A stretch of DNA of 64,000 bases, taken from the NCBI GenBank assembly GCA_027490195.1, contig JAIXYN010000025.1, positions 1 to 64,000 on the forward strand, given 5' to 3'. The stretch comes from Verrucomicrobiaceae bacterium (GTDB lineage: Bacteria > Verrucomicrobiota > Verrucomicrobiia > Verrucomicrobiales > Verrucomicrobiaceae). Position 1 is the first letter of the stretch. Every line of letters begins with the position of its first letter. The notes below the pieces were generated by a model. That model searched no databases. It was not told the origin of the DNA and worked only from the letters and a program-made list of their open reading frames with translations. Of this stretch, positions 1 through 64,000 are shown one piece after another. Made by a program: the position numbers and the translations under genes.

Positions 1-56
1 CTGTTTTCCAAGCAGAGCATCAGGCCCGGCACTCCATGCTGGGACGTAGGATGGAC

Positions 57-296
57 GTGGCGATAGCCCGTCCGTCCATGAGCGTGGGGCAAACGTCTTG
101 AGCCTGCGAGCGTTCGGGCAGCCTTGAGCGCACCGTGGGTGCTGGGGCGTACGAACGTCCTCGCAGTCGGGCGGTTTGGCGGAGTGAGCGCTGGAGCGTG
201 GGCGGTCCTCGACGCCAAACACGACCGACCTACGTTCCAGAAAGTACGCATGTCCTCTCAGCGAACAGACCTGTTTTCAATTGAGCATGGTATGAG
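57..296 (+). repeat. Dispersed repeat, copy A (inverted relative to copy B at 14519-14739)
   Basis: This non-coding stretch resembles the reverse complement of 14519-14739. Three blocks match: 57-92 against 14704-14739 (nearly identical), 149-184 against 14657-14692 (36 of 36 bases, beginning GTACGAACGTCC), and 268-282 against 14534-14547 (GACCTGTTTTCAAT). The spacing between blocks differs and the blocks fall in different reading frames, so a shared protein is unlikely. The first 20 bases of the window (CTGTTTTCCAAGCAGAGCAT) resemble 271-288, so a further copy may end at the left edge. No transposase or target duplication was seen. Confidence 0.6.
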
Positions 297-395
297 TGGT
301 TTCATTGGGCGAATCCTAAGGCTTCTGAAGCGGGGACGCGATGGGGGGGGCATTGATTCCGGTTGCTCATCTGCCGTCTCGGACGATCTGGCTGC

Positions 396-1187
396 ATGAT
401 TCTTGACGCCAGTTGCCGACTTGACTACCAGCTCATGGACTACGTTCCCGCCATTTTCATGCTGCGCCCGCGCAGTGGCCAGGCGCAGCGGATCATTCGT
501 GAGGAGTTTCAAATCAACCCGCAGGTGCCTGTGGTCGAGTTCACGGATGTGTATGGCAATCTTTGCCAGCGAACCGTGATGCCGCCGGGAGATTTTCATC
601 TCTCCGTGCAGTATCGTGTCGAGGTCGAAGACAGGGTGGATGAGGATGTGTATGCGCCGCTGATGCTGGTGCAAAATCTGCCGCCGGACACTCTGCACTA
701 CCTGCTGCCCAGCCGCTATTGCCAGTCTGACGAGCTCTCTGCACTGGCCACGTCCATCATTGGTCATCTGGCGCCGAACTACCAATGCGTAGCGGCGATT
801 CGCACCTGGGTGCAGCAAAACGTGCGCAATGAACCGGGCTCCAGCAATAGCTTTACCACGGCGCTGGAAACGCTGAACACGCGCCGGGGAGTTTGCCGGG
901 ATTTCGCGCACCTGGGCATCGCGCTGTGCCGGGCGATCAATGTGCCGGCGCGCATGGTGGTGGGTTTTCTGCATCAGCTTTATCCGATGGATCTGCATGC
1001 GTGGTTCGAAGCGTACCTTGGTGGCCGGTGGTTCACCTTTGACGCCACGGAAAACATGACGCGTGGCAACCGCATTGTCGTGGCCTACGGCCGTGATGCG
1101 GCGGATGTGGCACTGGCCACGATGTTTGGCCATTTTACGATGCTGAACATGCAGGTCTCAGTCTCTGAGCATCAGCCGCCATTTTAG
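396..1187 (+). CDS. Transglutaminase-like (cysteine protease fold) family protein
   Basis: This 263-residue protein belongs to the bacterial transglutaminase-like family. It has an N-terminal beta-rich domain and then the core domain. The catalytic triad is visible in order: Cys in RRGVCRDFAH, His in DLHAWFEAY and Asp in FTFDAT. Such proteins act as peptidases or amide hydrolases; the substrate is unknown. I chose the ATG at 396, which leads straight into the conserved N-terminal domain, over the in-frame TTG at 363; neither has a clear Shine-Dalgarno. There is no signal peptide, so it is probably cytoplasmic. The gene stands alone between the dispersed repeat and the CRISPR array and has no evident link to either. 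Confidence 0.85.
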   Translation: MILDASCRLDYQLMDYVPAIFMLRPRSGQAQRIIREEFQINPQVPVVEFTDVYGNLCQRTVMPPGDFHLSVQYRVEVEDRVDEDVYAPLMLVQNLPPDTLHYLLPSRYCQSDELSALATSIIGHLAPNYQCVAAIRTWVQQNVRNEPGSSNSFTTALETLNTRRGVCRDFAHLGIALCRAINVPARMVVGFLHQLYPMDLHAWFEAYLGGRWFTFDATENMTRGNRIVVAYGRDAADVALATMFGHFTMLNMQVSVSEHQPPF

Positions 1188-1533
1188 ACCCACTCTCCAA
1201 AATCTTGTCCCACTGCCCAGAGGGTGGAGCGGCCCCATGGGCTGAAGAGCTGCTTTCATGGGTGGTGCAGAAAGGGCTTGTGCCCGATGCGTTTGATCGT
1301 GGTGTCGGAGGTGAGGATGGGCAGGGCCGTTGAGGTGTTGCACCTTTCCCGCCCCGAGGAGATGCCTGCGCCGATCCGCAGCCACGCGAAGGAGGCAGCG
1401 AGCAGGGAGGAGCAGGATTTGAAGGGGGTGAAATTCACGGCGTGACCTTGGAGGGTGCGTGCGGTCATCGCCATGGAGTGTTCACCCCATGGACAGCGGT
1501 AAATTCGCCTTCAATCAACGGCGCGGCGGTTTG
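1188..1533. other. Intergenic region upstream of the CRISPR array
   Basis: No recognisable gene was found. A 72-codon minus-strand frame (1256-1474) has GC-rich third positions but no recognisable family, and competes with other open frames. Because the array is transcribed rightwards, this region lies at its transcriptional 5' end and is where a leader promoter would sit if one exists. I see no convincing sigma-70 pair in it. Confidence 0.4.
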
Positions 1534-3064
1534 GTTTTGATCTCGCCCTCACAGGGGCATGGTGGTAAATGTAATTCAGTGTCCCCCATTACACTCTTTT
1601 AGTTTTGATCTCGCCCTCAAAGGGGCATGGTGGTAAAGACTCTGAAACAGAGCCCGAAGCCTAAACTGCGTTTTGATCTCGCCCTCAAAGGGGCATGGTG
1701 GTAAATCTTGCCTTTCCGGCCCCCGTTTCGCTGTCAGGTTTTGATCTCGCCCTCAAAGGGGCATGGTGGTAAAATTCTTCCTCTCGTTGGTTTGAAATTC
1801 AGCGCGTTTTGATCTCGCCCTCAAAGGGGCATGGTGGTAAACGGGTGGTTTGACATGCCCTTGAAGGCGTGGCGTTTTGATCTCGCCCTCAAAGGGGCAT
1901 GGTGGTAAAGGCGATCCATTCCGCGTGCGCTGGCCCATCCCGTTTTGATCTCGCCCTCAAAGGGGCATGGTGGTAAACCGGAAGCCATTGCATTACTAAT
2001 TCTTCCCCGGTTTTGATCTCGCCCTCAAAGGGGCATGGTGGTAAATCGGGTAAATCCATGCTCACAAAGCTTTGCATGTTTTGATCTCGCCCTCAAAGGG
2101 GCATGGTGGTAAACCGACTGGCTCGCCAAGCAGCCCAAGGCCCGCGTTTTGATCTCGCCCTCAAAGGGGCATGGTGGTAAAAACCGGTGGGCGGGGAGGG
2201 GCGTCCGAAGAAGGTTTTGATCTCGCCCTCAAAGGGGCATGGTGGTAAAGCAGAAAACGAGTCACACACCACGATACCGCCGTTTTGATCTCGCCCTCAA
2301 AGGGGCATGGTGGTAAATCCAAGATTGTGATGTCAAACGTAGAACCATGTTTTGATCTCGCCCTCAAAGGGGCATGGTGGTAAACGTGATCGCAGTCGTG
2401 CCAATCTCCAAACCACGTTTTGATCTCGCCCTCAAAGGGGCATGGTGGTAAATGGCAAACCACCCGCAACACCCACGAAGCCGCGTTTTGATCTCGCCCT
2501 CAAAGGGGCATGGTGGTAAAACCGCCGCCCCCGTCTTACCCATCCCCGGAAAGTTTTGATCTCGCCCTCAAAGGGGCATGGTGGTAAACAGAAACAAACT
2601 CACCCCCTGAATTGACATCCGTTTTGATCTCGCCCTCAAAGGGGCATGGTGGTAAATCGGTTTTGTTGTTGTTTGTAGGAAAATCAGTGTTTTGATCTCG
2701 CCCTCAAAGGGGCATGGTGGTAAAGACAGCGCCACCTCATCGGGCAGCGGCAGCCCGTTTTGATCTCGCCCTCAAAGGGGCATGGTGGTAAAGAAGGGCT
2801 TGCTGTCATCGTCTTCCAGCTTCAGTTTTGATCTCGCCCTCAAAGGGGCATGGTGGTAAAAAACTTCCGGCGTCCCTGCCTCCTTCACCCCAGTTTTGAT
2901 CTCGCCCTCAAAGGGGCATGGTGGTAAAACGGCCAACGAAATCACCGTGACAGGCACTACGTTTTGATCTCGCCCTCAAAGGGGCATGGTGGTAAACAGA
3001 GCATCGCCAAACTCTACGCCCAGGCCAAGTTTTGATCTCGCCCTCAAAGGGGCATGGTGGTAAA
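1534..3064 (+). CRISPR. Type II-C CRISPR array, 23 repeats and 22 spacers
   Basis: Twenty-three copies of a 36-bp repeat begin GTTTTGATCT and end ATGGTGGTAAA. They start at 1534, 1602, 1670 and so on to 2961 and 3029. Unit length is 68 bp (32-nt spacers) except one of 67 bp between 2282 and 2349. All repeats appear identical except the first, which has one substitution (CTCACAGGGG in place of CTCAAAGGGG). The repeat's first ten bases are complementary to the tracrRNA anti-repeat at 8163-8172, so crRNAs are read on the plus strand, toward cas2 and against the cas operon. Only 24 bp separate the last repeat from the cas2 stop. Spacers look unrelated to one another; I could not identify their targets. 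Confidence 0.98.
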
Positions 3065-3088
3065 GGATTCTCCCCAAGCTCTTGAATT

Positions 3089-3400
3089 TCAGGAGCTTGG
3101 GGACTCCCAGAAAACCACGAATGGCTTGAAGGGCGGGGGTTTCTTCTCGGTTTCATCCTGGGCACACAGGAGGAGCTGGGCCTCCCATACCGCACGTTCC
3201 ATCGGGAAAAGGCGGACATCTCCGTCCACCTGAAGCGACACCCGGCGCATGTAACGGATGACGCGGTCGCACTCGTGGGGCTCTCCCTCGAAGACATAAA
3301 TGCTGTACTGCACACGTACACCGCCCAGGCGCTCGAACTCCACCCGCATCAGCGTCTGGTGCTTTGTCTCTGGCAGGTCATAGGCCAGCATCACAAGCAT
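3089..3400 (-). CDS. cas2: CRISPR-associated endonuclease Cas2
   Basis: This 103-residue protein is of typical Cas2 length. Cas2 is the dimeric scaffold that binds two Cas1 dimers for spacer integration. The ferredoxin-fold start is recognisable: hydrophobic strand MLVMLAYDLPE with the conserved Asp, then FERLGGVRVQYSIYVFEG, and a second strand DVRLFPM. It is the last gene of the cas9-cas1-cas2 operon, 48 bp after cas1, and stops 24 bp from the array. The tail after about residue 85 (proline- and lysine-rich) is not part of the core fold. Confidence 0.92.
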   Translation of the reverse strand: MLVMLAYDLPETKHQTLMRVEFERLGGVRVQYSIYVFEGEPHECDRVIRYMRRVSLQVDGDVRLFPMERAVWEAQLLLCAQDETEKKPPPFKPFVVFWESPSS

Positions 3401-3448
3401 GGTGTCCGGAGGGAAGCGCGAACTTGGCAGCCCGCTGGTTTGAGGTAG

Positions 3449-4345
3449 TCAGACGCAGGCGTCACGAGGTTGTAGAGCAAAAGGTTCAAAGGCTTTCTTT
3501 CCATCCAGTGCCTGGACAAAGGACTCCACGACCAGGCGGATGATGCTCCGTAGGCGGAAGCGATGACCGCGATAGGTTAGCGTCTCCTCCATCATTTCTG
3601 CATAGCGTCCGGCCATCTTCTTTTTGTCGTGCATCTCATCCAGATGGCGGATGACGGTCAGCTCCACACAGCAGCGGAAGGGCTCTACCAGATCGCAGAC
3701 CAGAGAGGGACGGCTGCGGCGTAGCTTATGCACGATTCCCACACCGGGCTCCAGCCCGGAGGCGGCGCATTGCCACTCCAGCGCATGATAGAGGAAGCCG
3801 TAGCCATAGTTTAGGGCCGCGTTCAAGGGATGCTCCGCACGGCGCTTTTCCCGTGCAAAAAGATCGGTGCTGGCCGCCTTGAAGTAACGTGCCCAGAAGA
3901 AGCGCGCATACTTGGCCTCAAGACGCAGGATGCGGGCAAAGGAATTGTCCTTCAGCTTTGGCAGCGGCCCCAGCAGCGGATCAAACACGCGCAGCATGAG
4001 GTGCTGGTTTTCAATCTTCGTCCAAAGAAGATCAGAGGCCAGCTGTGTGGCCTTGCGCTCTGGCAGACGGCACACCTTCGCCTGCGCGGTGGGGTTCACA
4101 TAGCGGCAACGCGGGATCATGCTGGCTGTGCGCCATTTCTTGGTGCGGCTGTCCCAACGCGAAAAGATCACGGGACATTGAGACGCCAGAGCCTCCAAGG
4201 CGCTCTGGCTCCAGCGCGCCTTGGGTGAAAAGCATTGCACACTCCCCAGTACTTCAAGCGCGATCTTCTTGCCGCAAGAGATCAGCTTGCCCTGCTGGAG
4301 CTGTACGTCCGCCTCGTCTTCGAGGAGTATCAGGTGATGGATCAT
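3449..4345 (-). CDS. cas1: CRISPR-associated integrase Cas1
   Basis: This is Cas1, the metal-dependent integrase that inserts new spacers together with Cas2. The 298-residue protein keeps the active-site pattern: Glu143 in RLEAKYARFFW, His206 in GVGIVHKLRR, and Asp218/Glu221 in CDLVEPFR. The N-terminal beta domain starts at the first Met (MIHHLILLEDEAD...), which matches where Cas1 proteins of type II systems begin. That start lies 92 nt inside the end of cas9, so the two coding regions overlap in different frames. cas2 follows after 48 bp. The system type is assigned from cas9 and the absence of csn2 or cas4. Confidence 0.95.
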   Translation of the reverse strand: MIHHLILLEDEADVQLQQGKLISCGKKIALEVLGSVQCFSPKARWSQSALEALASQCPVIFSRWDSRTKKWRTASMIPRCRYVNPTAQAKVCRLPERKATQLASDLLWTKIENQHLMLRVFDPLLGPLPKLKDNSFARILRLEAKYARFFWARYFKAASTDLFAREKRRAEHPLNAALNYGYGFLYHALEWQCAASGLEPGVGIVHKLRRSRPSLVCDLVEPFRCCVELTVIRHLDEMHDKKKMAGRYAEMMEETLTYRGHRFRLRSIIRLVVESFVQALDGKKAFEPFALQPRDACV

Positions 4346-7300
4346 CTGGAACTGTGGGCGTCTTTAGCCTGCCCGCTGAAATCAACGAGCGAGCCATGTC
4401 AAAAGCGGAGGGAAGGCCCAGAAGTGACGCAAGGTCTGCGGCAACACCGGATTTACGGGACAGGATGTCCTGCGTGCATTCCTTGAGGGGGGTGAGTTTC
4501 TTGTCGGAGATCAGCAAACAGGCCATTTCAATGGTGCCTCGGTTATCTCCTGTCGTCGAAGTCACTTTGAGGAAAGTGCTCCAGACCTTGTTAGTCTCTG
4601 AACTGGTCAGGCCGCCCTCATGGTCATAGCTGACCTTGAAGACATCCCCCCGCCGAACTGAACCTACTTTCTTTGAAAATGGCAGTAGTCGTTTCCCTTG
4701 AATTAAATCACGCAGCGTTTGATGGGTTTCCAACTTGTCCGGCTTATTCTGCATGAATGCAGGCGCTGGTGCCCTTGCATCACGGTCATAACGAAGACCC
4801 AGTTGCTTGAGGTGCCGCAGCGCCGTGGCATTTGGAATGAGGCGTTTTTGATACTGCCAACCGGCGGCCTCCCAGTCTGCATTTCCACTGGCCCGCGCTT
4901 TCCTAGCGGCTTTTTCATCAAACCCCAGCCAGATTTCCAGGCGGTCGTATTTGAGCTCTAGGCTGCGCAGGGCGGTGCGGGTTCCCTGTTCATTGAGCCT
5001 GCCACTCCAGCCGAGTCCTTTGCCGAAGCTGCCTTTGCTGTTCCACTTCCAGATTTTAGTAATGGGTGTCCATGGCTTGCCGTCTTTGCCATCTCGCAGG
5101 CGCAGCACCGGCGGCTTTTGGCCGCGCTCTGACTGCAAGGTGGCCGTGGCGGCCTCCAGATATTTCTCGATGTCCTGGATAGTAGGAATGACATCCTTGA
5201 ATGGCGGTGGTGGCAGGCCTTTGCGCAGATTGCGCGCGCGCCATTGGCGATCCTTCCTTTCATTGATGCCCATCTTTTGCAGCAAGGCACGGAGCTTGTC
5301 GGGGTTTCCTTTGTAGTCTGCGGGGTTGAAAGGGCTGCCTTCGCGCTGAGCCAGGTCGGGCTTGTCTCGGTCTGCTTGCCGCCAAAAGGTGGAGTCCCCC
5401 AGCGAGCCGGTTTTGCTGCGTGATTTGCGCAAGAGGACGGGGCACTGCGCGTATTCGCGGCTATCACCGGGCAGCCAGTGTTGAAGGGAAGCCGCATCGA
5501 GAAGCCCCGGCAGCGCCCGCGTCACGAGTCTGGACGTCATTTCACCCGGCCTGTGCTGATTGATCTCAGCCACCCGCTCGGCATAAAAAATGCCACCGCA
5601 ATGCACGCTGTTCATGCCTTCCCGAGGCGGGATGTGAGAAAGTACCGCAGCATCAATCAGGTGGTGGGTGAGGTCTGCACGGTCTTTGCGGTAATCTGGC
5701 AGCCAGGACCTGAGGGCCTGAGAAGCGAGCCAGCCGCTGGGCGTGGCAATTCGCCGGGCGCATTCTTCCGGCTGCTTGGCAATGCCTAGCCAGTCTGCAG
5801 CTGCGGCATAGAGCTGCCGTGCTAGCTGGGCGGTGCGCGTCATGTTGCCGAAATCCGGCACCAGCAGCATGCCTTGATCATCGTAATGCTTTGGCCATTT
5901 GCCAGCAGGGTCATCTTCACGGCGCGTGCCCCAGAGGAATACCTCACGCTTGAGCGCGGACCAGCGCATGTCTGCGTTTCTGGCGGCGAGTTCGCGGAGC
6001 CGCTCTGCACCGAGCCATTTGAGAGGAGTCTGCTTTGCCTTCAGCCCATTGGTCTGCCGGAAGGTGAGTACCAGATTGTCATCCACGGACAAGCCGCCCA
6101 TTTCCGCAGGATAGATGTGCTCGATTTCCAGCCTGTCATCCAAAGGATCGTCCGGCAGAGGATCGCCAGTGTAAGGGCAATGCCCTTTTTGCTGCTTATG
6201 CAAGGCCATGCGGCGACGGCGTGATGCGACGCCAGAATCTGCATAGGGTGACTTGTCGAAAGCCTCCCGACGTTCGTCGCGCTTCTTTTTGTGCTCCTTG
6301 AGGATTTCGTCCTTCTGCTTCTGCGTGCGGGGTGGATCTCCCACGACCTCAATCGTCACAAAGTCTGGTGCCGATATGCCCGAAAGTGGATGTGACTCAG
6401 CCTGAAAGCCTGCGAACAACTGGCGCAGGAAGCCCTGACAAGAACGGGAAACCTCGCCTTTCCGTTTGCCGTGCTGGATGCGTCTGCCCAGCAAAAACTC
6501 CACCTGAGGATAGACACCCCAGTCCAGCACGCTTTCGCGCCGCCAGTCGTAGAACTCCAGATCCACAAGGCGGCGGTTGTAGCCCTCGACCGTGAAGTCG
6601 GTGCCGTCAGCTGTGGCGATGCTGAACAGGCGCTCAGCTGTGCCGTGATGCAGGCTGCCCGTACCACCGATGGCGTTTGGTGCCACGATGTCATCAAGCT
6701 GATCATAGAAGGATTCATTCCAGCCCTTGGTCGTGGCTGAAGGCTTGGGGCCCAAATCTGCGGCGATGCCACTGTGGGACGCGACATCCTCTTCGATGAT
6801 TTCACGGGCCTTCTTTTTGGCTTTCGAACGGAGTTCTTTGTCTAACACTGGAACAGCGATGTCGGCACCGTACTGCCCGGCAATCAAGTCCACCAGGGCT
6901 TTGATGGCAATGGCTGACAAAGCATGCAGGAACTCTTTGTGGCACTTCTTCCGGTCCACCTTCTGCTTGGCGGCTTTGGCCGCTTTCTCCATCTCTGCAT
7001 CTTTGTAGGTGATCTCCACCCGGCGGGTGATTCCGAACTCAAGCATGGCCCAGAGGCGCAGGGCACCGTGTCCGCGTGCACTGGTCTTCTGCTCTCCTAA
7101 ACCGAGTCTGGATGCGTAGGGACAGTCTTTTCTTTTTTTGGCCCAGTGCGCCTCCATTTCCAGAAGGGATTTGCGGTTGTACCAGAAGATGGCTTTTTCA
7201 CGCGCTGCCGCCGCATCTTTCAATGCCGGGAACTGCTTTCTATCATCTGGGTTGATACCAAGCGCCGCTAGAAAACCCTCTGCATCGTCGATCATCGCCG

Positions 7301-8117
7301 CGTGACGGCGGACGATCTGCACCAAGTGCGCCCATATTTGGCGGCGCGGAAAGGCAAAGCCTCGGGCACGCTGGCGCAGATTGTCGTGTTTCGCTCCTTT
7401 GAAGTGTTCTTGCAAGACGGTCTCGAGCGTGTGTTCGCTGGACACCTTAAATCGCCGGTCGATTTCCTCCTCAAACTCAGCCCACTTGGCATCTGGTGCT
7501 TTTTTGTCTGCTGCGAGTTCGCGCCGATGAGCATAGTCTTGAAGCTGCGCAGCAAGGCCCTCATCAATAGTTGCCGTTGTCAGCCATTTGAAAGCATCTG
7601 CAAGCTTGTTGGATCGCCCCCAGGGGTGCTCGCCATCCTCTGAGAAGCGCCCGTAATCATAGCCGCGCAGGGCCACGCAGCTTCGAATGGCGATGGAGAG
7701 TGCTTCTTTGCTTCCCAGTCCGTTCCCTTCGCTCCGGACGGCCCGATAGCGCATTTTGAAAGGATCACTGTGCTCATAAGCAGTTCTGTTGTCCTTCCAT
7801 GGCAGCGGCATGCCATGTTTCACCAGCAATGCATCCAGCCTCGAAAGCCGGGTTCGTTTGTTGGCACGGTTGCGACGTGCATGCCTAAGCAGGCGGCGCT
7901 TCTCCAAAGCGTCAGCCCCCGGGAGAACATCGCTAACGTCCACCGTTTTCGCATAGATCTCCTCTCGCCCTTTGCGTAGATAAATGCCAATGCCTTCAAG
8001 ACCGATATCAATACCAAGCGAGACTGCGCGTGTATAGAAGACGTTGCTGTTCCACTTCGTCTGGGCAGCTTCAAGCCCGGTATTTTGAAGATGCAGAAGG
8101 TAGTTGCGTGAAATCAT
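4254..8117 (-). CDS. cas9: Type II-C CRISPR effector nuclease Cas9
   Basis: This 1287-residue Cas9 is the RNA-guided double-strand DNA nuclease. Visible landmarks: RuvC-I GIDIGLEGIG with Asp37; arginine-rich bridge helix about 73-93; RuvC-II FVTIEVVGD with Glu590; HNH EIEHIYP with His667, then DDN681 and TN690; RuvC-III THHLIDAA with His819 and Asp822. All nuclease residues seem intact. About 31 residues precede the first RuvC strand, longer than usual. No ATG, GTG or TTG suited as a start was found just before that strand, so the ATG at 8117 is kept; its Shine-Dalgarno (AAGG) is weak. The last ~30 codons encode a Pro/Arg-rich tail overlapping cas1. No csn2 or cas4 is present, which gives II-C. 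The PAM cannot be read from sequence. Confidence 0.97.
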   Translation of the reverse strand: MISRNYLLHLQNTGLEAAQTKWNSNVFYTRAVSLGIDIGLEGIGIYLRKGREEIYAKTVDVSDVLPGADALEKRRLLRHARRNRANKRTRLSRLDALLVKHGMPLPWKDNRTAYEHSDPFKMRYRAVRSEGNGLGSKEALSIAIRSCVALRGYDYGRFSEDGEHPWGRSNKLADAFKWLTTATIDEGLAAQLQDYAHRRELAADKKAPDAKWAEFEEEIDRRFKVSSEHTLETVLQEHFKGAKHDNLRQRARGFAFPRRQIWAHLVQIVRRHAAMIDDAEGFLAALGINPDDRKQFPALKDAAAAREKAIFWYNRKSLLEMEAHWAKKRKDCPYASRLGLGEQKTSARGHGALRLWAMLEFGITRRVEITYKDAEMEKAAKAAKQKVDRKKCHKEFLHALSAIAIKALVDLIAGQYGADIAVPVLDKELRSKAKKKAREIIEEDVASHSGIAADLGPKPSATTKGWNESFYDQLDDIVAPNAIGGTGSLHHGTAERLFSIATADGTDFTVEGYNRRLVDLEFYDWRRESVLDWGVYPQVEFLLGRRIQHGKRKGEVSRSCQGFLRQLFAGFQAESHPLSGISAPDFVTIEVVGDPPRTQKQKDEILKEHKKKRDERREAFDKSPYADSGVASRRRRMALHKQQKGHCPYTGDPLPDDPLDDRLEIEHIYPAEMGGLSVDDNLVLTFRQTNGLKAKQTPLKWLGAERLRELAARNADMRWSALKREVFLWGTRREDDPAGKWPKHYDDQGMLLVPDFGNMTRTAQLARQLYAAAADWLGIAKQPEECARRIATPSGWLASQALRSWLPDYRKDRADLTHHLIDAAVLSHIPPREGMNSVHCGGIFYAERVAEINQHRPGEMTSRLVTRALPGLLDAASLQHWLPGDSREYAQCPVLLRKSRSKTGSLGDSTFWRQADRDKPDLAQREGSPFNPADYKGNPDKLRALLQKMGINERKDRQWRARNLRKGLPPPPFKDVIPTIQDIEKYLEAATATLQSERGQKPPVLRLRDGKDGKPWTPITKIWKWNSKGSFGKGLGWSGRLNEQGTRTALRSLELKYDRLEIWLGFDEKAARKARASGNADWEAAGWQYQKRLIPNATALRHLKQLGLRYDRDARAPAPAFMQNKPDKLETHQTLRDLIQGKRLLPFSKKVGSVRRGDVFKVSYDHEGGLTSSETNKVWSTFLKVTSTTGDNRGTIEMACLLISDKKLTPLKECTQDILSRKSGVAADLASLLGLPSAFDMARSLISAGRLKTPTVPDDPSPDTPRRRGGRTAPAGQADLLRQEDRA

Positions 8118-8127
8118 GACGGTGACC

Positions 8128-8156
8128 TTGACACACTATTAGGAGAGCGCCATCAT
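8128..8156 (+). promoter_or_regulatory. Candidate tracrRNA promoter
   Basis: TTGACA at 8128-8133, 17 bp, then CATCAT at 8151-8156 (4 of 6 to TATAAT). It would start transcription near 8163, exactly at the perfect anti-repeat. An alternative -10, TATTAG at 8137-8142, would start near 8149 and include the longer anti-repeat. Both lie between the divergent cas9 start and the tracrRNA. Confidence 0.4.
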
Positions 8157-8304
8157 CTCCTTAGATCAAAACCAGCCCTCCGTGAATATGCGTTGAGTGA
8201 AGAGCGCTCTGAAGCGGGCCAATGGGTGACTTCCGAACGGCAGTTTCGCACTGCCATCCTGATCCATACAAAGGCCCGCAGCCAACACTGCGGGCCTTTT
8301 TTTT
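8147..8304 (+). ncRNA. tracrRNA for the type II-C system
   Basis: AGATCAAAAC at 8163-8172 is the exact reverse complement of the first ten bases of the CRISPR repeat. The bases just upstream (GCGCCATCATCTCCTT, 8147-8162) partly match the complement of the rest of the repeat with an internal bulge, as in crRNA:tracrRNA duplexes. Downstream lie a hairpin GGCAGT-TTCGC-ACTGCC near 8239-8255 and a 12-bp terminator stem with a T tract. The RNA is divergent from cas9. The 5' end is uncertain: 8147 if the extended anti-repeat is transcribed, about 8163 if the TTGACA promoter is used. The polarity fixes the array direction as plus. Confidence 0.88.
8270..8304 (+). terminator. Intrinsic terminator of the tracrRNA
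   Basis: Perfect 12-bp stem AAAGGCCCGCAG / CTGCGGGCCTTT around loop CCAACA, followed by further Ts to 8304. It ends the tracrRNA and probably forms its 3' hairpin. Confidence 0.93.
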
Positions 8305-8517
8305 GCGAGATGATAACCGCTGAAATTAATATGGCGAATCGCTCACTCGCATTGCTGATGGTCCACACGAATAAGGTGTACCGCTAGTGCAGACTCATGC
8401 GCGTTGTCGCTCTTCGCCAGACGCAGCGGAGCCGTCGGTTAGCTTCCAAAATGTCTGATCATTGTCCGAGAACAAAAACATCACTTGAACAAATCCTCAT
8501 AACTCATTGGTAATGAG

Positions 8518-8593
8518 TGGTGCACCCGGCAGGGATCGAACCTGCGACCAGCCGATTAGAAATCGGCTGCTCTATCCACTGAGCTACGGGTGC
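8518..8593 (-). tRNA. tRNA-Arg (anticodon TCT)
   Basis: On the minus strand the acceptor stem GCACCCG pairs with CGGGTGC. The D arm is GCTC...GAGC, the anticodon stem GCCGA/TCGGC closes loop TTTCTAA (anticodon TCT), and the T arm GCAGG-TTCGATC-CCTGC is canonical. Discriminator A is followed by an encoded CCA (plus-strand TGG at 8518-8520). It reads AGA codons. It lies just past the CRISPR locus. The ~210 bp on either side (8305-8517, 8594-8807) show no gene. Confidence 0.97.
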
Positions 8594-8807
8594 CTATCCA
8601 GACTGGGGCGATCATATGTCTATCTGCGGCTTGAGCAAGGGCGCGCTTTGCTGAGAATGCCGGGTGGAATGCGGTGCGCCTGTGCTGAGAAGGGCGCGTG
8701 GGGACGTTTGGCGGCGGCTTGAGGATAAGCGGCCCTACCTTGCGATGGGTGGGGTGGGCGGAGCTAGGTGAGATTGGTCAAGCGTCTATCGCTGGTCATG
8801 GCGTGCT

Positions 8808-9551
8808 TCATTCGGGATGCAGGCCGAACATTTGGAGAACCACGCGGAGCATGTCGCCGAGCTTGTTGGTGTAGGGGCGCTGGGGGTGGAGGATGGACCA
8901 GCCGCGCTGGCGGCCGATGGCGGCGAGGCGGCGAGAGGGGTGTACGAGGACGGCGTAGCCGGCGTATTGGAGGAGGGGGAGGTCGGCGGCGCTGTCTGAG
9001 TAGCTCCAGGAGTGGGCGCGTTCTTGGTCGGTGAGTGCGGTGAGGCCGGGCACGGCTGCCTCCATGGCGGCGATTTTGGCTGCGTGCTTGTTGTTGCCGG
9101 TGACGAGGCGGGGCATGCCGGGAAATTTGGGGCCGACTTCAAACTGGGTGGCGATGCAGTGATCAAAGCCGAGTGCGTGGGCGATTTCGTGGGCGTAGAA
9201 GTCGGGGCTGGCGGTGTTTAGGATGAGGATGCGGTGCTGGTGCTTGTGGCGGAGGATTTCGGCGCGGAGGGAGGGGTAGGCCCACTTGGGGACGCAGACT
9301 TCGGCGAACTCTTTGGCGTAGGTGGCGAGGCGGTCGCGGGGCATGCCGCGCAGGTAGCTGAGGAAGGCGCGCTTGGCGGTGGGGGTGCTGGCGAGGCCGC
9401 AGGCGCGGGCGAGGGCGACTGGTATGAATAGTGCGTGGAGGAGGACGCGCCAGGGCTCGCGGTGCAGGACGAAGTTGCAGAAGAGCGCCTGGGTGTCGAA
9501 CGGGAGGAGGGTGTGATCGAGATCAAAGAAGGCGTAGGAGCGTGCGGGCAT
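8808..9551 (-). CDS. HAD-superfamily hydrolase, subfamily IB (SerB/CicA-like phosphatase)
   Basis: This 247-residue protein has the HAD signature set: motif I FFDLDHTLLPFDT near the N-terminus (nucleophile Asp and acid Asp), motif II LILNTASP, and motif III SYSDSAADLPLL. An alpha-helical cap lies between motifs I and II. This is the IB pattern of phosphoserine-phosphatase-like enzymes, which dephosphorylate small metabolites; the substrate is unknown. The start is the ATG at 9551 (MPARSYAFFDLD); the longer upstream frame has no family features. It is divergent from ndk with a 127-bp gap and is not in an operon. Confidence 0.88.
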   Translation of the reverse strand: MPARSYAFFDLDHTLLPFDTQALFCNFVLHREPWRVLLHALFIPVALARACGLASTPTAKRAFLSYLRGMPRDRLATYAKEFAEVCVPKWAYPSLRAEILRHKHQHRILILNTASPDFYAHEIAHALGFDHCIATQFEVGPKFPGMPRLVTGNNKHAAKIAAMEAAVPGLTALTDQERAHSWSYSDSAADLPLLQYAGYAVLVHPSRRLAAIGRQRGWSILHPQRPYTNKLGDMLRVVLQMFGLHPE

Positions 9552-9678
9552 GACGCGGAGGGGGGGGAAGCTGGGGGGAGGGTAGCGCCGGGTTTCCATC
9601 TGGCAAAAGATTCCCAGCCTTGACGGATGCGGGGGCGGACGGCAATGTGCGAATCCTTTTTCCCCCAAGTCCCCCCCC

Positions 9679-10104
9679 ATGGCCCAAGAAACCACTCTCA
9701 TCCTGCTCAAACCTGACTGCGTCGCACGCGGCATCAATGGCGAAGTCCTTAAGCGTCTTGAAGACGAGGGCTTCCGCATTCGTGGCTGCAAGATGATCCA
9801 ACTGACTGATGAACTGCTGAAGGAGCACTACTCGCACATTGCGGACAAGCCTTTCTTTCCGGATGTGGCGAGCTTTATGAAGAGCAAGCCGGTGATTGCT
9901 GTGGCGATCTGCGGTGAGAACATCATTTCCCACGTGCGTGACCTCCTGGGCCCGACGGATTCGAAGATCGCGCCGAAGGGCACGATCCGTGGTGACTTCG
10001 GCTCTGACAAGATGACGAACGTCGTGCATGCCTCTGACTCCCCTGAAGCTGCGGCCGTGGAGCTGAAGCGCTTTTTCAAGGAAGGCGAGATTTTCAGCTA
10101 TTGA
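9679..10104 (+). CDS. ndk: Nucleoside diphosphate kinase
   Basis: This enzyme transfers the gamma-phosphate of ATP to other nucleoside diphosphates through a phosphohistidine. The 141-residue length is usual. The N-terminus TTLILLKPDCV holds the conserved Lys, and the active-site His is in NVVHASDS near residue 117. The fold-defining stretch LLGPTDSKIAPKGTIRGDFG is intact. The gene stands alone, followed by tRNA-Leu 46 bp downstream, and has no obvious promoter in the pyrimidine-rich leader. Confidence 0.97.
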   Translation: MAQETTLILLKPDCVARGINGEVLKRLEDEGFRIRGCKMIQLTDELLKEHYSHIADKPFFPDVASFMKSKPVIAVAICGENIISHVRDLLGPTDSKIAPKGTIRGDFGSDKMTNVVHASDSPEAAAVELKRFFKEGEIFSY

Positions 10105-10150
10105 GCTGGAGAACATTGCCGCTAGAATCGCGGTGCAGGCATTCCCCCAC

Positions 10151-10235
10151 GCCGCTGTGGTGAAATGGTAAACACAGCAGACTTAAAATCTGCTGGGAGG
10201 TAACTCCCTTGCCGGTTCGAGTCCGGCCAGCGGCA
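10151..10235 (+). tRNA. tRNA-Leu (anticodon TAA)
   Basis: Acceptor stem GCCGCTG pairs with CAGCGGC. The anticodon stem GCAGA/TCTGC closes loop CTTAAAA (anticodon TAA). A long variable arm (GGGAGGTAACTCCC) marks a class II tRNA, and the T arm is CCGG-TTCGAGT-CCGG. Discriminator A is present and CCA is not encoded. Confidence 0.97.
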
Positions 10236-10625
10236 CTCTGCCTGGTGGCGGGGTGATGCGGGTGAAGGGAGTGCTGAAGTAGGATGGAATGTGGGCAGCC
10301 TGAAGAAAGGTGGCCCGCTCTTCGCTAGGGGTGCTTTCTTCTACGAAGAACCTGAACTTTAGGTGGCTGGATGGTGGAAGGGAGGGGCACAATGGATTTG
10401 GGAGCTGCGCGCGTGAAGTGAGCTTCCCAGATTCCGGCTAAAGCCGGTACTGCAATACGTGCTTTGGCTGGTTTCAGAGCTGGGGCGATGCGGAGCTTCT
10501 GGAACGGGCTACGATCCCGAACTACGTGCTCTGAGGAGCCGAAGGAGAGTTATGCGGGAGGGCATTCGGCTTTCCACTTGTCGCTGCGCTTGGAGTGATG
10601 CCTCACCTTGATCAGTTCGTTCGCG
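10236..10625. other. Intergenic region between tRNA-Leu and tRNA-Ser
   Basis: No gene is supported. A small palindrome CCGGCT-AA-AGCCGG at 10434-10447 could be a REP-like element or a weak hairpin. No T tract follows it. Confidence 0.4.
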
Positions 10626-10712
10626 CGGAGAGGGTGGGATTCGAACCCACGGTGGGGATAAACCCACGCCAGTTTTCAAGACTGGAGCCATAAACCACTC
10701 GACCACCTCTCC
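10626..10712 (-). tRNA. tRNA-Ser (anticodon TGA)
   Basis: On the minus strand GGAGAGG pairs with CCTCTCC. The anticodon stem CCAGT/ACTGG closes loop CTTGAAA (anticodon TGA). A long variable arm (GTGGG...CCCAC) marks class II, and the T arm is GTGGG-TTCGAAT-CCCAC. Discriminator G fits serine tRNAs. CCA is not encoded. Confidence 0.97.
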
Positions 10713-10831
10713 TGGTGCTGCGTTGCGGAATGGGGACAGTAGGCAATGGGAGGCAATCTGCCAAGAGGAAGTTTGCATGAGCTGCAAGTCTGGATTGATC
10801 CGTGAGGAGGGGGCATGCATGGTCATGGCGC

Positions 10832-11623
10832 ATGATCCACACGACCGCCCTGATTGATTCGAGCGCCCAAATTGACCCGACGGCCGAGATCGGCCCGTAT
10901 GTGGTGATCGATGGGGCAAGTGAGGTGGGTGCGGGATGCAGGATCGAGGCGCATGCCCAGCTGGTGGGGCATGTGGTGGTGGGGGAGGGGACGCGGATCG
11001 GGCGTGGGGCGGTGATCGGCGGGGAGCCGCAGGATCTGGGATTTGACCCTGCCACGCAGAGCAGCGTGATTTTGGGGAAAAAGAATGTGATTCGTGAGCA
11101 CGTGACGATTCACCGCGGCAGCAAGCCGGGGACGGCGACGAGGATGGGTGATGGCAATTATCTCATGGTGGGCGCCCACCTGGCGCATGATGTGGTGCTG
11201 GGGGACCGGAACATCCTGGCCAACGCGGTCCTGCTGGGGGGGCACATTCACGTGGGGAACAACACGTTTATGGGAGGTGGGGCGGTGTTTCACCAGTTTC
11301 TGCGGATTGGTGATTTTTGTGTGATTCAGGGGAACGGCAGCTTCAGCAAGGACATTCCGCATTACTGCGCGGCCCAGCGGATCAACCGGATCACCGGGCT
11401 GAATGTGATCGGCTTGCGGCGGCAGGGTTTCACGGCGGAGGAGCGCGGAGCGATCAAGGATCTGTTTCAGCAGCTGTTTTGCGGGGGAATGAACCTGACG
11501 CAGGCGGTGGAGCAGGCGGTGACCCAGGCGTGGCCGGAGAAAGCGCGGCGGCTGCTGGAGTTTGTCCAAGCGCCGAGTAAAAAAGGGGTGTGCCCCGTGC
11601 GCCCGGGGCGGGAGGATGACTGA
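10832..11623 (+). CDS. lpxA: Acyl-ACP--UDP-N-acetylglucosamine O-acyltransferase
   Basis: LpxA catalyses the first step of lipid A synthesis, acylating UDP-GlcNAc at the 3-OH from acyl-ACP in the cytoplasm. The 263 residues match the family (262 in E. coli). The left-handed beta-helix hexapeptide repeats are plain, including IGGEPQDLGF. The catalytic His lies in MVGAHLAHD, and the C-terminal helical domain starts near LNVIGLRRQGF. I chose ATG 10832 (MIHTTALID) over the in-frame GTG at 10802 because hexapeptide sequence starts there. No other lpx gene is adjacent; lptD, for LPS export, follows 83 bp later. Confidence 0.95.
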   Translation: MIHTTALIDSSAQIDPTAEIGPYVVIDGASEVGAGCRIEAHAQLVGHVVVGEGTRIGRGAVIGGEPQDLGFDPATQSSVILGKKNVIREHVTIHRGSKPGTATRMGDGNYLMVGAHLAHDVVLGDRNILANAVLLGGHIHVGNNTFMGGGAVFHQFLRIGDFCVIQGNGSFSKDIPHYCAAQRINRITGLNVIGLRRQGFTAEERGAIKDLFQQLFCGGMNLTQAVEQAVTQAWPEKARRLLEFVQAPSKKGVCPVRPGREDD

Positions 11624-11706
11624 GGCGAAAAAAGTCCGGCTTTTTCTTGTCACCGCGATCCCGGTAGCCTAATTAGAGCACTCTCATTGCCTGCTTGTGT
11701 AGGGCG

Positions 11707-14241
11707 ATGCACTCTCGTGTTATGATTTTTTCAAAATTTTGCGTGACGGTCCTCGTGTGCGTCCTGGCCATGGCTGGGGCGGCGAACGGGCAATCCCTTC
11801 TCGACAGTCTCACGAGCGATCTGAACATTCGAGGTCTAACCACGACGATGGATCCAGAAACGGGAGTCGCTACGGTGACCGGGGATGTGCATATTCATTA
11901 CGGTGACGTCGAAATGCGCTGCGGCAGCGCGCAGTACAATCAATCCACGGGTGAAGTCGTGGCCAAGGATGGGGTGACGATTTGGCGGGATGGGATGCTC
12001 TACCACGGAGATTCGATCACTTACAATTCCATCACGGGTGAGATGTCAGGGCGTAATGTGGTTACTGGCATTGGTGCGGGTACGCAGCAGGCCATTTCTG
12101 GAACTAACATTACCGCTGGTGGCGGCCCTACAGGTGGCAGCTTTAGAAGAATGTCAGGCATGTTTTTCTTCAAGGCGGAAGATTTTCATTCGAGCAGCAA
12201 GCTTGAAAACCGCATTGATGCCAAGGGTGTTTCATTCACATCGCATGATGTGCAGGACCCGAACTACCGTCTTGGTGTCAATGAGCTCACGGTTTATCCA
12301 GAAGACAAGGCCATCCTGAAGGATGTGAAAATGTTTGCCGGGAAAACGCCGATTCTCTGGCTGCCCAAAATCACCAAATCAATGGATGAGGATAGCAGCA
12401 TGCGTCTCAGCCCTGGTTTTCAAAGCCGCTGGGGGGCTTTCCTGCTGACGCAGATGACCGCCGTGCACGGTGATCATACCTTCGCGAAATACAAATTTGA
12501 TCTGCGCAGCAAGCGTGGTGTGGGTGGTGGTGTGGACCTCTTTTCGGTGCGCCACAGTGCCAACCGGGAGAATTTCGGCACCCTGACGCTGTATGGCGTT
12601 AAGGACAGCGCCGCTGGAACAAACGCCACAACGGCCATCCGTTATCCTGTGCCTCAGTATAGGTACCGGGCGAATTTTCAGCACCGCATCTACCTGCCGG
12701 GCCCGGATGTGAGCACTTGGTATCTTGATTTCGACATCAACAAGATCAGCGACATTCACTTCTACGAAGATTTCTTCTTTAATGATTTCCGCACCAACCG
12801 TGAGCCCGACAATCAGATCTCGCTGATTCACGTGAATGAGGCTTATGTCGCCACGCTGATGGCGAAGTTCAAAGTGAACAACTTCTATCGGACGACGACG
12901 CGTCTGCCTGAGCTTTCCATCGACTTCACCCGCAGGCCACTGTGGGATTCGGGGGTGTTTCACCAAGGCACGATCACGGCAGGCATCATTGGCGAGCTCC
13001 TAGGAGTGCAGGAAAGGGAGGAGTTGCTCCGCATTCAGGTACTTGGAGCAACAGGGCTGGCGAATGTGCTGGGTGATCCACTTGGAACCGCCGCCGATTC
13101 CTTCCTCACTCTCGCAGGGGCCCCACGAACTGCTGCACTGACGCCTGTCGAAATCACCCAGGGACTCGGGGCCATTTCCAGCAGGCTGGCGCAACCAGGG
13201 TATGCCCGTTTTCACACCTACCACGAGCTGCTTTACCCGAAGACCTACATGGGCTGGCTGAATGTGACGCCAAGAATCGGTGCCGGCATGACGAGCTACA
13301 ATGGCATTGTTGGCAGCACCACCGGCCTGAGCAATTATGCCCGTGGCATCTTCAGCGCTGGACTGGACGTCTCTTTCAAGCTTTCCAAAAACTGGAGCGA
13401 TGTGCAGGTGCCCGCCCTGGGGCTCAATGGCATTCGGCACGTGTTTCAGCCCTACCTGAACTATTCCTATCTGGATGCCAGCCAGAATGCGGGATTGCCA
13501 GCCATTGACCGGCTTTCCACGACGACCCGGCCGCGTTCGATTGATGTTCCGTTGTTCACGGCCGTGGACAGCCTGCGCTCCTGGAATGTGGCGCGTGTTG
13601 GTGCTCGCAATCTTTTTCAAACGAAGCGCGACTACATGTCCAGCAATGGGTATGGCAGCTTCTGGGAGACGCCTGAAGGCGGAGACAGCCAGACCTACAC
13701 CTGGGCGGGGATGAACACGTATGTGAACATCTTTGGCCAGGACCCGGAATATGGCCAGAGCCTCTCCAATGTTTACAATGAGATTTTCTGGGCCCCGGTG
13801 CCTTGGGCCACCTTGAAGTCGGATCTGCAATTGCCAATCACCAGCGGAGTCGGCGCGTTTACGGAGGCCAACAACAGTGTGAGTTGGATGTTGAGCAAAA
13901 CGACGTCCATCGAGCTGGGGCATCAGTACATTTACGATCATCCCTTTTTCCGAGACAGCAGTCTGGTTTACACGCGCTTTTATGCGCGGTTGAATGAAAA
14001 TTACGGCTTTAACACGCATCACATTTACGAGGCGACCAACGGCATTCTTCAATTTCAAAGCTACAGCTTTTCAAAGGATCTGAGCAGTTGGATTGCCTCC
14101 TTTGGTTTGATGTCACGTAACAATGGCGGCGGTGTCTCTGATTTTGGCCTTCTGCTCTCTTTCACTCTCAAGGACTTCCCCAAATTCAATTTCGATCTGG
14201 ACATGGATCCAAATCCTGGTGGTCGCGGGGGCAGGCAATAG
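11707..14241 (+). CDS. lptD: LPS-assembly protein LptD-like (OstA family)
   Basis: This is a predicted outer-membrane LPS translocon subunit of about 844 residues. A signal peptide (FSKFCVTVLVCVLAMAGAANG) precedes an OstA-type N-terminal beta domain (YGDVEMRCGSAQYNQSTGEV, DGVTIWRDGMLYHGDSITY). A long stretch of alternating aromatic/polar strands then fits the C-terminal barrel, ending in a strand-like SFTLKDFPKFNFDLDM. The start could be 11707 or ATG 11722; AGGG stands just before 11707. The final 20 residues (GGRGGRQ end) are unusual for a barrel terminus. Sequence beyond the N-terminal domain is divergent, so LptD is assigned by architecture. Position after lpxA supports an LPS role. Confidence 0.8.
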   Translation: MHSRVMIFSKFCVTVLVCVLAMAGAANGQSLLDSLTSDLNIRGLTTTMDPETGVATVTGDVHIHYGDVEMRCGSAQYNQSTGEVVAKDGVTIWRDGMLYHGDSITYNSITGEMSGRNVVTGIGAGTQQAISGTNITAGGGPTGGSFRRMSGMFFFKAEDFHSSSKLENRIDAKGVSFTSHDVQDPNYRLGVNELTVYPEDKAILKDVKMFAGKTPILWLPKITKSMDEDSSMRLSPGFQSRWGAFLLTQMTAVHGDHTFAKYKFDLRSKRGVGGGVDLFSVRHSANRENFGTLTLYGVKDSAAGTNATTAIRYPVPQYRYRANFQHRIYLPGPDVSTWYLDFDINKISDIHFYEDFFFNDFRTNREPDNQISLIHVNEAYVATLMAKFKVNNFYRTTTRLPELSIDFTRRPLWDSGVFHQGTITAGIIGELLGVQEREELLRIQVLGATGLANVLGDPLGTAADSFLTLAGAPRTAALTPVEITQGLGAISSRLAQPGYARFHTYHELLYPKTYMGWLNVTPRIGAGMTSYNGIVGSTTGLSNYARGIFSAGLDVSFKLSKNWSDVQVPALGLNGIRHVFQPYLNYSYLDASQNAGLPAIDRLSTTTRPRSIDVPLFTAVDSLRSWNVARVGARNLFQTKRDYMSSNGYGSFWETPEGGDSQTYTWAGMNTYVNIFGQDPEYGQSLSNVYNEIFWAPVPWATLKSDLQLPITSGVGAFTEANNSVSWMLSKTTSIELGHQYIYDHPFFRDSSLVYTRFYARLNENYGFNTHHIYEATNGILQFQSYSFSKDLSSWIASFGLMSRNNGGGVSDFGLLLSFTLKDFPKFNFDLDMDPNPGGRGGRQ

Positions 14242-14972
14242 TGCTTCCTGCGGTTTGAGATTAGAGCAGGGAAAGACCCGGGCATGAACGCACTTCAGTG
14301 CGGGAGTGCCGTGTCAGGGAGAGTTGGTTTCATCCGAAAGACGGATGGATCTATGCTGCCTGAATTCGAGATTTGAGGCGAAAGTTCTTTTAGCGGTTTC
14401 CAAAGCTCATTTCAGATTCGCTGACTGTCTCTTGCGCGATGATCTTGGGCTTCGACGGCTGCTGGCTGAGGACAGCGAGCCCTGCCGGCGCTGGGTATGC
14501 GTATGCCCGATGCGAGGTGTGATACCAAACGCCATTGAAAACAGGTCAGTATTCTTGTCGTAGCAGAGGCTGTAATCAAACAGGTGAACAGCGTGCTGCC
14601 CAGGCCCGTAGCTTGGTTGTGTTTGGAGTCGGGCGCTTATCGTGCTCCGCAGCACTCTCCGCCAAACCGCCCGACTGCGAGGACGTTCGTACACCATGGT
14701 GCGTTGCCGCACGCTGATGGACGGGCGGGCTGTCGCCACACAAATCCTACGACCGCCTTTGCCTGTCTTCTCGCTGATCTTCCGACTCGTTTTTAACGGC
14801 TCGTGGTATGATGACTTAATCCGCTAATCATCAAAGCGCGCGCTTTCCAGAAATCAGTTTTGGAAAACGATATAACCCAAGCGGCAGTCAAGTTTTCAAA
14901 ACCAATCACATCCTCCCTCAGAGGAGGGGAGATGGAGGGTAAAACGCTGCCTTCAGAACCGATGTCAGAGGC
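14242..14972. other. Intergenic region carrying dispersed repeat copy B
   Basis: About 730 bp lie between lptD and a putative small minus-strand peptide. The part at 14519-14739 is the repeat; the rest has no recognisable gene. Short frames here (for example 14407-14739 minus and 14860-15063 plus) cross the repeat or have no family features. Confidence 0.5.
14519..14739 (-). repeat. Dispersed repeat, copy B (inverted copy of 57-296)
   Basis: Read on the minus strand, this matches copy A in the same block order. It begins with a block like GCGACAGCCCGCCCGTCCAT, then an exact 36-bp block (14657-14692), then GACCTGTTTTCAAT (14534-14547). Segments between the blocks have diverged, so these are old copies of a family rather than a recent duplication. 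Confidence 0.6.
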
Positions 14973-15056
14973 TCACATGGCCCCGCCGCTTCGGGCGAGG
15001 AAGTTGAGAGCCAAGGTGAGAACGGCGAGGATAAAAACTAACCAAGCAAGAGGCAT
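14973..15056 (-). CDS. Possible 27-residue single-span membrane peptide
   Basis: A short frame downstream of the proline-rich protein, on the same strand, reads MPLAWLVFILAVLTLALNFL and ends ARSGGAM. It is one hydrophobic helix followed by a short positive tail, the look of a small membrane protein. No good Shine-Dalgarno precedes it. It may be a real small protein or chance. Confidence 0.3.
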   Translation of the reverse strand: MPLAWLVFILAVLTLALNFLARSGGAM

Positions 15057-15098
15057 GAGATGAAAGAGTGTGAATGAGGAGATTGATCGGTCAATTCT

Positions 15099-16124
15099 TC
15101 AAGGAATTGGCAGCAGTTCGGCTTTGAACTTCTCGTTGGACCAAGCACCCGTTAAAGAGTGGGTTTCCCAGTTTTGTTTGTTGTCAGAGGGAACCATAAT
15201 GGGGGATTCGCCGACGGGATCAGATTTAATAGCATCTGCCCCAAACATCTGGACCACCATCAAAACGGCGGAAAGCACGAAGCAGATCACCGAGAGCGGG
15301 ACAAGGCCAGCTTCTGGATCCTTTTCTTCGTAGAACTGTTCCGCATCAGCTGCTGCACTGCGTTTGACAGGGGCGCTGGGAGGAGCGGAGATGGAGGGGC
15401 GCTGCATGGCCTGGGTAGGCTGCAGCTTGACGGTCGCCTTCGGGAGCGGGCTAGCTGCCCCGACTCCACCACCCACCATGGGACCCGTGCCTGCTCCAGG
15501 TGCTGAAGGAGGGCGTGGGCCTGCGGTTTTTTGCAGGGGAACGGTGGGCGCGCCAGTTTCGGTGCGAGGAGGCGGAGCCGCAGGATTTTGGGCGAGAGGG
15601 CGTGTTGCAGCCGGCAGACCTGCCATGGGCGGAGCAGAAGGACGAGGGGCGGCCGGTGCCGCAGGTGCTCCTGGTGGTTTTGGCGCTGTGGGCGGAGCCA
15701 GCGGACGAGCCATGGGCGGGGGCATGGCCCCTGAAGGGGAAGGAGCGGTCGGTGGCGGCGACGAGGCCACGGGAACTGCGGATGTTGTCTTTCTGGACGG
15801 CGGCGACATCGGCGGCGCAGGCAGCTTCACCGGGGAGGTGCTGGATTTTGGCGCGGGCGGTGGCAGCGGGGCGGAAGGCAGCTGAATCGGAGCTGTTGAT
15901 TTTTTCGACACCATGGGAACCACGGACGTCGTGTTGAAAGAGGCTGGAATCCCGCCTGTGGCTGGGGAAATGGGAGAGGTGGACTCACGCGGCTGGGTAA
16001 GGCCTGCACCCGGACGACCACGCAGAGTGATACGCACCGTTTCCTTTTTCAGCGGGACGGCGGCAGTCTTTGGCGTCGAGCCTGAGGGTGGTGTTGGCGG
16101 GGGCGTGTTTTCGGGTTCGCTCAT
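15099..16124 (-). CDS. Proline-rich protein with one C-terminal transmembrane segment
   Basis: I do not recognise this 341-residue protein. Residues up to about 260 are a low-complexity Pro/Ala/Ser/Thr linker with recurring PPP, APP and KKS units. A single hydrophobic span (LVPLSVICFVLSAVLMVVQM) lies near 275-295, with about 45 residues after it that include a repeated W pattern (NWETH, GAWSNEKF). With no signal peptide, the long tail is probably cytoplasmic and the C-terminus periplasmic, although the reverse is possible. It is divergent from the epimerase gene. The low-complexity part explains several open shadow frames on the other strand. Confidence 0.75.
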   Translation of the reverse strand: MSEPENTPPPTPPSGSTPKTAAVPLKKETVRITLRGRPGAGLTQPRESTSPISPATGGIPASFNTTSVVPMVSKKSTAPIQLPSAPLPPPAPKSSTSPVKLPAPPMSPPSRKTTSAVPVASSPPPTAPSPSGAMPPPMARPLAPPTAPKPPGAPAAPAAPRPSAPPMAGLPAATRPLAQNPAAPPPRTETGAPTVPLQKTAGPRPPSAPGAGTGPMVGGGVGAASPLPKATVKLQPTQAMQRPSISAPPSAPVKRSAAADAEQFYEEKDPEAGLVPLSVICFVLSAVLMVVQMFGADAIKSDPVGESPIMVPSDNKQNWETHSLTGAWSNEKFKAELLPIP

Positions 16125-16288
16125 GGTTCAGGGACGGAAAAATAGATGATTCAGAGAATTCCCCCATATTTAGCGAATTTAGCCCCCTTGCGTCAATCCC
16201 TTTCTCCTGATGTCTTGCAATTGTCCGGCCAATGTTCGTTAGTTGCGCGCCTGGTGGTCGGCACCAAGACACACGGGCCTCTTTTAGC

Positions 16289-17260
16289 ATGAATATTCTT
16301 GTCACAGGCGGAGCTGGTTTCATCGGCTCCCATACCGTTGAGCGCCTCATTACGGATGGAGCAGGGCAGATCACAATCATCGACAGCTTTAACGACTACT
16401 ACAACCCGACGATCAAGCGTGAGAATCTCCGTTCATTTGGTTCGAAGGTGACCGTTTGTGAAGGGGACATCTCGGACCCGAAGTTTGTCCAAGAGACCTT
16501 TGATGTGGGCCGTTTTGACGCAGTTATCCATCTGGCCGCCCGCGCTGGCGTGCGGCCCTCCATTGAGCAGCCCGAGTTGTACATTGATACCAACATCAAA
16601 GGCACCTTTCACCTCCTTGAGGCGGCCCGCCGGACCGGAGTGAAGCACTTTGTTTTCGCCAGCAGTTCTTCGGTCTATGGGGTGAACAAAAAAGTGCCGT
16701 TTGCTGAATCTGACCCCATTTTGCAAACGATCAGCCCCTACGCCATGACCAAGATGGCGGGGGAGCAGATGTGCTCCAATTACAGCCACTTGTACGGCAT
16801 CAAGACCGTGGCCCTGCGCTTTTTCACGGTCTATGGACCGCGTCAGCGCCCTGATCTGGCCATTTCAAAATTCTCCCGCCTCATTGAAGACGGCAAACCG
16901 ATCGATAAATTTGGGGAAGGCAACACCGCCCGTGACTACACTTTTGTCCATGACATCGTCGATGGTATCATCGGTGCGCTCAACTACTCCAGCGGTCCCA
17001 TTTGCGACATCATCAACCTCGGCGGTTCCCAGACCGTCACTCTCAATGATCTGATCGCCACCATTGAGCAGGCGATTGGAAAAAAGGCCGTCATCAATCA
17101 ACTGCCGGAGCAGCCGGGGGATGTGCCGTTGACTTCTGCCGATGTGAGCAAGGCCAAGGCCCTGATTGGCTTCAAACCCACTACCACCATAGCGCAGGGG
17201 GTGCCGGCTTATGTCGAATGGTTCCGTGACATGCGGTCACGTGGCATTGCCGTTTCCTAA
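16289..17260 (+). CDS. NAD-dependent nucleotide-sugar epimerase (UDP-glucuronate 4-epimerase-like)
   Basis: This 323-residue short-chain dehydrogenase of the extended type has the NAD-binding motif TGGAGFIGSHTVE at the start, catalytic Ser region FASSSSVYG, and YAMTK with the Tyr-Lys pair. The NDYYNP stretch after the second beta strand and the RFFTVYGPRQRPDLAI segment are typical of UDP-glucuronate 4-epimerases and relatives. It probably interconverts UDP-sugars for surface polysaccharide. The start is ATG 16289, directly before the Rossmann strand MNILVTGG. It overlaps the convergent HAD gene by 4 bp at its 3' end. Confidence 0.88.
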   Translation: MNILVTGGAGFIGSHTVERLITDGAGQITIIDSFNDYYNPTIKRENLRSFGSKVTVCEGDISDPKFVQETFDVGRFDAVIHLAARAGVRPSIEQPELYIDTNIKGTFHLLEAARRTGVKHFVFASSSSVYGVNKKVPFAESDPILQTISPYAMTKMAGEQMCSNYSHLYGIKTVALRFFTVYGPRQRPDLAISKFSRLIEDGKPIDKFGEGNTARDYTFVHDIVDGIIGALNYSSGPICDIINLGGSQTVTLNDLIATIEQAIGKKAVINQLPEQPGDVPLTSADVSKAKALIGFKPTTTIAQGVPAYVEWFRDMRSRGIAVS

Positions 17261-18135
17261 AAATGCGGTGCTGAGACCGTGCCCTCTTCAATTTCCTGAC
17301 GCTTTTTGCGCACGATGCCGTCGGCGATGTCCGTGACCATTTCCTCCAGCAGAAGGCGGAGATGGCTGCCTGGGCGGTAATCGGCGGGGGCGATGTGTTT
17401 GACGCGGTCGGCGAGGCCAGTGAGCTGGTAGCATTTGCGGAAGCTGCTGCGGCTGGCTTCGTCAGGATTGTAAACCGCCACCGCATGGCCGCCATAGCGC
17501 TTCATGAGTGTGAAGCACGGGACGTCTGTCGGACCGTCTCCCACATAGATCATGTGCTGGAAGGGGATGGGGCGCAGTTCCGGGGCCATGTGATCGTTCA
17601 CATCTTCGTGAGGTTCCAGCATGCCTTTGTTGATGCGGAAGATGTACTGCGTCTTGGTGGTGTGGCTGATCACGCGTTTGGGGAAGGTGATGCGGCCGTT
17701 TTTATCCTCGCCGAACTCGCAGCCGAAGATGCGTTTCACAAACGGTGCCAGCGCCGAGCCGTCCAGCAGGGCTTTCAGGCCGCTGGAGATGATGTAATGC
17801 TCGATTTTCACCCCGAGCAGACGGTGCTGGTCGTTCAGTGCTTTGTTCAGTTCGTTGAAAAGCTCCGGCACGCCTTTGAAAAAGTTCAACTTTGCACCGA
17901 GTTTCTGCAAGTCCTCGTTCGTTGGCCGGTCCATGTCGAGGTAGTCCAGCATGCATTTCAGGTAGGCCAACTCACCGTCGTAGCCCTCCTGATTCACGAG
18001 TTCACGGCTGCGCTTCCAGAACTGCTCCGGATTGATGCCGAAGTGTGGGAAGAGGGTTTCATCCTGCATGTACGTCGGACTGAGCGTCTGATCGTAATCA
18101 TAGATGATGCCGATGGTGGTCTGCTGGGATGCCAT
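17257..18135 (-). CDS. HAD family hydrolase
   Basis: This 292-residue protein has a HAD-like motif I (IIYDYDQTLSPTYM; note Tyr between the two Asp), motif II IISSGLKALL, a Lys-containing region and motif III MIYVGDGPTDVPCF. A cap domain fills residues 25-110. It resembles predicted phosphatases of the phosphoserine-phosphatase-like group; the substrate is unknown. It is the last gene of a minus-strand run beginning with the MidA-like methyltransferase, but a 93-bp gap with a palindromic element separates it from the gene before. It converges with the epimerase gene. Confidence 0.85.
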   Translation of the reverse strand: MASQQTTIGIIYDYDQTLSPTYMQDETLFPHFGINPEQFWKRSRELVNQEGYDGELAYLKCMLDYLDMDRPTNEDLQKLGAKLNFFKGVPELFNELNKALNDQHRLLGVKIEHYIISSGLKALLDGSALAPFVKRIFGCEFGEDKNGRITFPKRVISHTTKTQYIFRINKGMLEPHEDVNDHMAPELRPIPFQHMIYVGDGPTDVPCFTLMKRYGGHAVAVYNPDEASRSSFRKCYQLTGLADRVKHIAPADYRPGSHLRLLLEEMVTDIADGIVRKKRQEIEEGTVSAPHF

Positions 18136-18147
18136 GTTGGGGCGGGG

Positions 18148-18217
18148 GAAGTTGACGGTGGTTTACAGTTGTTGACGATGGTTGACAGTGGTTTGGGAAA
18201 CAACCGTCAACAACTTC
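18148..18217. repeat. Imperfect 70-bp palindrome built of GTTGAC units
   Basis: GAAGTTGACGGTGGTTT on the left is mirrored by AAACAACCGTCAACAACTTC on the right, differing by an inserted GTT. Further direct GTTGAC copies lie at 18151, 18171 and 18181. It sits between two minus-strand genes and could be a transcript hairpin, a protein-binding site or a small repeat element. Confidence 0.5.
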
Positions 18218-18228
18218 AATCACCCTGC

Positions 18229-19107
18229 TCAGACGAGCGCTTTGAAAGCGCCGGAGAGTGTAGGGTACGTAAAACCGTAGCCCATCTGCGTGGCAACGCC
18301 AGGAATCACGCGCTGCCCGCCAAGCAGCATTTCGCCCGCCATGCCGCGCAGCAGGAGTTTGAGGGCGAAGGCAGGTGCATGAAAGAAGGCGGGGCGATGC
18401 AGGGCTGCTGCCAGCTTGTGCGTGAACTCGGCATTCGTGACCGGTTCTGGCGCGCATAGATTCAGCGGGCCTCTCACGGTTTCGGTGGTGATGGCCTGAA
18501 GGAGAATCTGAACTGCATCGTCGATGTGTATCCAGGACATCCATTGCCGCCCTGATCCCAGCCTGCCGCCGAGGCCGCAGGCAAACACACGCCGCAGCAG
18601 TGGAAACGCCCCACCATCGCGGCCCAGCACCATGCCAGTACGAGAAGTGATGACGCGAATGCCGAGTGCTTCTGCCCGGTGCGCCGCCGCTTCCCAGCCT
18701 GCGCAGACATCTGCCAGAAAGCCTTCGCCACGCGGCGATGTTTCGTCCACGGCATCAGCGCCTCTATTGCCATAAAATCCGGCCCCGGAGGCGCAGACCA
18801 GCACCTTGGGCCGGTTTTCTGCTTTCCAGGTGTTCAGATGCGCGACCAGGGACTCGGTGAAATCCACGCGGCTTTTCCAGATGCGATCACGTTTGTCCCG
18901 TGTCCAGAGGCCCATCAGTGATTCGCCTGAGAGATGTACCAGTGCATCCAGCGGCGTCTCAGGAAGCGCATGGGGTGCCTGTTTTGGCTGCGTCAGGCCC
19001 GAACTTGGCCTGCGTGAATAGGCGATGACCTCGTGGCCTCGGTCGGTTGCATAGTCTTTGAGGTGTCTGCCGATGAAGCCCGTCGCTCCTGTGATGCCGA
19101 TGCGCAT
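18229..19107 (-). CDS. TIGR01777-family NAD(P)-dependent epimerase (YfcH-like)
   Basis: This 292-residue protein belongs to the TIGR01777 oxidoreductase group. It has N-terminal Rossmann motif GITGATGFIGRHL, YSRRP after the second strand, HLSGESL, ASGAGFYGNRG, RTGMVLGRDGG and SWIHIDDAV. The C-terminal domain (LNLCAPEPVTNAEF, PAFFHAPAFALKLLLRG) is typical. The reaction is unknown for the family. It follows the SOUL lipoprotein gene by 5 bp, so the two are probably co-transcribed with the MidA-like gene. Confidence 0.93.
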   Translation of the reverse strand: MRIGITGATGFIGRHLKDYATDRGHEVIAYSRRPSSGLTQPKQAPHALPETPLDALVHLSGESLMGLWTRDKRDRIWKSRVDFTESLVAHLNTWKAENRPKVLVCASGAGFYGNRGADAVDETSPRGEGFLADVCAGWEAAAHRAEALGIRVITSRTGMVLGRDGGAFPLLRRVFACGLGGRLGSGRQWMSWIHIDDAVQILLQAITTETVRGPLNLCAPEPVTNAEFTHKLAAALHRPAFFHAPAFALKLLLRGMAGEMLLGGQRVIPGVATQMGYGFTYPTLSGAFKALV

Positions 19108-19112
19108 GAGAA

Positions 19113-19673
19113 TTACTGAGGAGGAATGGGAATCAGAACTTCATTGCGGCGCATGAAGCCCGGTGTCCACGGCGGATCGTAGTAGGCGCTGAAGGGGGCG
19201 CCAGTCTCCTGAAGCTTGTTCTGCTGCATCCAAGCTTTCAGCTTCGCGAGAGCCTGCAGTTCCAGGTCCTTGGTTTGGGAACCGCTGAAGCGATGCACGG
19301 CGACTCGTCGCGCTTTCATGGTGTCCACGGTCACCTGGGCAGAGGCAGGGGCGGGCGTGTCTTTCTTGTGCTTTTCCGGCACTACGAATGCCATTTTCCC
19401 ATCCACCATGAAGACCGGTGTCGTCATGGAGATCTTCTCTTTGGCTGCATTTCCGCCTTCGATGTAGCGGAACAACCGCATGAAGCTGGAATTGTCCGCG
19501 TCACGAGAAGTGGTGGCGATTTTGAGCTCGGGATACTCGCGAATCTCAAAGGCACCGTCCGTGTGGATGACCTTGTAAGGAGCCGTTTCGTAGCCCGAAC
19601 GCGATGTGGCGCAGGCGGCGATGCCGATGGCGCTGACAAGCAGGCCGCTGATGAGTGTGAGCAACTTTTTCAT
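19113..19673 (-). CDS. SOUL family heme-binding-like lipoprotein
   Basis: This 186-residue protein starts with a lipoprotein signal (MKKLLTLISGLLVSAIGIAAC; Cys in the lipobox) and then a SOUL/HBP domain: YETAPYKVIHTDGAFEIREY, ISMTTPVFM, a basic AVHRFSG segment and C-terminal YYDPPWTPGFMRRNEVLIP. SOUL proteins bind heme or related tetrapyrroles in some lineages; binding here is not shown. The ATG at 19673 is chosen because it opens the signal peptide. It lies 23 bp after the MidA-like gene and 5 bp before the TIGR01777 gene. Confidence 0.92.
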   Translation of the reverse strand: MKKLLTLISGLLVSAIGIAACATSRSGYETAPYKVIHTDGAFEIREYPELKIATTSRDADNSSFMRLFRYIEGGNAAKEKISMTTPVFMVDGKMAFVVPEKHKKDTPAPASAQVTVDTMKARRVAVHRFSGSQTKDLELQALAKLKAWMQQNKLQETGAPFSAYYDPPWTPGFMRRNEVLIPIPPQ

Positions 19674-19696
19674 GCCCGAAATACGCGTGCTCTGGA

Positions 19697-20758
19697 TCAA
19701 AGGGCTGACTTTTCCAAAATGAGGCAGCGAAACGAGCGACCCATCAAGGCTGGATGCGTGAGAGAATTGAACTGGCGCATCGTGGCGGCGTCAGGAGGGC
19801 TGCCTTCGAGGCTTTGAATCCATTTCATCGCCATGCGGCCCAGCAAGCGGCCTTGCAGGTCGTATTCGCGCTGGTTGAGACCATGACGTTCGGCTTCACC
19901 AATGAGGCGTGTGAAATTGATGTGCGTGGTCAGGTCGCATTCACCGAGGTCAGCCAGCACTTGGCCGTCCATCTGGTGCTGCTTGTAACGGCGGATGGTG
20001 CCATCGGCGCGGGAGTCGGCGTGGAATTCCTCCTCATCGAGACCGTAGTCGGCGATGAAGATTGTGCCGCGAAATGCGGCCTGCGCCAGGGCACGAATCC
20101 ACGCGAGCATGGCCAGGTTGATTTCGAGGGTGTGGCCGATTTCGAGGTCGTGAGGCAGGTGTTTGACCTCTGATTCGAGCTCCACGCATGAGTAGTCGCC
20201 GGGAATGAAGCGGAAGGCCTCGGAGCCGTCGGCTTCGACGAACAATTCCTCCCAGCGCTCGCCGTTCCAGCGGACGAGATGTACCGGGAAGGCGTCCGGC
20301 AGCTCGTTGCAGAGGAAAAATCCGTGTTTGGGGCTGGTTTTGAGTGAGGCGAGGCTTTCCACCCATTCAACCCGGTTGCCGAGGCGTTTGAATTGGGCTT
20401 CACGAAATTTAGGGTTTGGCTCCACGATGAGGTAGCGCAGGGGGCTGCCGTCCAGAGCGCTTAGGACATCTTCAGCGAGCTGGCCGTCGTGGGCACCCTG
20501 TTCGATGAGCGTGAAATTTTCGGGTTCGCCCTGCGCCTGCCATTCCTGCAAAGCGTAGAGGGCCAGGAGCTTGCCAAAGAGCGGGCCGACGCTGACGCTG
20601 GTGAAAAAATCGCCCTGACGGCCGATTTTGCGCGGGCCTGCACCATAATAACCATGATCTGGATGATAAAGCGCCAGATCCATGACCTGTGCAAAAGGCA
20701 GACGGCCGGATGGAGAGGCGGCGAGCTTTTCTCGCAGAATCAGGGGAAGGGAAGACAT
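19697..20758 (-). CDS. SAM-dependent methyltransferase, MidA/NDUFAF7-like (COG1565)
   Basis: This 353-residue protein has the COG1565 hallmarks: N-terminal MDLALYHPDHGYYG, GDFFTSVSVGPLFGKLLA, the SAM-binding region IEQGAHDGQLAEDVL, FLCNELPDAFPVHLV and FIADYGLDEEEF. NDUFAF7/MidA methylates an arginine of a complex I subunit in mitochondria; the bacterial role is uncertain. The start is ATG 20758 (MSSLPLILREKL). It is divergent from the PBP gene by 72 bp and leads the minus-strand run with the SOUL and TIGR01777 genes. Confidence 0.9.
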   Translation of the reverse strand: MSSLPLILREKLAASPSGRLPFAQVMDLALYHPDHGYYGAGPRKIGRQGDFFTSVSVGPLFGKLLALYALQEWQAQGEPENFTLIEQGAHDGQLAEDVLSALDGSPLRYLIVEPNPKFREAQFKRLGNRVEWVESLASLKTSPKHGFFLCNELPDAFPVHLVRWNGERWEELFVEADGSEAFRFIPGDYSCVELESEVKHLPHDLEIGHTLEINLAMLAWIRALAQAAFRGTIFIADYGLDEEEFHADSRADGTIRRYKQHQMDGQVLADLGECDLTTHINFTRLIGEAERHGLNQREYDLQGRLLGRMAMKWIQSLEGSPPDAATMRQFNSLTHPALMGRSFRCLILEKSAL

Positions 20759-20830
20759 TCGATGCACGGGAAAGAACTGGCGCGGATTGTGAAGGGCGGG
20801 TAGTTTTACCACCCTACTTTCTTCCAAGCC

Positions 20831-23347
20831 ATGTTCCGTGATGATCCCGATACCAAGCCTGTACGCAACTGGCGTGGCGAAGCCGGCCTAAAACTGCCGT
20901 TCTACCGCCGTGGCTGGTTCAGTGCGCTCGTGGCCTTTGCCCTGCTCTGCGTTGTATCAGCCTTTGGCGTTTACAGCGTGATCGTGGCACCGCTGCGGCG
21001 GGATGCGGAGAAGTTTGACCTGGAGGAACTCAAGAAGCTGGAGTCCGCGAGCATCATTTTTGACCGCGATGGGGATGAGATGGCGCGCCTCTATGTGCTG
21101 AACCGTACACCGGTGCCAGTCACGGATGTGCCGCAGCATTTGATCGACGCCTTGGTGGCGCAGGAGGATTCACGATTCTTCAAGCATGACGGGGTCGATT
21201 ACATCGGGCTAGGGCGTGCGGTGAAGGAAAACATCGTGGCCCGCGAGGTCACTCAGGGGGCGAGTACGATCACGCAGCAGCTTGCCCGGCAGACGTTCAA
21301 GCTGCTGGAACGCAGCTACAAGCGCAAGATTTTGGAGGCATTCATCGCCCAGCGAATCGAGAAACATTTTTCAAAGCCGGAGATTCTAGAGCTCTACCTC
21401 AACCGCATTTTCTTCGGGGTGAATTTCTACGGGGTGCAGGCGGCGGCGCGCGGGTACTTTGGCAAGGATGTCAAAGAGCTGAGCATCGAGGAATCGGCGA
21501 CGATTGTCGGACTGATCAAGAGTCCGAACAACATTCAGCCGATCAAGCACCCGCAGCGTGCCATGAAGGAGCGTAATTATGTGCTCGAACGCATGTCCAT
21601 CGAAGGCACGTTGACGAAGGAGGAAGCCGCAAAGCTCAAGAAAAGGCCGCTGATTACTGCACCTCAGAGCACCGACCCGCGTCTGAGCTATGTCTTTGAC
21701 GCTGTGCGACGTGAGGTCGTGGATCTGGTGGGGGAGGAGCGGGCTTCCATCGGGGGCTTCCGCATCTACACGAGCATTGATCAAGATCTGCAAAAAGCCA
21801 CCGAGGAGGCTGTCAGCAAGCGCATGGCCGAGGTCGAAAAGCGCCCGGGCTACGAGCACCAGACCTTCGCGCAGTTCCGCGCCATCATGACCGACTATCG
21901 TGCGCGTTTGAAGCGTGGTGAAATTGATCCAGCCACCCCCAAGCCGCTACCGGAGTACCTGCAGGCAGCCGCCTTGATGATCGACAACAAGGACGGTAGT
22001 ATTTTGGCGATGGTCGGTGGTCGTGATTTTGGTGACAGCCAGTTCAACCGCGCCACGGATGGCGTGCGTCCGGCCGGCACCGCTTTCACTCCTTTGGTGT
22101 ATGCCGCCGCGTTCAGCAGCCCGGGACTTTATCCTGGAACCAAGGTGGATGATGCGCCACTGGACAACCGCCGCGTGATGATCGGGGGGCTGACCGGCAT
22201 TCTGGGCGAGTGGGGTGCGGAAGTGGACAATCCCAAATGGACGCAAGCACCCATGAGTTCGCGTGAGGCTCTTGTACAGGGACGCAACTCCGCGACTGTC
22301 CGCCTGGGCGAACGTGTTGGGGTGCCGATGGTCAAACAGGTGGCGCAGAAGGCGGGCATTACTTCTGAAATGCGCGACTACCCTTCCACCTTTCTTGGGG
22401 CCAGCGAGGTGCGCCTCAGCGAGATGTGCCTGGCCTATTCCAATTTTCCCACCCTGGGCACACGCCCGCAGAAGCTGAACCTTATTCAGCGCATTACGGA
22501 CAACAACGACAAGGCGGTGTTTCAAATCTCCGAGGCGGCGCTGCGCAGCGTGCAGAGTATGGACCCCATCGCCGCTTATCAGACGCACACCTGCCTCGTA
22601 GATGCCCTGCATCGCGGCACCGGCAGCCCTGCGGTGAGTGATTACAAGCTCGGCGAGTTTGAGGCCGGGGGCAAAAGCGGCACGCATTACGAATTCAAGG
22701 ATCTCTGGTTCCTGGGGTACACCTCTGGCGTCACCTGCGGGGTGTGGGCCGGCTTTGACAAACAGAAGACCCTTTATCCTGGGGCGTTCTCCAACCGAAT
22801 AGTGCTCCCAGTATGGGTGGATATGGTCAATGCCAGCGCCACGCGCTACGTTCCGAAGGAAGTCGAGCCGCCGCAAACGGCGGAGCGGGTGGAAATGTGC
22901 CAGCGCAGCGGCATGCGCGCCACCGACTACTGCTACGAGAAAATCAAGGGGCCTGATGGCCGTGAAAAATCCGTGCGTTCGACCTACTTTGAGTACCTGC
23001 GCTCCGGCACGCCGCTGGAGGGCTTCTGCAATCTGCACACGGGCGAAGGTCTGCCTGTGGAGATCAAGCAGTTCGGCTATCAAAACCCCGCCAGCGGTTT
23101 CGGCTCCGCCCCACTCGTTGCTGCGTCCAACCGCTGGGTCCACATCGACCCTGTGCGCATGAAGGCGCTGACCGTCATCGGTGAAGACCCCTACAATTCC
23201 GAGCAGGCCGTGCCCCGCGCCAGCCCCGTCAATGACGATGGCACGCCGATCCGTAAAGCCATCCCCGTCGATGCTGTGGACACCCCTGATGAAGAAGGTC
23301 CTAAGCTCAAGCTTGCCCCTCCGCCGGCGATGAAGATCGAGCTGTGA
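20831..23347 (+). CDS. Class A penicillin-binding protein with degenerate transpeptidase domain
   Basis: This 838-residue membrane protein makes glycan strands in the periplasm. One N-terminal span (about 30-52) precedes a glycosyltransferase 51 domain with catalytic Glu in VAQEDSRFFKHDG, then GASTITQQLARQ and LELYLNRIFFG. The transpeptidase domain (from about 300) keeps its frame and KSGT (22673-22684). However, the SxxK position reads TAFT (22079-22090), so the nucleophile Ser and Lys are Thr and Thr, and the SxN motif reads GRN (22280-22288). I expect transglycosylase activity only. There is no frameshift. It stands alone, divergent from the MidA-like gene. Confidence 0.92.
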   Translation: MFRDDPDTKPVRNWRGEAGLKLPFYRRGWFSALVAFALLCVVSAFGVYSVIVAPLRRDAEKFDLEELKKLESASIIFDRDGDEMARLYVLNRTPVPVTDVPQHLIDALVAQEDSRFFKHDGVDYIGLGRAVKENIVAREVTQGASTITQQLARQTFKLLERSYKRKILEAFIAQRIEKHFSKPEILELYLNRIFFGVNFYGVQAAARGYFGKDVKELSIEESATIVGLIKSPNNIQPIKHPQRAMKERNYVLERMSIEGTLTKEEAAKLKKRPLITAPQSTDPRLSYVFDAVRREVVDLVGEERASIGGFRIYTSIDQDLQKATEEAVSKRMAEVEKRPGYEHQTFAQFRAIMTDYRARLKRGEIDPATPKPLPEYLQAAALMIDNKDGSILAMVGGRDFGDSQFNRATDGVRPAGTAFTPLVYAAAFSSPGLYPGTKVDDAPLDNRRVMIGGLTGILGEWGAEVDNPKWTQAPMSSREALVQGRNSATVRLGERVGVPMVKQVAQKAGITSEMRDYPSTFLGASEVRLSEMCLAYSNFPTLGTRPQKLNLIQRITDNNDKAVFQISEAALRSVQSMDPIAAYQTHTCLVDALHRGTGSPAVSDYKLGEFEAGGKSGTHYEFKDLWFLGYTSGVTCGVWAGFDKQKTLYPGAFSNRIVLPVWVDMVNASATRYVPKEVEPPQTAERVEMCQRSGMRATDYCYEKIKGPDGREKSVRSTYFEYLRSGTPLEGFCNLHTGEGLPVEIKQFGYQNPASGFGSAPLVAASNRWVHIDPVRMKALTVIGEDPYNSEQAVPRASPVNDDGTPIRKAIPVDAVDTPDEEGPKLKLAPPPAMKIEL

Positions 23348-23377
23348 GGCTGCTGAGGCAAAGACTGCTTTGGACGA

Positions 23378-24655
23378 TCACCTTAGCAGCATCTTCCCCT
23401 TTTCCGGGTCGAACTCCTTTTCCCATTTCGCGACAACCAAGGTGGCAAGGGTGTTGCCGATGAGATTGGTGATGGCGCGGGCTTCCGACATGAAGCGGTC
23501 GATGCCGACGAGCAGCGCGAGACCTGAGGTGGGGATGCCGGTGTCGATGGTCGATAAGGTCGCCACGAGCGTGATGAATCCCGCGCCGGTGACTCCTGCT
23601 GCACCCTTCGAGGTCAGCAGCAGAACCAGCAGGAGTACGAGCTGATGCCAGAGCGTCAGCGGGGTGTTCGTGGCCTGGGCGACGAACAACGCGGCCAGAG
23701 TGAGGTAAATGCAGGTGCCGTCGAGATTGAAGGAATAGCCGGAGGGGATGACCACGCCGACCACGGACTTGTCACAGCCCGCTTTTTCGAGCTTTTGCAT
23801 GAGCTGTGGCAGGGCGGTTTCCGAGGAGGATGTGCCGAGGACGAGGAGGAGTTCGTCCTTGATGAACACCAGCATCTTCCAGAGGCTGAAGCCGTTCCAA
23901 CGCGCGATGCCGCCTAGAACGACGAACACAAACAGAGCGCAGGTGAGATAGACACAGCCCAGCACCTTGGCCAGTTTGAGGAGCATGCCGGGGCCTTCCG
24001 AACCCACGGTGTAGGCCATGGCTGCGCAGGCCGCGACCGGGGCGACGCGGGTGATGATGGCGACCAATTTGAAAAACACCTCCGAGACGCTGTGCAGCAG
24101 GTCGAGCACCGGTTTCCCTTTCTCCCCCATCTGGCACAGCGCCACCGCGACCAGCAGTGCGAGAAACAAGGCTGGCAGCACGGATTCTTCCGTAAACGCG
24201 CCCACAAAGGTCTTCGGTACGATGTTCATCAAAAAGGCCTTGGTGCTGGTGTCGCCCGCCTTGGCCTGGTATTCGTCCAGTTTTGAGGCGTCCTTCGCGG
24301 TGGCATGAATCTCCACCCCGGCACCCGGTTCGAGCACGTTGGCCACCACGAGGCCGATGATCAGCGCCAGTGTGGTGACGAGTTCAAAATAGAGCAGGGC
24401 TTTCCAGCCCACGCGACCGACCCGCTTCAAATCCCCCATGCTGGCGATGCCGCAGACCACGGTGCAGAAGATAATCGGGGCGATGAGCATCTTGATCGCC
24501 TTGATGAAAACATCCGCCAGTGGCTTCAAGTCGGTGGCATCGAAGGCATGGCCAAAAATGACGATCGAATTCGTCGGGGGCCACAGCAAGCCGAGCAGTA
24601 CGCCCAGCACGATGCCGATGATCACCTGCACATAGAGAATTTTGAGCCATTTCAT
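23378..24655 (-). CDS. Dicarboxylate/amino acid:cation symporter (DAACS family)
   Basis: This 425-residue inner-membrane carrier is of the GltP/DctA type and imports dicarboxylates or acidic amino acids with H+ or Na+. Eight helices and two re-entrant loops are expected. The diagnostic stretches are present: GTSSSETALPQ (hairpin 1), SGYSFNLDGTCIYLTLA (TM7), LLTSKGAAGVTGAGFI (hairpin 2) and DRFMSEARAITNLIGN (TM8). An insert with AGVEIHATAKDASKL lies in the loop after TM3. The start is ATG 24655 (MKWLKILYVQ); upstream codons of the longer frame are not family sequence. It is divergent from leuC. Confidence 0.95.
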   Translation of the reverse strand: MKWLKILYVQVIIGIVLGVLLGLLWPPTNSIVIFGHAFDATDLKPLADVFIKAIKMLIAPIIFCTVVCGIASMGDLKRVGRVGWKALLYFELVTTLALIIGLVVANVLEPGAGVEIHATAKDASKLDEYQAKAGDTSTKAFLMNIVPKTFVGAFTEESVLPALFLALLVAVALCQMGEKGKPVLDLLHSVSEVFFKLVAIITRVAPVAACAAMAYTVGSEGPGMLLKLAKVLGCVYLTCALFVFVVLGGIARWNGFSLWKMLVFIKDELLLVLGTSSSETALPQLMQKLEKAGCDKSVVGVVIPSGYSFNLDGTCIYLTLAALFVAQATNTPLTLWHQLVLLLVLLLTSKGAAGVTGAGFITLVATLSTIDTGIPTSGLALLVGIDRFMSEARAITNLIGNTLATLVVAKWEKEFDPEKGKMLLR

Positions 24656-24762
24656 GGGCGCGGATGCTGGCAGGTCCGGTGGCAAAAGCCAAGAGGCTTT
24701 CTTGCACCCTCCGCCCACCGTGCTAGGCTCGCAGCCCTCCAAACCACCAATTCGCACGCAAC

Positions 24763-26178
24763 ATGGGCAAAACACTCTTCGAAAAAGTCTGGGACTCACA
24801 CGTCGTCGGCACTCTCGCCAATGGCCAGACACAGCTCCTCATCGACACGCATCTCGTGCATGAGGTCACCAGCCCGCAGGCTTTTGGGATGCTGCGTGAT
24901 TTGAACCTGAAGGTGGCCTACCCGCACCGGACCTTTGCGACCGTTGATCACATCGTGCCGACAGACAGCCAGGTCTCGCCGTTTTCCGATCCACTCGCCG
25001 AGGCGATGATCCAGGAGCTCAACAAAAATGCCAAGGACTTCGGCATCACCTATTTCAGCCTTTCCAGTGGCAAGCAGGGGATCGTGCACGTGGTCGGACC
25101 TGAGCAGGGGATCACCCAGCCCGGCACCACGATTGCTTGTGGTGACAGCCACACCGCGACGCACGGAGCTTTCGGAGCGATTGCCTTTGGCATCGGTACC
25201 ACGCAGGTGCGAGACATTCTCGCCACACAGACGATGGCACTGGGCAAGATGAAGGTCCGCCGCATCAATGTGGACGGCCAGCTGCGCCCGGGCGTTTACT
25301 CCAAGGATGTGATTCTACACATCATCCGCCTGCTGGGTGCGAACGGCGGCATCGGCTACGCCTATGAATACGGCGGCAGCCTGTTTGACGCGATGTCGAT
25401 GGAAGAGCGCATGACCGTCTGCAACATGAGCATCGAAGGCGGTGCGCGCTGCGGCTACGTCAATCCTGACGAAAAGACCTTCGAATACCTCAAAGGCCGT
25501 CCGTATTCGCCGCAGGGGGATGAATGGCTCGACACCGTCGAAAAATGGCGTGCCGTGGCTTCGGATGCTGACTGCGTTTATGATGATGTCATCAACATCA
25601 AGGCGGAAGACGTGCCACCGACGGTGACCTGGGGCACCAGTCCGGACCAAGCCATCTCCGTCACTGAAAACGTGCCGACTGCTGAAAGCGCCACGACCGA
25701 GCCCGGCCGCATCTCCATCCAGGACGCGCTCGATTACATGAAGCTGCCTGCTGGTCAGCCGATCAAAGGCACGAAGATCGACGTCGCCTTCATTGGTTCC
25801 TGCACCAACGGCCGTCTCAGCGACTTCCGCGAAGTGGCGAAGTTCATCAAAGGCCGCAAAGTCGCCGCCGGCGTCAAAGCCATCGCGGTTCCCGGTTCGC
25901 AGATCGTTGATGCGCTGGCCCGCCAGGAAGGCCTTCACGAGATCTTCAGTGAAGCCGGTTTCGAATGGCGCGGCGCAGGCTGCTCCATGTGCCTGGCGAT
26001 GAATCCCGACAAGCTTGTCGGCGATCAGCTCTGCGCGTCCTCTTCAAACCGCAACTTCAAAGGCCGTCAGGGCAGCACCACGGGGCGCACCGTCCTCATG
26101 AGCCCCGTCATGGTCGCAGCAGCGGCCCTCACCGGCAGCATCGCGGACGCGCGCGAGGTGTTCACCATCGCTGGCTGA
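24763..26178 (+). CDS. leuC: 3-Isopropylmalate dehydratase large subunit
   Basis: LeuC isomerises 2-isopropylmalate to 3-isopropylmalate in leucine synthesis using a [4Fe-4S] cluster and the small subunit LeuD. The 471 residues match the usual 465-475. Cluster ligands are visible in [13 protein letters not shown] and [26 protein letters not shown] and the N-terminal [12 protein letters not shown] are diagnostic. No leuD is adjacent: a strong terminator follows within 20 bp, so leuD must be elsewhere if the enzyme works. It is divergent from the DAACS symporter. Confidence 0.97.
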
Positions 26179-26197
26179 TCCCGGTTCAGGTTCTTCC

Positions 26198-26232
26198 AAA
26201 AAGGCGCGGGTCGTGAGACCCGCGCCTTTTTG
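26198..26232 (+). terminator. Intrinsic terminator after leuC
   Basis: Long perfect stem AAAAAGGCGCGGGTC / GACCCGCGCCTTTTT with loop GTGA. It is nearly symmetrical but fits leuC, which stops 20 bp upstream. Confidence 0.95.
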
Positions 26233-26281
26233 TTAAATTCGTGAATCCATCCTCATTCACAAGACGGACAGAGTTAGATCC

Positions 26282-27376
26282 GTGAAATCCGTGGCTCTTA
26301 TCCTGGCACTCTTCCTCCTCGCTTTGCTGGCGCTCAACGCCTGGATCATGTCGCCCACGCGCTGGCAGTGGCAGCTCCAGCTGGCCACCGCTGAGTTTGG
26401 TCACTGGCTTGCGCTGCTGTCGCTGGTTTTGATTTATCCTGCTGGGCAGACTTCGCGCTGGCTTGCGCTGGTTTGCCTTCTGCTCGGCTGCGTCTTTCTC
26501 ATTCCCGCTGTGCAGGCATCTCGCATCGCCACGGCACAGGGCCTGCACTTCTCCTGGCTGCGTCTGTGGCTACCGCTGCACACCGGAAAATTCAAAGTGC
26601 AGCAAGAACGCCGCACCTATTGGCAGGAGGGTAGAGAATCACTCGACATCGTGATCTATCGCCCCGCTGGTGCTGACAAGCTGCTGCCGTGCCTGCTCAT
26701 CGCCCACACCGGTGGCTGGGACAGCGGTGATCCCGGCGAATTTCTTGGAGCCAACACCGAACTCGCCTCTCATGGCTATGTGCTGTGTTCTTATGCCTAC
26801 CGTCTTGCACCGAAACACCGTTGGCCGGCGCAGGCTGAGGATACGCGGCGTGCCTTCGCCTGGGTTCGCGAGCATGCAGCTGAGCTAGGCATCGACGTGA
26901 ATCGGATCGTTCTCATGGGCCGCTCCGCTGGCGCTCAGATCGCTGCTGCTTGTGCTTACGGCATGCCGGAGCTTGGCGCGTGTGCCTGCATCGACGTCTA
27001 TGGCACGCCCAACATGCATCTCGCCCGCGAATGGTCTGTGCCCGATGATTTGTTAAAGTCCCTGACCTTGGTGCGCCAATACATGGGCGGCGATCCGCAC
27101 GAGGTGACAGAAGGCTACCGCACGGCTTCGGCGACCGAGTTCCTCGACACACACCGCCTGCCCACGCTGATCCTCCACGGTACTCTGGATTCTCTCGTCG
27201 GCATTGGCCACAGCCGCCGTTTCAGCACGAGTCTCGCACAGCGTGACGACCACTTCTTTCTGGAGATTCCCTGGGGCACGCATGGCATGGATTACTTTCC
27301 TTCCACGCCCGGCGGTCAGCTTTCGATGTCTGCCATCGTGCGCTTCATGGAACGATTCGTTCATGACACTCCGTAG
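26282..27376 (+). CDS. Membrane-anchored alpha/beta hydrolase (carboxylesterase-like)
   Basis: This 364-residue protein has an N-terminal region with about three hydrophobic spans (residues 3-22, 40-52, 58-80), then an alpha/beta-hydrolase domain. The oxyanion region AHTGGWDSGD, nucleophile elbow MGRSAGAQIA (Ser) and C-terminal GTHGMDYF (His) are visible, with an acid in LHGTLDSLVG. It resembles BD-FAE/acetyl-esterase families acting on esters in polysaccharides or lipids; the substrate is unknown. The start codon is GTG 26282. The SGNH hydrolase gene begins 8 bp after its stop, so the two are probably co-transcribed. Confidence 0.88.
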   Translation: MKSVALILALFLLALLALNAWIMSPTRWQWQLQLATAEFGHWLALLSLVLIYPAGQTSRWLALVCLLLGCVFLIPAVQASRIATAQGLHFSWLRLWLPLHTGKFKVQQERRTYWQEGRESLDIVIYRPAGADKLLPCLLIAHTGGWDSGDPGEFLGANTELASHGYVLCSYAYRLAPKHRWPAQAEDTRRAFAWVREHAAELGIDVNRIVLMGRSAGAQIAAACAYGMPELGACACIDVYGTPNMHLAREWSVPDDLLKSLTLVRQYMGGDPHEVTEGYRTASATEFLDTHRLPTLILHGTLDSLVGIGHSRRFSTSLAQRDDHFFLEIPWGTHGMDYFPSTPGGQLSMSAIVRFMERFVHDTP

Positions 27377-27384
27377 TGGAGGGC

Positions 27385-28482
27385 ATGTACCGGATTCTCA
27401 GTCTCTTCTGCGCGCTCACCTGCTCCGCCTTCGCCGGAGATCTTCAGCTCACTCTCCCACCCGTCGTGTATGCCACGCCGGACGTGCCGATGAGCATCTA
27501 CCACGACAACATTGTGCTGACGGAGACTCCTGAGGCCTACCGCTTTGAGTTCACCTGCAAGCTGGGCAAAAACGAAGAACGCCGCTGGACACTGACACCG
27601 AGTGATGCCGATGTGGGTGATCACCCGATTGCCATCACCGTCAAAGACGCTGGCGGCAAAGTGCTGGAGCAGGGGCAGACGACATTGCACATCTCCCCTC
27701 GCAAATCGATTTCCTCCAAGCCGCTGAGCCTGCTCATCGTGGGGGACAGCCTCACGCATGCGAGCTTTTACCCGAATGAAATCGCCCGTCTGCTAGCTCT
27801 GCCGGGCAATCCCAAGGCCACGCTGCTAGGCACTCATAAACCCGCCTCTGCTCAGCCCGGTGTCGCGCATGAAGGCTATGGCGGCTGGAAGTGGTCCGAC
27901 TTCCTCATCAAATTCGCGCCTGAAGTTCCCGGCGTGGCTGCAGGTCCGCTCGCTCGCAAAGCCACCAGCCCCTTCATCTTCACGAAGGAAGGCATTAAAG
28001 ACCCCCAATTCGACCTTGCCATGTACTTCAAAGAGCATTGCGACAATCAGCCGCCCGATGTCGTCACCTTCCTCCTCGGCATCAATGACTGCTTCGGCGC
28101 CGATCCCAACAACCCGGATGCCAAAATCAATGAGGTGCTCGACAACGCCGACAAACTCCTCGCTGCATTCCACAAAGCCGCGCCGAATGCCAAGCTCGCG
28201 GTCGGTCTCACCACGCCGCCCAACGCCCGTCAGGAAGGGTTCACTGCCAACTACAAGGACAAGTATCCGCGCTGGGGCTGGAAGCGCATCCAGCACCGCA
28301 TCGTGCAGCTCATGCTCAAGCGTCTCTCCAACCGCGAGAAGGACGGCATCTTCATTGTCCCCACGGAGCTCAATCTTGATCCTGTTGATGGCTATCCGAA
28401 CAACAATGGCGTGCATCCCAATCCCGTGGGCTACGCCCAGATCGGCGCGAGCTTCTACTCGTGGATGAAATCGAAGCTGTGA
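27385..28482 (+). CDS. Secreted SGNH/GDSL hydrolase
   Basis: This 365-residue exported esterase-like protein has a signal peptide (MYRILSLFCALTCSAFAG) and an Ig-like beta segment before the SGNH domain. Block I is LLIVGDSLTHASFY (Ser). Block II may be the Gly in HEGYGGW. Block III LGINDCFGA has the Asn. Block V NNNGVHPNPVGYAQIG has His and is preceded by an acidic residue. Substrates of such enzymes are acetylated or esterified sugars; none is provable here. The start is ATG 27385; an in-frame GTG at 27376 overlaps the preceding stop. It converges with the enolase-superfamily gene. Confidence 0.88.
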   Translation: MYRILSLFCALTCSAFAGDLQLTLPPVVYATPDVPMSIYHDNIVLTETPEAYRFEFTCKLGKNEERRWTLTPSDADVGDHPIAITVKDAGGKVLEQGQTTLHISPRKSISSKPLSLLIVGDSLTHASFYPNEIARLLALPGNPKATLLGTHKPASAQPGVAHEGYGGWKWSDFLIKFAPEVPGVAAGPLARKATSPFIFTKEGIKDPQFDLAMYFKEHCDNQPPDVVTFLLGINDCFGADPNNPDAKINEVLDNADKLLAAFHKAAPNAKLAVGLTTPPNARQEGFTANYKDKYPRWGWKRIQHRIVQLMLKRLSNREKDGIFIVPTELNLDPVDGYPNNNGVHPNPVGYAQIGASFYSWMKSKL

Positions 28483-28500
28483 AGTGGCGGTTGAACTCAA

Positions 28501-29727
28501 CTACTTCGCCACACTCTTCCTCCACCCGTTCACTCCTTCACGGAACAGCTCGTCCTTCAACTTGGTCCCCAAGCCTGTTCCTGTGGGCAACTGCGCCTTC
28601 CCGTTCACGATGACGGGCAGCGTATCGACCAGCTTGTCGTAGAACGAGCGGATGTGCGCCCGGACCGTCTCCTGAAACACGACATTGGCCGATGACGCCG
28701 CGAGATGCAGGCCGCTGAACAGCGTGAGCGGGCCGGTGCAGTCGTGAATCGTCGCGGGGACGTTGAAGGTCTGCGCCATGTCGATGACGCGGCGGGTTTC
28801 GCTAATGCCGCCGTTCCAGGTGGGATCGACCATGCAGTAGTCGCAGGCCTGCGCTTGCAGCACGCTCAAATATTCTTTGCGACCGAGCAGCATCTCACTC
28901 GCCGCGATGGGCAGACCGCTCCGGCGACGGAAATCGGCCAGCGTGGCTGCGTTATCGACGCGTAGCACGTCTTCCAGCCAGAGCGGTTTGATCTCGCGCA
29001 AAGCTTCGGCGATGCGTTCCGCCGCCGGGAGCTGGAAAAACGCGTGCCCTTCGATGGCGATGTCCATTTTCATGCCCACACGCTCGCGAATTTCACGCAG
29101 GGGTTTCATGCCTTCCTCGACATCGGCCCAGGAGATGTGCAGACCGCCGTTGCGATGTGCCGCGCGATCAAACGGCCAGAGCTTCATCGCGGTGATGCCT
29201 TCAGCGAGCAATTCTTCAGCGAGGTCACCGGCGGCAAAATGAGAGGCCCAGTTGTCTTGCAACGGACCTTTGCTGCCGATGTCGCCATAGCCCGGCCAGC
29301 CCGGATGACGTGGAGCTTCCGTGGCACCTGCCACCGCGCCGTAACTCGGGCCGCCGCTCGTATTATAAACGGGAATCGCATCGCGCACCGGCCCCCCGAG
29401 CAGGCGATACACCGGTTGGTTGCAGGCCTGCCCAAGAATGTCCCACAGCGCGAGATCAATGGCCGACAGCGCGCGCATTTCCGCGCCCGGATGGCCAAAC
29501 GGCGTGCAGCGCTCATAGATGAAACGCCAGTGCGCTTCAATCGCCAGCGCATCGGCTCCGAGCAGGCGCTCTGCCATCCAATCGTGAATCAACGCGGCGA
29601 TGGCATGCGGTGTGTAATACGTTTCGCCGCAGCCGATGAAGCCGTCCTCCGTGTGAATGCGGACCAGCAGCAGATTCGGCATGATGCCGGACGGAATGGC
29701 GGTTTCGATGGCGGTGATGCGTGACAT
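28501..29727 (-). CDS. Mandelate racemase/muconate-lactonizing (enolase superfamily) enzyme, probable sugar-acid dehydratase
   Basis: This 408-residue enolase-superfamily protein has the capping domain (residues 1-130) with IGCGETYYTPHA, then a TIM barrel. The base Lys region is EGITAMKLWPFD, metal ligands are in MKMDIAIEGH, LEDVLRVD and AASEMLLG, and a catalytic His/Asp is in IHDCTGPLT. Members dehydrate or racemise sugar acids. It is the third gene of a unit uxuA > Nramp-like > this gene with 1- and 8-bp gaps. That context argues for an aldonate or uronate-derived substrate. The start is ATG 29727 (MSRITAIETAI). Confidence 0.88.
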   Translation of the reverse strand: MSRITAIETAIPSGIMPNLLLVRIHTEDGFIGCGETYYTPHAIAALIHDWMAERLLGADALAIEAHWRFIYERCTPFGHPGAEMRALSAIDLALWDILGQACNQPVYRLLGGPVRDAIPVYNTSGGPSYGAVAGATEAPRHPGWPGYGDIGSKGPLQDNWASHFAAGDLAEELLAEGITAMKLWPFDRAAHRNGGLHISWADVEEGMKPLREIRERVGMKMDIAIEGHAFFQLPAAERIAEALREIKPLWLEDVLRVDNAATLADFRRRSGLPIAASEMLLGRKEYLSVLQAQACDYCMVDPTWNGGISETRRVIDMAQTFNVPATIHDCTGPLTLFSGLHLAASSANVVFQETVRAHIRSFYDKLVDTLPVIVNGKAQLPTGTGLGTKLKDELFREGVNGWRKSVAK

Positions 29728-29735
29728 GATGTGGA

Positions 29736-31172
29736 TCAGTGGGAGAAAATCTGGCGGAACATGGCGAATGAAATGAAGCCGTAAAACAAGGCGCACAAGA
29801 TGAGTGCGATCTTGCGCCACAGGGGCGGGCGCAGTTCACGCGGCAGCAGCGTGGTGTTGAGGCGCAGGATTTGCAGTGCGGAGAAGGCCGTGATGGGTGC
29901 GGCGGTGGCGCCGAGAATCATGAGCAGCAGTTTGGCATCGCCAAGGAATGCGCCGAAGCACGCGACCAACGTGAAGCCGAGCAGCAGCAGTCCGTAGAGC
30001 CGCCCCACCGGCATTTTCTTCGGCACCGCACCGCCCGCCCATGCCATGTCTGCCACCACGCGGGCCAGCACATCCACATTCGTCAGCGTCGTCGAAAACA
30101 GAATCCAGAAGCCGTTCATGAGGCCGAGAATCCAGAAGCCCACCCATAGCTTGCGCATTTCCGCTGCTTGAAACACGCCCGCCGCAACGCCGGTGACCTG
30201 CATGCCGGGCTGAAACAATGACGAGGCCAGATTAACCATCAAAAACATGCCCACGATGCATCCCAGCATCCACAGGCCGGATTGATCAATGATCGCGTAA
30301 CGCCACCAGTCGCGCCAGCGCTTCAAATTTTCCACGGTGATGGGAAACACGCTGCCGACGGGGGCCAGTGTCTGCTCCGTGCTCCACACGCCACCCATGT
30401 TGCCCGCTTTGGCAGCCATGCCGAAGCCCTTGTCACGAAACCAGTTGGCGATGGCAAGATTGCCAATGCCGCCGCTGCCTGCGAGCGCTGCAAACACTGC
30501 CAGCATCACGAAATCGACCTTCTCAGGAATCACTCCGAAGGAGAAGAAGCCTGTCAGCGTGCTGGTCCAGTCCTTGAGCGGCACAAAGGTGAAGTTCACC
30601 CACAGCAGGAAGCCGAAGATGAAGATGATCATCATCCACGACAGCCGCTCCAGCAGTCGCTCGACCTTTTTGCCTGATGCGAGCACCACGGCTGAGATCA
30701 CTACGAGTGCCACCGTGATCCACGTCACCATTGATGCATCGCCATCCTTCGGCGCACGCCCTTGCAGCATTGCAAACGTCACGCCCGCGCATCCCGCCGC
30801 CGCCGCAGGCATGCCGAGCTGCGCAAAGCCTGCGAGCGCATAAAACACGCCCCATATCCGCGATCCCGGCCGCATCCGCATGAAGCCCGTGAGCACCGGC
30901 TCGCCCGTGTAGAGCGTGTAGCGCACCGCTTCGAGATTTAGCAGCGATTGCAGCACAAAGGCCAGCGTCGCGATCCACAGTACACTGCGTCCGTGCTGCA
31001 CCACAAACAACGGCCCCGCGATCCACTCGCCCATCCCAATGGCCCCCACGAGCAGGATTGCCCCCGGCCCGATGGTGCGCAGCGCATTGCGCCAACTGAA
31101 AGGCAGCGGCGCGGGAAGATCGTCGGTCTTCCAAGGAGGAAGACAGCCGTGATTTGGGTTGGATGGCTTCAT
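29736..31172 (-). CDS. Nramp-family membrane transporter lacking the DPGN motif
   Basis: This polytopic inner-membrane protein of 478 residues has about eleven hydrophobic spans and an Nramp/APC-type fold. The first helix reads IGPGAILLVGAIGMGEW. At the site where Nramp metal carriers have DPGN it has GMGE (residues 46-49), and the TM6 MPH motif is also not visible; GSGGIGNLAIANWF fills that area. Metal transport is therefore doubtful. It starts 1 bp after the uxuA stop and ends 8 bp before the enolase-superfamily gene, which suggests it carries the sugar acid they use. The start is the first ATG. Confidence 0.85.
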   Translation of the reverse strand: MKPSNPNHGCLPPWKTDDLPAPLPFSWRNALRTIGPGAILLVGAIGMGEWIAGPLFVVQHGRSVLWIATLAFVLQSLLNLEAVRYTLYTGEPVLTGFMRMRPGSRIWGVFYALAGFAQLGMPAAAAGCAGVTFAMLQGRAPKDGDASMVTWITVALVVISAVVLASGKKVERLLERLSWMMIIFIFGFLLWVNFTFVPLKDWTSTLTGFFSFGVIPEKVDFVMLAVFAALAGSGGIGNLAIANWFRDKGFGMAAKAGNMGGVWSTEQTLAPVGSVFPITVENLKRWRDWWRYAIIDQSGLWMLGCIVGMFLMVNLASSLFQPGMQVTGVAAGVFQAAEMRKLWVGFWILGLMNGFWILFSTTLTNVDVLARVVADMAWAGGAVPKKMPVGRLYGLLLLGFTLVACFGAFLGDAKLLLMILGATAAPITAFSALQILRLNTTLLPRELRPPLWRKIALILCALFYGFISFAMFRQIFSH

Positions 31173-31173
31173 G

Positions 31174-32139
31174 TCAGGATGTGGGCTGGCCGGCTTGAAC
31201 GCTTTGAATCAGCCCGCGCATGTAGCCATACGCGAACAAACGGCCCAGCATGGTGTAGCCGGGCTCGCCCTCTTCTTCGCCGTCGAGCTGCGGCACATGA
31301 TCTGGACGCATGGGACCGGTGAAGCCGATTTCGTGATAGGCGCGCATGGCGGCAACCATGTCGGTGGGGCCGTTGTCATGAAACGTCTCGGCAAAACATT
31401 CTGCATTGCCACGCACGTCGCGAAAATGAACGTAGCGGATGTGCGGGCCAAGCCGGCGGATGGCGGAGGGAATATCGGCACCCATCTCCGCAAAGGTGCC
31501 CTGGCAGAAACAGATCGCATTGTGCCGGCTTGGTGAGAGGTGCATGAGCCGCTCGAAGTTTTCGACGCTGTTCATGATGCGCGCCTTGCCGGCGAATGCG
31601 GCCAGCGGCGGGTCATCGGGATGCATGACCAACGTCACGCCGTGTTTTTCTGCCGCAGGGAGCAACTCGGCGAGCATGCGCTCCAAGTTCGTCCACAGGG
31701 CGTCTGCCGTGATGGTTTCGCTGCCAGCGTGAATCGCCGCCGAATTCAAAGACATGGCTTGTTGCGCTTCTTTGAGATCAAATGCCGTCACCAGCGCTCC
31801 GCCGCGCTCCTTGGCATTCAGCTTGGTTCGCACCCAGTCGGTGCCAGCCATGAAGTTGTAGCAGAGCAGCGGGATCTCCGCCTCACTCATGTGTTCAAGC
31901 AGCCGTTTCATCGCGGACATGTCACTGCCATCGTCCTTTCCGAGCTTGAGCTTCTCGATGGGCAGATAGCCTTCGATGATCCCCAGCTTCATGCCGTGGC
32001 GCTCGATTTGCGCTTGGGTTTGCAGCAGCGGCTCCAATTCCGACCCTGGATATCGCACGGTGATCTCTTCGACGCCGCACTGGGCCGCTAGGGTCAAATG
32101 GTGATCGTTGAGCGGTGTGAGGACAGAGGCGAGGCGCAT
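31174..32139 (-). CDS. Mannonate dehydratase family protein (UxuA-like)
   Basis: This 321-residue TIM-barrel protein is of the UxuA family, which dehydrates D-mannonate to 2-keto-3-deoxygluconate. Typical parts include LLCYNFMAGTDWVRT, LVMHPDDPPLAAFAG, ICFCQGTFAEMG (metal Cys), YVHFRDVRG (His/Asp/Arg), GFTGPMRPDHVPQL and GYTMLGRLFAYGYMRGL. It is shorter than E. coli UxuA (394) but like the short bacterial form. It leads the three-gene unit with the Nramp-like carrier and enolase-superfamily enzyme. The start is ATG 32139; upstream sequence overlaps the divergent ceramidase-like gene's leader. Confidence 0.88.
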   Translation of the reverse strand: MRLASVLTPLNDHHLTLAAQCGVEEITVRYPGSELEPLLQTQAQIERHGMKLGIIEGYLPIEKLKLGKDDGSDMSAMKRLLEHMSEAEIPLLCYNFMAGTDWVRTKLNAKERGGALVTAFDLKEAQQAMSLNSAAIHAGSETITADALWTNLERMLAELLPAAEKHGVTLVMHPDDPPLAAFAGKARIMNSVENFERLMHLSPSRHNAICFCQGTFAEMGADIPSAIRRLGPHIRYVHFRDVRGNAECFAETFHDNGPTDMVAAMRAYHEIGFTGPMRPDHVPQLDGEEEGEPGYTMLGRLFAYGYMRGLIQSVQAGQPTS

Positions 32140-32191
32140 GAAAGATGGGTGCGGAGTGAACAAACAACGTGGGCGCTCCCGTAGTTTGTGC

Positions 32192-33514
32192 ATGTCGCTC
32201 CGTGCTTTTTCCCTCGCCGTTCTGTTTACCAGTGCCGTCCTTGCTGCGCCGCCAGGAGCCACGCCGCTTTCGCCTCCAGCACCGCCGAAATCGGTGGCTC
32301 ATCATGTGCCTGCGAATTGGAAAGCTGGAACGGCTACTGTCGCGGTGACGCCGCAGAAGATGCTCTGGATGGCGGGATACGCGGGGCGCAAAAAGCCTGC
32401 GGAAGGCAAGGTTCAGGATCTGTTCGCCAAGGCGCTGGCGCTGCAGGATGAGCAGGGGAACAAGCTGGTGTTCGTCACGCTGGATCTCATCGGCGTGCCT
32501 CAGCTTCTGCGTCAGGCCGTGGCACAGCGTGCGGAGAAGGAGTTTGGGCTGCCGCCTGCCCATCTCGTGATGAACGCCTCGCATACGCACAGCGGTCCTT
32601 CACTTCGCACGACTCCCTTGACCGATGCAGACAAGGACAACCCCAAGGCCAAGGACTTGTGGGAATACACGCAAAAGCTGCAAAACGACCTCGTCGGCCT
32701 GATTGGCAAAGCGCTCAAGGAAATGCAGCCCGCACGTCTGACCTGGAACAAGGCGCGCTGCGGTTTCGCCATGAATCGCCGTCGTGACTACACGCTGCCG
32801 CCCGAACACCCGAACGCCAACAAAGCGCCCAATCCTGACGGTCCCGTGGATCATGAGGTGCCAGCACTGCGCATCGAAGCGCCCGATGGAAGCCTGCGCG
32901 CCACGTTGTTTGGCTATGCCTGCCACAATACCAGCCTCGGCTTTTACAACTGGTGCGGTGACTACGCGGGCTTTGCGCAGGAATACCTGCAGGAGCACCG
33001 TCCCGGCTTCACCGCACTGTTCTTGATGGGCTGCGGTGCTGATCAGAATCCCTATCCACGTCGCAGCGATGTCGTGCCCGGTGTCACCGATCTTGAGCTT
33101 TCCATGCAGCATGGTCGTTCGCTTTCCAATGCTGTTGAAATGGCGCTCACCGTCAATCCGCGTCCTGTTCAGGGGCCCATTCGTGCTGCCTATGAGGAGA
33201 TCAAACTCAGCTACGCCAAGCCCGGCCGCGCCGACCATGACTACCCGGTGCAGGTCATCAAGATCGGCAACGATCTCACCTTCATCACGCTCGGCAGCGA
33301 AGTCGTGGTGGACTACTCCCTGCGCTTCAAGCGTGAGTTTGCCGGGGCCGCCGGTGTCTGGGTGGCCGGATATTCCAATGATTACACCGGCTATGTCCCG
33401 AGCCTCCGCGTGCTCAAAGAAGGAGGCTACGAAGCTGCGGCCGGTTGGGCGGACAGCGTGGAAGATCGCATCGCCAGCAAGGTTCACGAAATGCACCAAA
33501 AACTTTCCCGATAA
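32192..33514 (+). CDS. Secreted neutral/alkaline ceramidase-like protein
   Basis: This 440-residue exported protein has a signal peptide (MSLRAFSLAVLFTSAVLAA), a Pro-rich linker and then a domain like the N-terminal part of neutral non-lysosomal ceramidases: GTATVAVTPQ, VFVTLDLIGVP, MNASHTHSGP (zinc His residues), FGYACHNTSLG and LFLMGCGADQNPYPR. Ceramidases proper are longer (about 650 residues), so this short form may hydrolyse another amide or lipid. The next gene begins 3 bp after its stop and is probably co-transcribed. It is divergent from uxuA, and the 52-bp gap must hold both promoters. Confidence 0.88.
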   Translation: MSLRAFSLAVLFTSAVLAAPPGATPLSPPAPPKSVAHHVPANWKAGTATVAVTPQKMLWMAGYAGRKKPAEGKVQDLFAKALALQDEQGNKLVFVTLDLIGVPQLLRQAVAQRAEKEFGLPPAHLVMNASHTHSGPSLRTTPLTDADKDNPKAKDLWEYTQKLQNDLVGLIGKALKEMQPARLTWNKARCGFAMNRRRDYTLPPEHPNANKAPNPDGPVDHEVPALRIEAPDGSLRATLFGYACHNTSLGFYNWCGDYAGFAQEYLQEHRPGFTALFLMGCGADQNPYPRRSDVVPGVTDLELSMQHGRSLSNAVEMALTVNPRPVQGPIRAAYEEIKLSYAKPGRADHDYPVQVIKIGNDLTFITLGSEVVVDYSLRFKREFAGAAGVWVAGYSNDYTGYVPSLRVLKEGGYEAAAGWADSVEDRIASKVHEMHQKLSR

Positions 33515-33517
33515 TCC

Positions 33518-35140
33518 ATGAAGACGCTCGCACTCCTTCTCGCATTCACCGTCTCGGCTCTAGCCGCCGAGGCACCGCTTTCGCTCACCCTGCAATCCCG
33601 TGCTCCCGCCGGCAAAACGACGCTGGTGAAGGAACCTTGGCTACCCTCCCGCACTGCCATCATCGTGTGCGACATGTGGGATCTGCATCATTGCAAAAAT
33701 GCTGTGACACGTGAGGTCGAGATGGCACCGCGCATGAATGAGGTGCTCGAAAAGGCCCGCAAGGATGGCGTGCTCATCATTCATGCGCCGAGCAGTTGCA
33801 TGAAGCCCTATGAAGGGACGCCTGCACGCGAACGCGCGAAGACTGCGCCCGCCGCAGCGCGTCTGCCGGACAAGATTGCCGAGTGGTGCAAGCAGATCCC
33901 GGCGGAAGAGATGGCTGTTTATCCGCTGGATCAAACCGACGGTGGCGAGGACGACGATCCTGTGGAGCATGCCGCCTGGGCGAAGGAACTTACTGCGAAG
34001 AGGCTCAATCCCAAAGCGCCGTGGACCAAACAAATCGACGTGCTGCGCATCGACCAAGATAAAGATGCGATCAGCGACAGCGGAGTGGAAATCTGGAACC
34101 TTCTCGAAGCGCGCCACATCGACAATGTCATCCTCATGGGCGTGCACCTCAACATGTGCGTCTCGGGCCGTCCCTTCGGCCTGCGTCAGATGGCGAAGAA
34201 CGGCAAGCATGTGGTGCTCATGCGGGACCTGACGGACACGATGTACAATCCGGCACGCTGGCCTTTCGTCAGTCATGCCCGTGGCACGGAGTTGTTTGTC
34301 GCTCATGTGGAGAAGCGCATCTGCCCCACGATCACGTCGGATCAGATCATCGGTGGCAAGTCCTTCGAGTTCAGCGATGCCACAGCGGGCAAGAAGCGCC
34401 TGCAGATCATCCTGCTCGGCGACAGCACCACCGAGGCCAGCATTCCGAAGAAACTCGCGCCGGATGAACCGCAGATCGAGGACACGCTGCGCATCAAACT
34501 GGCCGCCGAAGCCGATCTTCCTCCCTGCGATGTGTACAATGAAGGTGTCAGTGGTGAATTCATCCGCCGACTGCTCGACACCCGCTATGACAAGGCGGTG
34601 AAAACCAAGCCCCAGGCCGACTACATCTTCATTCGCTACGGACTCAACGACCAGGCAAAGGTCAAAGACTTCAAAACCCAGTTTGCGAAAGATTTTCATG
34701 AGCTGCTTGAGCGTCTGCGCAAAGACCATCCCAAGGCGATGCTCATTCCGATGACGGCTATACCTTATGCTCTTAACAATCTGCACGAGGACATCAATGC
34801 GCTCGTTAAGCAGATCTCCAAGGATGAAAAACTCACGCTCTTCGACATAGCGCCGCGCTATCTCGCTGAATTGAAAAAGAATCCTGATGGCCTTAACTAT
34901 CGCCGTTTTTCGTTGTCGAAAATCCCTGAAAACCTGCGTCCCTTTGCCACGCCCTACATTCAGCCCGGCACTGATCCCACCGTCGTTGTTCTCGACAACC
35001 GCCTCGATGGTATCTTCGGCCACCTCCCCGGCTGGGCTGGCGACCGTCATCCCAACCTCGCCGGATACAATGTCATTGCCGACGAAACCGCCAAATGGCT
35101 GGCCCCGGTGATTCGCTCCAGACTGGCTGGCAATCCGTAG
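33518..35140 (+). CDS. Secreted fusion: isochorismatase-like cysteine hydrolase + SGNH/GDSL hydrolase
   Basis: This 540-residue protein carries two enzymes. After a signal peptide (MKTLALLLAFTVSALAAE), residues about 40-270 form an isochorismatase-like domain with Asp52 in IVCDMWD and nucleophile Cys214 in MGVHLNMCVSGR. Residues about 293-535 form an SGNH hydrolase with Ser in LLGDSTTEAS, Asn in RYGLND and Asp-x-x-His in GDRHPNLAGY. Both active sites look complete. The join is in frame with a short linker (DQIIGGKSFEFSDATAG). The location is periplasmic or extracellular. It follows the ceramidase-like gene by 3 bp. Substrates are unknown; an amide and an ester bond on one molecule is one reading. 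Confidence 0.9.
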   Translation: MKTLALLLAFTVSALAAEAPLSLTLQSRAPAGKTTLVKEPWLPSRTAIIVCDMWDLHHCKNAVTREVEMAPRMNEVLEKARKDGVLIIHAPSSCMKPYEGTPARERAKTAPAAARLPDKIAEWCKQIPAEEMAVYPLDQTDGGEDDDPVEHAAWAKELTAKRLNPKAPWTKQIDVLRIDQDKDAISDSGVEIWNLLEARHIDNVILMGVHLNMCVSGRPFGLRQMAKNGKHVVLMRDLTDTMYNPARWPFVSHARGTELFVAHVEKRICPTITSDQIIGGKSFEFSDATAGKKRLQIILLGDSTTEASIPKKLAPDEPQIEDTLRIKLAAEADLPPCDVYNEGVSGEFIRRLLDTRYDKAVKTKPQADYIFIRYGLNDQAKVKDFKTQFAKDFHELLERLRKDHPKAMLIPMTAIPYALNNLHEDINALVKQISKDEKLTLFDIAPRYLAELKKNPDGLNYRRFSLSKIPENLRPFATPYIQPGTDPTVVVLDNRLDGIFGHLPGWAGDRHPNLAGYNVIADETAKWLAPVIRSRLAGNP

Positions 35141-35147
35141 CGCGTTG

Positions 35148-36197
35148 CTACTTTGAGCGAGTCTGGAAGGTGCGGCTGTGCTCTTGCGAAGGTACTTCTA
35201 TGGTGTAGTTCTTCGCGTCCGCACTCACCGTGCAGTGGATGTGATGCGCCGCGCAGCCTTCGGCCAGATCGCCATGGTTGGCGATCATGGTCTTGTCGGC
35301 TGTGTTCTCATGGTCTTCGCGGACGTTTTCATGCACCTGATACATGGCCTGAATTGTGGGTGTCGATTTGAGCGCGTCCATGGCGGACTTGCTGGTGCCT
35401 TTGCGTGGGCCGTTGTTCATGACCGAAACTGTGGGCTGAAGGCTGTGAGTGAGCATGGGATTGTTGCTCACATCCAGGCCGTGATGATTCACTTGATAGA
35501 GATCGACGGTGCCGACGAGGTTGTGCGGGGAGACGAGTTTTTCTTCGACATTCCATGATAGATCGCCGCCATCGAAGAAACGGAAGTCACCGAACTGGAG
35601 CAGCATGACGACGCTGTTCGCGTTGTCTGTTGGGTCGGCTGCTTTGGGGGACACGGAACCTTTCAGCGGGTTTTCGGGTTGGTCGGGGTAAGGTGGGATG
35701 AACTGCTGATTCGCGCCCAGGCAGCGCAGGGTGAGCTTGGGACTGCCTTCTGCTTGATTGAGCGGAACGACGGCACCTGCCGCCAGCGTGACGCGCTTTT
35801 CGACCTTGGCATCGCGATAGGGGCGGCTTGTGAGTGTCCAGCGCATGTCCTGGGCCTTGCCGTCGGGGCTGCCCTCTGGGAGGCCTTTGTCATAAAGCGT
35901 GCCGACAGGCATCAGTTCTGCCAGTTCTGCCAGACCGCCGAAGTGATCGGCATGAAAGTGCGTGATGATGACGTGATCAATTCGCGTGAGCTTCGCTTGC
36001 TCCGTGGCGACTTTTTTGATGCGTTGTGGATCACGTCCGCCCGGATTGCCGGTGTCGATGAGCACCGACTCACCTGCTGGTGTCACGAGCAGGGTCGAGC
36101 CGCCGCCTTCGGAGTCGATCCAGTAGATGTCGAGCGTCTTGTCACGCGCGGAAAGAGTGAGAGTGCAGGCGAGCAGGGCGGCGAGGATGGATTTCAT
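35148..36197 (-). CDS. Secreted metallo-beta-lactamase-fold hydrolase (ComEC-like MBL domain)
   Basis: This 349-residue protein has a signal peptide ([17 protein letters not shown]) and an MBL domain. Motifs are [11 protein letters not shown], the zinc motif [15 protein letters not shown] (HxHxDH), later Asp in FFDGGDLSW, and His in [14 protein letters not shown]. This order resembles the ComEC/Rec2 hydrolase domain. The substrate is unknown. The C-terminal ~60 residues contain [14 protein letters not shown] and are not typical. It follows the giant alpha-2-macroglobulin-like gene on the same strand... its start lies 60 bp past that gene's stop, so they may form one transcript. The start is ATG 36197. 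Confidence 0.88.
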
Positions 36198-36256
36198 GAT
36201 GGGTGAAGCGCCTTCTTCACGCTCGAAGAAGGCGCGTTCTCTCATCGCAGATGAAT

Positions 36257-39200
36257 CTACCTCCCGGGTGGGTTCACTTCCTTCACTGTCGCGCCGTGGG
36301 TGTCGCTGAGGATGAGGATGGCGATTTTTTCGACGTTGTGCAACTCGGCGGGCTTGAGCATCTGATAGTCGAGGCCGTTTGCGGGCGCGGCTTCATAGGG
36401 CGTGGGTTGCTGGGAGGCATTTTCGGGGCCGTTGAGGCTGGCGTAATCGAAGCGACCGCGCAGGTCGGTGTAGCCGTCTTTGAAGAATCGCACGGTGCCG
36501 TTGTGCAGGCGTGCGTACACTTTGACGTAGGCCTTTGGCAACGGCTTGTCGGTGGTGGAGTCGCGGGTCTCAATGCGGCCGTAGTTTTCGGAGAGCGTGA
36601 GTTTCAGAGTGTTGGCGTGGTAGGCCTGGGTCTTGCGCTGGCCTGCACCGAGGACTTCGACGAGCACGTTTGCCTTGGTGAATTCGGCGGGTAGTGCGAG
36701 GTCGAGTGTGGTCTGATTCTTCGGCAATGTTTGCGTGGCTGTTTTGTTCGGCTTGATGATGCTGAAGCGTCCGGCGTCTTGGCTGACGAAAGGATTGCTG
36801 CTGAAGCTGAACTCGGGGTCCATGAGGTAGTAGTTCAATGTGACTTCTTCGAGGTTTTTCCAAGTGAGGGCTATGGTCTTGTTTTCGACTTTGAAATCAA
36901 ATGAAGGCTCGGTGGCGGCGAGTTCGGCCTGCTGTTTTTCGCGATCGGGCTTGTCGCCTTTTTCTGCCTTTGCGGTCTTGCCTTCGATTTCTTCAAGCTG
37001 CGTGGACACATCGGCGAACAGGAGCTTCCAGCGTGGCACGGGATGATCGGCATACTTGGCGGCGAGACCGCGTGCGGCGGCGAGATCGCCTTCATAAAAA
37101 GCGGCGTAGCACTGGAAGTAGTCGTGCTGGATTTTGGTGGGCAACTTGGAGGCGTCGATGGACTTGAAGCGGGTCAGTGCCTCTTCCACGCGATCTTGCA
37201 GGAAGAGGAAGTAGGCCACGCTCAAGTTGTCCATGGCGTCGAGCTGCGGCTTGTGCGCCAGGATTTCGAGGAGATTGGTGTACTGCTCCAGAACGGCGGG
37301 GTTGGCGATGCGCCACTCGCCGCCAACACGGTGGGCGCGCTGGTTGATGAGCGGTGAGTATTCGAGCTGCTCGTAGCTGCGGCGTTCGATGGGATCGAGC
37401 GTGAGGAGCGAGCTCGCCAGATAGGGACCGCATAGGAATTCATTGTGGTATTTCAACCATTCACGCAGCGTGGCAGCATCATTGTGAAGCAGCGCATAGC
37501 TGGAGATGGCATCATTCCGCACATGGTGGCTGCGCATGAAGGCGATCAGCTTCTGGTAGAAGTTCACGCTCTGACGGCAGCGCCATGCCACGCGGGAGAG
37601 GTCGAAAGCTTCGAGGTTGTATTGATCCAGGAAGGTGAAGACATCTGATTCGGTGCCGTATTGCGAGACATAGTCCCAAGAGGCTTTGTCCACCTCGGTG
37701 AGTTTCGGCACGACATTGAACTCAAACGGTTTTGCCCCTGCCGTGCTGGTGCTGGTGGCGACGTTGACAGGGAAGTGCGTGAACTTGAGGCCGGCCTTGG
37801 CGGGCACGAGCGGGAAGTAAAAGTGATATTCGAAGGTTTGCGTGGTGTAAGGCTCAAGACGAATCTGGCGAGAGTCGGTGGCCTTGCTGCCGAGCACGGG
37901 CAGTGCGCCCTGCGGGATCTGCAGCAGCACCACGGCCTTCACGGGGCTGCTGGTTGGGTTGGTGACGACGATGTTGGCACCATACGTCGCGCCGGTGAGG
38001 AATTCGGTGGTAACGTATTTTTCGAACTTCTCATTTCCCTCGATGCGGTAGCGGTCGCTTTGACGGAAGAAGCTTTGGGAAACGAGTAGCTGACCCTGTG
38101 TGTTGTTTTCGACGACGGCAGGTTTGATCTCTTTGTGATACACGATGCAGGGTCCGCCTGCGGTGAAGGTGAATGTCCCATTGTCAGCCTTCGTGCTGTG
38201 CTTGGGAGCCTCAAAGGGAAGATCCAGCACAGCGAGCGCGAGCAGCATCTCGGTGAAATTGCGGCTGGGTTCGGCGGTGTTGGAAGAAATAAAGCCGCCC
38301 TTGGAACCTGCGGCCACCCAGGCAGCATAATCGCGCCAGAAGGCGTTTGCGGTGACGAGGTCTGCGGTCTGGTCTGTGATGCGTAGCTTGTCGTAGTTGT
38401 TCTCTGCCCATTCTTTGGTGGGACCGAGAGCGCGGAAGAAGATGCGGACTTCTTGGCGTGCTTCCTTGGCATCTCCCGCGCCAAAATACATCAGTTTTCC
38501 TGCATAGATGGCCGTCGCGCCGCTGTATGTGTTGGCTCCGCTCAATGCAAAGCCACCCGTTCCAGATTGGCGGAGCGCATCTGCTCGTTCTTGGCCGAGT
38601 TCTGTCATTTCCTTGGGCATTTCAGAAGCATCGCTGGCATCTTTCAGTGCTGGAAGTTGCTGGAGTTCGGTGGCGGTCAAGGAGCGGTTGCCATTTTCAC
38701 GCCGAGCCCTGTTGGAAGGTGCAGCCCCGCCCGCGGCAAAAGCATCTGCGGGAGCTACAGCCGCTGCTGGCATCGGCGACATGGGGGGGGGAGGTGGGGC
38801 TGCGAGTTCAGCTTGTTTTTTTGCTTTTTCCAAATCTTTAAAGGCTGACGAATCCGAAAACTCCATCGCCCGGCCACGCAGGGCTGTTTCAAAGAGATAA
38901 TCCTGTTGTTCGGGATTCGGTGGAATCATTTCCCACAGCTCGCGCACATGGCGGGCTGCGTTCGGGGCTTCGTTTTGAACGCGCTGAGCGAGCAGGATGC
39001 GCTCGACGATGTTGAGGCGGGCGTAGGCCCAGGGTTCCAGATATGGGGCGAGATCGAGGCCTAGCAGGAACTCATCCATGAAGGTCTTGTCCTTCTTATT
39101 GGCGAGATAGGGCTTCACCACGGCATCGAAGAAAGGCTTGTCTTTGCGGAAGAGGAAGAAGTTCAGCTCATGGCAGGCGAACTCGCCGTATTTGGCGCGC

Positions 39201-42200
39201 TTTTCATCTTCTTTGAGCTTGGGCCAGTTAAGCAGCCAGGCGAATTCGGCGAGGTGGGCATCGCTGCTGAGCGTGGTGAAAAGAGAGTGGATGCCGCCGA
39301 GGGTGTCGTAGGTTTCGAGTTCGCTGGTGAGGATGTCGGCGAGGGTGAGGGACTTGCCGGTTTCGAGTACGGTGATCTCCTTTTTCTGTGTGAGGGGCGT
39401 TTTGGGATCAAGATTTCGTGCGAGGCGCTGATCGGTGAACTTGGTGGGAGCCTCTGGCAGCGTAAGCGTGCGCCAGGAGGCGTTTTGCAAGTCTTCAGCG
39501 TAAATCTGGACGTGCTGGCGGTCGCCAAGGGCTTTGCGTTCGATGCGGACGACGCCGTCTTTGTCAGGAACGAGATTGTAAATGACCGGAGCGGACGCTG
39601 CGAGAAAGTCGAGATTGGTGCCGCCTTCGGGGCCGGCTTGGGCTTTCAACTTCTTTCCGGGTATCATGCCGGCGGTGCTCGAAGTGCCAGTGGCTCCTCC
39701 GCGTGTCATCGAAGAGGCTTGTCCGCCGAGCTGGGCGAGTTCGTCGAGGTCGGTGCTGCGAACCTCCCACGGGTTTAGCAGCAGGCCGGGGCGGGTGAGC
39801 ATGTTGCCGGGGAAGAGCTTGGCATAACGGCGTTCGAGGATGTAGCGGTACTCATCGCCGATCTCACGGCCAGCGGAGTAGAGGTTTGGAGTTCTCGCGG
39901 GAGTGCCGGAGGCTGCTCCAAAACGGGTGAATCCACCGAGTCCGTCGAAGATGCCTCTGCCGGGATCAAAGCGGGATGCAGCGAAGTGAACGCGTGCGAA
40001 GGGACTGCTGTTGGCGAGTTTGACGGTGATGAAATCTTTGTCGTTCTCGATGCTGATGATTTGGAGGGGCGTGTTGCCTTTGACTTCGAGCTGGCGGTGC
40101 TTGCCAAGCACCCAGCCGCCGAGGGTTTGACCTTGAGTGACCTTGAGTGTGATCAGAGGCTGGTCGGGGATTTGCAGCGAGTAATCGCCGGGTTCGAGGC
40201 CGCTGATGGTGAGGAAGCCGTTTTCGGTTTTGAGGAGGGCTGCAAGGTCTGCGGTGAATGTGCCTGAAGTTTGGGCAAGAAGTGACACTGGCAGGTTGGC
40301 TGTGGGATGAGCTGGAATACGAATCGTCTCTCCCTCTCTGGCGTGAATGGTGGTTGAGAGCGTGCTATCAGCATCCTCCAGCGGCCAGAGTGTCTGCCGG
40401 CCATTGGGGATTTTGGCGGCGACGGATTCGATGTTTGTGAGTTTGCCGAGGTTCACGCGGCCTTGGGCGTCGGTGCGCAGCGGGATGACTTGGGGACGAT
40501 TGAAATCGTGGTGCTTAAAGGTGAAAATGACCTGCTGATCAGCGATGGGTTCGCCGTTTTTTCCGAGAAGTTCGAAGACACGCTGACCATCAAAAGTGCT
40601 GAGGTGGCCATCGTTGACCGCTTCGGTTTTGTCGATGCCGTTGAGCGTCCAGGTGTGGCTGGCGGTGAGGTCTTTTTTGGTCCCTCCGGCACTGACAACA
40701 TCCACTTTGGCACTGAAGTCCACGGTGAGTGAAGCGAGACGCTCGGGTACGGTGAGCGTGTGCGTGAGATCGCTGCCGGCGCTGAGTTTGAGGTCTTTGA
40801 ATTCGCGAGTGGTGGAGATGCCATCCAGCGTGGTGCTGGTGATGGTGAGCTTCGGTTCGGTGAGAAGTTCCGGGGTGAGGTGTGCTTCGCCCATCATCAA
40901 GGCGGTGCGTACAGCGAGTGTGGCCTCGCGGCGGGCGAGAAGCTGTTCGCGTTCGATGTGGAACTGGGCGTCGAGGCGGTAGTCCTCGGCATGGTGGGTG
41001 AATGAAGCGAGGGTGGCGAATGTGCCTGAGGCATCCCCAATGATGAGATTCTTGGTGCCGGGTTGATTCGTGAAGGGAATGACGATGCGCCCGAATTTGT
41101 CATTGCTCACTAGCTTGCGGCCTTCAAACCATGCCACGGCATCATTCACGGGCTGGTGCTTTTCGTCGAGGACTAGGATGAGATCGCCACTGGGGCCGGT
41201 TTGCTGAAGGATCTGGAACTGACCGGTGCGAATGAGAGCACGGCTGCTGCGGCCACCACCGATGAACTCGATGATCCACGCGCCGCGCTTGCCTTTGAGC
41301 TCGGGGAATTTGAAGGTCTGCCGCGTGCGCGCGAATGGTCCGCTATCGAAGGCGTGGGTCTGCTCGCTGTTGGCGACGAGGCCGTCGAGATTGAGATCGG
41401 TATTGAGCTGGCGCTGCTGGGTCTGGAAGAAATTGAGGGTGTTCAGCTCGAAGATTTTCACGATGAGCTTCGGGGTGTTTTTGACGGTGACGTCGAACTG
41501 GATGTCGTCACCGGGTGAGAACTGCGGTGCGTTCGTTGCAGGGAACTCGATGTCCACGCGGTCCTTGAGCTGCTGGAATTCGGTGGGCGTGATCAGCGAA
41601 GCCCAATGCTCCGGGGAGCCGATGCGATGGGTGATGAGCGCCTCAGCCAGCACGGGGGTGAGCCATTCTTCAGCGATGTATGTGGTCCATTGCGCGAGCA
41701 CGTCGTTGGGATCGGAATCGGGCTTCACCTCGGAGGCAAAGAGATGGAGGAAGTACTCGCGGACGAGCGGTTCGTCGGTGCCGATGGGCGGGGAAATCAG
41801 CAGCGCCTCGCTGAGGTCGGCGTTGAGATCGGAGAGTTCGCCAGTGATGACGTCCTTGATGTAGGTGTAGTTGATGTAGTCCTGCTGGCGTGGGAGCTTG
41901 AGGTATTCGATGAAGCGGCTGCGGTCATACACGCCGTGCCTGCGGTCATGGTCTAGGCGCAGGTAGAGGATGCGGGCCTTGAGCGTGTTTTGGGAGGGCG
42001 GCAGTGTTTGTGCGAAGGCCCTGACGCGGTCAAGCCAAGCAAGGCGCTCGGCGTCGTCATAATCCAGGTTCACATCCGCGCTGGGGGCCATCTTGCGCAG
42101 GCGGGTGTACACGAAATCCTGCTGGCCGAGCCACTGCGGGAAAGTTTGCTGTAGTGCATCCAGCTGCTCCGGCAGCAGGGAGCGATGAATGGCCAGCGAG

Positions 42201-42814
42201 CCGAAAGTGCGAGATTTGTCAGATTGAAGGTCGGCGATGATGGCCTGCACGAGGTTGGGCACATCGGGGCGCTGAAGTTTGCTCAGGACGCTGCGGCGTT
42301 GAAAGGTGGTGAGCTGTACCTGATCTCGAATGAGGGAGGCGAGAGCCTCCTGAGAGAGGGTTTCAAGTCCACCGTCATGTTTCAGCGCATCGAGGAGGAA
42401 GATGTCACGGCTGATTTTGCCGGGATCGAGCTGCGTGGGGAGGTTGGGCTTTTGGTCGCGAACCTCCTGCTGGTGTTCGTGACGAATGCCGAGACGATCG
42501 ATGAGGTATTTCAGCGTGGCCTGCGGATTGCGCTCATAGTCCAGGATGGCCTCGCGATTCTGGATGATGCGGCGGGCTTCGTTTTCGTCGGGGACGCGTT
42601 CACGCCACTGATCGAGGATTTGATTGAGCTTGGCGTTGTCGCGGAGGTTTTGATAATGGAGGGCGTGGAAGAAATAGTATTCCTCCGAGCCGGGAACGAG
42701 CTCGCCGAGGGCTTTTTCGCGGTCGGATGCGAGGGCGAAGCGCTCGATGAAGCCAATTTCGTTGTCGGCGAAAGCCGTGAGAGGGAGAAGGAGGGCAAGA
42801 GCGAACGATTTCAT
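36257..42814 (-). CDS. Giant alpha-2-macroglobulin-like (MG2) envelope protein
   Basis: This 2185-residue exported protein has signal peptide [16 protein letters not shown]. Residues about 20-430 are helical and repeat-like. Beta-rich macroglobulin-type domains follow ([59 protein letters not shown]). A helical middle (about 1150-1330) leads to a Pro/Ala-rich linker ([18 protein letters not shown]) and a lone autotransporter-type motif [13 protein letters not shown] (38492-38563). More beta domains and a TPR-like part end the protein. No thioester CxEQ is visible, so covalent trapping as in A2M is unlikely. Function unknown; perhaps periplasmic or surface protease inhibition or scaffolding. 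No frameshift was seen. Confidence 0.8.
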
Positions 42815-42919
42815 GGCCGGAGGCGGGTTGGGGTGAATGATGCGGTGAGCATCACGGCTGAGGCGAGCTTTTATTGTAAAGACTCTGTCAAAGGGAGGTG
42901 CGGGCAGGCAAAAAACCGT

Positions 42920-42947
42920 TTGAAACCCGGGGGGTGGGAACTATTAT
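42920..42947 (+). promoter_or_regulatory. Candidate sigma-70 promoter for the ferredoxin gene
   Basis: TTGAAA at 42920-42925, 16 bp, then TATTAT at 42942-42947. The predicted start is about 20 bp upstream of the ferredoxin ATG. It lies in the 160-bp divergent region shared with the giant envelope protein gene. Confidence 0.6.
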
Positions 42948-42974
42948 CACTACCCCTTACTTTCCCCGATCCCC

Positions 42975-43208
42975 ATGGCTGACGCTGCAAATAAATACGC
43001 CCAAAACGCTTCCGGAGCTTACTATGTTGATGACCAGTGCATTGACTGCGACCTCTGCCGCGAAACGGCTCCTGCAAACTTTAAGCGTGACGACGATGGC
43101 GGTCATTCTTTCCTCTACAAGCAGCCGGAATCAGATGAGGAGCGCGCACTTTGCGAAGAAGCTCTCACTGGCTGCCCGGTGGAAGCGATCGGCCGCGACG
43201 GCGAATAA
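42975..43208 (+). CDS. [4Fe-4S] ferredoxin
   Basis: This 77-residue cytoplasmic electron carrier has one cluster motif: CIDCDLCRETAP supplies three Cys, and the fourth is in TGCPVEAI. The ALCEEAL segment between them holds another Cys that is probably not a ligand. This spacing is like single-cluster bacterial ferredoxins of the thermophile/Desulfovibrio type. Its partner enzyme cannot be inferred; neighbours are unrelated. A good promoter sits just upstream. Confidence 0.92.
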   Translation: MADAANKYAQNASGAYYVDDQCIDCDLCRETAPANFKRDDDGGHSFLYKQPESDEERALCEEALTGCPVEAIGRDGE

Positions 43209-43262
43209 GCTGGCCCAGCATTGCTGTGACTGCGCACCGCCAGATCTGGCGCTGCGGGCGTT

Positions 43263-44291
43263 TTAAGGCAGATTGAGCCAGCGCTGGGTCACCACTTTAT
43301 CCAGATTCACGCACTGGTTCGACAGGGCGTTTGGCGGAAAAGATATCAGCATTGTGTAACCTTTGAAGCCTACGGGTCCGGTGGTGGCGAGGTCACTTTC
43401 GAGCCATTGTGCGAACTGGGTGCCGCGCTCGCAATAGGCGTACAGCGAATTGTCGCCGCTCTCTGAAATCAGCTTGATGCAGAGATACTTTTTGGGGTCG
43501 GAGAACTCATAATTGTAGTACTCAAACAAACGCACATAGGTCCGCATGAGCACCTTCTTGGTGGGACGCTGGGTGCGTAACTCCTGAAAAGACATTTCGC
43601 CGTAACCGGTGAGGCTTTCCCAGTCGATCAGGAATTTTCCTTGGGGACCACGCAGCATGGCGATTTCCAGCGAGCCCGTGGGCCGGCTGCTGGCATAGCT
43701 GAAGTACAGGATTTCAGTGCCATTGATTAGATACCGAGCCTTGCTGACCAAGGCACCAGGCACGGGATCTGAGGCACCTTGTGTCTCATAGTAATCCTTC
43801 ATCAACACGGCGACACGCTCATTGTTGGCCACCAGGGGCACTCGCTCTTTCCAATCGGCTGTTTTCCAATATTGATCCAGCAACGCCATTGCCTGAACGA
43901 CTTCATCGCCGGTTTCCTGCAAAGGCAGCACTTTGATGCTGGATTCAGCAGGGTGCAGAGAATCCTGCTGGGTGGGCGAGTAAGCGAGTGTGGAGCGATC
44001 GGTAGGCGTGGTAGGCGTGCCTGGTGGAATGTCATCGACACCAGCCATGATTTTGGGCAGGACCGACGGGATGGGTGCTTTGGTATGTGCCGTATCAAAG
44101 GAAATCCCCAGCTTTTCCAGATCTTGGGCTTTTTTCTCGGCGATTTGAGCTTTTTCGATCAGGCTGTTGCGATTGGAGATGTTGAAGAAATAAAACTTCC
44201 ATCCCACGTAGAGAGTCAGCGACAGGATGACGCATAGGGTGATGGAAACACCCATGAAGGCGCGGTGAGAACCGGTGGAGCCAGAGGTCAT
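43263..44291 (-). CDS. Hypothetical single-span membrane protein
   Basis: I do not recognise this 342-residue protein. A short N-terminal cytoplasmic tail is followed by one hydrophobic helix (about 13-35, MGVSITLCVILSLTLYVGWK), a helical segment rich in Lys/Glu (SLIEKAQIAEKKAQDLEKL) and a Pro/Thr linker. A C-terminal alpha/beta domain from about 130 then follows, with recurrent Tyr and Trp (LLDQYWKTADWKERV, LFEYYNYEFSDPKKYLCIK). The pattern suggests a membrane-tethered periplasmic domain. It is divergent from the arabinose-5-phosphate isomerase gene (107 bp) and shows no operon partner. Confidence 0.8.
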   Translation of the reverse strand: MTSGSTGSHRAFMGVSITLCVILSLTLYVGWKFYFFNISNRNSLIEKAQIAEKKAQDLEKLGISFDTAHTKAPIPSVLPKIMAGVDDIPPGTPTTPTDRSTLAYSPTQQDSLHPAESSIKVLPLQETGDEVVQAMALLDQYWKTADWKERVPLVANNERVAVLMKDYYETQGASDPVPGALVSKARYLINGTEILYFSYASSRPTGSLEIAMLRGPQGKFLIDWESLTGYGEMSFQELRTQRPTKKVLMRTYVRLFEYYNYEFSDPKKYLCIKLISESGDNSLYAYCERGTQFAQWLESDLATTGPVGFKGYTMLISFPPNALSNQCVNLDKVVTQRWLNLP

Positions 44292-44398
44292 TGATTAAAA
44301 AACAATTCAGGTGGAACTTTGCCAATCATGGCGGGGAAGTATCTCGTGCTCAAGCACTTGGTTGCTGCATCTCAGTCCCCGCCTAAAGGTTCCCACTC

Positions 44399-45370
44399 AT
44401 GAATTACCCCGAAAAAGCCCGCCGCGTGATCCAGCTCGAAATCGACGAGCTGCAGCGGCTGCATGCGCGAATCGACGAATCTTTCGCCCGGGCCATCGAG
44501 CTGTTGCTCACGGGGATCCGCCAGCGGGGCAAGTTGATCGTCTGTGGCGTGGGGAAAAGCGGCAACATCGGCCGCAAGCTTGCCGCCACGCTCAACAGCA
44601 CTGGGGCCACCACCGTCCTGCTCAATGTCGGGGATGCGCTGCATGGCGATCTTGGGGTCATCGATCCGGGTGATCTGGCGATCATGCTCAGCTACAGCGG
44701 AGAAACGACCGAACTGCTGGACCTGCTGCCGCATTTGAAGCGGTTTGACATCCCGATCATCGCCATCACCGGCGGAGTACAGTCAACGCTGGCTAGGAAT
44801 GCAGACGTGGTGCTTGACGTTCACGTCACTCAGGAGGCCTGCCCGCTGAATCTGGCCCCCACTTCCAGCACCACGACGATGCTGGTCTTGTGTGATGCGC
44901 TGGCCATGGCTTTGCTGGAAGCGCGGGGCTTTCAATCCGAAGACTTCGCCAGACTTCATCCCGGCGGTTCTCTGGGGCGCGCTCTTCTCACGCGGGTGAG
45001 CGATGTCATGCGCAGTGGCGAGCAGTTGGCGGTCATCCAGCCGGATACGGTCGTTCGTGAAGGGCTTCAGGCCATGACCCGTGCACGCAGCGGTGCTGCT
45101 ATCGTGACGAATCCGGACGGCTCGCTAGCCGGTGTCTTCACACACGGTGACTTTGTGCGTGCTTTTCAGAAGAACATCGCCATCGCGGACATGCCTGTGT
45201 GCGATTTCATGACGCCGCGTCCGGTGAGCATTCAGGCCAGCAAACTCGCCGCTGAAGTCCTCGCCACACTCGAGAAAAACCGCATTGATGACATCGTTGT
45301 GGTTGATGAATCGGGCAAACCGGTTGGCATGGTCGATACGCAGGATCTGACCCGGCTGAGGCTCTTGTGA
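44399..45370 (+). CDS. kdsD: Arabinose-5-phosphate isomerase (KdsD/KpsF/GutQ family)
   Basis: This enzyme interconverts ribulose-5-P and arabinose-5-P, the first committed step to Kdo for LPS. The 323 residues match the family. A SIS domain (VCGVGKSGNIGRKLAATL, SYSGETTELLDLL, ACPLNLAPTSSTT, HPGGSLGRAL) is followed by two CBS domains (VSDVMRSGEQ... and VCDFMTPRPVSI...). It fits with lpxA, lptD and the LptF/G permease in this window as evidence for LPS. Paralogs KpsF and GutQ cannot be separated by sequence. It converges with the TraB-like gene (7 bp). Confidence 0.94.
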   Translation: MNYPEKARRVIQLEIDELQRLHARIDESFARAIELLLTGIRQRGKLIVCGVGKSGNIGRKLAATLNSTGATTVLLNVGDALHGDLGVIDPGDLAIMLSYSGETTELLDLLPHLKRFDIPIIAITGGVQSTLARNADVVLDVHVTQEACPLNLAPTSSTTTMLVLCDALAMALLEARGFQSEDFARLHPGGSLGRALLTRVSDVMRSGEQLAVIQPDTVVREGLQAMTRARSGAAIVTNPDGSLAGVFTHGDFVRAFQKNIAIADMPVCDFMTPRPVSIQASKLAAEVLATLEKNRIDDIVVVDESGKPVGMVDTQDLTRLRLL

Positions 45371-45377
45371 GACCTGC

Positions 45378-46322
45378 TCAGAAGTCCGTCACTTCACGGT
45401 AATGCCGCACGCGGTAGCCACGCTTGCGCAGCAATTCGATCAAGCCGGTGTCGGAGGTGAGATGCCCGGTGCCAACCAGCACCATCACCTTTTCGCCGTT
45501 TTTGAGCATCTGCTCCAAACGGTCCATCCAGGAGAGATTGCGGGCGGAGAGAAAAAGATTCATCAAGTCAGGGTATTTTTCCGCCTCGCGGAACAGCATT
45601 TCCTTCAGTTCATCTAACTGGCCGTATTTCCAGGCCTTGATCATCTTTTCGAACTCCTCCTTCACTGAACTGACTTCACCCAGCGTCTGCTCCAGGAGTT
45701 CGCTCTGCTGCTTTTCACTGAGGGAGGCAAAGAGCTGTATCTGAAACTCGACGGTTTCCAGTCCTTCAGCAGGCTTGCCGTCCTTTTTCGCCCGCTCCTC
45801 AAAGAAAGAGTCCACGCCCTGGTCCGCCTTGGCTCCCAGCGCCGCATATTCGATCGAGGTGATCATGAGTGCCACGAACCATGGACGGAAACGGTTCAGT
45901 GATGTGGCGTCCTGCCCGTGCTTGACGGCCCATTTTTTCACCGCTTCCCAAGTATCTTTGGTCACATTCGCCTCCAGCGAGGTGCCCGCCGGATACATGC
46001 CAAGCTGCGACATCCGGCTCGTCAGTTCTGATCCTGACGCAGCCCCGGGGGGCAATTCCAGAATGAGCTTGTTCGAATACATGTAGGCCGCCTCATAGGC
46101 CGGGGCCAGGGGGTAGTCCTTCTCTCGCAGGATGTGAATCGTCCCGCAGAGGAACAGGCGGCCGCCGTTGGGACCGTCCACCACCCATACGCTGCCATCA
46201 CCTGCACCATCGGCGACAAATGCCGCTGCATTCGGGTTCGAGGCTGGCTTCGCCGCATCGCGTTTGCATGCCACGACGCAGGCGCAAAGCGCGAGGGCAA
46301 GGAGGAAACGGGGGATTATCAT
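45378..46322 (-). CDS. TraB/GumN family lipoprotein
   Basis: This 314-residue protein has a lipoprotein signal (MIIPRFLLALALCACVVAC) and a TraB/GumN (Tiki-like) domain. The two conserved metal or catalytic motifs are present: LFLCGTIHILRE (GxxH) near residue 60 and VLVGTGHLTSDTGL (GxGH) near 285, with a central Glu (LILELPPG). Some relatives are metalloproteases; activity here is unknown. It is predicted to be anchored at the cell envelope. It is convergent with kdsD and 56 bp downstream of the DUF1501 gene. Confidence 0.92.
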   Translation of the reverse strand: MIIPRFLLALALCACVVACKRDAAKPASNPNAAAFVADGAGDGSVWVVDGPNGGRLFLCGTIHILREKDYPLAPAYEAAYMYSNKLILELPPGAASGSELTSRMSQLGMYPAGTSLEANVTKDTWEAVKKWAVKHGQDATSLNRFRPWFVALMITSIEYAALGAKADQGVDSFFEERAKKDGKPAEGLETVEFQIQLFASLSEKQQSELLEQTLGEVSSVKEEFEKMIKAWKYGQLDELKEMLFREAEKYPDLMNLFLSARNLSWMDRLEQMLKNGEKVMVLVGTGHLTSDTGLIELLRKRGYRVRHYREVTDF

Positions 46323-46378
46323 TGGGACGATTCAAACACTCGGCGGGAATGGGATGCAACCGGGATGTGAGAGATCGC

Positions 46379-47833
46379 TCAAGCCAGCACTGGCTTTACG
46401 ACACTGCCATGCACGTCGGTCAGGCGGAACTGGCGGCCCTGGAACCGGAAGGTGAAGCGTTCGTGGTCGATGCCGAGCAGGTGCATCAGCGTGGCCTGGA
46501 AATCGTGCACGTGTACGCCGTCCTTTGCGACGCTGAAGCCGAATTCGTCGCTCTCGCCGTAGGTCATGCCGGGCTTTATGCCACCACCGGCCATCCAGAC
46601 GGTGAACACATAGGGGTGATGATCGCGGCCCCACTGTTTGGTGTCTTCGATCTTTCCTTGGAGGAAGGGGGTGCGGCCAAACTCGCCGCCCCAGATGACC
46701 AGGGTGTCATCCAGCAGGCCGCGTTGTTTGAGATCTTTCACCAGAGCGGCACTCGGCGCGTCGGTGTCGGTGCATTGAATCTTGAGCTGCGTGTTCAGAT
46801 TTCGGTGCTGATCCCAGCCGGCGTGCATCAGTTGGACAAAGCGCACGCCGCGCTCGGCGAGACGGCGTGCCATGAGGCAGTTGTAGGCGTAGCTGCCCTG
46901 CCGCATCACGTCCGGACCGTACATGTCGAGGATGTGTTTGGGCTCGTCGGAGAAGTCTGTCAGCTCTGGAACGCTTGTCTGCATCTTGTAGGCCATCTCG
47001 TACTGCGAGATGCGGGTGGCGATCTCGGGATCGCCGTAGTCCTGCAGTTTCATTTCATTGAGGCCTGCGATGCCGTCGAGGATGGTGCGCTTCACCGTGC
47101 GGCTCATGCCGTCGGCATTGCTCAGATACAGAACGGGGTCTCCGCTGCCGCGAAATTTCACGCCTTGATACTTTGAGGGCAGGAAGCCGCTGCCCCAGTA
47201 GAAGTCATAGAAAATCTGGCCGCAGCTCGCCTCTTTGTCGCGCGAGGTCATCACTACAAAGGCGGGCATGTCCTCCGCATCGCTACCGAGGCCGTAGCTC
47301 AGCCAGGAGCCGATCGCCGGCCTTCCTGCTTGTTCGCTGCCGGTCATGAAAAAGGTGATGGCCGGGGCATGGTTGACCTGCGTCGTGTGCAGGGACTTGA
47401 TGAAGCATAGCTCGTCAGCTATCGCCGCCGTGTGCGGCAGGAAATCGCTCACGGTTGCGCCGCTGTGGCCATGGCGTGAAAAATTGGAGATCTCGCCCAG
47501 CAGCGGACGCGTCGTCTGTCCGCCAGTCATGGTGCTGAAGCGCTTGCCAGCCACGATGCTGTCCGGGATCTGCGTGCCATGCATCTTCTTGAGCATCGGC
47601 TTGTGATCAAAAAGGTCCACATGCGAGGGCGCTCCGTTTTGCAGCAGGTAGATTACGCGCTTGGCCTTCGGCGCAAAATGCGGCAGCGCCGGGGCCATGG
47701 CATCCGGCAGTTGAGATGCGAAACCTTCGCGTGTCAGCAGCCCACCCAGTGCGGCGCCACCGATTCCGAGCGCCGATTTTCCAAACAGGGAACGGCGGGT
47801 CAGGTGGAGTCGGTTGGCATCGAGTGGATTCAT
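46379..47833 (-). CDS. DUF1501 domain-containing protein with Tat-like signal
   Basis: This 484-residue protein is of the DUF1501 type, abundant in Planctomycetes and Verrucomicrobia and usually paired with a DUF1553/PSCyt cytochrome protein. A twin-arginine-like leader (TRRSLFGKSALGIGGAALGG) starts it. Core pieces include YLLQNGAPSHVDLFDHKP, FIKSLHTTQVNHAPA, RRLAERGVRFVQLMHAGWDQH, DTLVIWGGEFGRTPF and GRDHHPYVFTVWMAGGG, a sulfatase/alkaline-phosphatase-like fold. No DUF1553 partner lies next to it, since the window has an esterase upstream (divergent). It is probably periplasmic with unknown substrate. Confidence 0.93.
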   Translation of the reverse strand: MNPLDANRLHLTRRSLFGKSALGIGGAALGGLLTREGFASQLPDAMAPALPHFAPKAKRVIYLLQNGAPSHVDLFDHKPMLKKMHGTQIPDSIVAGKRFSTMTGGQTTRPLLGEISNFSRHGHSGATVSDFLPHTAAIADELCFIKSLHTTQVNHAPAITFFMTGSEQAGRPAIGSWLSYGLGSDAEDMPAFVVMTSRDKEASCGQIFYDFYWGSGFLPSKYQGVKFRGSGDPVLYLSNADGMSRTVKRTILDGIAGLNEMKLQDYGDPEIATRISQYEMAYKMQTSVPELTDFSDEPKHILDMYGPDVMRQGSYAYNCLMARRLAERGVRFVQLMHAGWDQHRNLNTQLKIQCTDTDAPSAALVKDLKQRGLLDDTLVIWGGEFGRTPFLQGKIEDTKQWGRDHHPYVFTVWMAGGGIKPGMTYGESDEFGFSVAKDGVHVHDFQATLMHLLGIDHERFTFRFQGRQFRLTDVHGSVVKPVLA

Positions 47834-47892
47834 GGACCTTCATCTCTACGAGTGACAAAGCCGCGCCTTTCCTGCATCATGCGGGCACGACC

Positions 47893-48732
47893 ATGAAAGC
47901 TCTGCTTCTTTTTATTCTCAGCACACTGCCAGTCTGCGCCGCAGACCCCATCGAGATCAAACTCTGGCCCGACGGCGCACCCGGCCAGATGCTTCCGCAT
48001 TCCAAAGGCACGGAGGATTTCATCCGCACCAAGGCAGGGAAAAGCACCATTACAGACATTCACGATCCCACGATCACTGTGTACCGTCCGGAAAAACCCA
48101 ATGGCACCAGCGTCATCGTCGCTCCCGGTGGCGGCTACGTCTTCCTCTCCGCCGTGCATGAAGGCACGCAGGTCTGCGAATGGCTCAAGACCCTCGGCGT
48201 CACCGGCGTCCTGCTCAAATACCGCACGCCAACTCGTGATGAAGCTGCGCCGCATGAGAAGCCGGTGGCTGATGCCGCACGGGCCATCACCGTGGTTCGC
48301 GAGCTTGCCAAGGATTGGAATCTTGATCCGAAACGTGTTGGTTTGCTGGGTTTCAGTGCGGGAGGGAATCTGCTCGCCCATATCGCCTGTGATCGCGCTA
48401 CGAAGACCGAGTTGCCGAATTTTGGCATCATGATCTACGGCGGTGGCTTTGTGGACTTCAAAGATCCCACCAAGCTCAAGGAGGGCTTCACCGTACCGAA
48501 GGATGCGCCGCCCATGTTCCTCGCCTGTGCTCATGACGATGGCCAGAACCCCACTGCCGCCACCGTGCTCTACCTTGAGTATAAAAAGCTCGGAATCCCG
48601 TGTGAAATTCATCTCTTTACCAAAGGCGGACACGGTTTCGGCATGCGCGACAACAAGCAGCCCATCAATGCCTGGCCGCAGAGGTGTGCGGAGTGGATGG
48701 GGGCGATGGGATGGCTGCATCAACAGCCTTGA
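47893..48732 (+). CDS. Secreted alpha/beta hydrolase (acetyl-xylan-esterase-like)
   Basis: This 279-residue exported esterase has a signal peptide (MKALLLFILSTLPVCAAD), IKLWPDGAPGQ, oxyanion motif VAPGGGYVFLS, nucleophile GLLGFSAGGNLLAHIA (Ser), an acid after CAHDDGQNP, and His in KGGHGFGMRD. Such BD-FAE/PaeX-like enzymes deacetylate plant or algal polysaccharide. The start is ATG 47893; longer upstream codons overlap the divergent DUF1501 gene. The M20 hydrolase gene follows 39 bp later. Confidence 0.9.
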   Translation: MKALLLFILSTLPVCAADPIEIKLWPDGAPGQMLPHSKGTEDFIRTKAGKSTITDIHDPTITVYRPEKPNGTSVIVAPGGGYVFLSAVHEGTQVCEWLKTLGVTGVLLKYRTPTRDEAAPHEKPVADAARAITVVRELAKDWNLDPKRVGLLGFSAGGNLLAHIACDRATKTELPNFGIMIYGGGFVDFKDPTKLKEGFTVPKDAPPMFLACAHDDGQNPTAATVLYLEYKKLGIPCEIHLFTKGGHGFGMRDNKQPINAWPQRCAEWMGAMGWLHQQP

Positions 48733-48771
48733 GTCTTGCAAGACTCCGGGGTTGTCGGCTTAGTGCTTGGC

Positions 48772-50070
48772 ATGAAACTGTTTTTGCTCTCTTTGCTGGC
48801 CGGGTCTTCACTTTTCGCTGCCGAAGTTTCTTCGGTGGTGAAACAGGAACTGCCTTCGCTTGTCACGCTCTACAAAGAGCTGCACACGAATCCAGAGTTG
48901 TCCTTGCACGAGGACGAAACGGCGGCGCGCATTGCGAAAGAGCTGCGTGAGGCCGGGCTGGAGGTCACTGAGAATGTTGGCGGTCATGGCGTTGTCGGTG
49001 TTTTGAAGAATGGCGACGGCCCGGTGGTCTTGGTGCGCACGGATCTCGATGCGCTGCCGGTGAAGGAACAGACGGAGGCACCCTATGCGAGCACGAAGGT
49101 GGTGAAGGACGATCTTGGGCGCGAGGTGAACGTGATGCACGCCTGCGGCCATGACGTGCACATGGCTAGCTTTGTAGGAACGGCGCGGGCCTTGGTGAAA
49201 TTGCGGGATCAGTGGCGGGGGACGATTGTCATGATCGGGCAGCCGGCGGAGGAGCGGGTGCTGGGTGCGCGGTTCATGCTGCGCGATGGTCTGTTCTCAA
49301 AATTCCCCAAGCCGGACAAGGCCATTGCGCTGCATTGCTCGTCTGACATGGCGCATGGCACGGTCGGCATTGTCGAGGGCTTTGCGCTGGCGAATGTGGA
49401 CTCGGTGGAGATCGTCGTGAAAGGAGTCGGCGGGCATGGTTCGATGCCGCACCTCTGCAAGGACCCCATCGTGCTTGCGTCGCAAATCGTGTTGGCGTTA
49501 CAAACCATTGTCAGCCGTGAGGTGAAACCTGGCGATCCGGCGGTGATCACCGTGGGCAGCATTCACGGAGGCACCAAGAGCAACATCATCTCTGACGAAG
49601 TGCGCCTGCAACTCACCTTGCGCAGCTACAAGAAGGAAACGCGGCAGCACCTGATCGACTCCATCAAGCGCATCGTCAAAGCCCAGGCGGAGTCCGCCAA
49701 CATGCCTGCTGACAAGATGCCGGAGGTGCTGGTGTCAGATGATCGTGCGACGGCGCTCTACAACCAGCCTGAGCTGTGCCAGGAGGTGCGACAGTACATC
49801 GGGGCAGCCATCGGTGCAGACAACGTCCTCACGCGAGAGCCAGTCATGGGTGCGGAGGACTTTTCTGAATACGGCATGACCAAGGACAAGGTGCCGCTGT
49901 GCATGTTTTGGCTCGGGACGCAGCCGCCTGCAGTCGTGGCCGCAGCCAAAGCCAAGGGCACCTCGCTGCCGTCACTGCATTCGCCGTATTTCAAACCTGT
50001 TCCTGAGCCCAGCATTGAGACTGGCGTGACGGCGATGACCTCGGCGGTCATGGGCATGCTGAAGAAATAA
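48772..50070 (+). CDS. M20-family amidohydrolase, exported
   Basis: This 432-residue zinc peptidase/amidohydrolase is of the IAA-amino-acid hydrolase/hippuricase subgroup. A signal peptide (MKLFLLSLLAGSSLFAAE) is followed by VLVRTDLDALPVKEQT, MHACGHDVHMASFVG (zinc His/Asp), GQPAEERVLGARFM (catalytic Glu-Glu), GGHGSMPHLCKDPI in the dimer lid, and PVMGAEDFSEY. It probably cleaves N-acyl amino acids or peptides in the periplasm. The start is ATG 48772. It lies downstream of the esterase gene, possibly co-transcribed, and converges with the LptF/G permease gene. Confidence 0.93.
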   Translation: MKLFLLSLLAGSSLFAAEVSSVVKQELPSLVTLYKELHTNPELSLHEDETAARIAKELREAGLEVTENVGGHGVVGVLKNGDGPVVLVRTDLDALPVKEQTEAPYASTKVVKDDLGREVNVMHACGHDVHMASFVGTARALVKLRDQWRGTIVMIGQPAEERVLGARFMLRDGLFSKFPKPDKAIALHCSSDMAHGTVGIVEGFALANVDSVEIVVKGVGGHGSMPHLCKDPIVLASQIVLALQTIVSREVKPGDPAVITVGSIHGGTKSNIISDEVRLQLTLRSYKKETRQHLIDSIKRIVKAQAESANMPADKMPEVLVSDDRATALYNQPELCQEVRQYIGAAIGADNVLTREPVMGAEDFSEYGMTKDKVPLCMFWLGTQPPAVVAAAKAKGTSLPSLHSPYFKPVPEPSIETGVTAMTSAVMGMLKK

Positions 50071-50082
50071 GGCGGGCCGCTT

Positions 50083-51204
50083 TTACTTCCGGCTTAGCTT
50101 GTAGAACAGCCAGCCGCCCATGCCGAGGAAGATCACATTGGGCAGCCACATGATGAGGTGAGGCATGGCCGATGGTACGTCATTAAGCGTGTCCGCCAAA
50201 ATGATGAAGACGATGTAAACCGTGGCTGTGATCAGGCTCAGGGCGAAGCCTGATGAAGTCTCGCGACGCTGCGCCGTCACCCCCAGTGGAATGCCCACTA
50301 GGGCGAAGGTGAAGCAGGCCATTGAAAAGCTGTAGCGTTTGCTCAGCTCGGTGAGGGAAAGGGAGCGAGTCACAGGCGTCAGTGCTTCGCCGGTGATGGT
50401 GTCTTTCCAGGTGCGCACCTCCTCGGTCAGTGCGCTGGTGGTCTTCATGCTCGCATTCACGCGGACGGTGTCTTTCTGCATCTCTGAGAGCGGCAGCTTC
50501 AACCATTGATGGTTCATGGCAAATCCACCGAGCTTTCCCTGCCCGTCTACGGGCACGGTCTCTTCTGTCATGCCTTCTAATTCCATAAGCAGATCAATCG
50601 ATCCGGGAGTGGTGTGAAGGGTCGCTTTGTTGGCGTGGATGTAGGTGCTGGACTGGGAGCCCTTCAGCATGACGATGTGCATGTCTGTGAGCGTCTTGTC
50701 CTGGCGCTTGCCCGTGTAGATACGGTAGCCGGGCACACGCTCCAGTACCTGGCCTTCCTGGAAGAGAGTTTCAGGATTCTTGACCGCCACCTGATAAAAC
50801 AGGCGCTTCATGCGATCCTTCGCCGCAGGTGCCAGGCTCACATTCACCCACAGGCAGAGGCCGCTAAGCGCTATCGATAGGACAAAGACTGGGGCGCAGA
50901 TGCGCGGCATCGACATGCCGGTCATGCGCAGGGAGACCAGTTCGTTGTCGGCTGAAAGACGACCAAACACGAGCAGAATGCCGGTGAGGAAGGCCCAGGG
51001 AATCGTGAAGATGAGCGAGAATGGAATGACCAGAAGAACGAATTCTGCGATCACCGAGGTCGGCAGCTCTGTGTTGCCCAGCAACTGGTCCAGTTTTTTG
51101 TACACATTGCCCAGCACCATCACGCCGCTGAGCAGCGCCACGCCGATCAGTGTGGCTGATGCGACCTGGCGGCCAAGATAGCGGTCAAAGATGCGCGGAA
51201 ACAT
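50083..51204 (-). CDS. LptF/LptG family permease (YjgP/YjgQ)
   Basis: This 373-residue inner-membrane subunit is of the LptB2FG-type LPS exporter. It has the YjgP/YjgQ layout: N-terminal FDRYLGRQVASATLIG, three spans to about 125, a periplasmic beta-jellyroll (about 130-280), then three more spans (SFSMACFTFALVGIPLGV...). The cytoplasmic coupling-helix LSADNELVSLRMTGMSM is typical. The paralog (F versus G) cannot be decided. A partner gene is not adjacent; it lies 60 bp downstream of murI on the same strand and may be in its transcript. Confidence 0.92.
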   Translation of the reverse strand: MFPRIFDRYLGRQVASATLIGVALLSGVMVLGNVYKKLDQLLGNTELPTSVIAEFVLLVIPFSLIFTIPWAFLTGILLVFGRLSADNELVSLRMTGMSMPRICAPVFVLSIALSGLCLWVNVSLAPAAKDRMKRLFYQVAVKNPETLFQEGQVLERVPGYRIYTGKRQDKTLTDMHIVMLKGSQSSTYIHANKATLHTTPGSIDLLMELEGMTEETVPVDGQGKLGGFAMNHQWLKLPLSEMQKDTVRVNASMKTTSALTEEVRTWKDTITGEALTPVTRSLSLTELSKRYSFSMACFTFALVGIPLGVTAQRRETSSGFALSLITATVYIVFIILADTLNDVPSAMPHLIMWLPNVIFLGMGGWLFYKLSRK

Positions 51205-51264
51205 GTGGGAGGACAGGCTAGCGAGTCTTCATCGCCGGGCAATTTGAGATTGCCATAGGCTGCT

Positions 51265-52077
51265 TCAAACGACCGCCTTCTTCACTTTGCCGAAATCCGT
51301 GCCCAGAAAGCGCTTGGCCAGGTTTTCCGCCTGCTCGGAATGGTCCGTGAGGTAGATTTCGAGGGATGGTTTTGATTTGGTCGTCCGCAGCAGCCCGCCC
51401 TGTTCGAGGCTGGCTTTCACATGCGCCGCGCAGGTGCTGGCGGAGTCCACCAGCCGCACTTTCTGCCCGAGCAGGCGCTTCAGCACCGGAATTAGCAGCG
51501 GATAGTGGGTGCAGCCCAGCACCAGAGTGTCGATGCCTTTGTCGAGCATCGGCTTCAAATACTCACGCAGCACGGACTTGAGCGCCGGATGGTCGGTCCA
51601 GCCTTCTTCAACAAAAGGAACCAGCAGTGGTGTCGCCTTGGCTTCGATCATGATGTCCGGCCGCCGCATGGCAATCTCATGCTGATACGCATGGCTGCGG
51701 ATCGTACCCGCCGTGCCGATGATGCCCACGCGTTCGCAACTGGCATCGGCGAGAGTTGCTTCCACCCCGGGCCCGAGTACACCGATGACGGGAACGCGAA
51801 ACATGGCCTGCAGTTGTGGCAGCGCATGTGCGGTGGCTGTGTTGCATGCCACTACCACGGCCTTCACGCCATGGGAGACGAGGAACTGCGTGTCCTCCAT
51901 CGAGAAACGTCGGATCGTGTCCGGGGATTTCGAGCCATAGGGCACGCGCGCCGTGTCGCCGAGGTAAATGATGGATTCATTCGGCAGCAGATCCCTCAGA
52001 GCCCGCACCACGGTCAGGCCGCCAACGCCGGAGTCAAAAACGCCGAGAGGGCTGCTGGCGGTGACAGGGGTGCTCAT
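51265..52077 (-). CDS. murI: Glutamate racemase
   Basis: MurI makes D-glutamate for peptidoglycan. The 270-residue enzyme has LGVFDSGVGGLTVVRAL, YLGDTARVPYG, and the two catalytic cysteines: VVACNTATA (Cys78) and LGCTHYPLL (Cys189). The start is ATG 52077, 8 bp after the argF stop; an in-frame TTG at 52089 would overlap argF. It is the last gene of the arginine run, an unusual neighbour that shares glutamate as substrate with that pathway. Confidence 0.95.
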   Translation of the reverse strand: MSTPVTASSPLGVFDSGVGGLTVVRALRDLLPNESIIYLGDTARVPYGSKSPDTIRRFSMEDTQFLVSHGVKAVVVACNTATAHALPQLQAMFRVPVIGVLGPGVEATLADASCERVGIIGTAGTIRSHAYQHEIAMRRPDIMIEAKATPLLVPFVEEGWTDHPALKSVLREYLKPMLDKGIDTLVLGCTHYPLLIPVLKRLLGQKVRLVDSASTCAAHVKASLEQGGLLRTTKSKPSLEIYLTDHSEQAENLAKRFLGTDFGKVKKAVV

Positions 52078-52085
52078 GGATGGAA

Positions 52086-52988
52086 TCAACTTTTCCGAGT
52101 GAGCTCTACAATGATGGCCTTCTGCGCGTGCAGGCGGTTCTCGGCTTGGTCGAAGATCAAATCAGCATGCGCTTCCATGACTTCGTCGGTGATTTCTTTG
52201 CCGCGATAGGCGGGCAGGCAGTGCATGACGAGGGCACCGGGGTTGGCGTGCTTCAGGAGGGCGGAGTTGATCTGCCAGGGCTTGAGGGTCTCGATGCGGT
52301 CGGCGCTTTCGGCTTCCTTGCCCATGCTGACCCAGACATCCGTGTAAACGACATCGCAGGCACCCACGGCTTCGGCGGGGTCATCGACGATGCTGACCGT
52401 GTTGCCGGGCACACGATGCATGAAGCTTTCCTGCGGTTGGAAGGCCTTGGGGGCACCAATGACGAGTTCAAAGCCGAGGTGAACTGAGGCCCAGATCCAG
52501 GAGCGGGCCATGTTGCAGTCGCCATCTCCCAAGAAACAAACGCGTTTGCCTTTCCAGCCGCCGAGGCGTTCCTGAATGGTCTGCAAATCCGCCAGCACCT
52601 GGCAGGGGTGTTCGTCATCGGTCAGTGCATTGATGGTGGGGATGCCGCTGTATTGGGCGAAATCGACCACATCCTGCTGGGCGAAGGTGCGGATGACTGC
52701 GCCATGAATCATGCGGCCCATCACGCGGGCGGTGTCCTTGATGGGCTCGCCACGACCGAGCTGGATGTCGGCGCTGGAAAGGAACATCACTGAGCCGCCG
52801 AGTTCGCGAATGCCGACTTCAAAACTGACGCGGGTGCGTGTCGAAGACTTGCTGAAAATCAGCGCCCACTGCTGACCGGTGAGGACCTGCGGGGATGCCT
52901 TGCGATCCTTTTTCAGTACGCAGCCCAGATTGACGATTCGCTCGATTTGTTCCCGGGTCAGTTCTTCGATGGAAAGGAGGTGGTTCAT
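52086..52988 (-). CDS. argF: Ornithine carbamoyltransferase
   Basis: This enzyme joins carbamoyl phosphate and ornithine to give citrulline. The 300 residues match the family. Carbamoyl-phosphate site SKSSTRTRVSFE, DEHPCQVLADLQ, SMGKEAE and HCLPAYRGKEI are all present. It is the fifth gene of the argC-J-B-D-F run, 14 bp after argD. The HCLP and SSTRTR signatures separate it from the N-acetylornithine transcarbamylase found in some Bacteroidetes only in part, but ArgJ in the cluster supports ornithine as the substrate. Confidence 0.95.
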   Translation of the reverse strand: MNHLLSIEELTREQIERIVNLGCVLKKDRKASPQVLTGQQWALIFSKSSTRTRVSFEVGIRELGGSVMFLSSADIQLGRGEPIKDTARVMGRMIHGAVIRTFAQQDVVDFAQYSGIPTINALTDDEHPCQVLADLQTIQERLGGWKGKRVCFLGDGDCNMARSWIWASVHLGFELVIGAPKAFQPQESFMHRVPGNTVSIVDDPAEAVGACDVVYTDVWVSMGKEAESADRIETLKPWQINSALLKHANPGALVMHCLPAYRGKEITDEVMEAHADLIFDQAENRLHAQKAIIVELTRKS

Positions 52989-53002
52989 AGCGTGGCGGGT
53001 TT

Positions 53003-54235
53003 TTACGCGAGCTGATCGAGCACGCTCTTGAAGATGGCGAGCCCTTCGTCGGCCTGGGCTGCGGTGATGTTCAGCGGTGAGAGCCAGCGCACGACATGGG
53101 GGCCGGCAGGGGTGACCATCATGCCGGCGTCGAGCAATTGCTGCGCGAGGAAGATGGAAGGAAGCTTGCCACCCGATTTTGCGGCGATGGCTTCGGCATT
53201 GAGTTCAAAGCCGATGAAGAGGCCGAGCTGGCGCACTTCTTTGATCAGAGGATGATTCCATGAACAGGCCATCGCGGCTATGGCCGCGCCGCGAGTCTTG
53301 GCATTGTCGCAGAGATGCTCGTCCAAAATGGTGCGCAGTGTGGCGATGCCGACGGCGCAGGCGAGGGGCGAGCCGCCGTAGGTGGTGCCATGCGTGCCGG
53401 GGCCGAGGGTCTTGCTCAGATCCCGGCGGTCATTGACCCAGAAGGAGCCCAGCGGGAAGCCGCTGCCAATGGCCTTGGCCCAACTGATGCCGTCGGGCTG
53501 AATTTCATCCCCTGGAATGATGCTGCGCCAGCCGGCCATCTCGCCCGCTCGGCCAAAGCCGCACTGCACTTCATCAAGTAGCAGCAGCAGATCTTTTTCG
53601 CGGCACAAACGCTGGGCGGCGCGCAGAAACTCGGGAGTGACAGCGTTCACGCCGCTCTCGCCTTGAATTGGCTCCACCAAAATGGCGACCGTCTTGTCAG
53701 TGATCGCTGCTTCTAGCGCGGCGATGTCGTTGAACGGGGAATAGATGAATCCCGGCGGCAGCGGGCCAAAGCCGCCGTGAATTTTTTCCTGTGCTGTGGC
53801 GGTCATGGCACCGAAAGTGCGGCCATGGAAGGAGCCGGTGAAGCTGATGATCTCGTAGCGCCCGCCGGTCTGTTGGCCGTATTTCCGCGCCAGTTTGAGC
53901 AGCCCTTCATTGGCCTCAGCACCGCTGTTGCAGAAGAAGCATTTGCCAGCAATGCCGACGCATTCTTCGACGAGGATGTGTGCCAGTTCGGCCTGTTTGT
54001 CGATGCAGTACCAGTTGGAGACGTGGATGAGCGTGTTCGCCTGTTCGGTGAGCGCTTTCACCACTGTGGGCGGGCAGTGACCGAGCGGGCACACGGCCAC
54101 GCCGCCGGCGAAGTCGAGATACTTCTTCCCGTCACGATCCCAGACGTACGGGCCTTCACCACGCACGGGCCACACATCATAACGACCGTAGTTCGGCAGG
54201 ACGAACTCCTGCATCAGTTGATCACTCGTTCTCAT
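53003..54235 (-). CDS. argD: Acetylornithine aminotransferase
   Basis: This 410-residue class III PLP aminotransferase converts N-acetylglutamate semialdehyde to N-acetylornithine. Recognisable parts are FAGGVAVCPLGHCPP, FFCNSGAEANEGLLKLAR, FTGSFHGRTFGAMTAT, VEPIQGESGVN, LLLDEVQCGFGRAG and the Schiff-base Lys in ISWAKAIGSGFPLG. The common family form of this motif has LAKALGGG-like residues; GSGFP is slightly divergent. It lies 6 bp after argB in the arginine operon. Confidence 0.95.
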   Translation of the reverse strand: MRTSDQLMQEFVLPNYGRYDVWPVRGEGPYVWDRDGKKYLDFAGGVAVCPLGHCPPTVVKALTEQANTLIHVSNWYCIDKQAELAHILVEECVGIAGKCFFCNSGAEANEGLLKLARKYGQQTGGRYEIISFTGSFHGRTFGAMTATAQEKIHGGFGPLPPGFIYSPFNDIAALEAAITDKTVAILVEPIQGESGVNAVTPEFLRAAQRLCREKDLLLLLDEVQCGFGRAGEMAGWRSIIPGDEIQPDGISWAKAIGSGFPLGSFWVNDRRDLSKTLGPGTHGTTYGGSPLACAVGIATLRTILDEHLCDNAKTRGAAIAAMACSWNHPLIKEVRQLGLFIGFELNAEAIAAKSGGKLPSIFLAQQLLDAGMMVTPAGPHVVRWLSPLNITAAQADEGLAIFKSVLDQLA

Positions 54236-54241
54236 CTTGCG

Positions 54242-55102
54242 TTACAAATGGATTTCAGTACCGATCCCGCCGTCGGTGAAGATTTCGAGAATCAGGGCAT
54301 GCGGCAGGCGGCCGTCAATGAGATGCACCTTGCCCACGCCGCCGCGAAGGGAATCGAGTGAAGAGTCCACCTTAGGAATCATGCCGCCGCTGATGATGCC
54401 GTCTGCTTTCAGCTTGGCGATGGATGCCTCGTCGAGACTCGGAATCAGCGTCGCATCATCCTTCGGATCACGCATCACACCGCGTACGTCACTGAGGAAG
54501 ATGAGCTTCGTGGCCTTCAGCCGCTTGGCCAGACCACAGGCTGCGAGATCGGCGTTTACGTTGAGCGTTTTGCCAGAGGCAAGTTCGCGGGCTACGGGTG
54601 AGACCACAGGGACGAACTCGCCCGCCACAGCGGCCTGGATCAAGCCGAGCTTGCAGTCGTTCACTTCGCCGACCCAGCCGAGATCTCCCTTCATTTTCTC
54701 ACCCGTGAAGACTTCAGTGCCGGGAATGCCGACCGCCTTGCCACCAAAGGCGTTGATTTTGGTCACGATTTCCGGGTTGATCACACGGGCGAGGGTCTCC
54801 TCGACGATCTTGATCGTCTCGTCGTCGGTGACGCGCATGCCATTGATGAATTTCGCCTGCAAGCCGGACTCGGTCATGGCCTTCGAGATTGCCTTGCCGC
54901 CACCGTGCACGATGACGGGATTGATGCCCACGGCTTCGAGGAACACCACGTCACGCAGGAAAGAGTCCACCTGCACGGGGTCTTCCATCGCACTGCCACC
55001 GACTTTAATCAGGAACGTACAGCCTCGGAAGCTCTGCATGTAAGGCAGGGCTTCAAGAAGTACGGCGGATTTGGTGATTTGAGCGTCGAGGGGATTCATC
55101 AC
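54242..55102 (-). CDS. argB: Acetylglutamate kinase
   Basis: This enzyme phosphorylates N-acetylglutamate. The 286-residue protein has the amino-acid-kinase fold: TFLIKVGGSAMED, NPVIVHGGGKAISKAM, the substrate region INGMRVTDDETIKIVE, NVNADLAACGLA, LIFLSDVRGVMRD and IISGGMIPKVDSSL. The extended N-terminal helix (residues 1-25) is a feature of the arginine-inhibited hexameric forms, which hints at feedback control. It lies 24 bp after argJ and 6 bp before argD. Confidence 0.96.
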   Translation of the reverse strand: MMNPLDAQITKSAVLLEALPYMQSFRGCTFLIKVGGSAMEDPVQVDSFLRDVVFLEAVGINPVIVHGGGKAISKAMTESGLQAKFINGMRVTDDETIKIVEETLARVINPEIVTKINAFGGKAVGIPGTEVFTGEKMKGDLGWVGEVNDCKLGLIQAAVAGEFVPVVSPVARELASGKTLNVNADLAACGLAKRLKATKLIFLSDVRGVMRDPKDDATLIPSLDEASIAKLKADGIISGGMIPKVDSSLDSLRGGVGKVHLIDGRLPHALILEIFTDGGIGTEIHL

Positions 55103-55126
55103 GATGAAAGTGACTGCGAGAAACGA

Positions 55127-56413
55127 TCAAGCGAAGCCTTTCTGGCGTTTCGCGTGAATGGCGGCGGAGTATTCCGCGCTGTTGAAATCAACGTATTCTT
55201 CGGAGAGGTCGCTGGTGTAAACGGTGTAACCGCTGGTGCCGAGATTGAGGTCAATGGTGACAGTGAACTTCGGCTCCTGCACGACCTTTTCCATTTCGGC
55301 GACAGGCGTTTTCGTGGCCAAACCGCCTTTGCAGGCCTGCAGACCACCGAAATAGATGTCGATGAGTTCTTCACGAATCCGCGCGCCAGAATAACCGACG
55401 GCGTGGATAATGCGGCCCCAGTTTGGGTCGCAGCCATGGAAGGAGCACTTCACGAGGAGGGATTTAGCGACGGTCTCGGCCACCTTGCGGGCGTCTGCCA
55501 GCGTGCGTGCATTGCGAACACGGATTTCGACGAACTTGGTCACGCGCTCGCCATCGCAGACGATCATTTTGGCGAGTTCCAGCATCACCTTGTGCAGCGC
55601 GCAGCGGAAGAGCTCAGCTTCGGGCGAGCCTTTCTTGATCGTGGGCACATCGGACTGACCGTTGGTCATCACGATGACGGTGTCGTTCGTACTGGTGTCG
55701 CCGTCGATGGTGATGCAGTTGAAGCTCTTTTCCACGGCGTAGCGCATGGAGCGGTGGAGCTCATCCTTGCCGATCCTTGCGTCGGTGGTGATGAAGCAGA
55801 GCATGGTGGCCATGTTTGGGCAGATCATGCCCGCGCCTTTGGCGATGCCGCCGATGCGGAAGCTGCCTTTGCCGCAGGGCACATCGACAGCGAAGGACTT
55901 GGGCCGTGTGTCGCTCGTCATGATTGCGCTCATGGCGTCATTGGAACCGTTGGGCTTCAGCTTGGCCACGGCATCAGGCACTTTGACAATGACACGTTCA
56001 ATGGGCATCGGCATGCCGATAATGCCGGTGGAGCAGACGAGCACCTGGCGCATTTTCACACCGAGCTGTTCAGCGACGGCCTTGGTCATGGCCTTGGCGT
56101 CCTGAATGCCCTGAACGCCGGTGCAGGCGTTGGCGTTGCCGCTGTTGGCAATGATGGCGCGGGTGTCGCTCTCCTTGATGTGCTGCTGGCAGACGCGAAC
56201 GCAGGCGGCGCGGACTTTGTTGGTCGTGAAAACCGCATCTGTCACGGTTGGTCCATCGGAAACGATGAGCGCCAGATCAAGGCGGGTGGCTTCGGGATTT
56301 TTGATGCCACAGGTCACCGCACTGGCGCGGAAACCCTTCGCGGCGGTGACTCCGCCGTCGATGACTTTAAAAGAGACGCGGCATTCGCGTTCGTCGTGAG
56401 CTTTGGTCGCCAT
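55127..56413 (-). CDS. argJ: Bifunctional glutamate N-acetyltransferase/ornithine acetyltransferase
   Basis: ArgJ recycles the acetyl group from N-acetylornithine to glutamate, closing the cyclic arginine route. The 428-residue precursor has the autocleavage site in GGIAKGAGMICPNMATMLCF (the Thr of ATML becomes the new N-terminal nucleophile), earlier FTTNKVRAACVRV and NSGNANACTG, and C-terminal CDPNWGRIIHAVGYSGA. It lies 4 bp after argC. Absence of argA or argE in the run fits ArgJ, though they could be elsewhere. Confidence 0.96.
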   Translation of the reverse strand: MATKAHDERECRVSFKVIDGGVTAAKGFRASAVTCGIKNPEATRLDLALIVSDGPTVTDAVFTTNKVRAACVRVCQQHIKESDTRAIIANSGNANACTGVQGIQDAKAMTKAVAEQLGVKMRQVLVCSTGIIGMPMPIERVIVKVPDAVAKLKPNGSNDAMSAIMTSDTRPKSFAVDVPCGKGSFRIGGIAKGAGMICPNMATMLCFITTDARIGKDELHRSMRYAVEKSFNCITIDGDTSTNDTVIVMTNGQSDVPTIKKGSPEAELFRCALHKVMLELAKMIVCDGERVTKFVEIRVRNARTLADARKVAETVAKSLLVKCSFHGCDPNWGRIIHAVGYSGARIREELIDIYFGGLQACKGGLATKTPVAEMEKVVQEPKFTVTIDLNLGTSGYTVYTSDLSEEYVDFNSAEYSAAIHAKRQKGFA

Positions 56414-56417
56414 AGAA

Positions 56418-57467
56418 TTAGACGTACAGCAGGCCTGCGGTGGCCGCGAAGCCGCAGATGAGGTTCATGTTTTGTACCGCCTGGCCAGAGGCGCCTTTGC
56501 CGAGATTGTCTTCAGCGCTCATCAAAATGAGCTGTCCCGCACGGGCATCATACGACCAGCCGATGTCGACGAAATTGGTGCTGGTGACGTTTTTGGTATC
56601 CGGAGACTGATTCATTCCCAGCAAACGCACGAAGGGCTCTGAATCGTAGGCCGAATGCAAGGCGGCGCTGATTTGTTCAATCGTGACGCCGGGCTGCAGT
56701 TGAGCGAACGTCGTGGTGCAGATACCCGAATGGGTCGGCATGAGGTGCGGTACAAACGAAAGCTTTACTTCGCGGCCGGCGGCAAGGGCGAGTTCCTGGC
56801 CGATTTCACTCAGGTGTCGGTGCAGCGGCACGCTGTAGCTGCGCACGCTGTTTTGCACTTCGGAGAAGAGCAGAGGGATGCTTTCTTTGCGTCCAGCACC
56901 ACTGGCACCGCTCATGCTGGCCACGGCGAGCGGGGACTCTGCAAGCAGGCCAGCCTTCAGCAGGGGAATGAGAGGCAGCAAAATGCTGGTGGGATAACAG
57001 CCGGGGCAGGCGATGAGCCTTGCGGTCTTGATCTGCTCCGCACGCACTTCCGGCAGGGCATAGACAGCTTCATCAAGCAGCTCAGGTGCGGGATGCGCAT
57101 GGCCGTAGAATTCTTCATACAGCGCCGGACTCCGCAGACGGAAGTCCGCGCTGAGGTCGATCACCTTGAGGCCGAGTTCGAGCAGCGGCTTCGCATATTC
57201 GGCGGAAACCCCGTGCGGCAGTGCCAGAAAGGCGATCTCCGCACCGGCGGCTTGCAAGGCGGCGGCGTCGGGCGCGGTGAAGGTCAGTGAATCGGCCACG
57301 CCTACATGGCGGAAGCGCGGAAATTCCTTGGAGAGGGCTTTTCCCGCCAGAGACCGCGACGTCACCGCGACCAGTTCGACGTTCGGGTGGCGCAGAAGCA
57401 AGCGCAGCAGTTCAGCTCCAGAGTAACCACTGGCTCCAACGACGGCGACTTTGACGGATGCGGACAT
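56418..57467 (-). CDS. argC: N-acetyl-gamma-glutamyl-phosphate reductase
   Basis: This NADPH-dependent reductase of 349 residues catalyses the third step of arginine synthesis. The Rossmann motif VAVVGASGYSGAELLRLL, ADFRLRSPALYEEFYG and catalytic Cys in LIACPGCYPTSILLPL are visible, with GASGAGRKE and the His in HLMPTHSGI. The start is ATG 57467 (MSASVKVAVVGASG), not the longer frame. It is first in the operon argC-J-B-D-F-murI; the 129 bp to the divergent ClpX-like gene must carry both promoters. No ARG-box-like palindrome was obvious. Confidence 0.96.
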   Translation of the reverse strand: MSASVKVAVVGASGYSGAELLRLLLRHPNVELVAVTSRSLAGKALSKEFPRFRHVGVADSLTFTAPDAAALQAAGAEIAFLALPHGVSAEYAKPLLELGLKVIDLSADFRLRSPALYEEFYGHAHPAPELLDEAVYALPEVRAEQIKTARLIACPGCYPTSILLPLIPLLKAGLLAESPLAVASMSGASGAGRKESIPLLFSEVQNSVRSYSVPLHRHLSEIGQELALAAGREVKLSFVPHLMPTHSGICTTTFAQLQPGVTIEQISAALHSAYDSEPFVRLLGMNQSPDTKNVTSTNFVDIGWSYDARAGQLILMSAEDNLGKGASGQAVQNMNLICGFAATAGLLYV

Positions 57468-57596
57468 AATGCGGGGGGCGGAGTATGGGTTGTCATGGGG
57501 GCGGTGCAACCCTGAAAAAGGCCATTTCTTGCCGGTGAACAGCACGCATCGTGCCGCTTGTCAGCAGGCTTCGCCTAGCGCACTATCATTTCCCCC

Positions 57597-59279
57597 ATGA
57601 GCGATCCTACGCCCGACCCCCCTGAGACAGAAAAACCCAAAACGCCCGGCAGTCCGGAGGAGATCACGCGCAAATTGGAGGATTTCATCAAAAACACCCT
57701 GGGCGGCCAGGTGCTGTTCACCCGCGTGGAAGGCCCCGGAGGACGCCCTATGCCGGAAGGTGAGGAGAAGTCGGTCGAGGAAGCCAAACCCGATCATGGA
57801 CGGGCCTTCGAGTTTAACTACCGGCCGGCCGACATTAAAGCTCATCTTGACCGTTTTGTGATCCGGCAGGACGAGGCCAAAAAAGTGCTGGCCACTGCGG
57901 TGTGCGATCATTACCACCATGCCCAGATGCTGCGCGATGATCGTGAGTCCAACGCCGGAGGGCCGAGGCTCGAATTCTCGAAACAGAATGTGATCATCAT
58001 CGGCCCCACCGGGGTCGGGAAGACCTACCTCGTCAAACACATCGCGGACCTTATTGGCGTGCCGTTTGTGAAGGCGGATGCGACGAAATTCAGCGAAACT
58101 GGCTACGTCGGCGCGGATGTGGATGATCTGGTGCGCGATCTCGTGGCAAAAGCCAATGGAGATATCGAACTCGCCGAGCATGGCATCATCTATCTGGATG
58201 AAATCGACAAGCTGAGCAGCGGCCCCGAACGACTTGGGCGCGACGTGAGCGGGCGCGGGGTGCAGACCACCCTGCTTAAGTTGATGGAGGAAACGGAAGT
58301 GGCCCTCTACGCGCCAAACGATATCCGCAGCCAAATGCAGATGATGTTCGACACCCGCAAGGGCCGCACGGGCCGCGAGGTGGTGAACACGCGCAACATC
58401 CTCTTCATTGTCAGCGGTGCTTTTGGAGGTCTGGAAAAGCTCATTGAAAAGCGCACGAACCGGAAATCCATCGGCTTTGTCTCCTCGGACACGAAAACCA
58501 CCGCTGCGGAGCATCTCTTCCGAGAAGCACGCACGAAGGACTTCATCGACTACGGATTCGAGGCTGAGTTCATCGGGCGTCTGCCGGTGCGTGTGGTGTG
58601 TGATCCGCTGAGCGCGGACGACATGTTTCACATCATGAAAAACTCCGAAGGCAGCCTCATCCGCCAATATGAGCGTGAGTTCGCCGCCTACGGCGTCAAG
58701 GCGGTCTTCAAGGACGATGCCCTGCGTGAGATCGCCAGTCGAGCAGAGGAAGAAAAGACTGGCGCACGCGGTCTTGTCACCGCCTGGGAGCGGGTGCTGC
58801 GTGATTTTAAATTTGAAATGCCCAGCCTAGGGCTGCCAGAACTGCAGGTGGATGGTGAACTGGTCAAAGAGCCGGAAGTAACGCTGGCCAAGTGCCGTGC
58901 AGAGGCTGTCAGCCAGTTTAGAGAACTTGGTGCCGCCCATGCGGGCGAGGTCAGCGCCTTTGCAGAGCGTTTCCAGCGTGAGCATGGCTTCCTGCTCGAC
59001 TTTGACAGCGAAGCCATCGCCGCAGTGGCTGCGCGGGCGCAGCGTGAAGGGCTGAATGTGGAGGCCATGTGCTCGAAGCTCTTCAAAGATTATCCCTTTG
59101 GTCTTAAACTCGTCACTCGCAGCACGGGTGCGACGAGCTTTGTTATCACTCCAGAAGCGATCGCGAATCCCGATAAGTATGTCAGCGAACTCGTCGTGAA
59201 TGCCTGTCGCAGCCAGCCGGAGCCGCCGGCTTCCAACATCATCGAACTCACCCCTGAAACTCCCGCCCATGAATCGTAA
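57597..59279 (+). CDS. ClpX-like AAA+ ATPase without the zinc-binding domain
   Basis: This 560-residue protein resembles ClpX through its AAA+ module: IIIGPTGVGKTYL (Walker A, 136-143), pore loop GYVG (169-172), IIYLDEID (Walker B), and an IGF loop (RKSIGFVS, 292-294), the ClpP-docking tripeptide in ClpX. Sensor-2 is TGARGL. It lacks the N-terminal four-Cys domain and instead has a Pro/Glu-rich start. A ~140-residue C-terminal extension (after about 415) follows. I infer an unfoldase that may still dock on ClpP but picks different substrates. The next gene's ATG overlaps its stop by 11 bp. Confidence 0.88.
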   Translation: MSDPTPDPPETEKPKTPGSPEEITRKLEDFIKNTLGGQVLFTRVEGPGGRPMPEGEEKSVEEAKPDHGRAFEFNYRPADIKAHLDRFVIRQDEAKKVLATAVCDHYHHAQMLRDDRESNAGGPRLEFSKQNVIIIGPTGVGKTYLVKHIADLIGVPFVKADATKFSETGYVGADVDDLVRDLVAKANGDIELAEHGIIYLDEIDKLSSGPERLGRDVSGRGVQTTLLKLMEETEVALYAPNDIRSQMQMMFDTRKGRTGREVVNTRNILFIVSGAFGGLEKLIEKRTNRKSIGFVSSDTKTTAAEHLFREARTKDFIDYGFEAEFIGRLPVRVVCDPLSADDMFHIMKNSEGSLIRQYEREFAAYGVKAVFKDDALREIASRAEEEKTGARGLVTAWERVLRDFKFEMPSLGLPELQVDGELVKEPEVTLAKCRAEAVSQFRELGAAHAGEVSAFAERFQREHGFLLDFDSEAIAAVAARAQREGLNVEAMCSKLFKDYPFGLKLVTRSTGATSFVITPEAIANPDKYVSELVVNACRSQPEPPASNIIELTPETPAHES

Positions 59280-60555
59280 TCATGTCGCCGCCATGTTCAT
59301 TGGCGTGCTGGTTTGCATCCCGTTGCTGGCCTTGTATCATTTTGGTTTTTTTAAAAGTACGGCCGAATGGTTTGCGGTGCTGTATGCGCGCGGTTTCATT
59401 TTGCCGGCCGGCGGCTTGAGGCAGATGCTCTGGCTGCAATACGGCTACTACACATGCATGGCCTTCATCAGCGCCTGGGTTTGCATTGAGATGCCATCGC
59501 AGTGGCGGCGTTTTGCTTTCCTTCTCGGCGGCACCTTCCTCACGGCCACCTTTGCCTGCATCATGGCCATGAGCGGTGTTTTGTTTGAGCCCATATCTGG
59601 GTCGCTGGCGTTGTGGTTCGCCGGTATTGCAGGTATTGCTGTGGGTGGTTCGGTCAATGCGTATCGCTGCCATGTGATGCGCGATTACTTTGTTGGGCGG
59701 CTGTCCACGCGTCTATTTGAGGAGCTCGCGGATCAAAACAACCCGGCGAAAATGACGGAGCGCCGTGAGATCACGGTGCTGACCTGCCGCCTGTTGAATC
59801 ATGGAGAACTTGCCACAGGCATTGAGGCATCGCAGTTCGAAGAACTGGCCACGCATTTTCAGCGCAGCATTTCAGAATTTCTCATCGAGCGCGGTGCCTA
59901 TCTGGATGACTGCGATGCGCGGCAGGTGCGCGTTTTTTTCGGATTCCCGCTGACGGATGAGCATCATGCGCTGCATGCCGTGCAGGTGGCCGCAGTGCTG
60001 CGCAATCACGTAGCCACGGTGACCCGTGAGATTGAGCAGCGCTTCGGCAAGAAGGCGCAGATCGGTGTGGCATTCAGCACCGGATCGGCGGTTTGCGGCC
60101 TGTTTGGTGTCAGCCACTTTGAGAGTTTCAGCGCGGTGGGTGATGTGATCGATTTTGCCACGCAGCTATGTGTTTTGAATGCCGAGTACGGCAGCAAGGT
60201 GCTCCTGAGCGCGAGGACGTACGCACTGGTGAAGGACAACGCCGAGGTGCGACCTATGGAGATGGTCAGCACCGTTGGCTCCAGTCAGATGAGCGAGGTG
60301 TACGAACTGCTTGCCGAGAAAGGCACGCTGCCTGAGCAGGACATTCGCGCCCGTGACGCCTTCTGGCAGGGAGTGGTGCAGTACCGCAAAGGCGATCTGA
60401 AGCAGGCGCTGGAAAGCTTCAACAACGCCGTCATTGAGGGCCGTGAGGATGCGCCTCTCAAGTACTTCATGGAGCGTGCTGATCTGGCCCTGAAGGATAA
60501 ATCTTCACCCGCTAAAGAGACGCCTAAACATTCGCGCAAGCTCGCTGCGACCTGA
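59269..60555 (+). CDS. Membrane protein with degenerate class III adenylate/guanylate cyclase domain
   Basis: This 428-residue protein has four hydrophobic spans (about 7-26, 45-70, 82-100, 112-130) and then a class III cyclase-like domain (165-330): AVGDVIDFATQLCVLNAEYG and VLLSARTYALV match the fold. The metal Asp positions read VLTCRL (near 170-175) and CDARQVRVFFG (near 214-224), so both acidic ligands are replaced; the NxxAR motif reads DFATQL. Cyclase activity is doubtful. A TPR-like end follows (YRKGDLKQALESFNNAVIEG). The start, ATG 59269, overlaps the ClpX-like stop by 11 bp, so translation is probably coupled. Confidence 0.85.
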   Translation: MNRNHVAAMFIGVLVCIPLLALYHFGFFKSTAEWFAVLYARGFILPAGGLRQMLWLQYGYYTCMAFISAWVCIEMPSQWRRFAFLLGGTFLTATFACIMAMSGVLFEPISGSLALWFAGIAGIAVGGSVNAYRCHVMRDYFVGRLSTRLFEELADQNNPAKMTERREITVLTCRLLNHGELATGIEASQFEELATHFQRSISEFLIERGAYLDDCDARQVRVFFGFPLTDEHHALHAVQVAAVLRNHVATVTREIEQRFGKKAQIGVAFSTGSAVCGLFGVSHFESFSAVGDVIDFATQLCVLNAEYGSKVLLSARTYALVKDNAEVRPMEMVSTVGSSQMSEVYELLAEKGTLPEQDIRARDAFWQGVVQYRKGDLKQALESFNNAVIEGREDAPLKYFMERADLALKDKSSPAKETPKHSRKLAAT

Positions 60556-60566
60556 GTTTTTCTACC

Positions 60567-61175
60567 GTGCGTATCGACTATCCACCTGCGATCCAGCGTC
60601 TGGTCGCCCAGCTCAAATCATTGCCCGGTCTGGGGCCGCGCAGCGCGGAGCGCCTCATGATTTGGCTGCTGCAGAGGAGCGATGAGCGCCTCACCCTGCT
60701 TTCCAATGCACTGCTGGAGGCCAGGGAGCTCATCATACCCTGCGAAGACTGCGGGTTCTTCATTGAAAGCGAGAGCAGTTGCCTTCTTTGCCATGATCCG
60801 CGCCGCCAGCAGCGGCAGCTTTGCGTGGTCGAGCAGGCCGCGGATGTGCTGCGCATGGAGCGTTCAGGTGCGTTTCAAGGCCTGTACCACGTCCTCGGCG
60901 GCAGGCTTTCGCCGCTCGACAACGTAACCCCTGAAGACCTGCGCATGGAGTCGCTGGTCGATCGTGTGCGGGATCTCCACACAGAGGAAGTCATCATCGC
61001 CCTCGGCTCTGATGTCGAGGGGGAGGCCACCGCCAGCTACATCGCCGATCTGCTTCGTCCTGCCGGCATCGCCGTCACCCGTCTGGCCCAGGGCATGCCT
61101 GCGGGGGGAGGGCTCGACCACGTGGATGAACTCACGTTGTATCAGGCTCTGCATGGGCGGCGGAAGATGGGCTAG
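60567..61175 (+). CDS. recR: Recombination mediator RecR
   Basis: RecR acts with RecF/RecO to load RecA on gapped DNA. This 202-residue protein has the N-terminal helix-hairpin-helix (LKSLPGLGPRSAERL), the four-Cys zinc motif (IPCEDCGFF...SSCLLCHD), the Toprim domain (LCVVEQAADVLRM, IIALGSDVEGEATASYI) and the Walker-B-like C-terminal tail. The start is GTG 60567, 11 bp after the cyclase-like gene, so it may be in that transcript. Length matches the family (about 200). Confidence 0.96.
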   Translation: MRIDYPPAIQRLVAQLKSLPGLGPRSAERLMIWLLQRSDERLTLLSNALLEARELIIPCEDCGFFIESESSCLLCHDPRRQQRQLCVVEQAADVLRMERSGAFQGLYHVLGGRLSPLDNVTPEDLRMESLVDRVRDLHTEEVIIALGSDVEGEATASYIADLLRPAGIAVTRLAQGMPAGGGLDHVDELTLYQALHGRRKMG

Positions 61176-61243
61176 TGAAAAAATGATCATCGTGCCGGAT
61201 TCTTTGCTCGACTTTGGGGAATTGTTTTTAACAATCGCACAGC

Positions 61244-61948
61244 ATGAGCCAATATCACATCGCCCGCGACGGTCAGCAGCTTGGAGTCTATTCAGATCAG
61301 GACATCAAATCAGGTCTTGCTTCAGGAAGCATCATGTCAACCGACCTGATGTGGACGGAAGGTCAGGCAGACTGGCAGCCGGTGAGCAGTCAATTTGCAG
61401 CGGCCTGGCAGGCACCAGCTGTGCAACCGCCGGCATTCAATCCGTACGCGGCGCCGCAGGCCAATGTGATCTCTGCATCTATGGCACCAACCGTTCAACT
61501 GGCCTCGCTGGGGCAGCGTCTGGCGGCGGCTTTGCTGGATGGTCTGGTAGCTTTAGTGGCCGTGGGCATTCCCTATGCTGTTGCTGGCTTCAGTATGGCC
61601 ATGGCTGGACATAATCAGCAGGATGACATTCCCCCTGCTGCGATTGGCGGCTTTGCCGTTGCTGGCATCGCCATTTTAGGGCTCATGATCTACAATCTGG
61701 TGCTCTTGACCAAGCAGGGACAGACCATCGGCAAAAAATGGCTGGGCATTCGTATTGTGTCTCATCCAGACGGTCAGAGGGCAGGTTTTGTCAAAGCTGT
61801 GCTGTTGCGTGGTTTTGTAAATGGCCTCATCGGCGCGGTTCCGCTGCTCGGGCTGCTTTACTCCCTCATTGACATCTGCTTCATATTTCGTGAGGACCAC
61901 CGCTGCGTCCATGACTTGATTGGCGGCACCCACGTCGTCAAATGTTAG
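61244..61948 (+). CDS. GYF_2-RDD membrane protein
   Basis: This 234-residue protein has an N-terminal GYF_2-type domain (residues 3-50: YHIARDGQQLGVYSDQDIK, DLMWTEGQADWQPV), a Pro/Ala linker, then an RDD domain with three hydrophobic spans (LGQRLAAALLDGLVALVAVG with the Arg-Asp pattern, AVAGIAILGLMIYNLVLL, GLIGAVPLLGLLYSLIDICF) and the conserved GQTIGKKWLGIRIV and HDLIGGTHVV. Such proteins are common in this group; function is unknown. It converges with the DUF1025 gene. Confidence 0.9.
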   Translation: MSQYHIARDGQQLGVYSDQDIKSGLASGSIMSTDLMWTEGQADWQPVSSQFAAAWQAPAVQPPAFNPYAAPQANVISASMAPTVQLASLGQRLAAALLDGLVALVAVGIPYAVAGFSMAMAGHNQQDDIPPAAIGGFAVAGIAILGLMIYNLVLLTKQGQTIGKKWLGIRIVSHPDGQRAGFVKAVLLRGFVNGLIGAVPLLGLLYSLIDICFIFREDHRCVHDLIGGTHVVKC

Positions 61949-61961
61949 GAGTCACTTCGGA

Positions 61962-62333
61962 TCACTCCAGTCCCAGCGCCGCTACTTCGTCTTCATCCAG
62001 TCCGAGATAATGCCCCAATTCGTGGAGGAAGGTGATGCGCACCTCATGGCGGTAGGTGGTGAGATCACCTGAGCATTCGTCCCAGAGATTGTCGAGAAAG
62101 AGGCGGATGCGCGGCATCTCGTCCGGAGTTTCCGGAAACCCTTCACTGCGGGAGAGTCCTTCAAACAGCCCGAGAAGGTCTGGATCAAGGTCTTCATCAA
62201 TGTCAACCAGGGCATCCATCTCCGTCAGCTCAATGCGGCAATCGAGTGCTTCATTGCGAATTTCGCTCGGTAATGAAAGCAGCGTGTCTTTGACGACTTT
62301 GGTGGCGATAGTGAGAAGGCGAGGGAAGCGCAT
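61962..62333 (-). CDS. Minimal zincin metallopeptidase (DUF1025/PF06262-like)
   Basis: This 123-residue protein has a single helix with zinc motif FLHELGHYLGLDEDEV (HExxH plus a third ligand nearby), preceded by an acidic stretch and IRLFLDNLWDECSGD. Size and motif match the small 'possible zinc metallo-peptidase' family; function is not known. It follows the M1 aminopeptidase gene by 6 bp on the same strand and is probably co-transcribed with it. Confidence 0.9.
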   Translation of the reverse strand: MRFPRLLTIATKVVKDTLLSLPSEIRNEALDCRIELTEMDALVDIDEDLDPDLLGLFEGLSRSEGFPETPDEMPRIRLFLDNLWDECSGDLTTYRHEVRITFLHELGHYLGLDEDEVAALGLE

Positions 62334-62339
62334 GGTTGG

Positions 62340-64000
62340 TTACTTGCCCGCCTTCTTTTCGGCGGCGGCTGGCTGTGATTTTTTCTTCAGGGTTTCGAGT
62401 TCTTTCTGCTGTTCCTCGGCCTGCTTTTGCAACTGCTGCACGCGGTCCCAGAGTTTTTTGAGATCGGCGGGGCTTTCCAGGCCCGCACGGATGTCCTGCA
62501 CGGATTTGGTAGCCGCCTCGCGCAAGGGATCAATGCGGGCATTGCCGCCAGCGAGCAGCGGTTCCAGAACGGCCAGAGCTTTGGGATCGCGCAGGGTGCC
62601 GAGGGCCTTGGCACTGGCTAGACGCCAGTAGTTGCGTGGGTCGGAGATTTTGGTGGTGAGAAAATCGCGCACAGCGTCGCGCTGTGCATTTGTGGGCCGA
62701 CGCGCGAGAAAAGCGACTGCATCGAATGCGGTGAATGCATCGCGACCGCGGAGGTCGTTGAGAGATTGAAGCCGGGCCAGCACGTCAGGAACGGCAGATT
62801 CATCGTCCTGAGCACGCAGCGCTTTGATGGCGGCGAGTTGGAGCGAGTTGTTGAAACTGTTGCCGCTTAGCTGTGTGCGGAGTGCTTTGGCGACTGCTGC
62901 GTCGCCGGGGCGTGCCCCCCAGGATTCGATGATGGTGGCGAGAATGTCGGGGTTCTTCTCGGTCTGCGCCATCTTCCACAGGGTTTCCTGCGACTCTGCT
63001 GTATGCAGTGCAGCAAGAGATTGCACAACGGTCCTGCGCACGCGTGCATCGGGCTGGTTGCTGCTGCCTGTAATCAACGCCACACGGGCTTCAGGGGCGG
63101 CAATTTTCGCGAGGGCTTTCGCTGCCTCGGCACGGACTGCAAAGAAGGCGTCTTCGCGCAGGGCAGTACCGAGTTTGTCGATGTCTTTGTCGTCGAGCGT
63201 GCTGATGGCGAGCAGGCGGCCGATGATGTCGGCTTGCAGTTGTTTGTCGAGCATTGGACCCGGCGGTGTGAAGGCGATCTTGGCCAGCATAGTGTAATCG
63301 GGATCAATGCGCACCAGTTCCGGCTGGGCAGGCAGCGGGAAGTAAAATTCTTCGACCTCCTTGCTGACGTCTGCTTTGAAACGCAGTTGGGCTTTTTGTC
63401 CGGCGATGGCAAAGCCGATTGGTAAGGGCACGCGGAAGAGGCGAACCTGCTCGCTGAGCTTTTGAGTCTGCCGCACGGTGATTTTGGCCTGCTTCGATCC
63501 GGCGTCCCACGCATAGTCGATTTTTAATTCCGGCACGCCGCCGTGGAAGAGCCATTGATCAAAATACTGATCAAACGAAAGCCCGCTGATTTCCTCGATG
63601 ACGTCCTGAAGATCTTCGGTGCGGACGATGCCGTTGCGATGACGTTCAAGATACGTCTTGATGCACTTGCGGTACAAGTCCGCGCCGAGCTGGCTGCGCA
63701 GCATGTGGAGCACCCAGGCACCCTTTGGGTAGGCGCGCGAGTCGAACTGCTGCATGGGATCGCCATAGTCGCGCCAGACGATGGGGCGGGTGTCGTTTGC
63801 CTGAAACACCTGCTGGGCTTCCTGCCAGAGTGCATACTTCATCGCATCGGTACCGAGTTTCTGCTCTTCATAGAGAATGGTGTAGTAACTGGCGAAGCCT
63901 TCGTTGAGCCAGAGATGAGACCAGTCACGGCAGGTGACGAGGTCACCGAACCACTGGTGAGCGGTCTCGTGAGCATCCAACTCATGCAGTGAGCGCAACT
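62340..64000 (-). CDS. M1-family (gluzincin) aminopeptidase, 5' end outside window
   Basis: The C-terminal part of a large zinc aminopeptidase; at least 552 residues are seen and the frame runs off the right edge. The zinc motif HETAHQWFGDLVT, with the second Glu in WLNEGFASYY, and the catalytic Tyr region SRAYPKGAWVLHML are visible. A region of HEAT-like repeats follows (about 265-505: AVRAEAAKALAKIAAPEARVA..., NYWRLASAKALGTLRDPKAL). It ends in a Lys/Gln-rich coiled coil (LWDRVQQLQKQAEEQQKELE). The GAMEN motif should lie upstream, beyond the window. Confidence 0.93.
   Translation of the reverse strand, partial: LRSLHELDAHETAHQWFGDLVTCRDWSHLWLNEGFASYYTILYEEQKLGTDAMKYALWQEAQQVFQANDTRPIVWRDYGDPMQQFDSRAYPKGAWVLHMLRSQLGADLYRKCIKTYLERHRNGIVRTEDLQDVIEEISGLSFDQYFDQWLFHGGVPELKIDYAWDAGSKQAKITVRQTQKLSEQVRLFRVPLPIGFAIAGQKAQLRFKADVSKEVEEFYFPLPAQPELVRIDPDYTMLAKIAFTPPGPMLDKQLQADIIGRLLAISTLDDKDIDKLGTALREDAFFAVRAEAAKALAKIAAPEARVALITGSSNQPDARVRRTVVQSLAALHTAESQETLWKMAQTEKNPDILATIIESWGARPGDAAVAKALRTQLSGNSFNNSLQLAAIKALRAQDDESAVPDVLARLQSLNDLRGRDAFTAFDAVAFLARRPTNAQRDAVRDFLTTKISDPRNYWRLASAKALGTLRDPKALAVLEPLLAGGNARIDPLREAATKSVQDIRAGLESPADLKKLWDRVQQLQKQAEEQQKELETLKKKSQPAAAEKKAGK

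Follow-up and report, generated by a model that had tools for sequence, protein, structure and literature searches.

A UxuA-like enzyme, an Nramp-related carrier without the metal motif and an enolase-superfamily enzyme encoded as a putative sugar-acid unit in a Verrucomicrobiaceae bacterium

In a 64,000-nucleotide stretch of DNA from a Verrucomicrobiaceae bacterium (hereafter the window), three genes follow each other closely on the minus strand. The first gene of the unit (31174..32139) encodes a UxuA-like protein of 321 aa belonging to the D-mannonate dehydratase family, the second (29736..31172) an Nramp-related carrier of 478 aa, and the third (28501..29727) an acid-sugar-dehydratase-like protein of 408 aa from the mandelate racemase subgroup of the enolase superfamily. 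A single base pair (31173) separates the UxuA-like gene from the carrier gene, and 8 bp (29728-29735) lie between the carrier gene and the enolase-superfamily gene. These coordinates agree with a sequence-only reading of the same DNA, in which the three genes had been described as one unit with spacings of 1 and 8 bp.

The UxuA-like protein matched PF03786 in Pfam with 223.6 bits and PRK03906 in NCBIfam with 194 bits (cut-off 191), and fell below the isofunctional (equivalog) model TIGR00695 for uxuA (123.5 bits, cut-off 199.55). Its nearest solved chain is the mannonate dehydratase 3ban, to which the HPDDPP, C, HxR and RPDH segments could be aligned; the His, Cys, His and Asp segments were retained in seven aligned bacterial proteins. 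We take these residues to be the metal ligands of UxuA. UxuA enzymes require a divalent metal, so that a pairing of UxuA with a metal importer is conceivable. The protein is a short form of UxuA, and because this form lies under the TIGR00695 cut-off, D-mannonate as its substrate is a guess. The enolase-superfamily protein matched PF13378 (168 bits) and PF02746 (67 bits), the two families by which the mandelate racemase subgroup is recognised. Its nearest solved chains (2pod, 4dx3 and 3dip) bear generic names only, the galactonate dehydratase model gave 189 bits, under its cut-off of 311, and none of the isofunctional cut-offs listed in NCBIfam was exceeded.

The only NCBIfam match of the carrier up to E 1 was NF037982 (Nramp_1; 156.5 bits, cut-off 50); neither PRK00701 nor TIGR01197 was matched in this search, and Pfam gave no match up to E 1, PF01566 included. 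With a structural model of low confidence (pLDDT 62, pTM 0.69), Nramps ranked first at Z of about 31, and no other APC fold scored above 26.7. The VIA Z scores were 31.4 to 9f6p and 31.1 to both 6c3i and 9f6n, the first non-Nramp row being SLC7A10 at 26.7, and the integrative model of YcsG (9a52) was also among the best fold matches (Z 29.3). In an alignment with E. coli MntH, the residues D34-P-G-N37 corresponded to G46-M47-G48-E49 of the carrier (TM1; codons at 31026..31037, minus strand) and M209-P-H211 to I236-G-N238 (TM6; codons I236-G237-N238 at 30459..30467, minus strand), both sets of codon coordinates being counted manually from the carrier's start codon (31172). As the DPGN and MPH positions are aligned to GMGE and IGN, the missing motifs are not the product of an alignment gap, which bears out the previous claim that GMGE stands in place of DPGN and that TM6 contains no MPH. 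By prediction, the carrier thus has the Nramp (LeuT) fold without the metal motif. A 30-row profile (A5), in which E. coli MntH is one of the rows, detected DraNramp at E 7e-47. A profile of 12 close carriers gave zero matches to PDB sequences up to E 1, and a search with the single carrier sequence returned chance-level matches only, to transhydrogenase and plexin chains. As Nramps were reached with A5 only, the carrier is linked to them through this profile, NF037982 and the fold match.

NF037982 carries the label Nramp family divalent metal transporter, which would fit a carrier that imports Mn2+ or Mg2+ and supplies the metal-dependent dehydratases of the operon. YcsG of B. subtilis, likewise Nramp-related, is a reported Mn2+ importer (PMC10448178), and EleNRMT moves both Mg2+ and Mn2+ (PMC8806188). 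A search of the window's own genome with PF01566 gave no match, so a metal role of the carrier would not be redundant, a result that is not decisive for this reading by itself. However, the same NF037982 model takes E. coli MntH with 319 bits, so its name cannot separate metal Nramps from Nramp-related carriers. Moreover, at the DxxN/AxxM metal site the carrier has G, E and I instead of D, N and M, and the NRMT site, DxxG in TM1 and TxxA/T in TM6 (PMC8806188), is absent as well. Metal import by this carrier is judged unlikely, also in view of the distribution of UxuA described below.

The carrier is not an isolated case and belongs to a large Nramp-related group with the TM1 motif G-x-G-E/D. 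Among 75 aligned rows, which include the window carrier and contain one gene twice (L040 = L127), the first glycine was found in 72, the second in 70, and E or D at the last DPGN position in all 75. In an hhalign match to AdiC and CadB this motif coincides with the GSG of AdiC, although the match is not significant alone (probability 0.3%). The GSG of APC amino-acid carriers binds the carboxylate via backbone amides (PMC5877779). In the Figure 1 legend of a 2026 preprint (PMC12873925), all Nramp-related groups but two are called entirely uncharacterized, and a preprint treats the Nramp-related proteins as paraphyletic with respect to canonical Nramps; our own tree is a quick tree.

Co-occurrence ties the carrier very strongly to UxuA. 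In the genus of the window, UxuA (E 1e-10 or better) was present in 11 of 11 genomes with the carrier and in none of the 15 searched genomes without it (Fisher p 1.3e-7). Counted over genus and Planctomycetota together, each of the 18 carrier genomes searched contained one UxuA gene. Of 294 Planctomycetota genomes, 7 contained the carrier (at least 50% identity) and 11 a close UxuA (at least 60%), the latter including all 7 (p 9e-12); these thresholds were fixed after inspection of the lists and applied to one draw of genomes, and the p values for co-occurrence ignore shared ancestry. A close UxuA occurred without a close carrier in four Planctomycetota genomes. A metal supplier is not expected to track one catabolic enzyme, and the lack of UxuA in the 15 genus genomes without the carrier argues against metal import.

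UxuA adjoins the carrier (1 to under 95 bp) in 7 of the 11 genus genomes, in one further Verrucomicrobiales genome (L040) and in two Planctomycetota (L136, and L137 with about 0.5 kb between the genes), and because of this recurrence the layout of the two genes is more than chance. Over 19 carrier genomes, UxuA adjoined the carrier in 10, lay no more than about 10 kb away in 3 and had another place in the genome in 6; the carrier is therefore not found mostly away from uxuA, an occurrence that the sequence-only reading had named as speaking against itself. Within one genus, the genes that flank the carrier and UxuA are conserved along with these two, and related genomes are not independent; the same would be seen if the three genes were mere neighbours without a pathway in common, paired because they were inherited and transferred as one genomic block. 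Yet UxuA and the carrier occur together even where they are unlinked, as in 5 of the 7 Planctomycetota genomes and in G036, where they sit on separate contigs, and the three partners have been re-joined in differing orders in two phyla, which makes mere neighbourhood very improbable.

Of the three genes, the enolase is the most loosely tied. Its orthologues (52-62% identity) were found in the same 7 Planctomycetota genomes as the carrier, and also in 5 of the 15 genus genomes without carrier and UxuA. UxuA-carrier pairs were found in the window, L040, L136 and L137, a carrier-enolase pair in the window, and UxuA-enolase pairs in G519 and G752, with UxuA and enolase about 2 kb apart in G733, G676 and G722. 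The three genes are thus shuffled as one module.

Recurrent organic-acid neighbours were observed in part of the wider family. Relatives of the carrier are encoded beside UxaA/GarD-type dehydratases (L122, L157) and beside Ldh_2 and 2-hydroxyacid dehydrogenases (L145, L150, L151); the L157 relative also lies beside Lut lactate genes, and that of L177 downstream of dehydrogenase, aldolase and acid-sugar kinase genes. On a plasmid of the haloarchaeon Halocatena, a carrier of another clade is divergent from a mannonate dehydratase gene, with DHDPS-type aldolase and aldehyde dehydrogenase genes nearby. A few relatives have neighbours more in line with metal transport, namely siderophore-type genes (dihydroxybenzoate dehydrogenase, non-ribosomal peptide synthetase) in Roseomonas, a nearby MgtC/SapB gene in Ketogulonicigenium and an ArsR-family regulator in Haloarcula; against these stand the several relatives that adjoin hydroxy-acid and sugar-acid enzymes. 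In the automatic neighbour list, no probed enzyme family was next door at 42 of 56 sampled carrier loci.

For an enrichment test, the proteins encoded next to 58 carriers (56 loci) were compared with proteins at least 5.5 kb away, using the families UxuA, enolase, UxaA, Ldh_2, 2-hydroxyacid dehydrogenase and Lut, which were chosen after the near set had been inspected. Matches were found for 16 of 148 near and 0 of 146 far proteins in a hand-edited set (p 2e-5), and for 8 of 147 near and 0 of 146 far proteins in the automatic list without self-hits or window orthologues (p 0.007). The automatic list leaves aside proteins of <140 or >1000 aa and 11 redundant loci, and 146 of 158 far proteins were used; the Pfam comparison of the far set covers the best 25 families. 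Genes were called with a crude ORF caller, which overlooked some of them (UxuA in L031 and L040, the L138 cupin). In the edited set, seven proteins were added manually (UxuA from L031 and L040, three L138 genes, one L150 gene and a regulator from L157), some ORFs of plasmid loci were replaced by annotated genes and a few were omitted.

Some of these neighbourhoods bear on the identity of the cargo. An M81/MlrC protein neighbours the carrier in L040, and the enolase has one next to it in L164-L166, L206 and L207; RraA-like and IclR genes adjoin the M81-enolase pair in all five of the latter. Together with the failure of both enzymes to reach isofunctional cut-offs, this would suit a carrier for another organic acid or derivative, such as a hydroxy-acid, a lactone, a cyclic amide like 5-oxoproline or an amino-acid-like compound, on which the UxuA-like and enolase-superfamily enzymes act in place of a hexonate. 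A precedent is PxpT of C. glutamicum, an NRAMP-family protein needed for growth on 5-oxoproline and encoded with catabolic enzymes (PMC13274462). On the other hand, the M81 proteins of L040 and L164 are only 27% identical, UxuA recurs with carriers of two clades (that of the window and that of Halocatena), which points to the substrate of UxuA itself, and none of the 15 pxpA stretches that were fetched contains a carrier. We regard this alternative as possible and as the less probable one.

Because the predicted Nramp fold lacks the metal motif and UxuA co-occurs so strongly with the carrier, organic-acid import is the best reading of the carrier, which most likely imports a sugar acid or hydroxy acid. 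The three genes probably make up a small unit for the catabolism of a sugar acid (aldonate or hexuronate type) taken up from outside, in which the middle protein would act as an Nramp-related LeuT-fold secondary carrier that imports the acid. G-M-G-E would sit in the broken TM1 helix where the DPGN metal site is otherwise expected; the glycine loop may hold the substrate carboxylate via backbone amides, like the GSG loop of an APC amino-acid carrier, and the conserved acidic residue may take part in hydroxyl binding or in proton coupling. Once imported, the acid would be dehydrated by the UxuA-like and enolase-superfamily enzymes in the direction of a 2-keto-3-deoxy acid. The glucuronate isomerase family (UxaC) had matches in 33 of 34 genomes irrespective of the carrier (weak ones, 34-51 bits, in the 7 Planctomycetota), so that mannonate could also arise inside the cell. 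The suggestion of an Nramp-fold sugar-acid importer thus gains from the predicted fold, the loss of the metal motif and the tie to UxuA, while D-mannonate stays a guess and the tie to the enolase is loose.

Nramps are textbook metal carriers, and under the NCBI model their relatives are named "divalent metal transporter" as well. Should one clade turn out to carry sugar acids, many gene labels of this kind would be misleading, organic-acid importers would gain a new class, and the cargo of the ancestors of metal Nramps would become a directly testable question. The tie to UxuA indicates the substrate class to try first. More speculatively, the G-x-G-E/D carriers might constitute an organic-anion branch with an APC-like carboxylate loop, the window clade being its D-mannonate/hexonate carrier; since Nramp-related proteins are paraphyletic around canonical Nramps in a preprint, the DPGN/MPH metal site may have arisen within an organic-acid carrier.

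Among known systems, canonical Nramp/SLC11 proteins (MntH, DMT1, DraNramp) share the predicted fold of the carrier and have DPGN and MPH, whereas the carrier lacks both motifs as well as PF01566, PRK00701 and TIGR01197 matches and has sugar-acid enzymes as gene partners. A mention of Nramp with a Salmonella xylonate operon (PMC12445098) was set aside, the transporter there being an MFS protein and Nramp a mouse genotype. EleNRMT is Nramp-related with a similar fold (VIA Z 27), and the carrier has GxxE and SxxI at the places of the NRMT motif. PxpT/YcsG (MntG) represents an NRAMP-family carrier required for using an organic acid and encoded with the enzymes that break it down (PMC13274462), whereas pxpABC genes are missing from the unit in the window; both manganese and 5-oxoproline have been claimed as the cargo of YcsG. 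The gene pxpA (PF03746) was found in 17 of 73 genomes with NF037982 matches; 15 of the 17 loci were fetched as stretches of 6-13 kb, and none of these contained an Nramp-related gene. A PxpT-like protein on a Lactiplantibacillus plasmid (L199), identified by synteny only, has GPGF in TM1 as against GMGE in the window and lies outside the G-x-G-E/D set. APC amino-acid carriers (AdiC, CadB, SLC7) have the LeuT fold and a helix-breaking TM1 G-x-G in common with the carrier, with no significant sequence relation. The Nramp-related groups (the G-motif groups of PMC12873925, the orphan outgroup of PMC10606218, and NF037982) likewise lack DPGN and MPH and have a glycine-rich TM1, and compared with these groups the clade of the window carrier is distinguished by its tie to UxuA.

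The gene order proposed in the sequence-only reading, uxuA, an Nramp-like carrier and an enolase-superfamily enzyme as one unit, was confirmed. On the minus strand, a UxuA-like gene (321 aa, 31174-32139) is followed by the carrier gene (478 aa, 29736-31172) and by the enolase-superfamily gene (408 aa, 28501-29727), with intergenic gaps of 1 bp and 8 bp, respectively. A ceramidase-like gene on the plus strand begins near where the UxuA-like gene starts, and past the enolase-superfamily gene lies a GDSL-type gene, also on the plus strand, which ends at 28482.

The carrier matched no Pfam family and scored 156.5 bits (cut-off 50) against the NCBIfam model NF037982, "Nramp family divalent metal transporter". 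Since E. coli MntH is taken by the same model (319 bits), its name cannot tell metal carriers from their relatives. As an equivalog that covers both MntH and carriers without the metal motif, NF037982 over-annotates the group; in the Verrucomicrobia genomes G396 and G128, 7 and 4 genes exceed its cut-off, which would seem more than metal uptake alone needs. An AlphaFold model of the carrier, built with 12 close sequences, was of low confidence (pLDDT 62, pTM 0.69). VIA matched it to human NRAMP1 (Z 31.4) and to DraNramp and DMT1 (31.1), the first non-Nramp carrier in the ranking being SLC7A10 (Z 26.7), and the top Foldseek rows were Nramps as well. A wider-family profile of 30 rows, one of them E. 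coli MntH, reached DraNramp with an E-value of 7e-47.

Alignment with E. coli MntH placed G46-M47-G48-E49 of the carrier at DPGN and I236-G237-N238 at MPH, which bears out the claim that both metal motifs are missing. Among 75 aligned rows of relatives (the window carrier counted, and rows L040 and L127 representing the same gene), the first DPGN position was G in 72, the second mostly a small residue, the third G in 70 and the fourth E in 66 and D in 9. One MAG carrier (L038:8001-9291, G020:C447) is missing about 40 residues, TM1 and its GMGE among them, and has a longer remainder that is 98% identical; this is either an assembly fault or a true deletion, which would abolish the site proposed below.

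The UxuA-like protein, a short form, passed the cut-off of Pfam PF03786 and barely that of the NCBIfam subfamily PRK03906 (194 vs 191 bits), and stayed below the isofunctional model TIGR00695 (123.5 bits, cut-off 199.55). Its closest solved structure is the mannonate dehydratase 3ban, and in an alignment with it the HPDDPP, Cys, His-x-Arg and RPDH segments, which presumably carry the metal ligands, are conserved. The solved structures closest to the enolase-superfamily protein (2pod, 4dx3, 3dip) bear generic names only, and among isofunctional models it scored best with galactonate dehydratase, well under cut-off (189 vs 311). Judged from sequence, sugar-acid dehydratases would be a fair name for both proteins at class level only.

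Within a genus-level set, the carrier was present in 11 genomes at 88-100% identity. A PF03786 search (E 1e-10) detected UxuA in all 11, compared with 0 of 15 carrier-negative genus genomes (p 1.3e-7), the latter having been picked mostly for completeness from a larger number that included at least 7 less complete or more contaminated ones. The same 294 Planctomycetota genomes were searched with the carrier, found in 7 at ~54% identity, and with UxuA, found at ≥60% identity in 11 that include all 7 (p 9e-12, with identity thresholds chosen after the lists were seen; both p values ignore kinship among genomes). Carrier and UxuA were unlinked in five of these seven. A close UxuA without a close carrier occurred in G519, G647, G752 and G761, the last three of which have more distant Nramp-related carriers elsewhere in the genome. 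Enolase orthologues (52-62% identity) accompanied the carrier in 7/7 Planctomycetota, and 5 of the 15 carrier- and UxuA-negative genus genomes also had the enolase. Carrier and UxuA therefore form a tight pair with the enolase as a looser partner: of the trio first proposed, the carrier-UxuA tie held in other genomes, the enolase as a fixed member did not.

Across 19 carrier-positive genomes (the 11 of the genus, G495 with its carrier locus L040, and the 7 Planctomycetota), UxuA was adjacent in 10, within ~10 kb in 3 (G003, G014, G015) and elsewhere in 6. In one further MAG, outside this tally, UxuA lies beside the carrier (L043) and the carrier beside the enolase on another contig (L039). The partners recur shuffled into different pairings. 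UxuA-carrier pairs were found in the window, L040, L136 and L137. UxuA and enolase are co-directional and <200 bp apart in G519 and convergent in G752, and in G733, G676 and G722 about 2 kb separates them. At five loci (L164-L166, L206, L207) the enolase adjoins an M81/MlrC protein gene with IclR and RraA-like genes beside it; the L040 carrier also adjoins an M81 protein, with only 27% identity to that of L164. A cupin and an Ldh_2 gene precede the carrier in L138 and L139, where an SMP-30/gluconolactonase-like gene stands further upstream; L142 retains the cupin and part of the Ldh_2 gene, and none of the three was found at the carrier in L140 and L141.

In one genome (L041:1748-2083, the same site as L134:8581-8916), a truncated second carrier copy comprising the first ~102 residues (83% identical) directly follows UxuA, and the full carrier and enolase lie ~6 kb further on; the partial copy is what is left of a duplication with insertion of DNA between uxuA and carrier. 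In another genus member (L037:1972-7985) UxuA and carrier are separated by two inserted genes, which by eye probably encode a large protein kinase and an ECF-type sigma factor. In three Planctomycetota a gene resembling formate-tetrahydrofolate ligase by eye stands between enolase and UxuA (L164:7141-8838, L165:7018-8712, L166:10557-12251).

In a quick tree with 63 rows, one of them E. coli MntH, the window carrier grouped with L040, L136 and L137 (support 83), five Planctomycetota carriers without linked UxuA joined next (support 100), and the group was nested in a 25-row clade (support 100). In other groups the carrier adjoins a UxaA/GarD-type dehydratase (L122, at 39 bp, and L157), which in L124 lies on the opposite strand at a distance of three genes. 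It lies beside D-2-hydroxyacid, Ldh_2 and 2-oxoacid dehydrogenase genes in L150 and L151, beside only the hydroxyacid dehydrogenase in L145, and 36 bp from another enolase-superfamily gene in L112. Against an organic-acid link throughout the family, 42 of 56 sampled carrier loci had, by an automatic neighbour list, none of the probed enzyme families next door.

Seventeen plasmid loci with Nramp-related carriers, one without annotation, were also examined. On a Rubrobacter plasmid (L157:497-13299), two different such carriers share an organic-acid gene cluster with UxaA, Lut-type lactate genes, a four-carbon acid-sugar kinase, PdxA and a lactate-racemase-domain gene. The carrier follows acid-sugar kinase, aldolase and dehydrogenase genes in Streptomyces albus and CoA-transferase and thiolase genes in Mesobacillus. 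In the haloarchaeon Halocatena salina, a mannonate dehydratase gene is divergent from the carrier, near DHDPS-type aldolase, aldehyde dehydrogenase and IclR genes; this carrier falls in another clade, so the association with UxuA is not confined to the clade of the window carrier. On the opposing side, Skermanella plasmid carriers adjoin an SLC13 permease, and Haematobacter and Peribacillus plasmid carriers had no telling genes within 4 kb.

In a broader reading, all Nramp-related carriers with G-x-G-E/D in TM1 would be an organic-anion branch, and the Nramp metal site would have arisen inside a former organic-acid carrier. Against it, a Roseomonas plasmid carrier with GSGE in TM1 (L175) lies 137 bp after siderophore-type dihydroxybenzoate/NRPS genes, which in one branch hints at a connection with metal or catecholates; an MgtC/SapB gene stands two genes up from the Ketogulonicigenium carrier, and an ArsR-family regulator adjoins that of Haloarcula. 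With these metal-type neighbours on three plasmids taken into account, the broader reading is slightly less likely and is regarded as doubtful; the likelihood given to the window clade is unaffected.

The window carrier is best read as one for a sugar acid or hydroxy acid, working with a UxuA-like dehydratase and often also an enolase-superfamily dehydratase. The first candidate substrate would be D-mannonate or another hexonate, a tentative choice that, as the exact substrate, falls somewhat short of probable. In the LeuT fold, substrate binds at the TM1 and TM6 breaks. According to one study, a helix-breaking GSG in TM1 of AdiC and LAT1 holds the substrate carboxylate via backbone amides (PMC5877779). 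A profile alignment, not significant on its own, puts G46-M-G48 in register with the GSG of AdiC; with the fold match, equivalence of the two is plausible. G46-M-G48 could thus form a carboxylate loop, with the acidic E49 after it, where metal Nramps have their ligands.

A January 2026 preprint calls the Nramp-related groups entirely uncharacterized, with exceptions including B. subtilis MntG/YcsG (PMC12873925), its companion considers them likely metal transporters of mostly unknown specificity (PMC13060092), and Cellier handles them as an outgroup (PMC10606218, PMC9606685). No paper linking an Nramp relative to sugar acids was apparent in the accessible open-licence literature, where 5-oxoproline was the sole organic-acid link found. 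Functional evidence is split: YcsG was reported as a Mn2+ importer (PMC10448178), whereas PxpT of C. glutamicum, with 50% identity to YcsG, is required for growth on 5-oxoproline (PMC13274462). The window carrier belongs to a clade inside a known, mostly uncharacterized group, for which PxpT provides one experimental precedent of an organic substrate.
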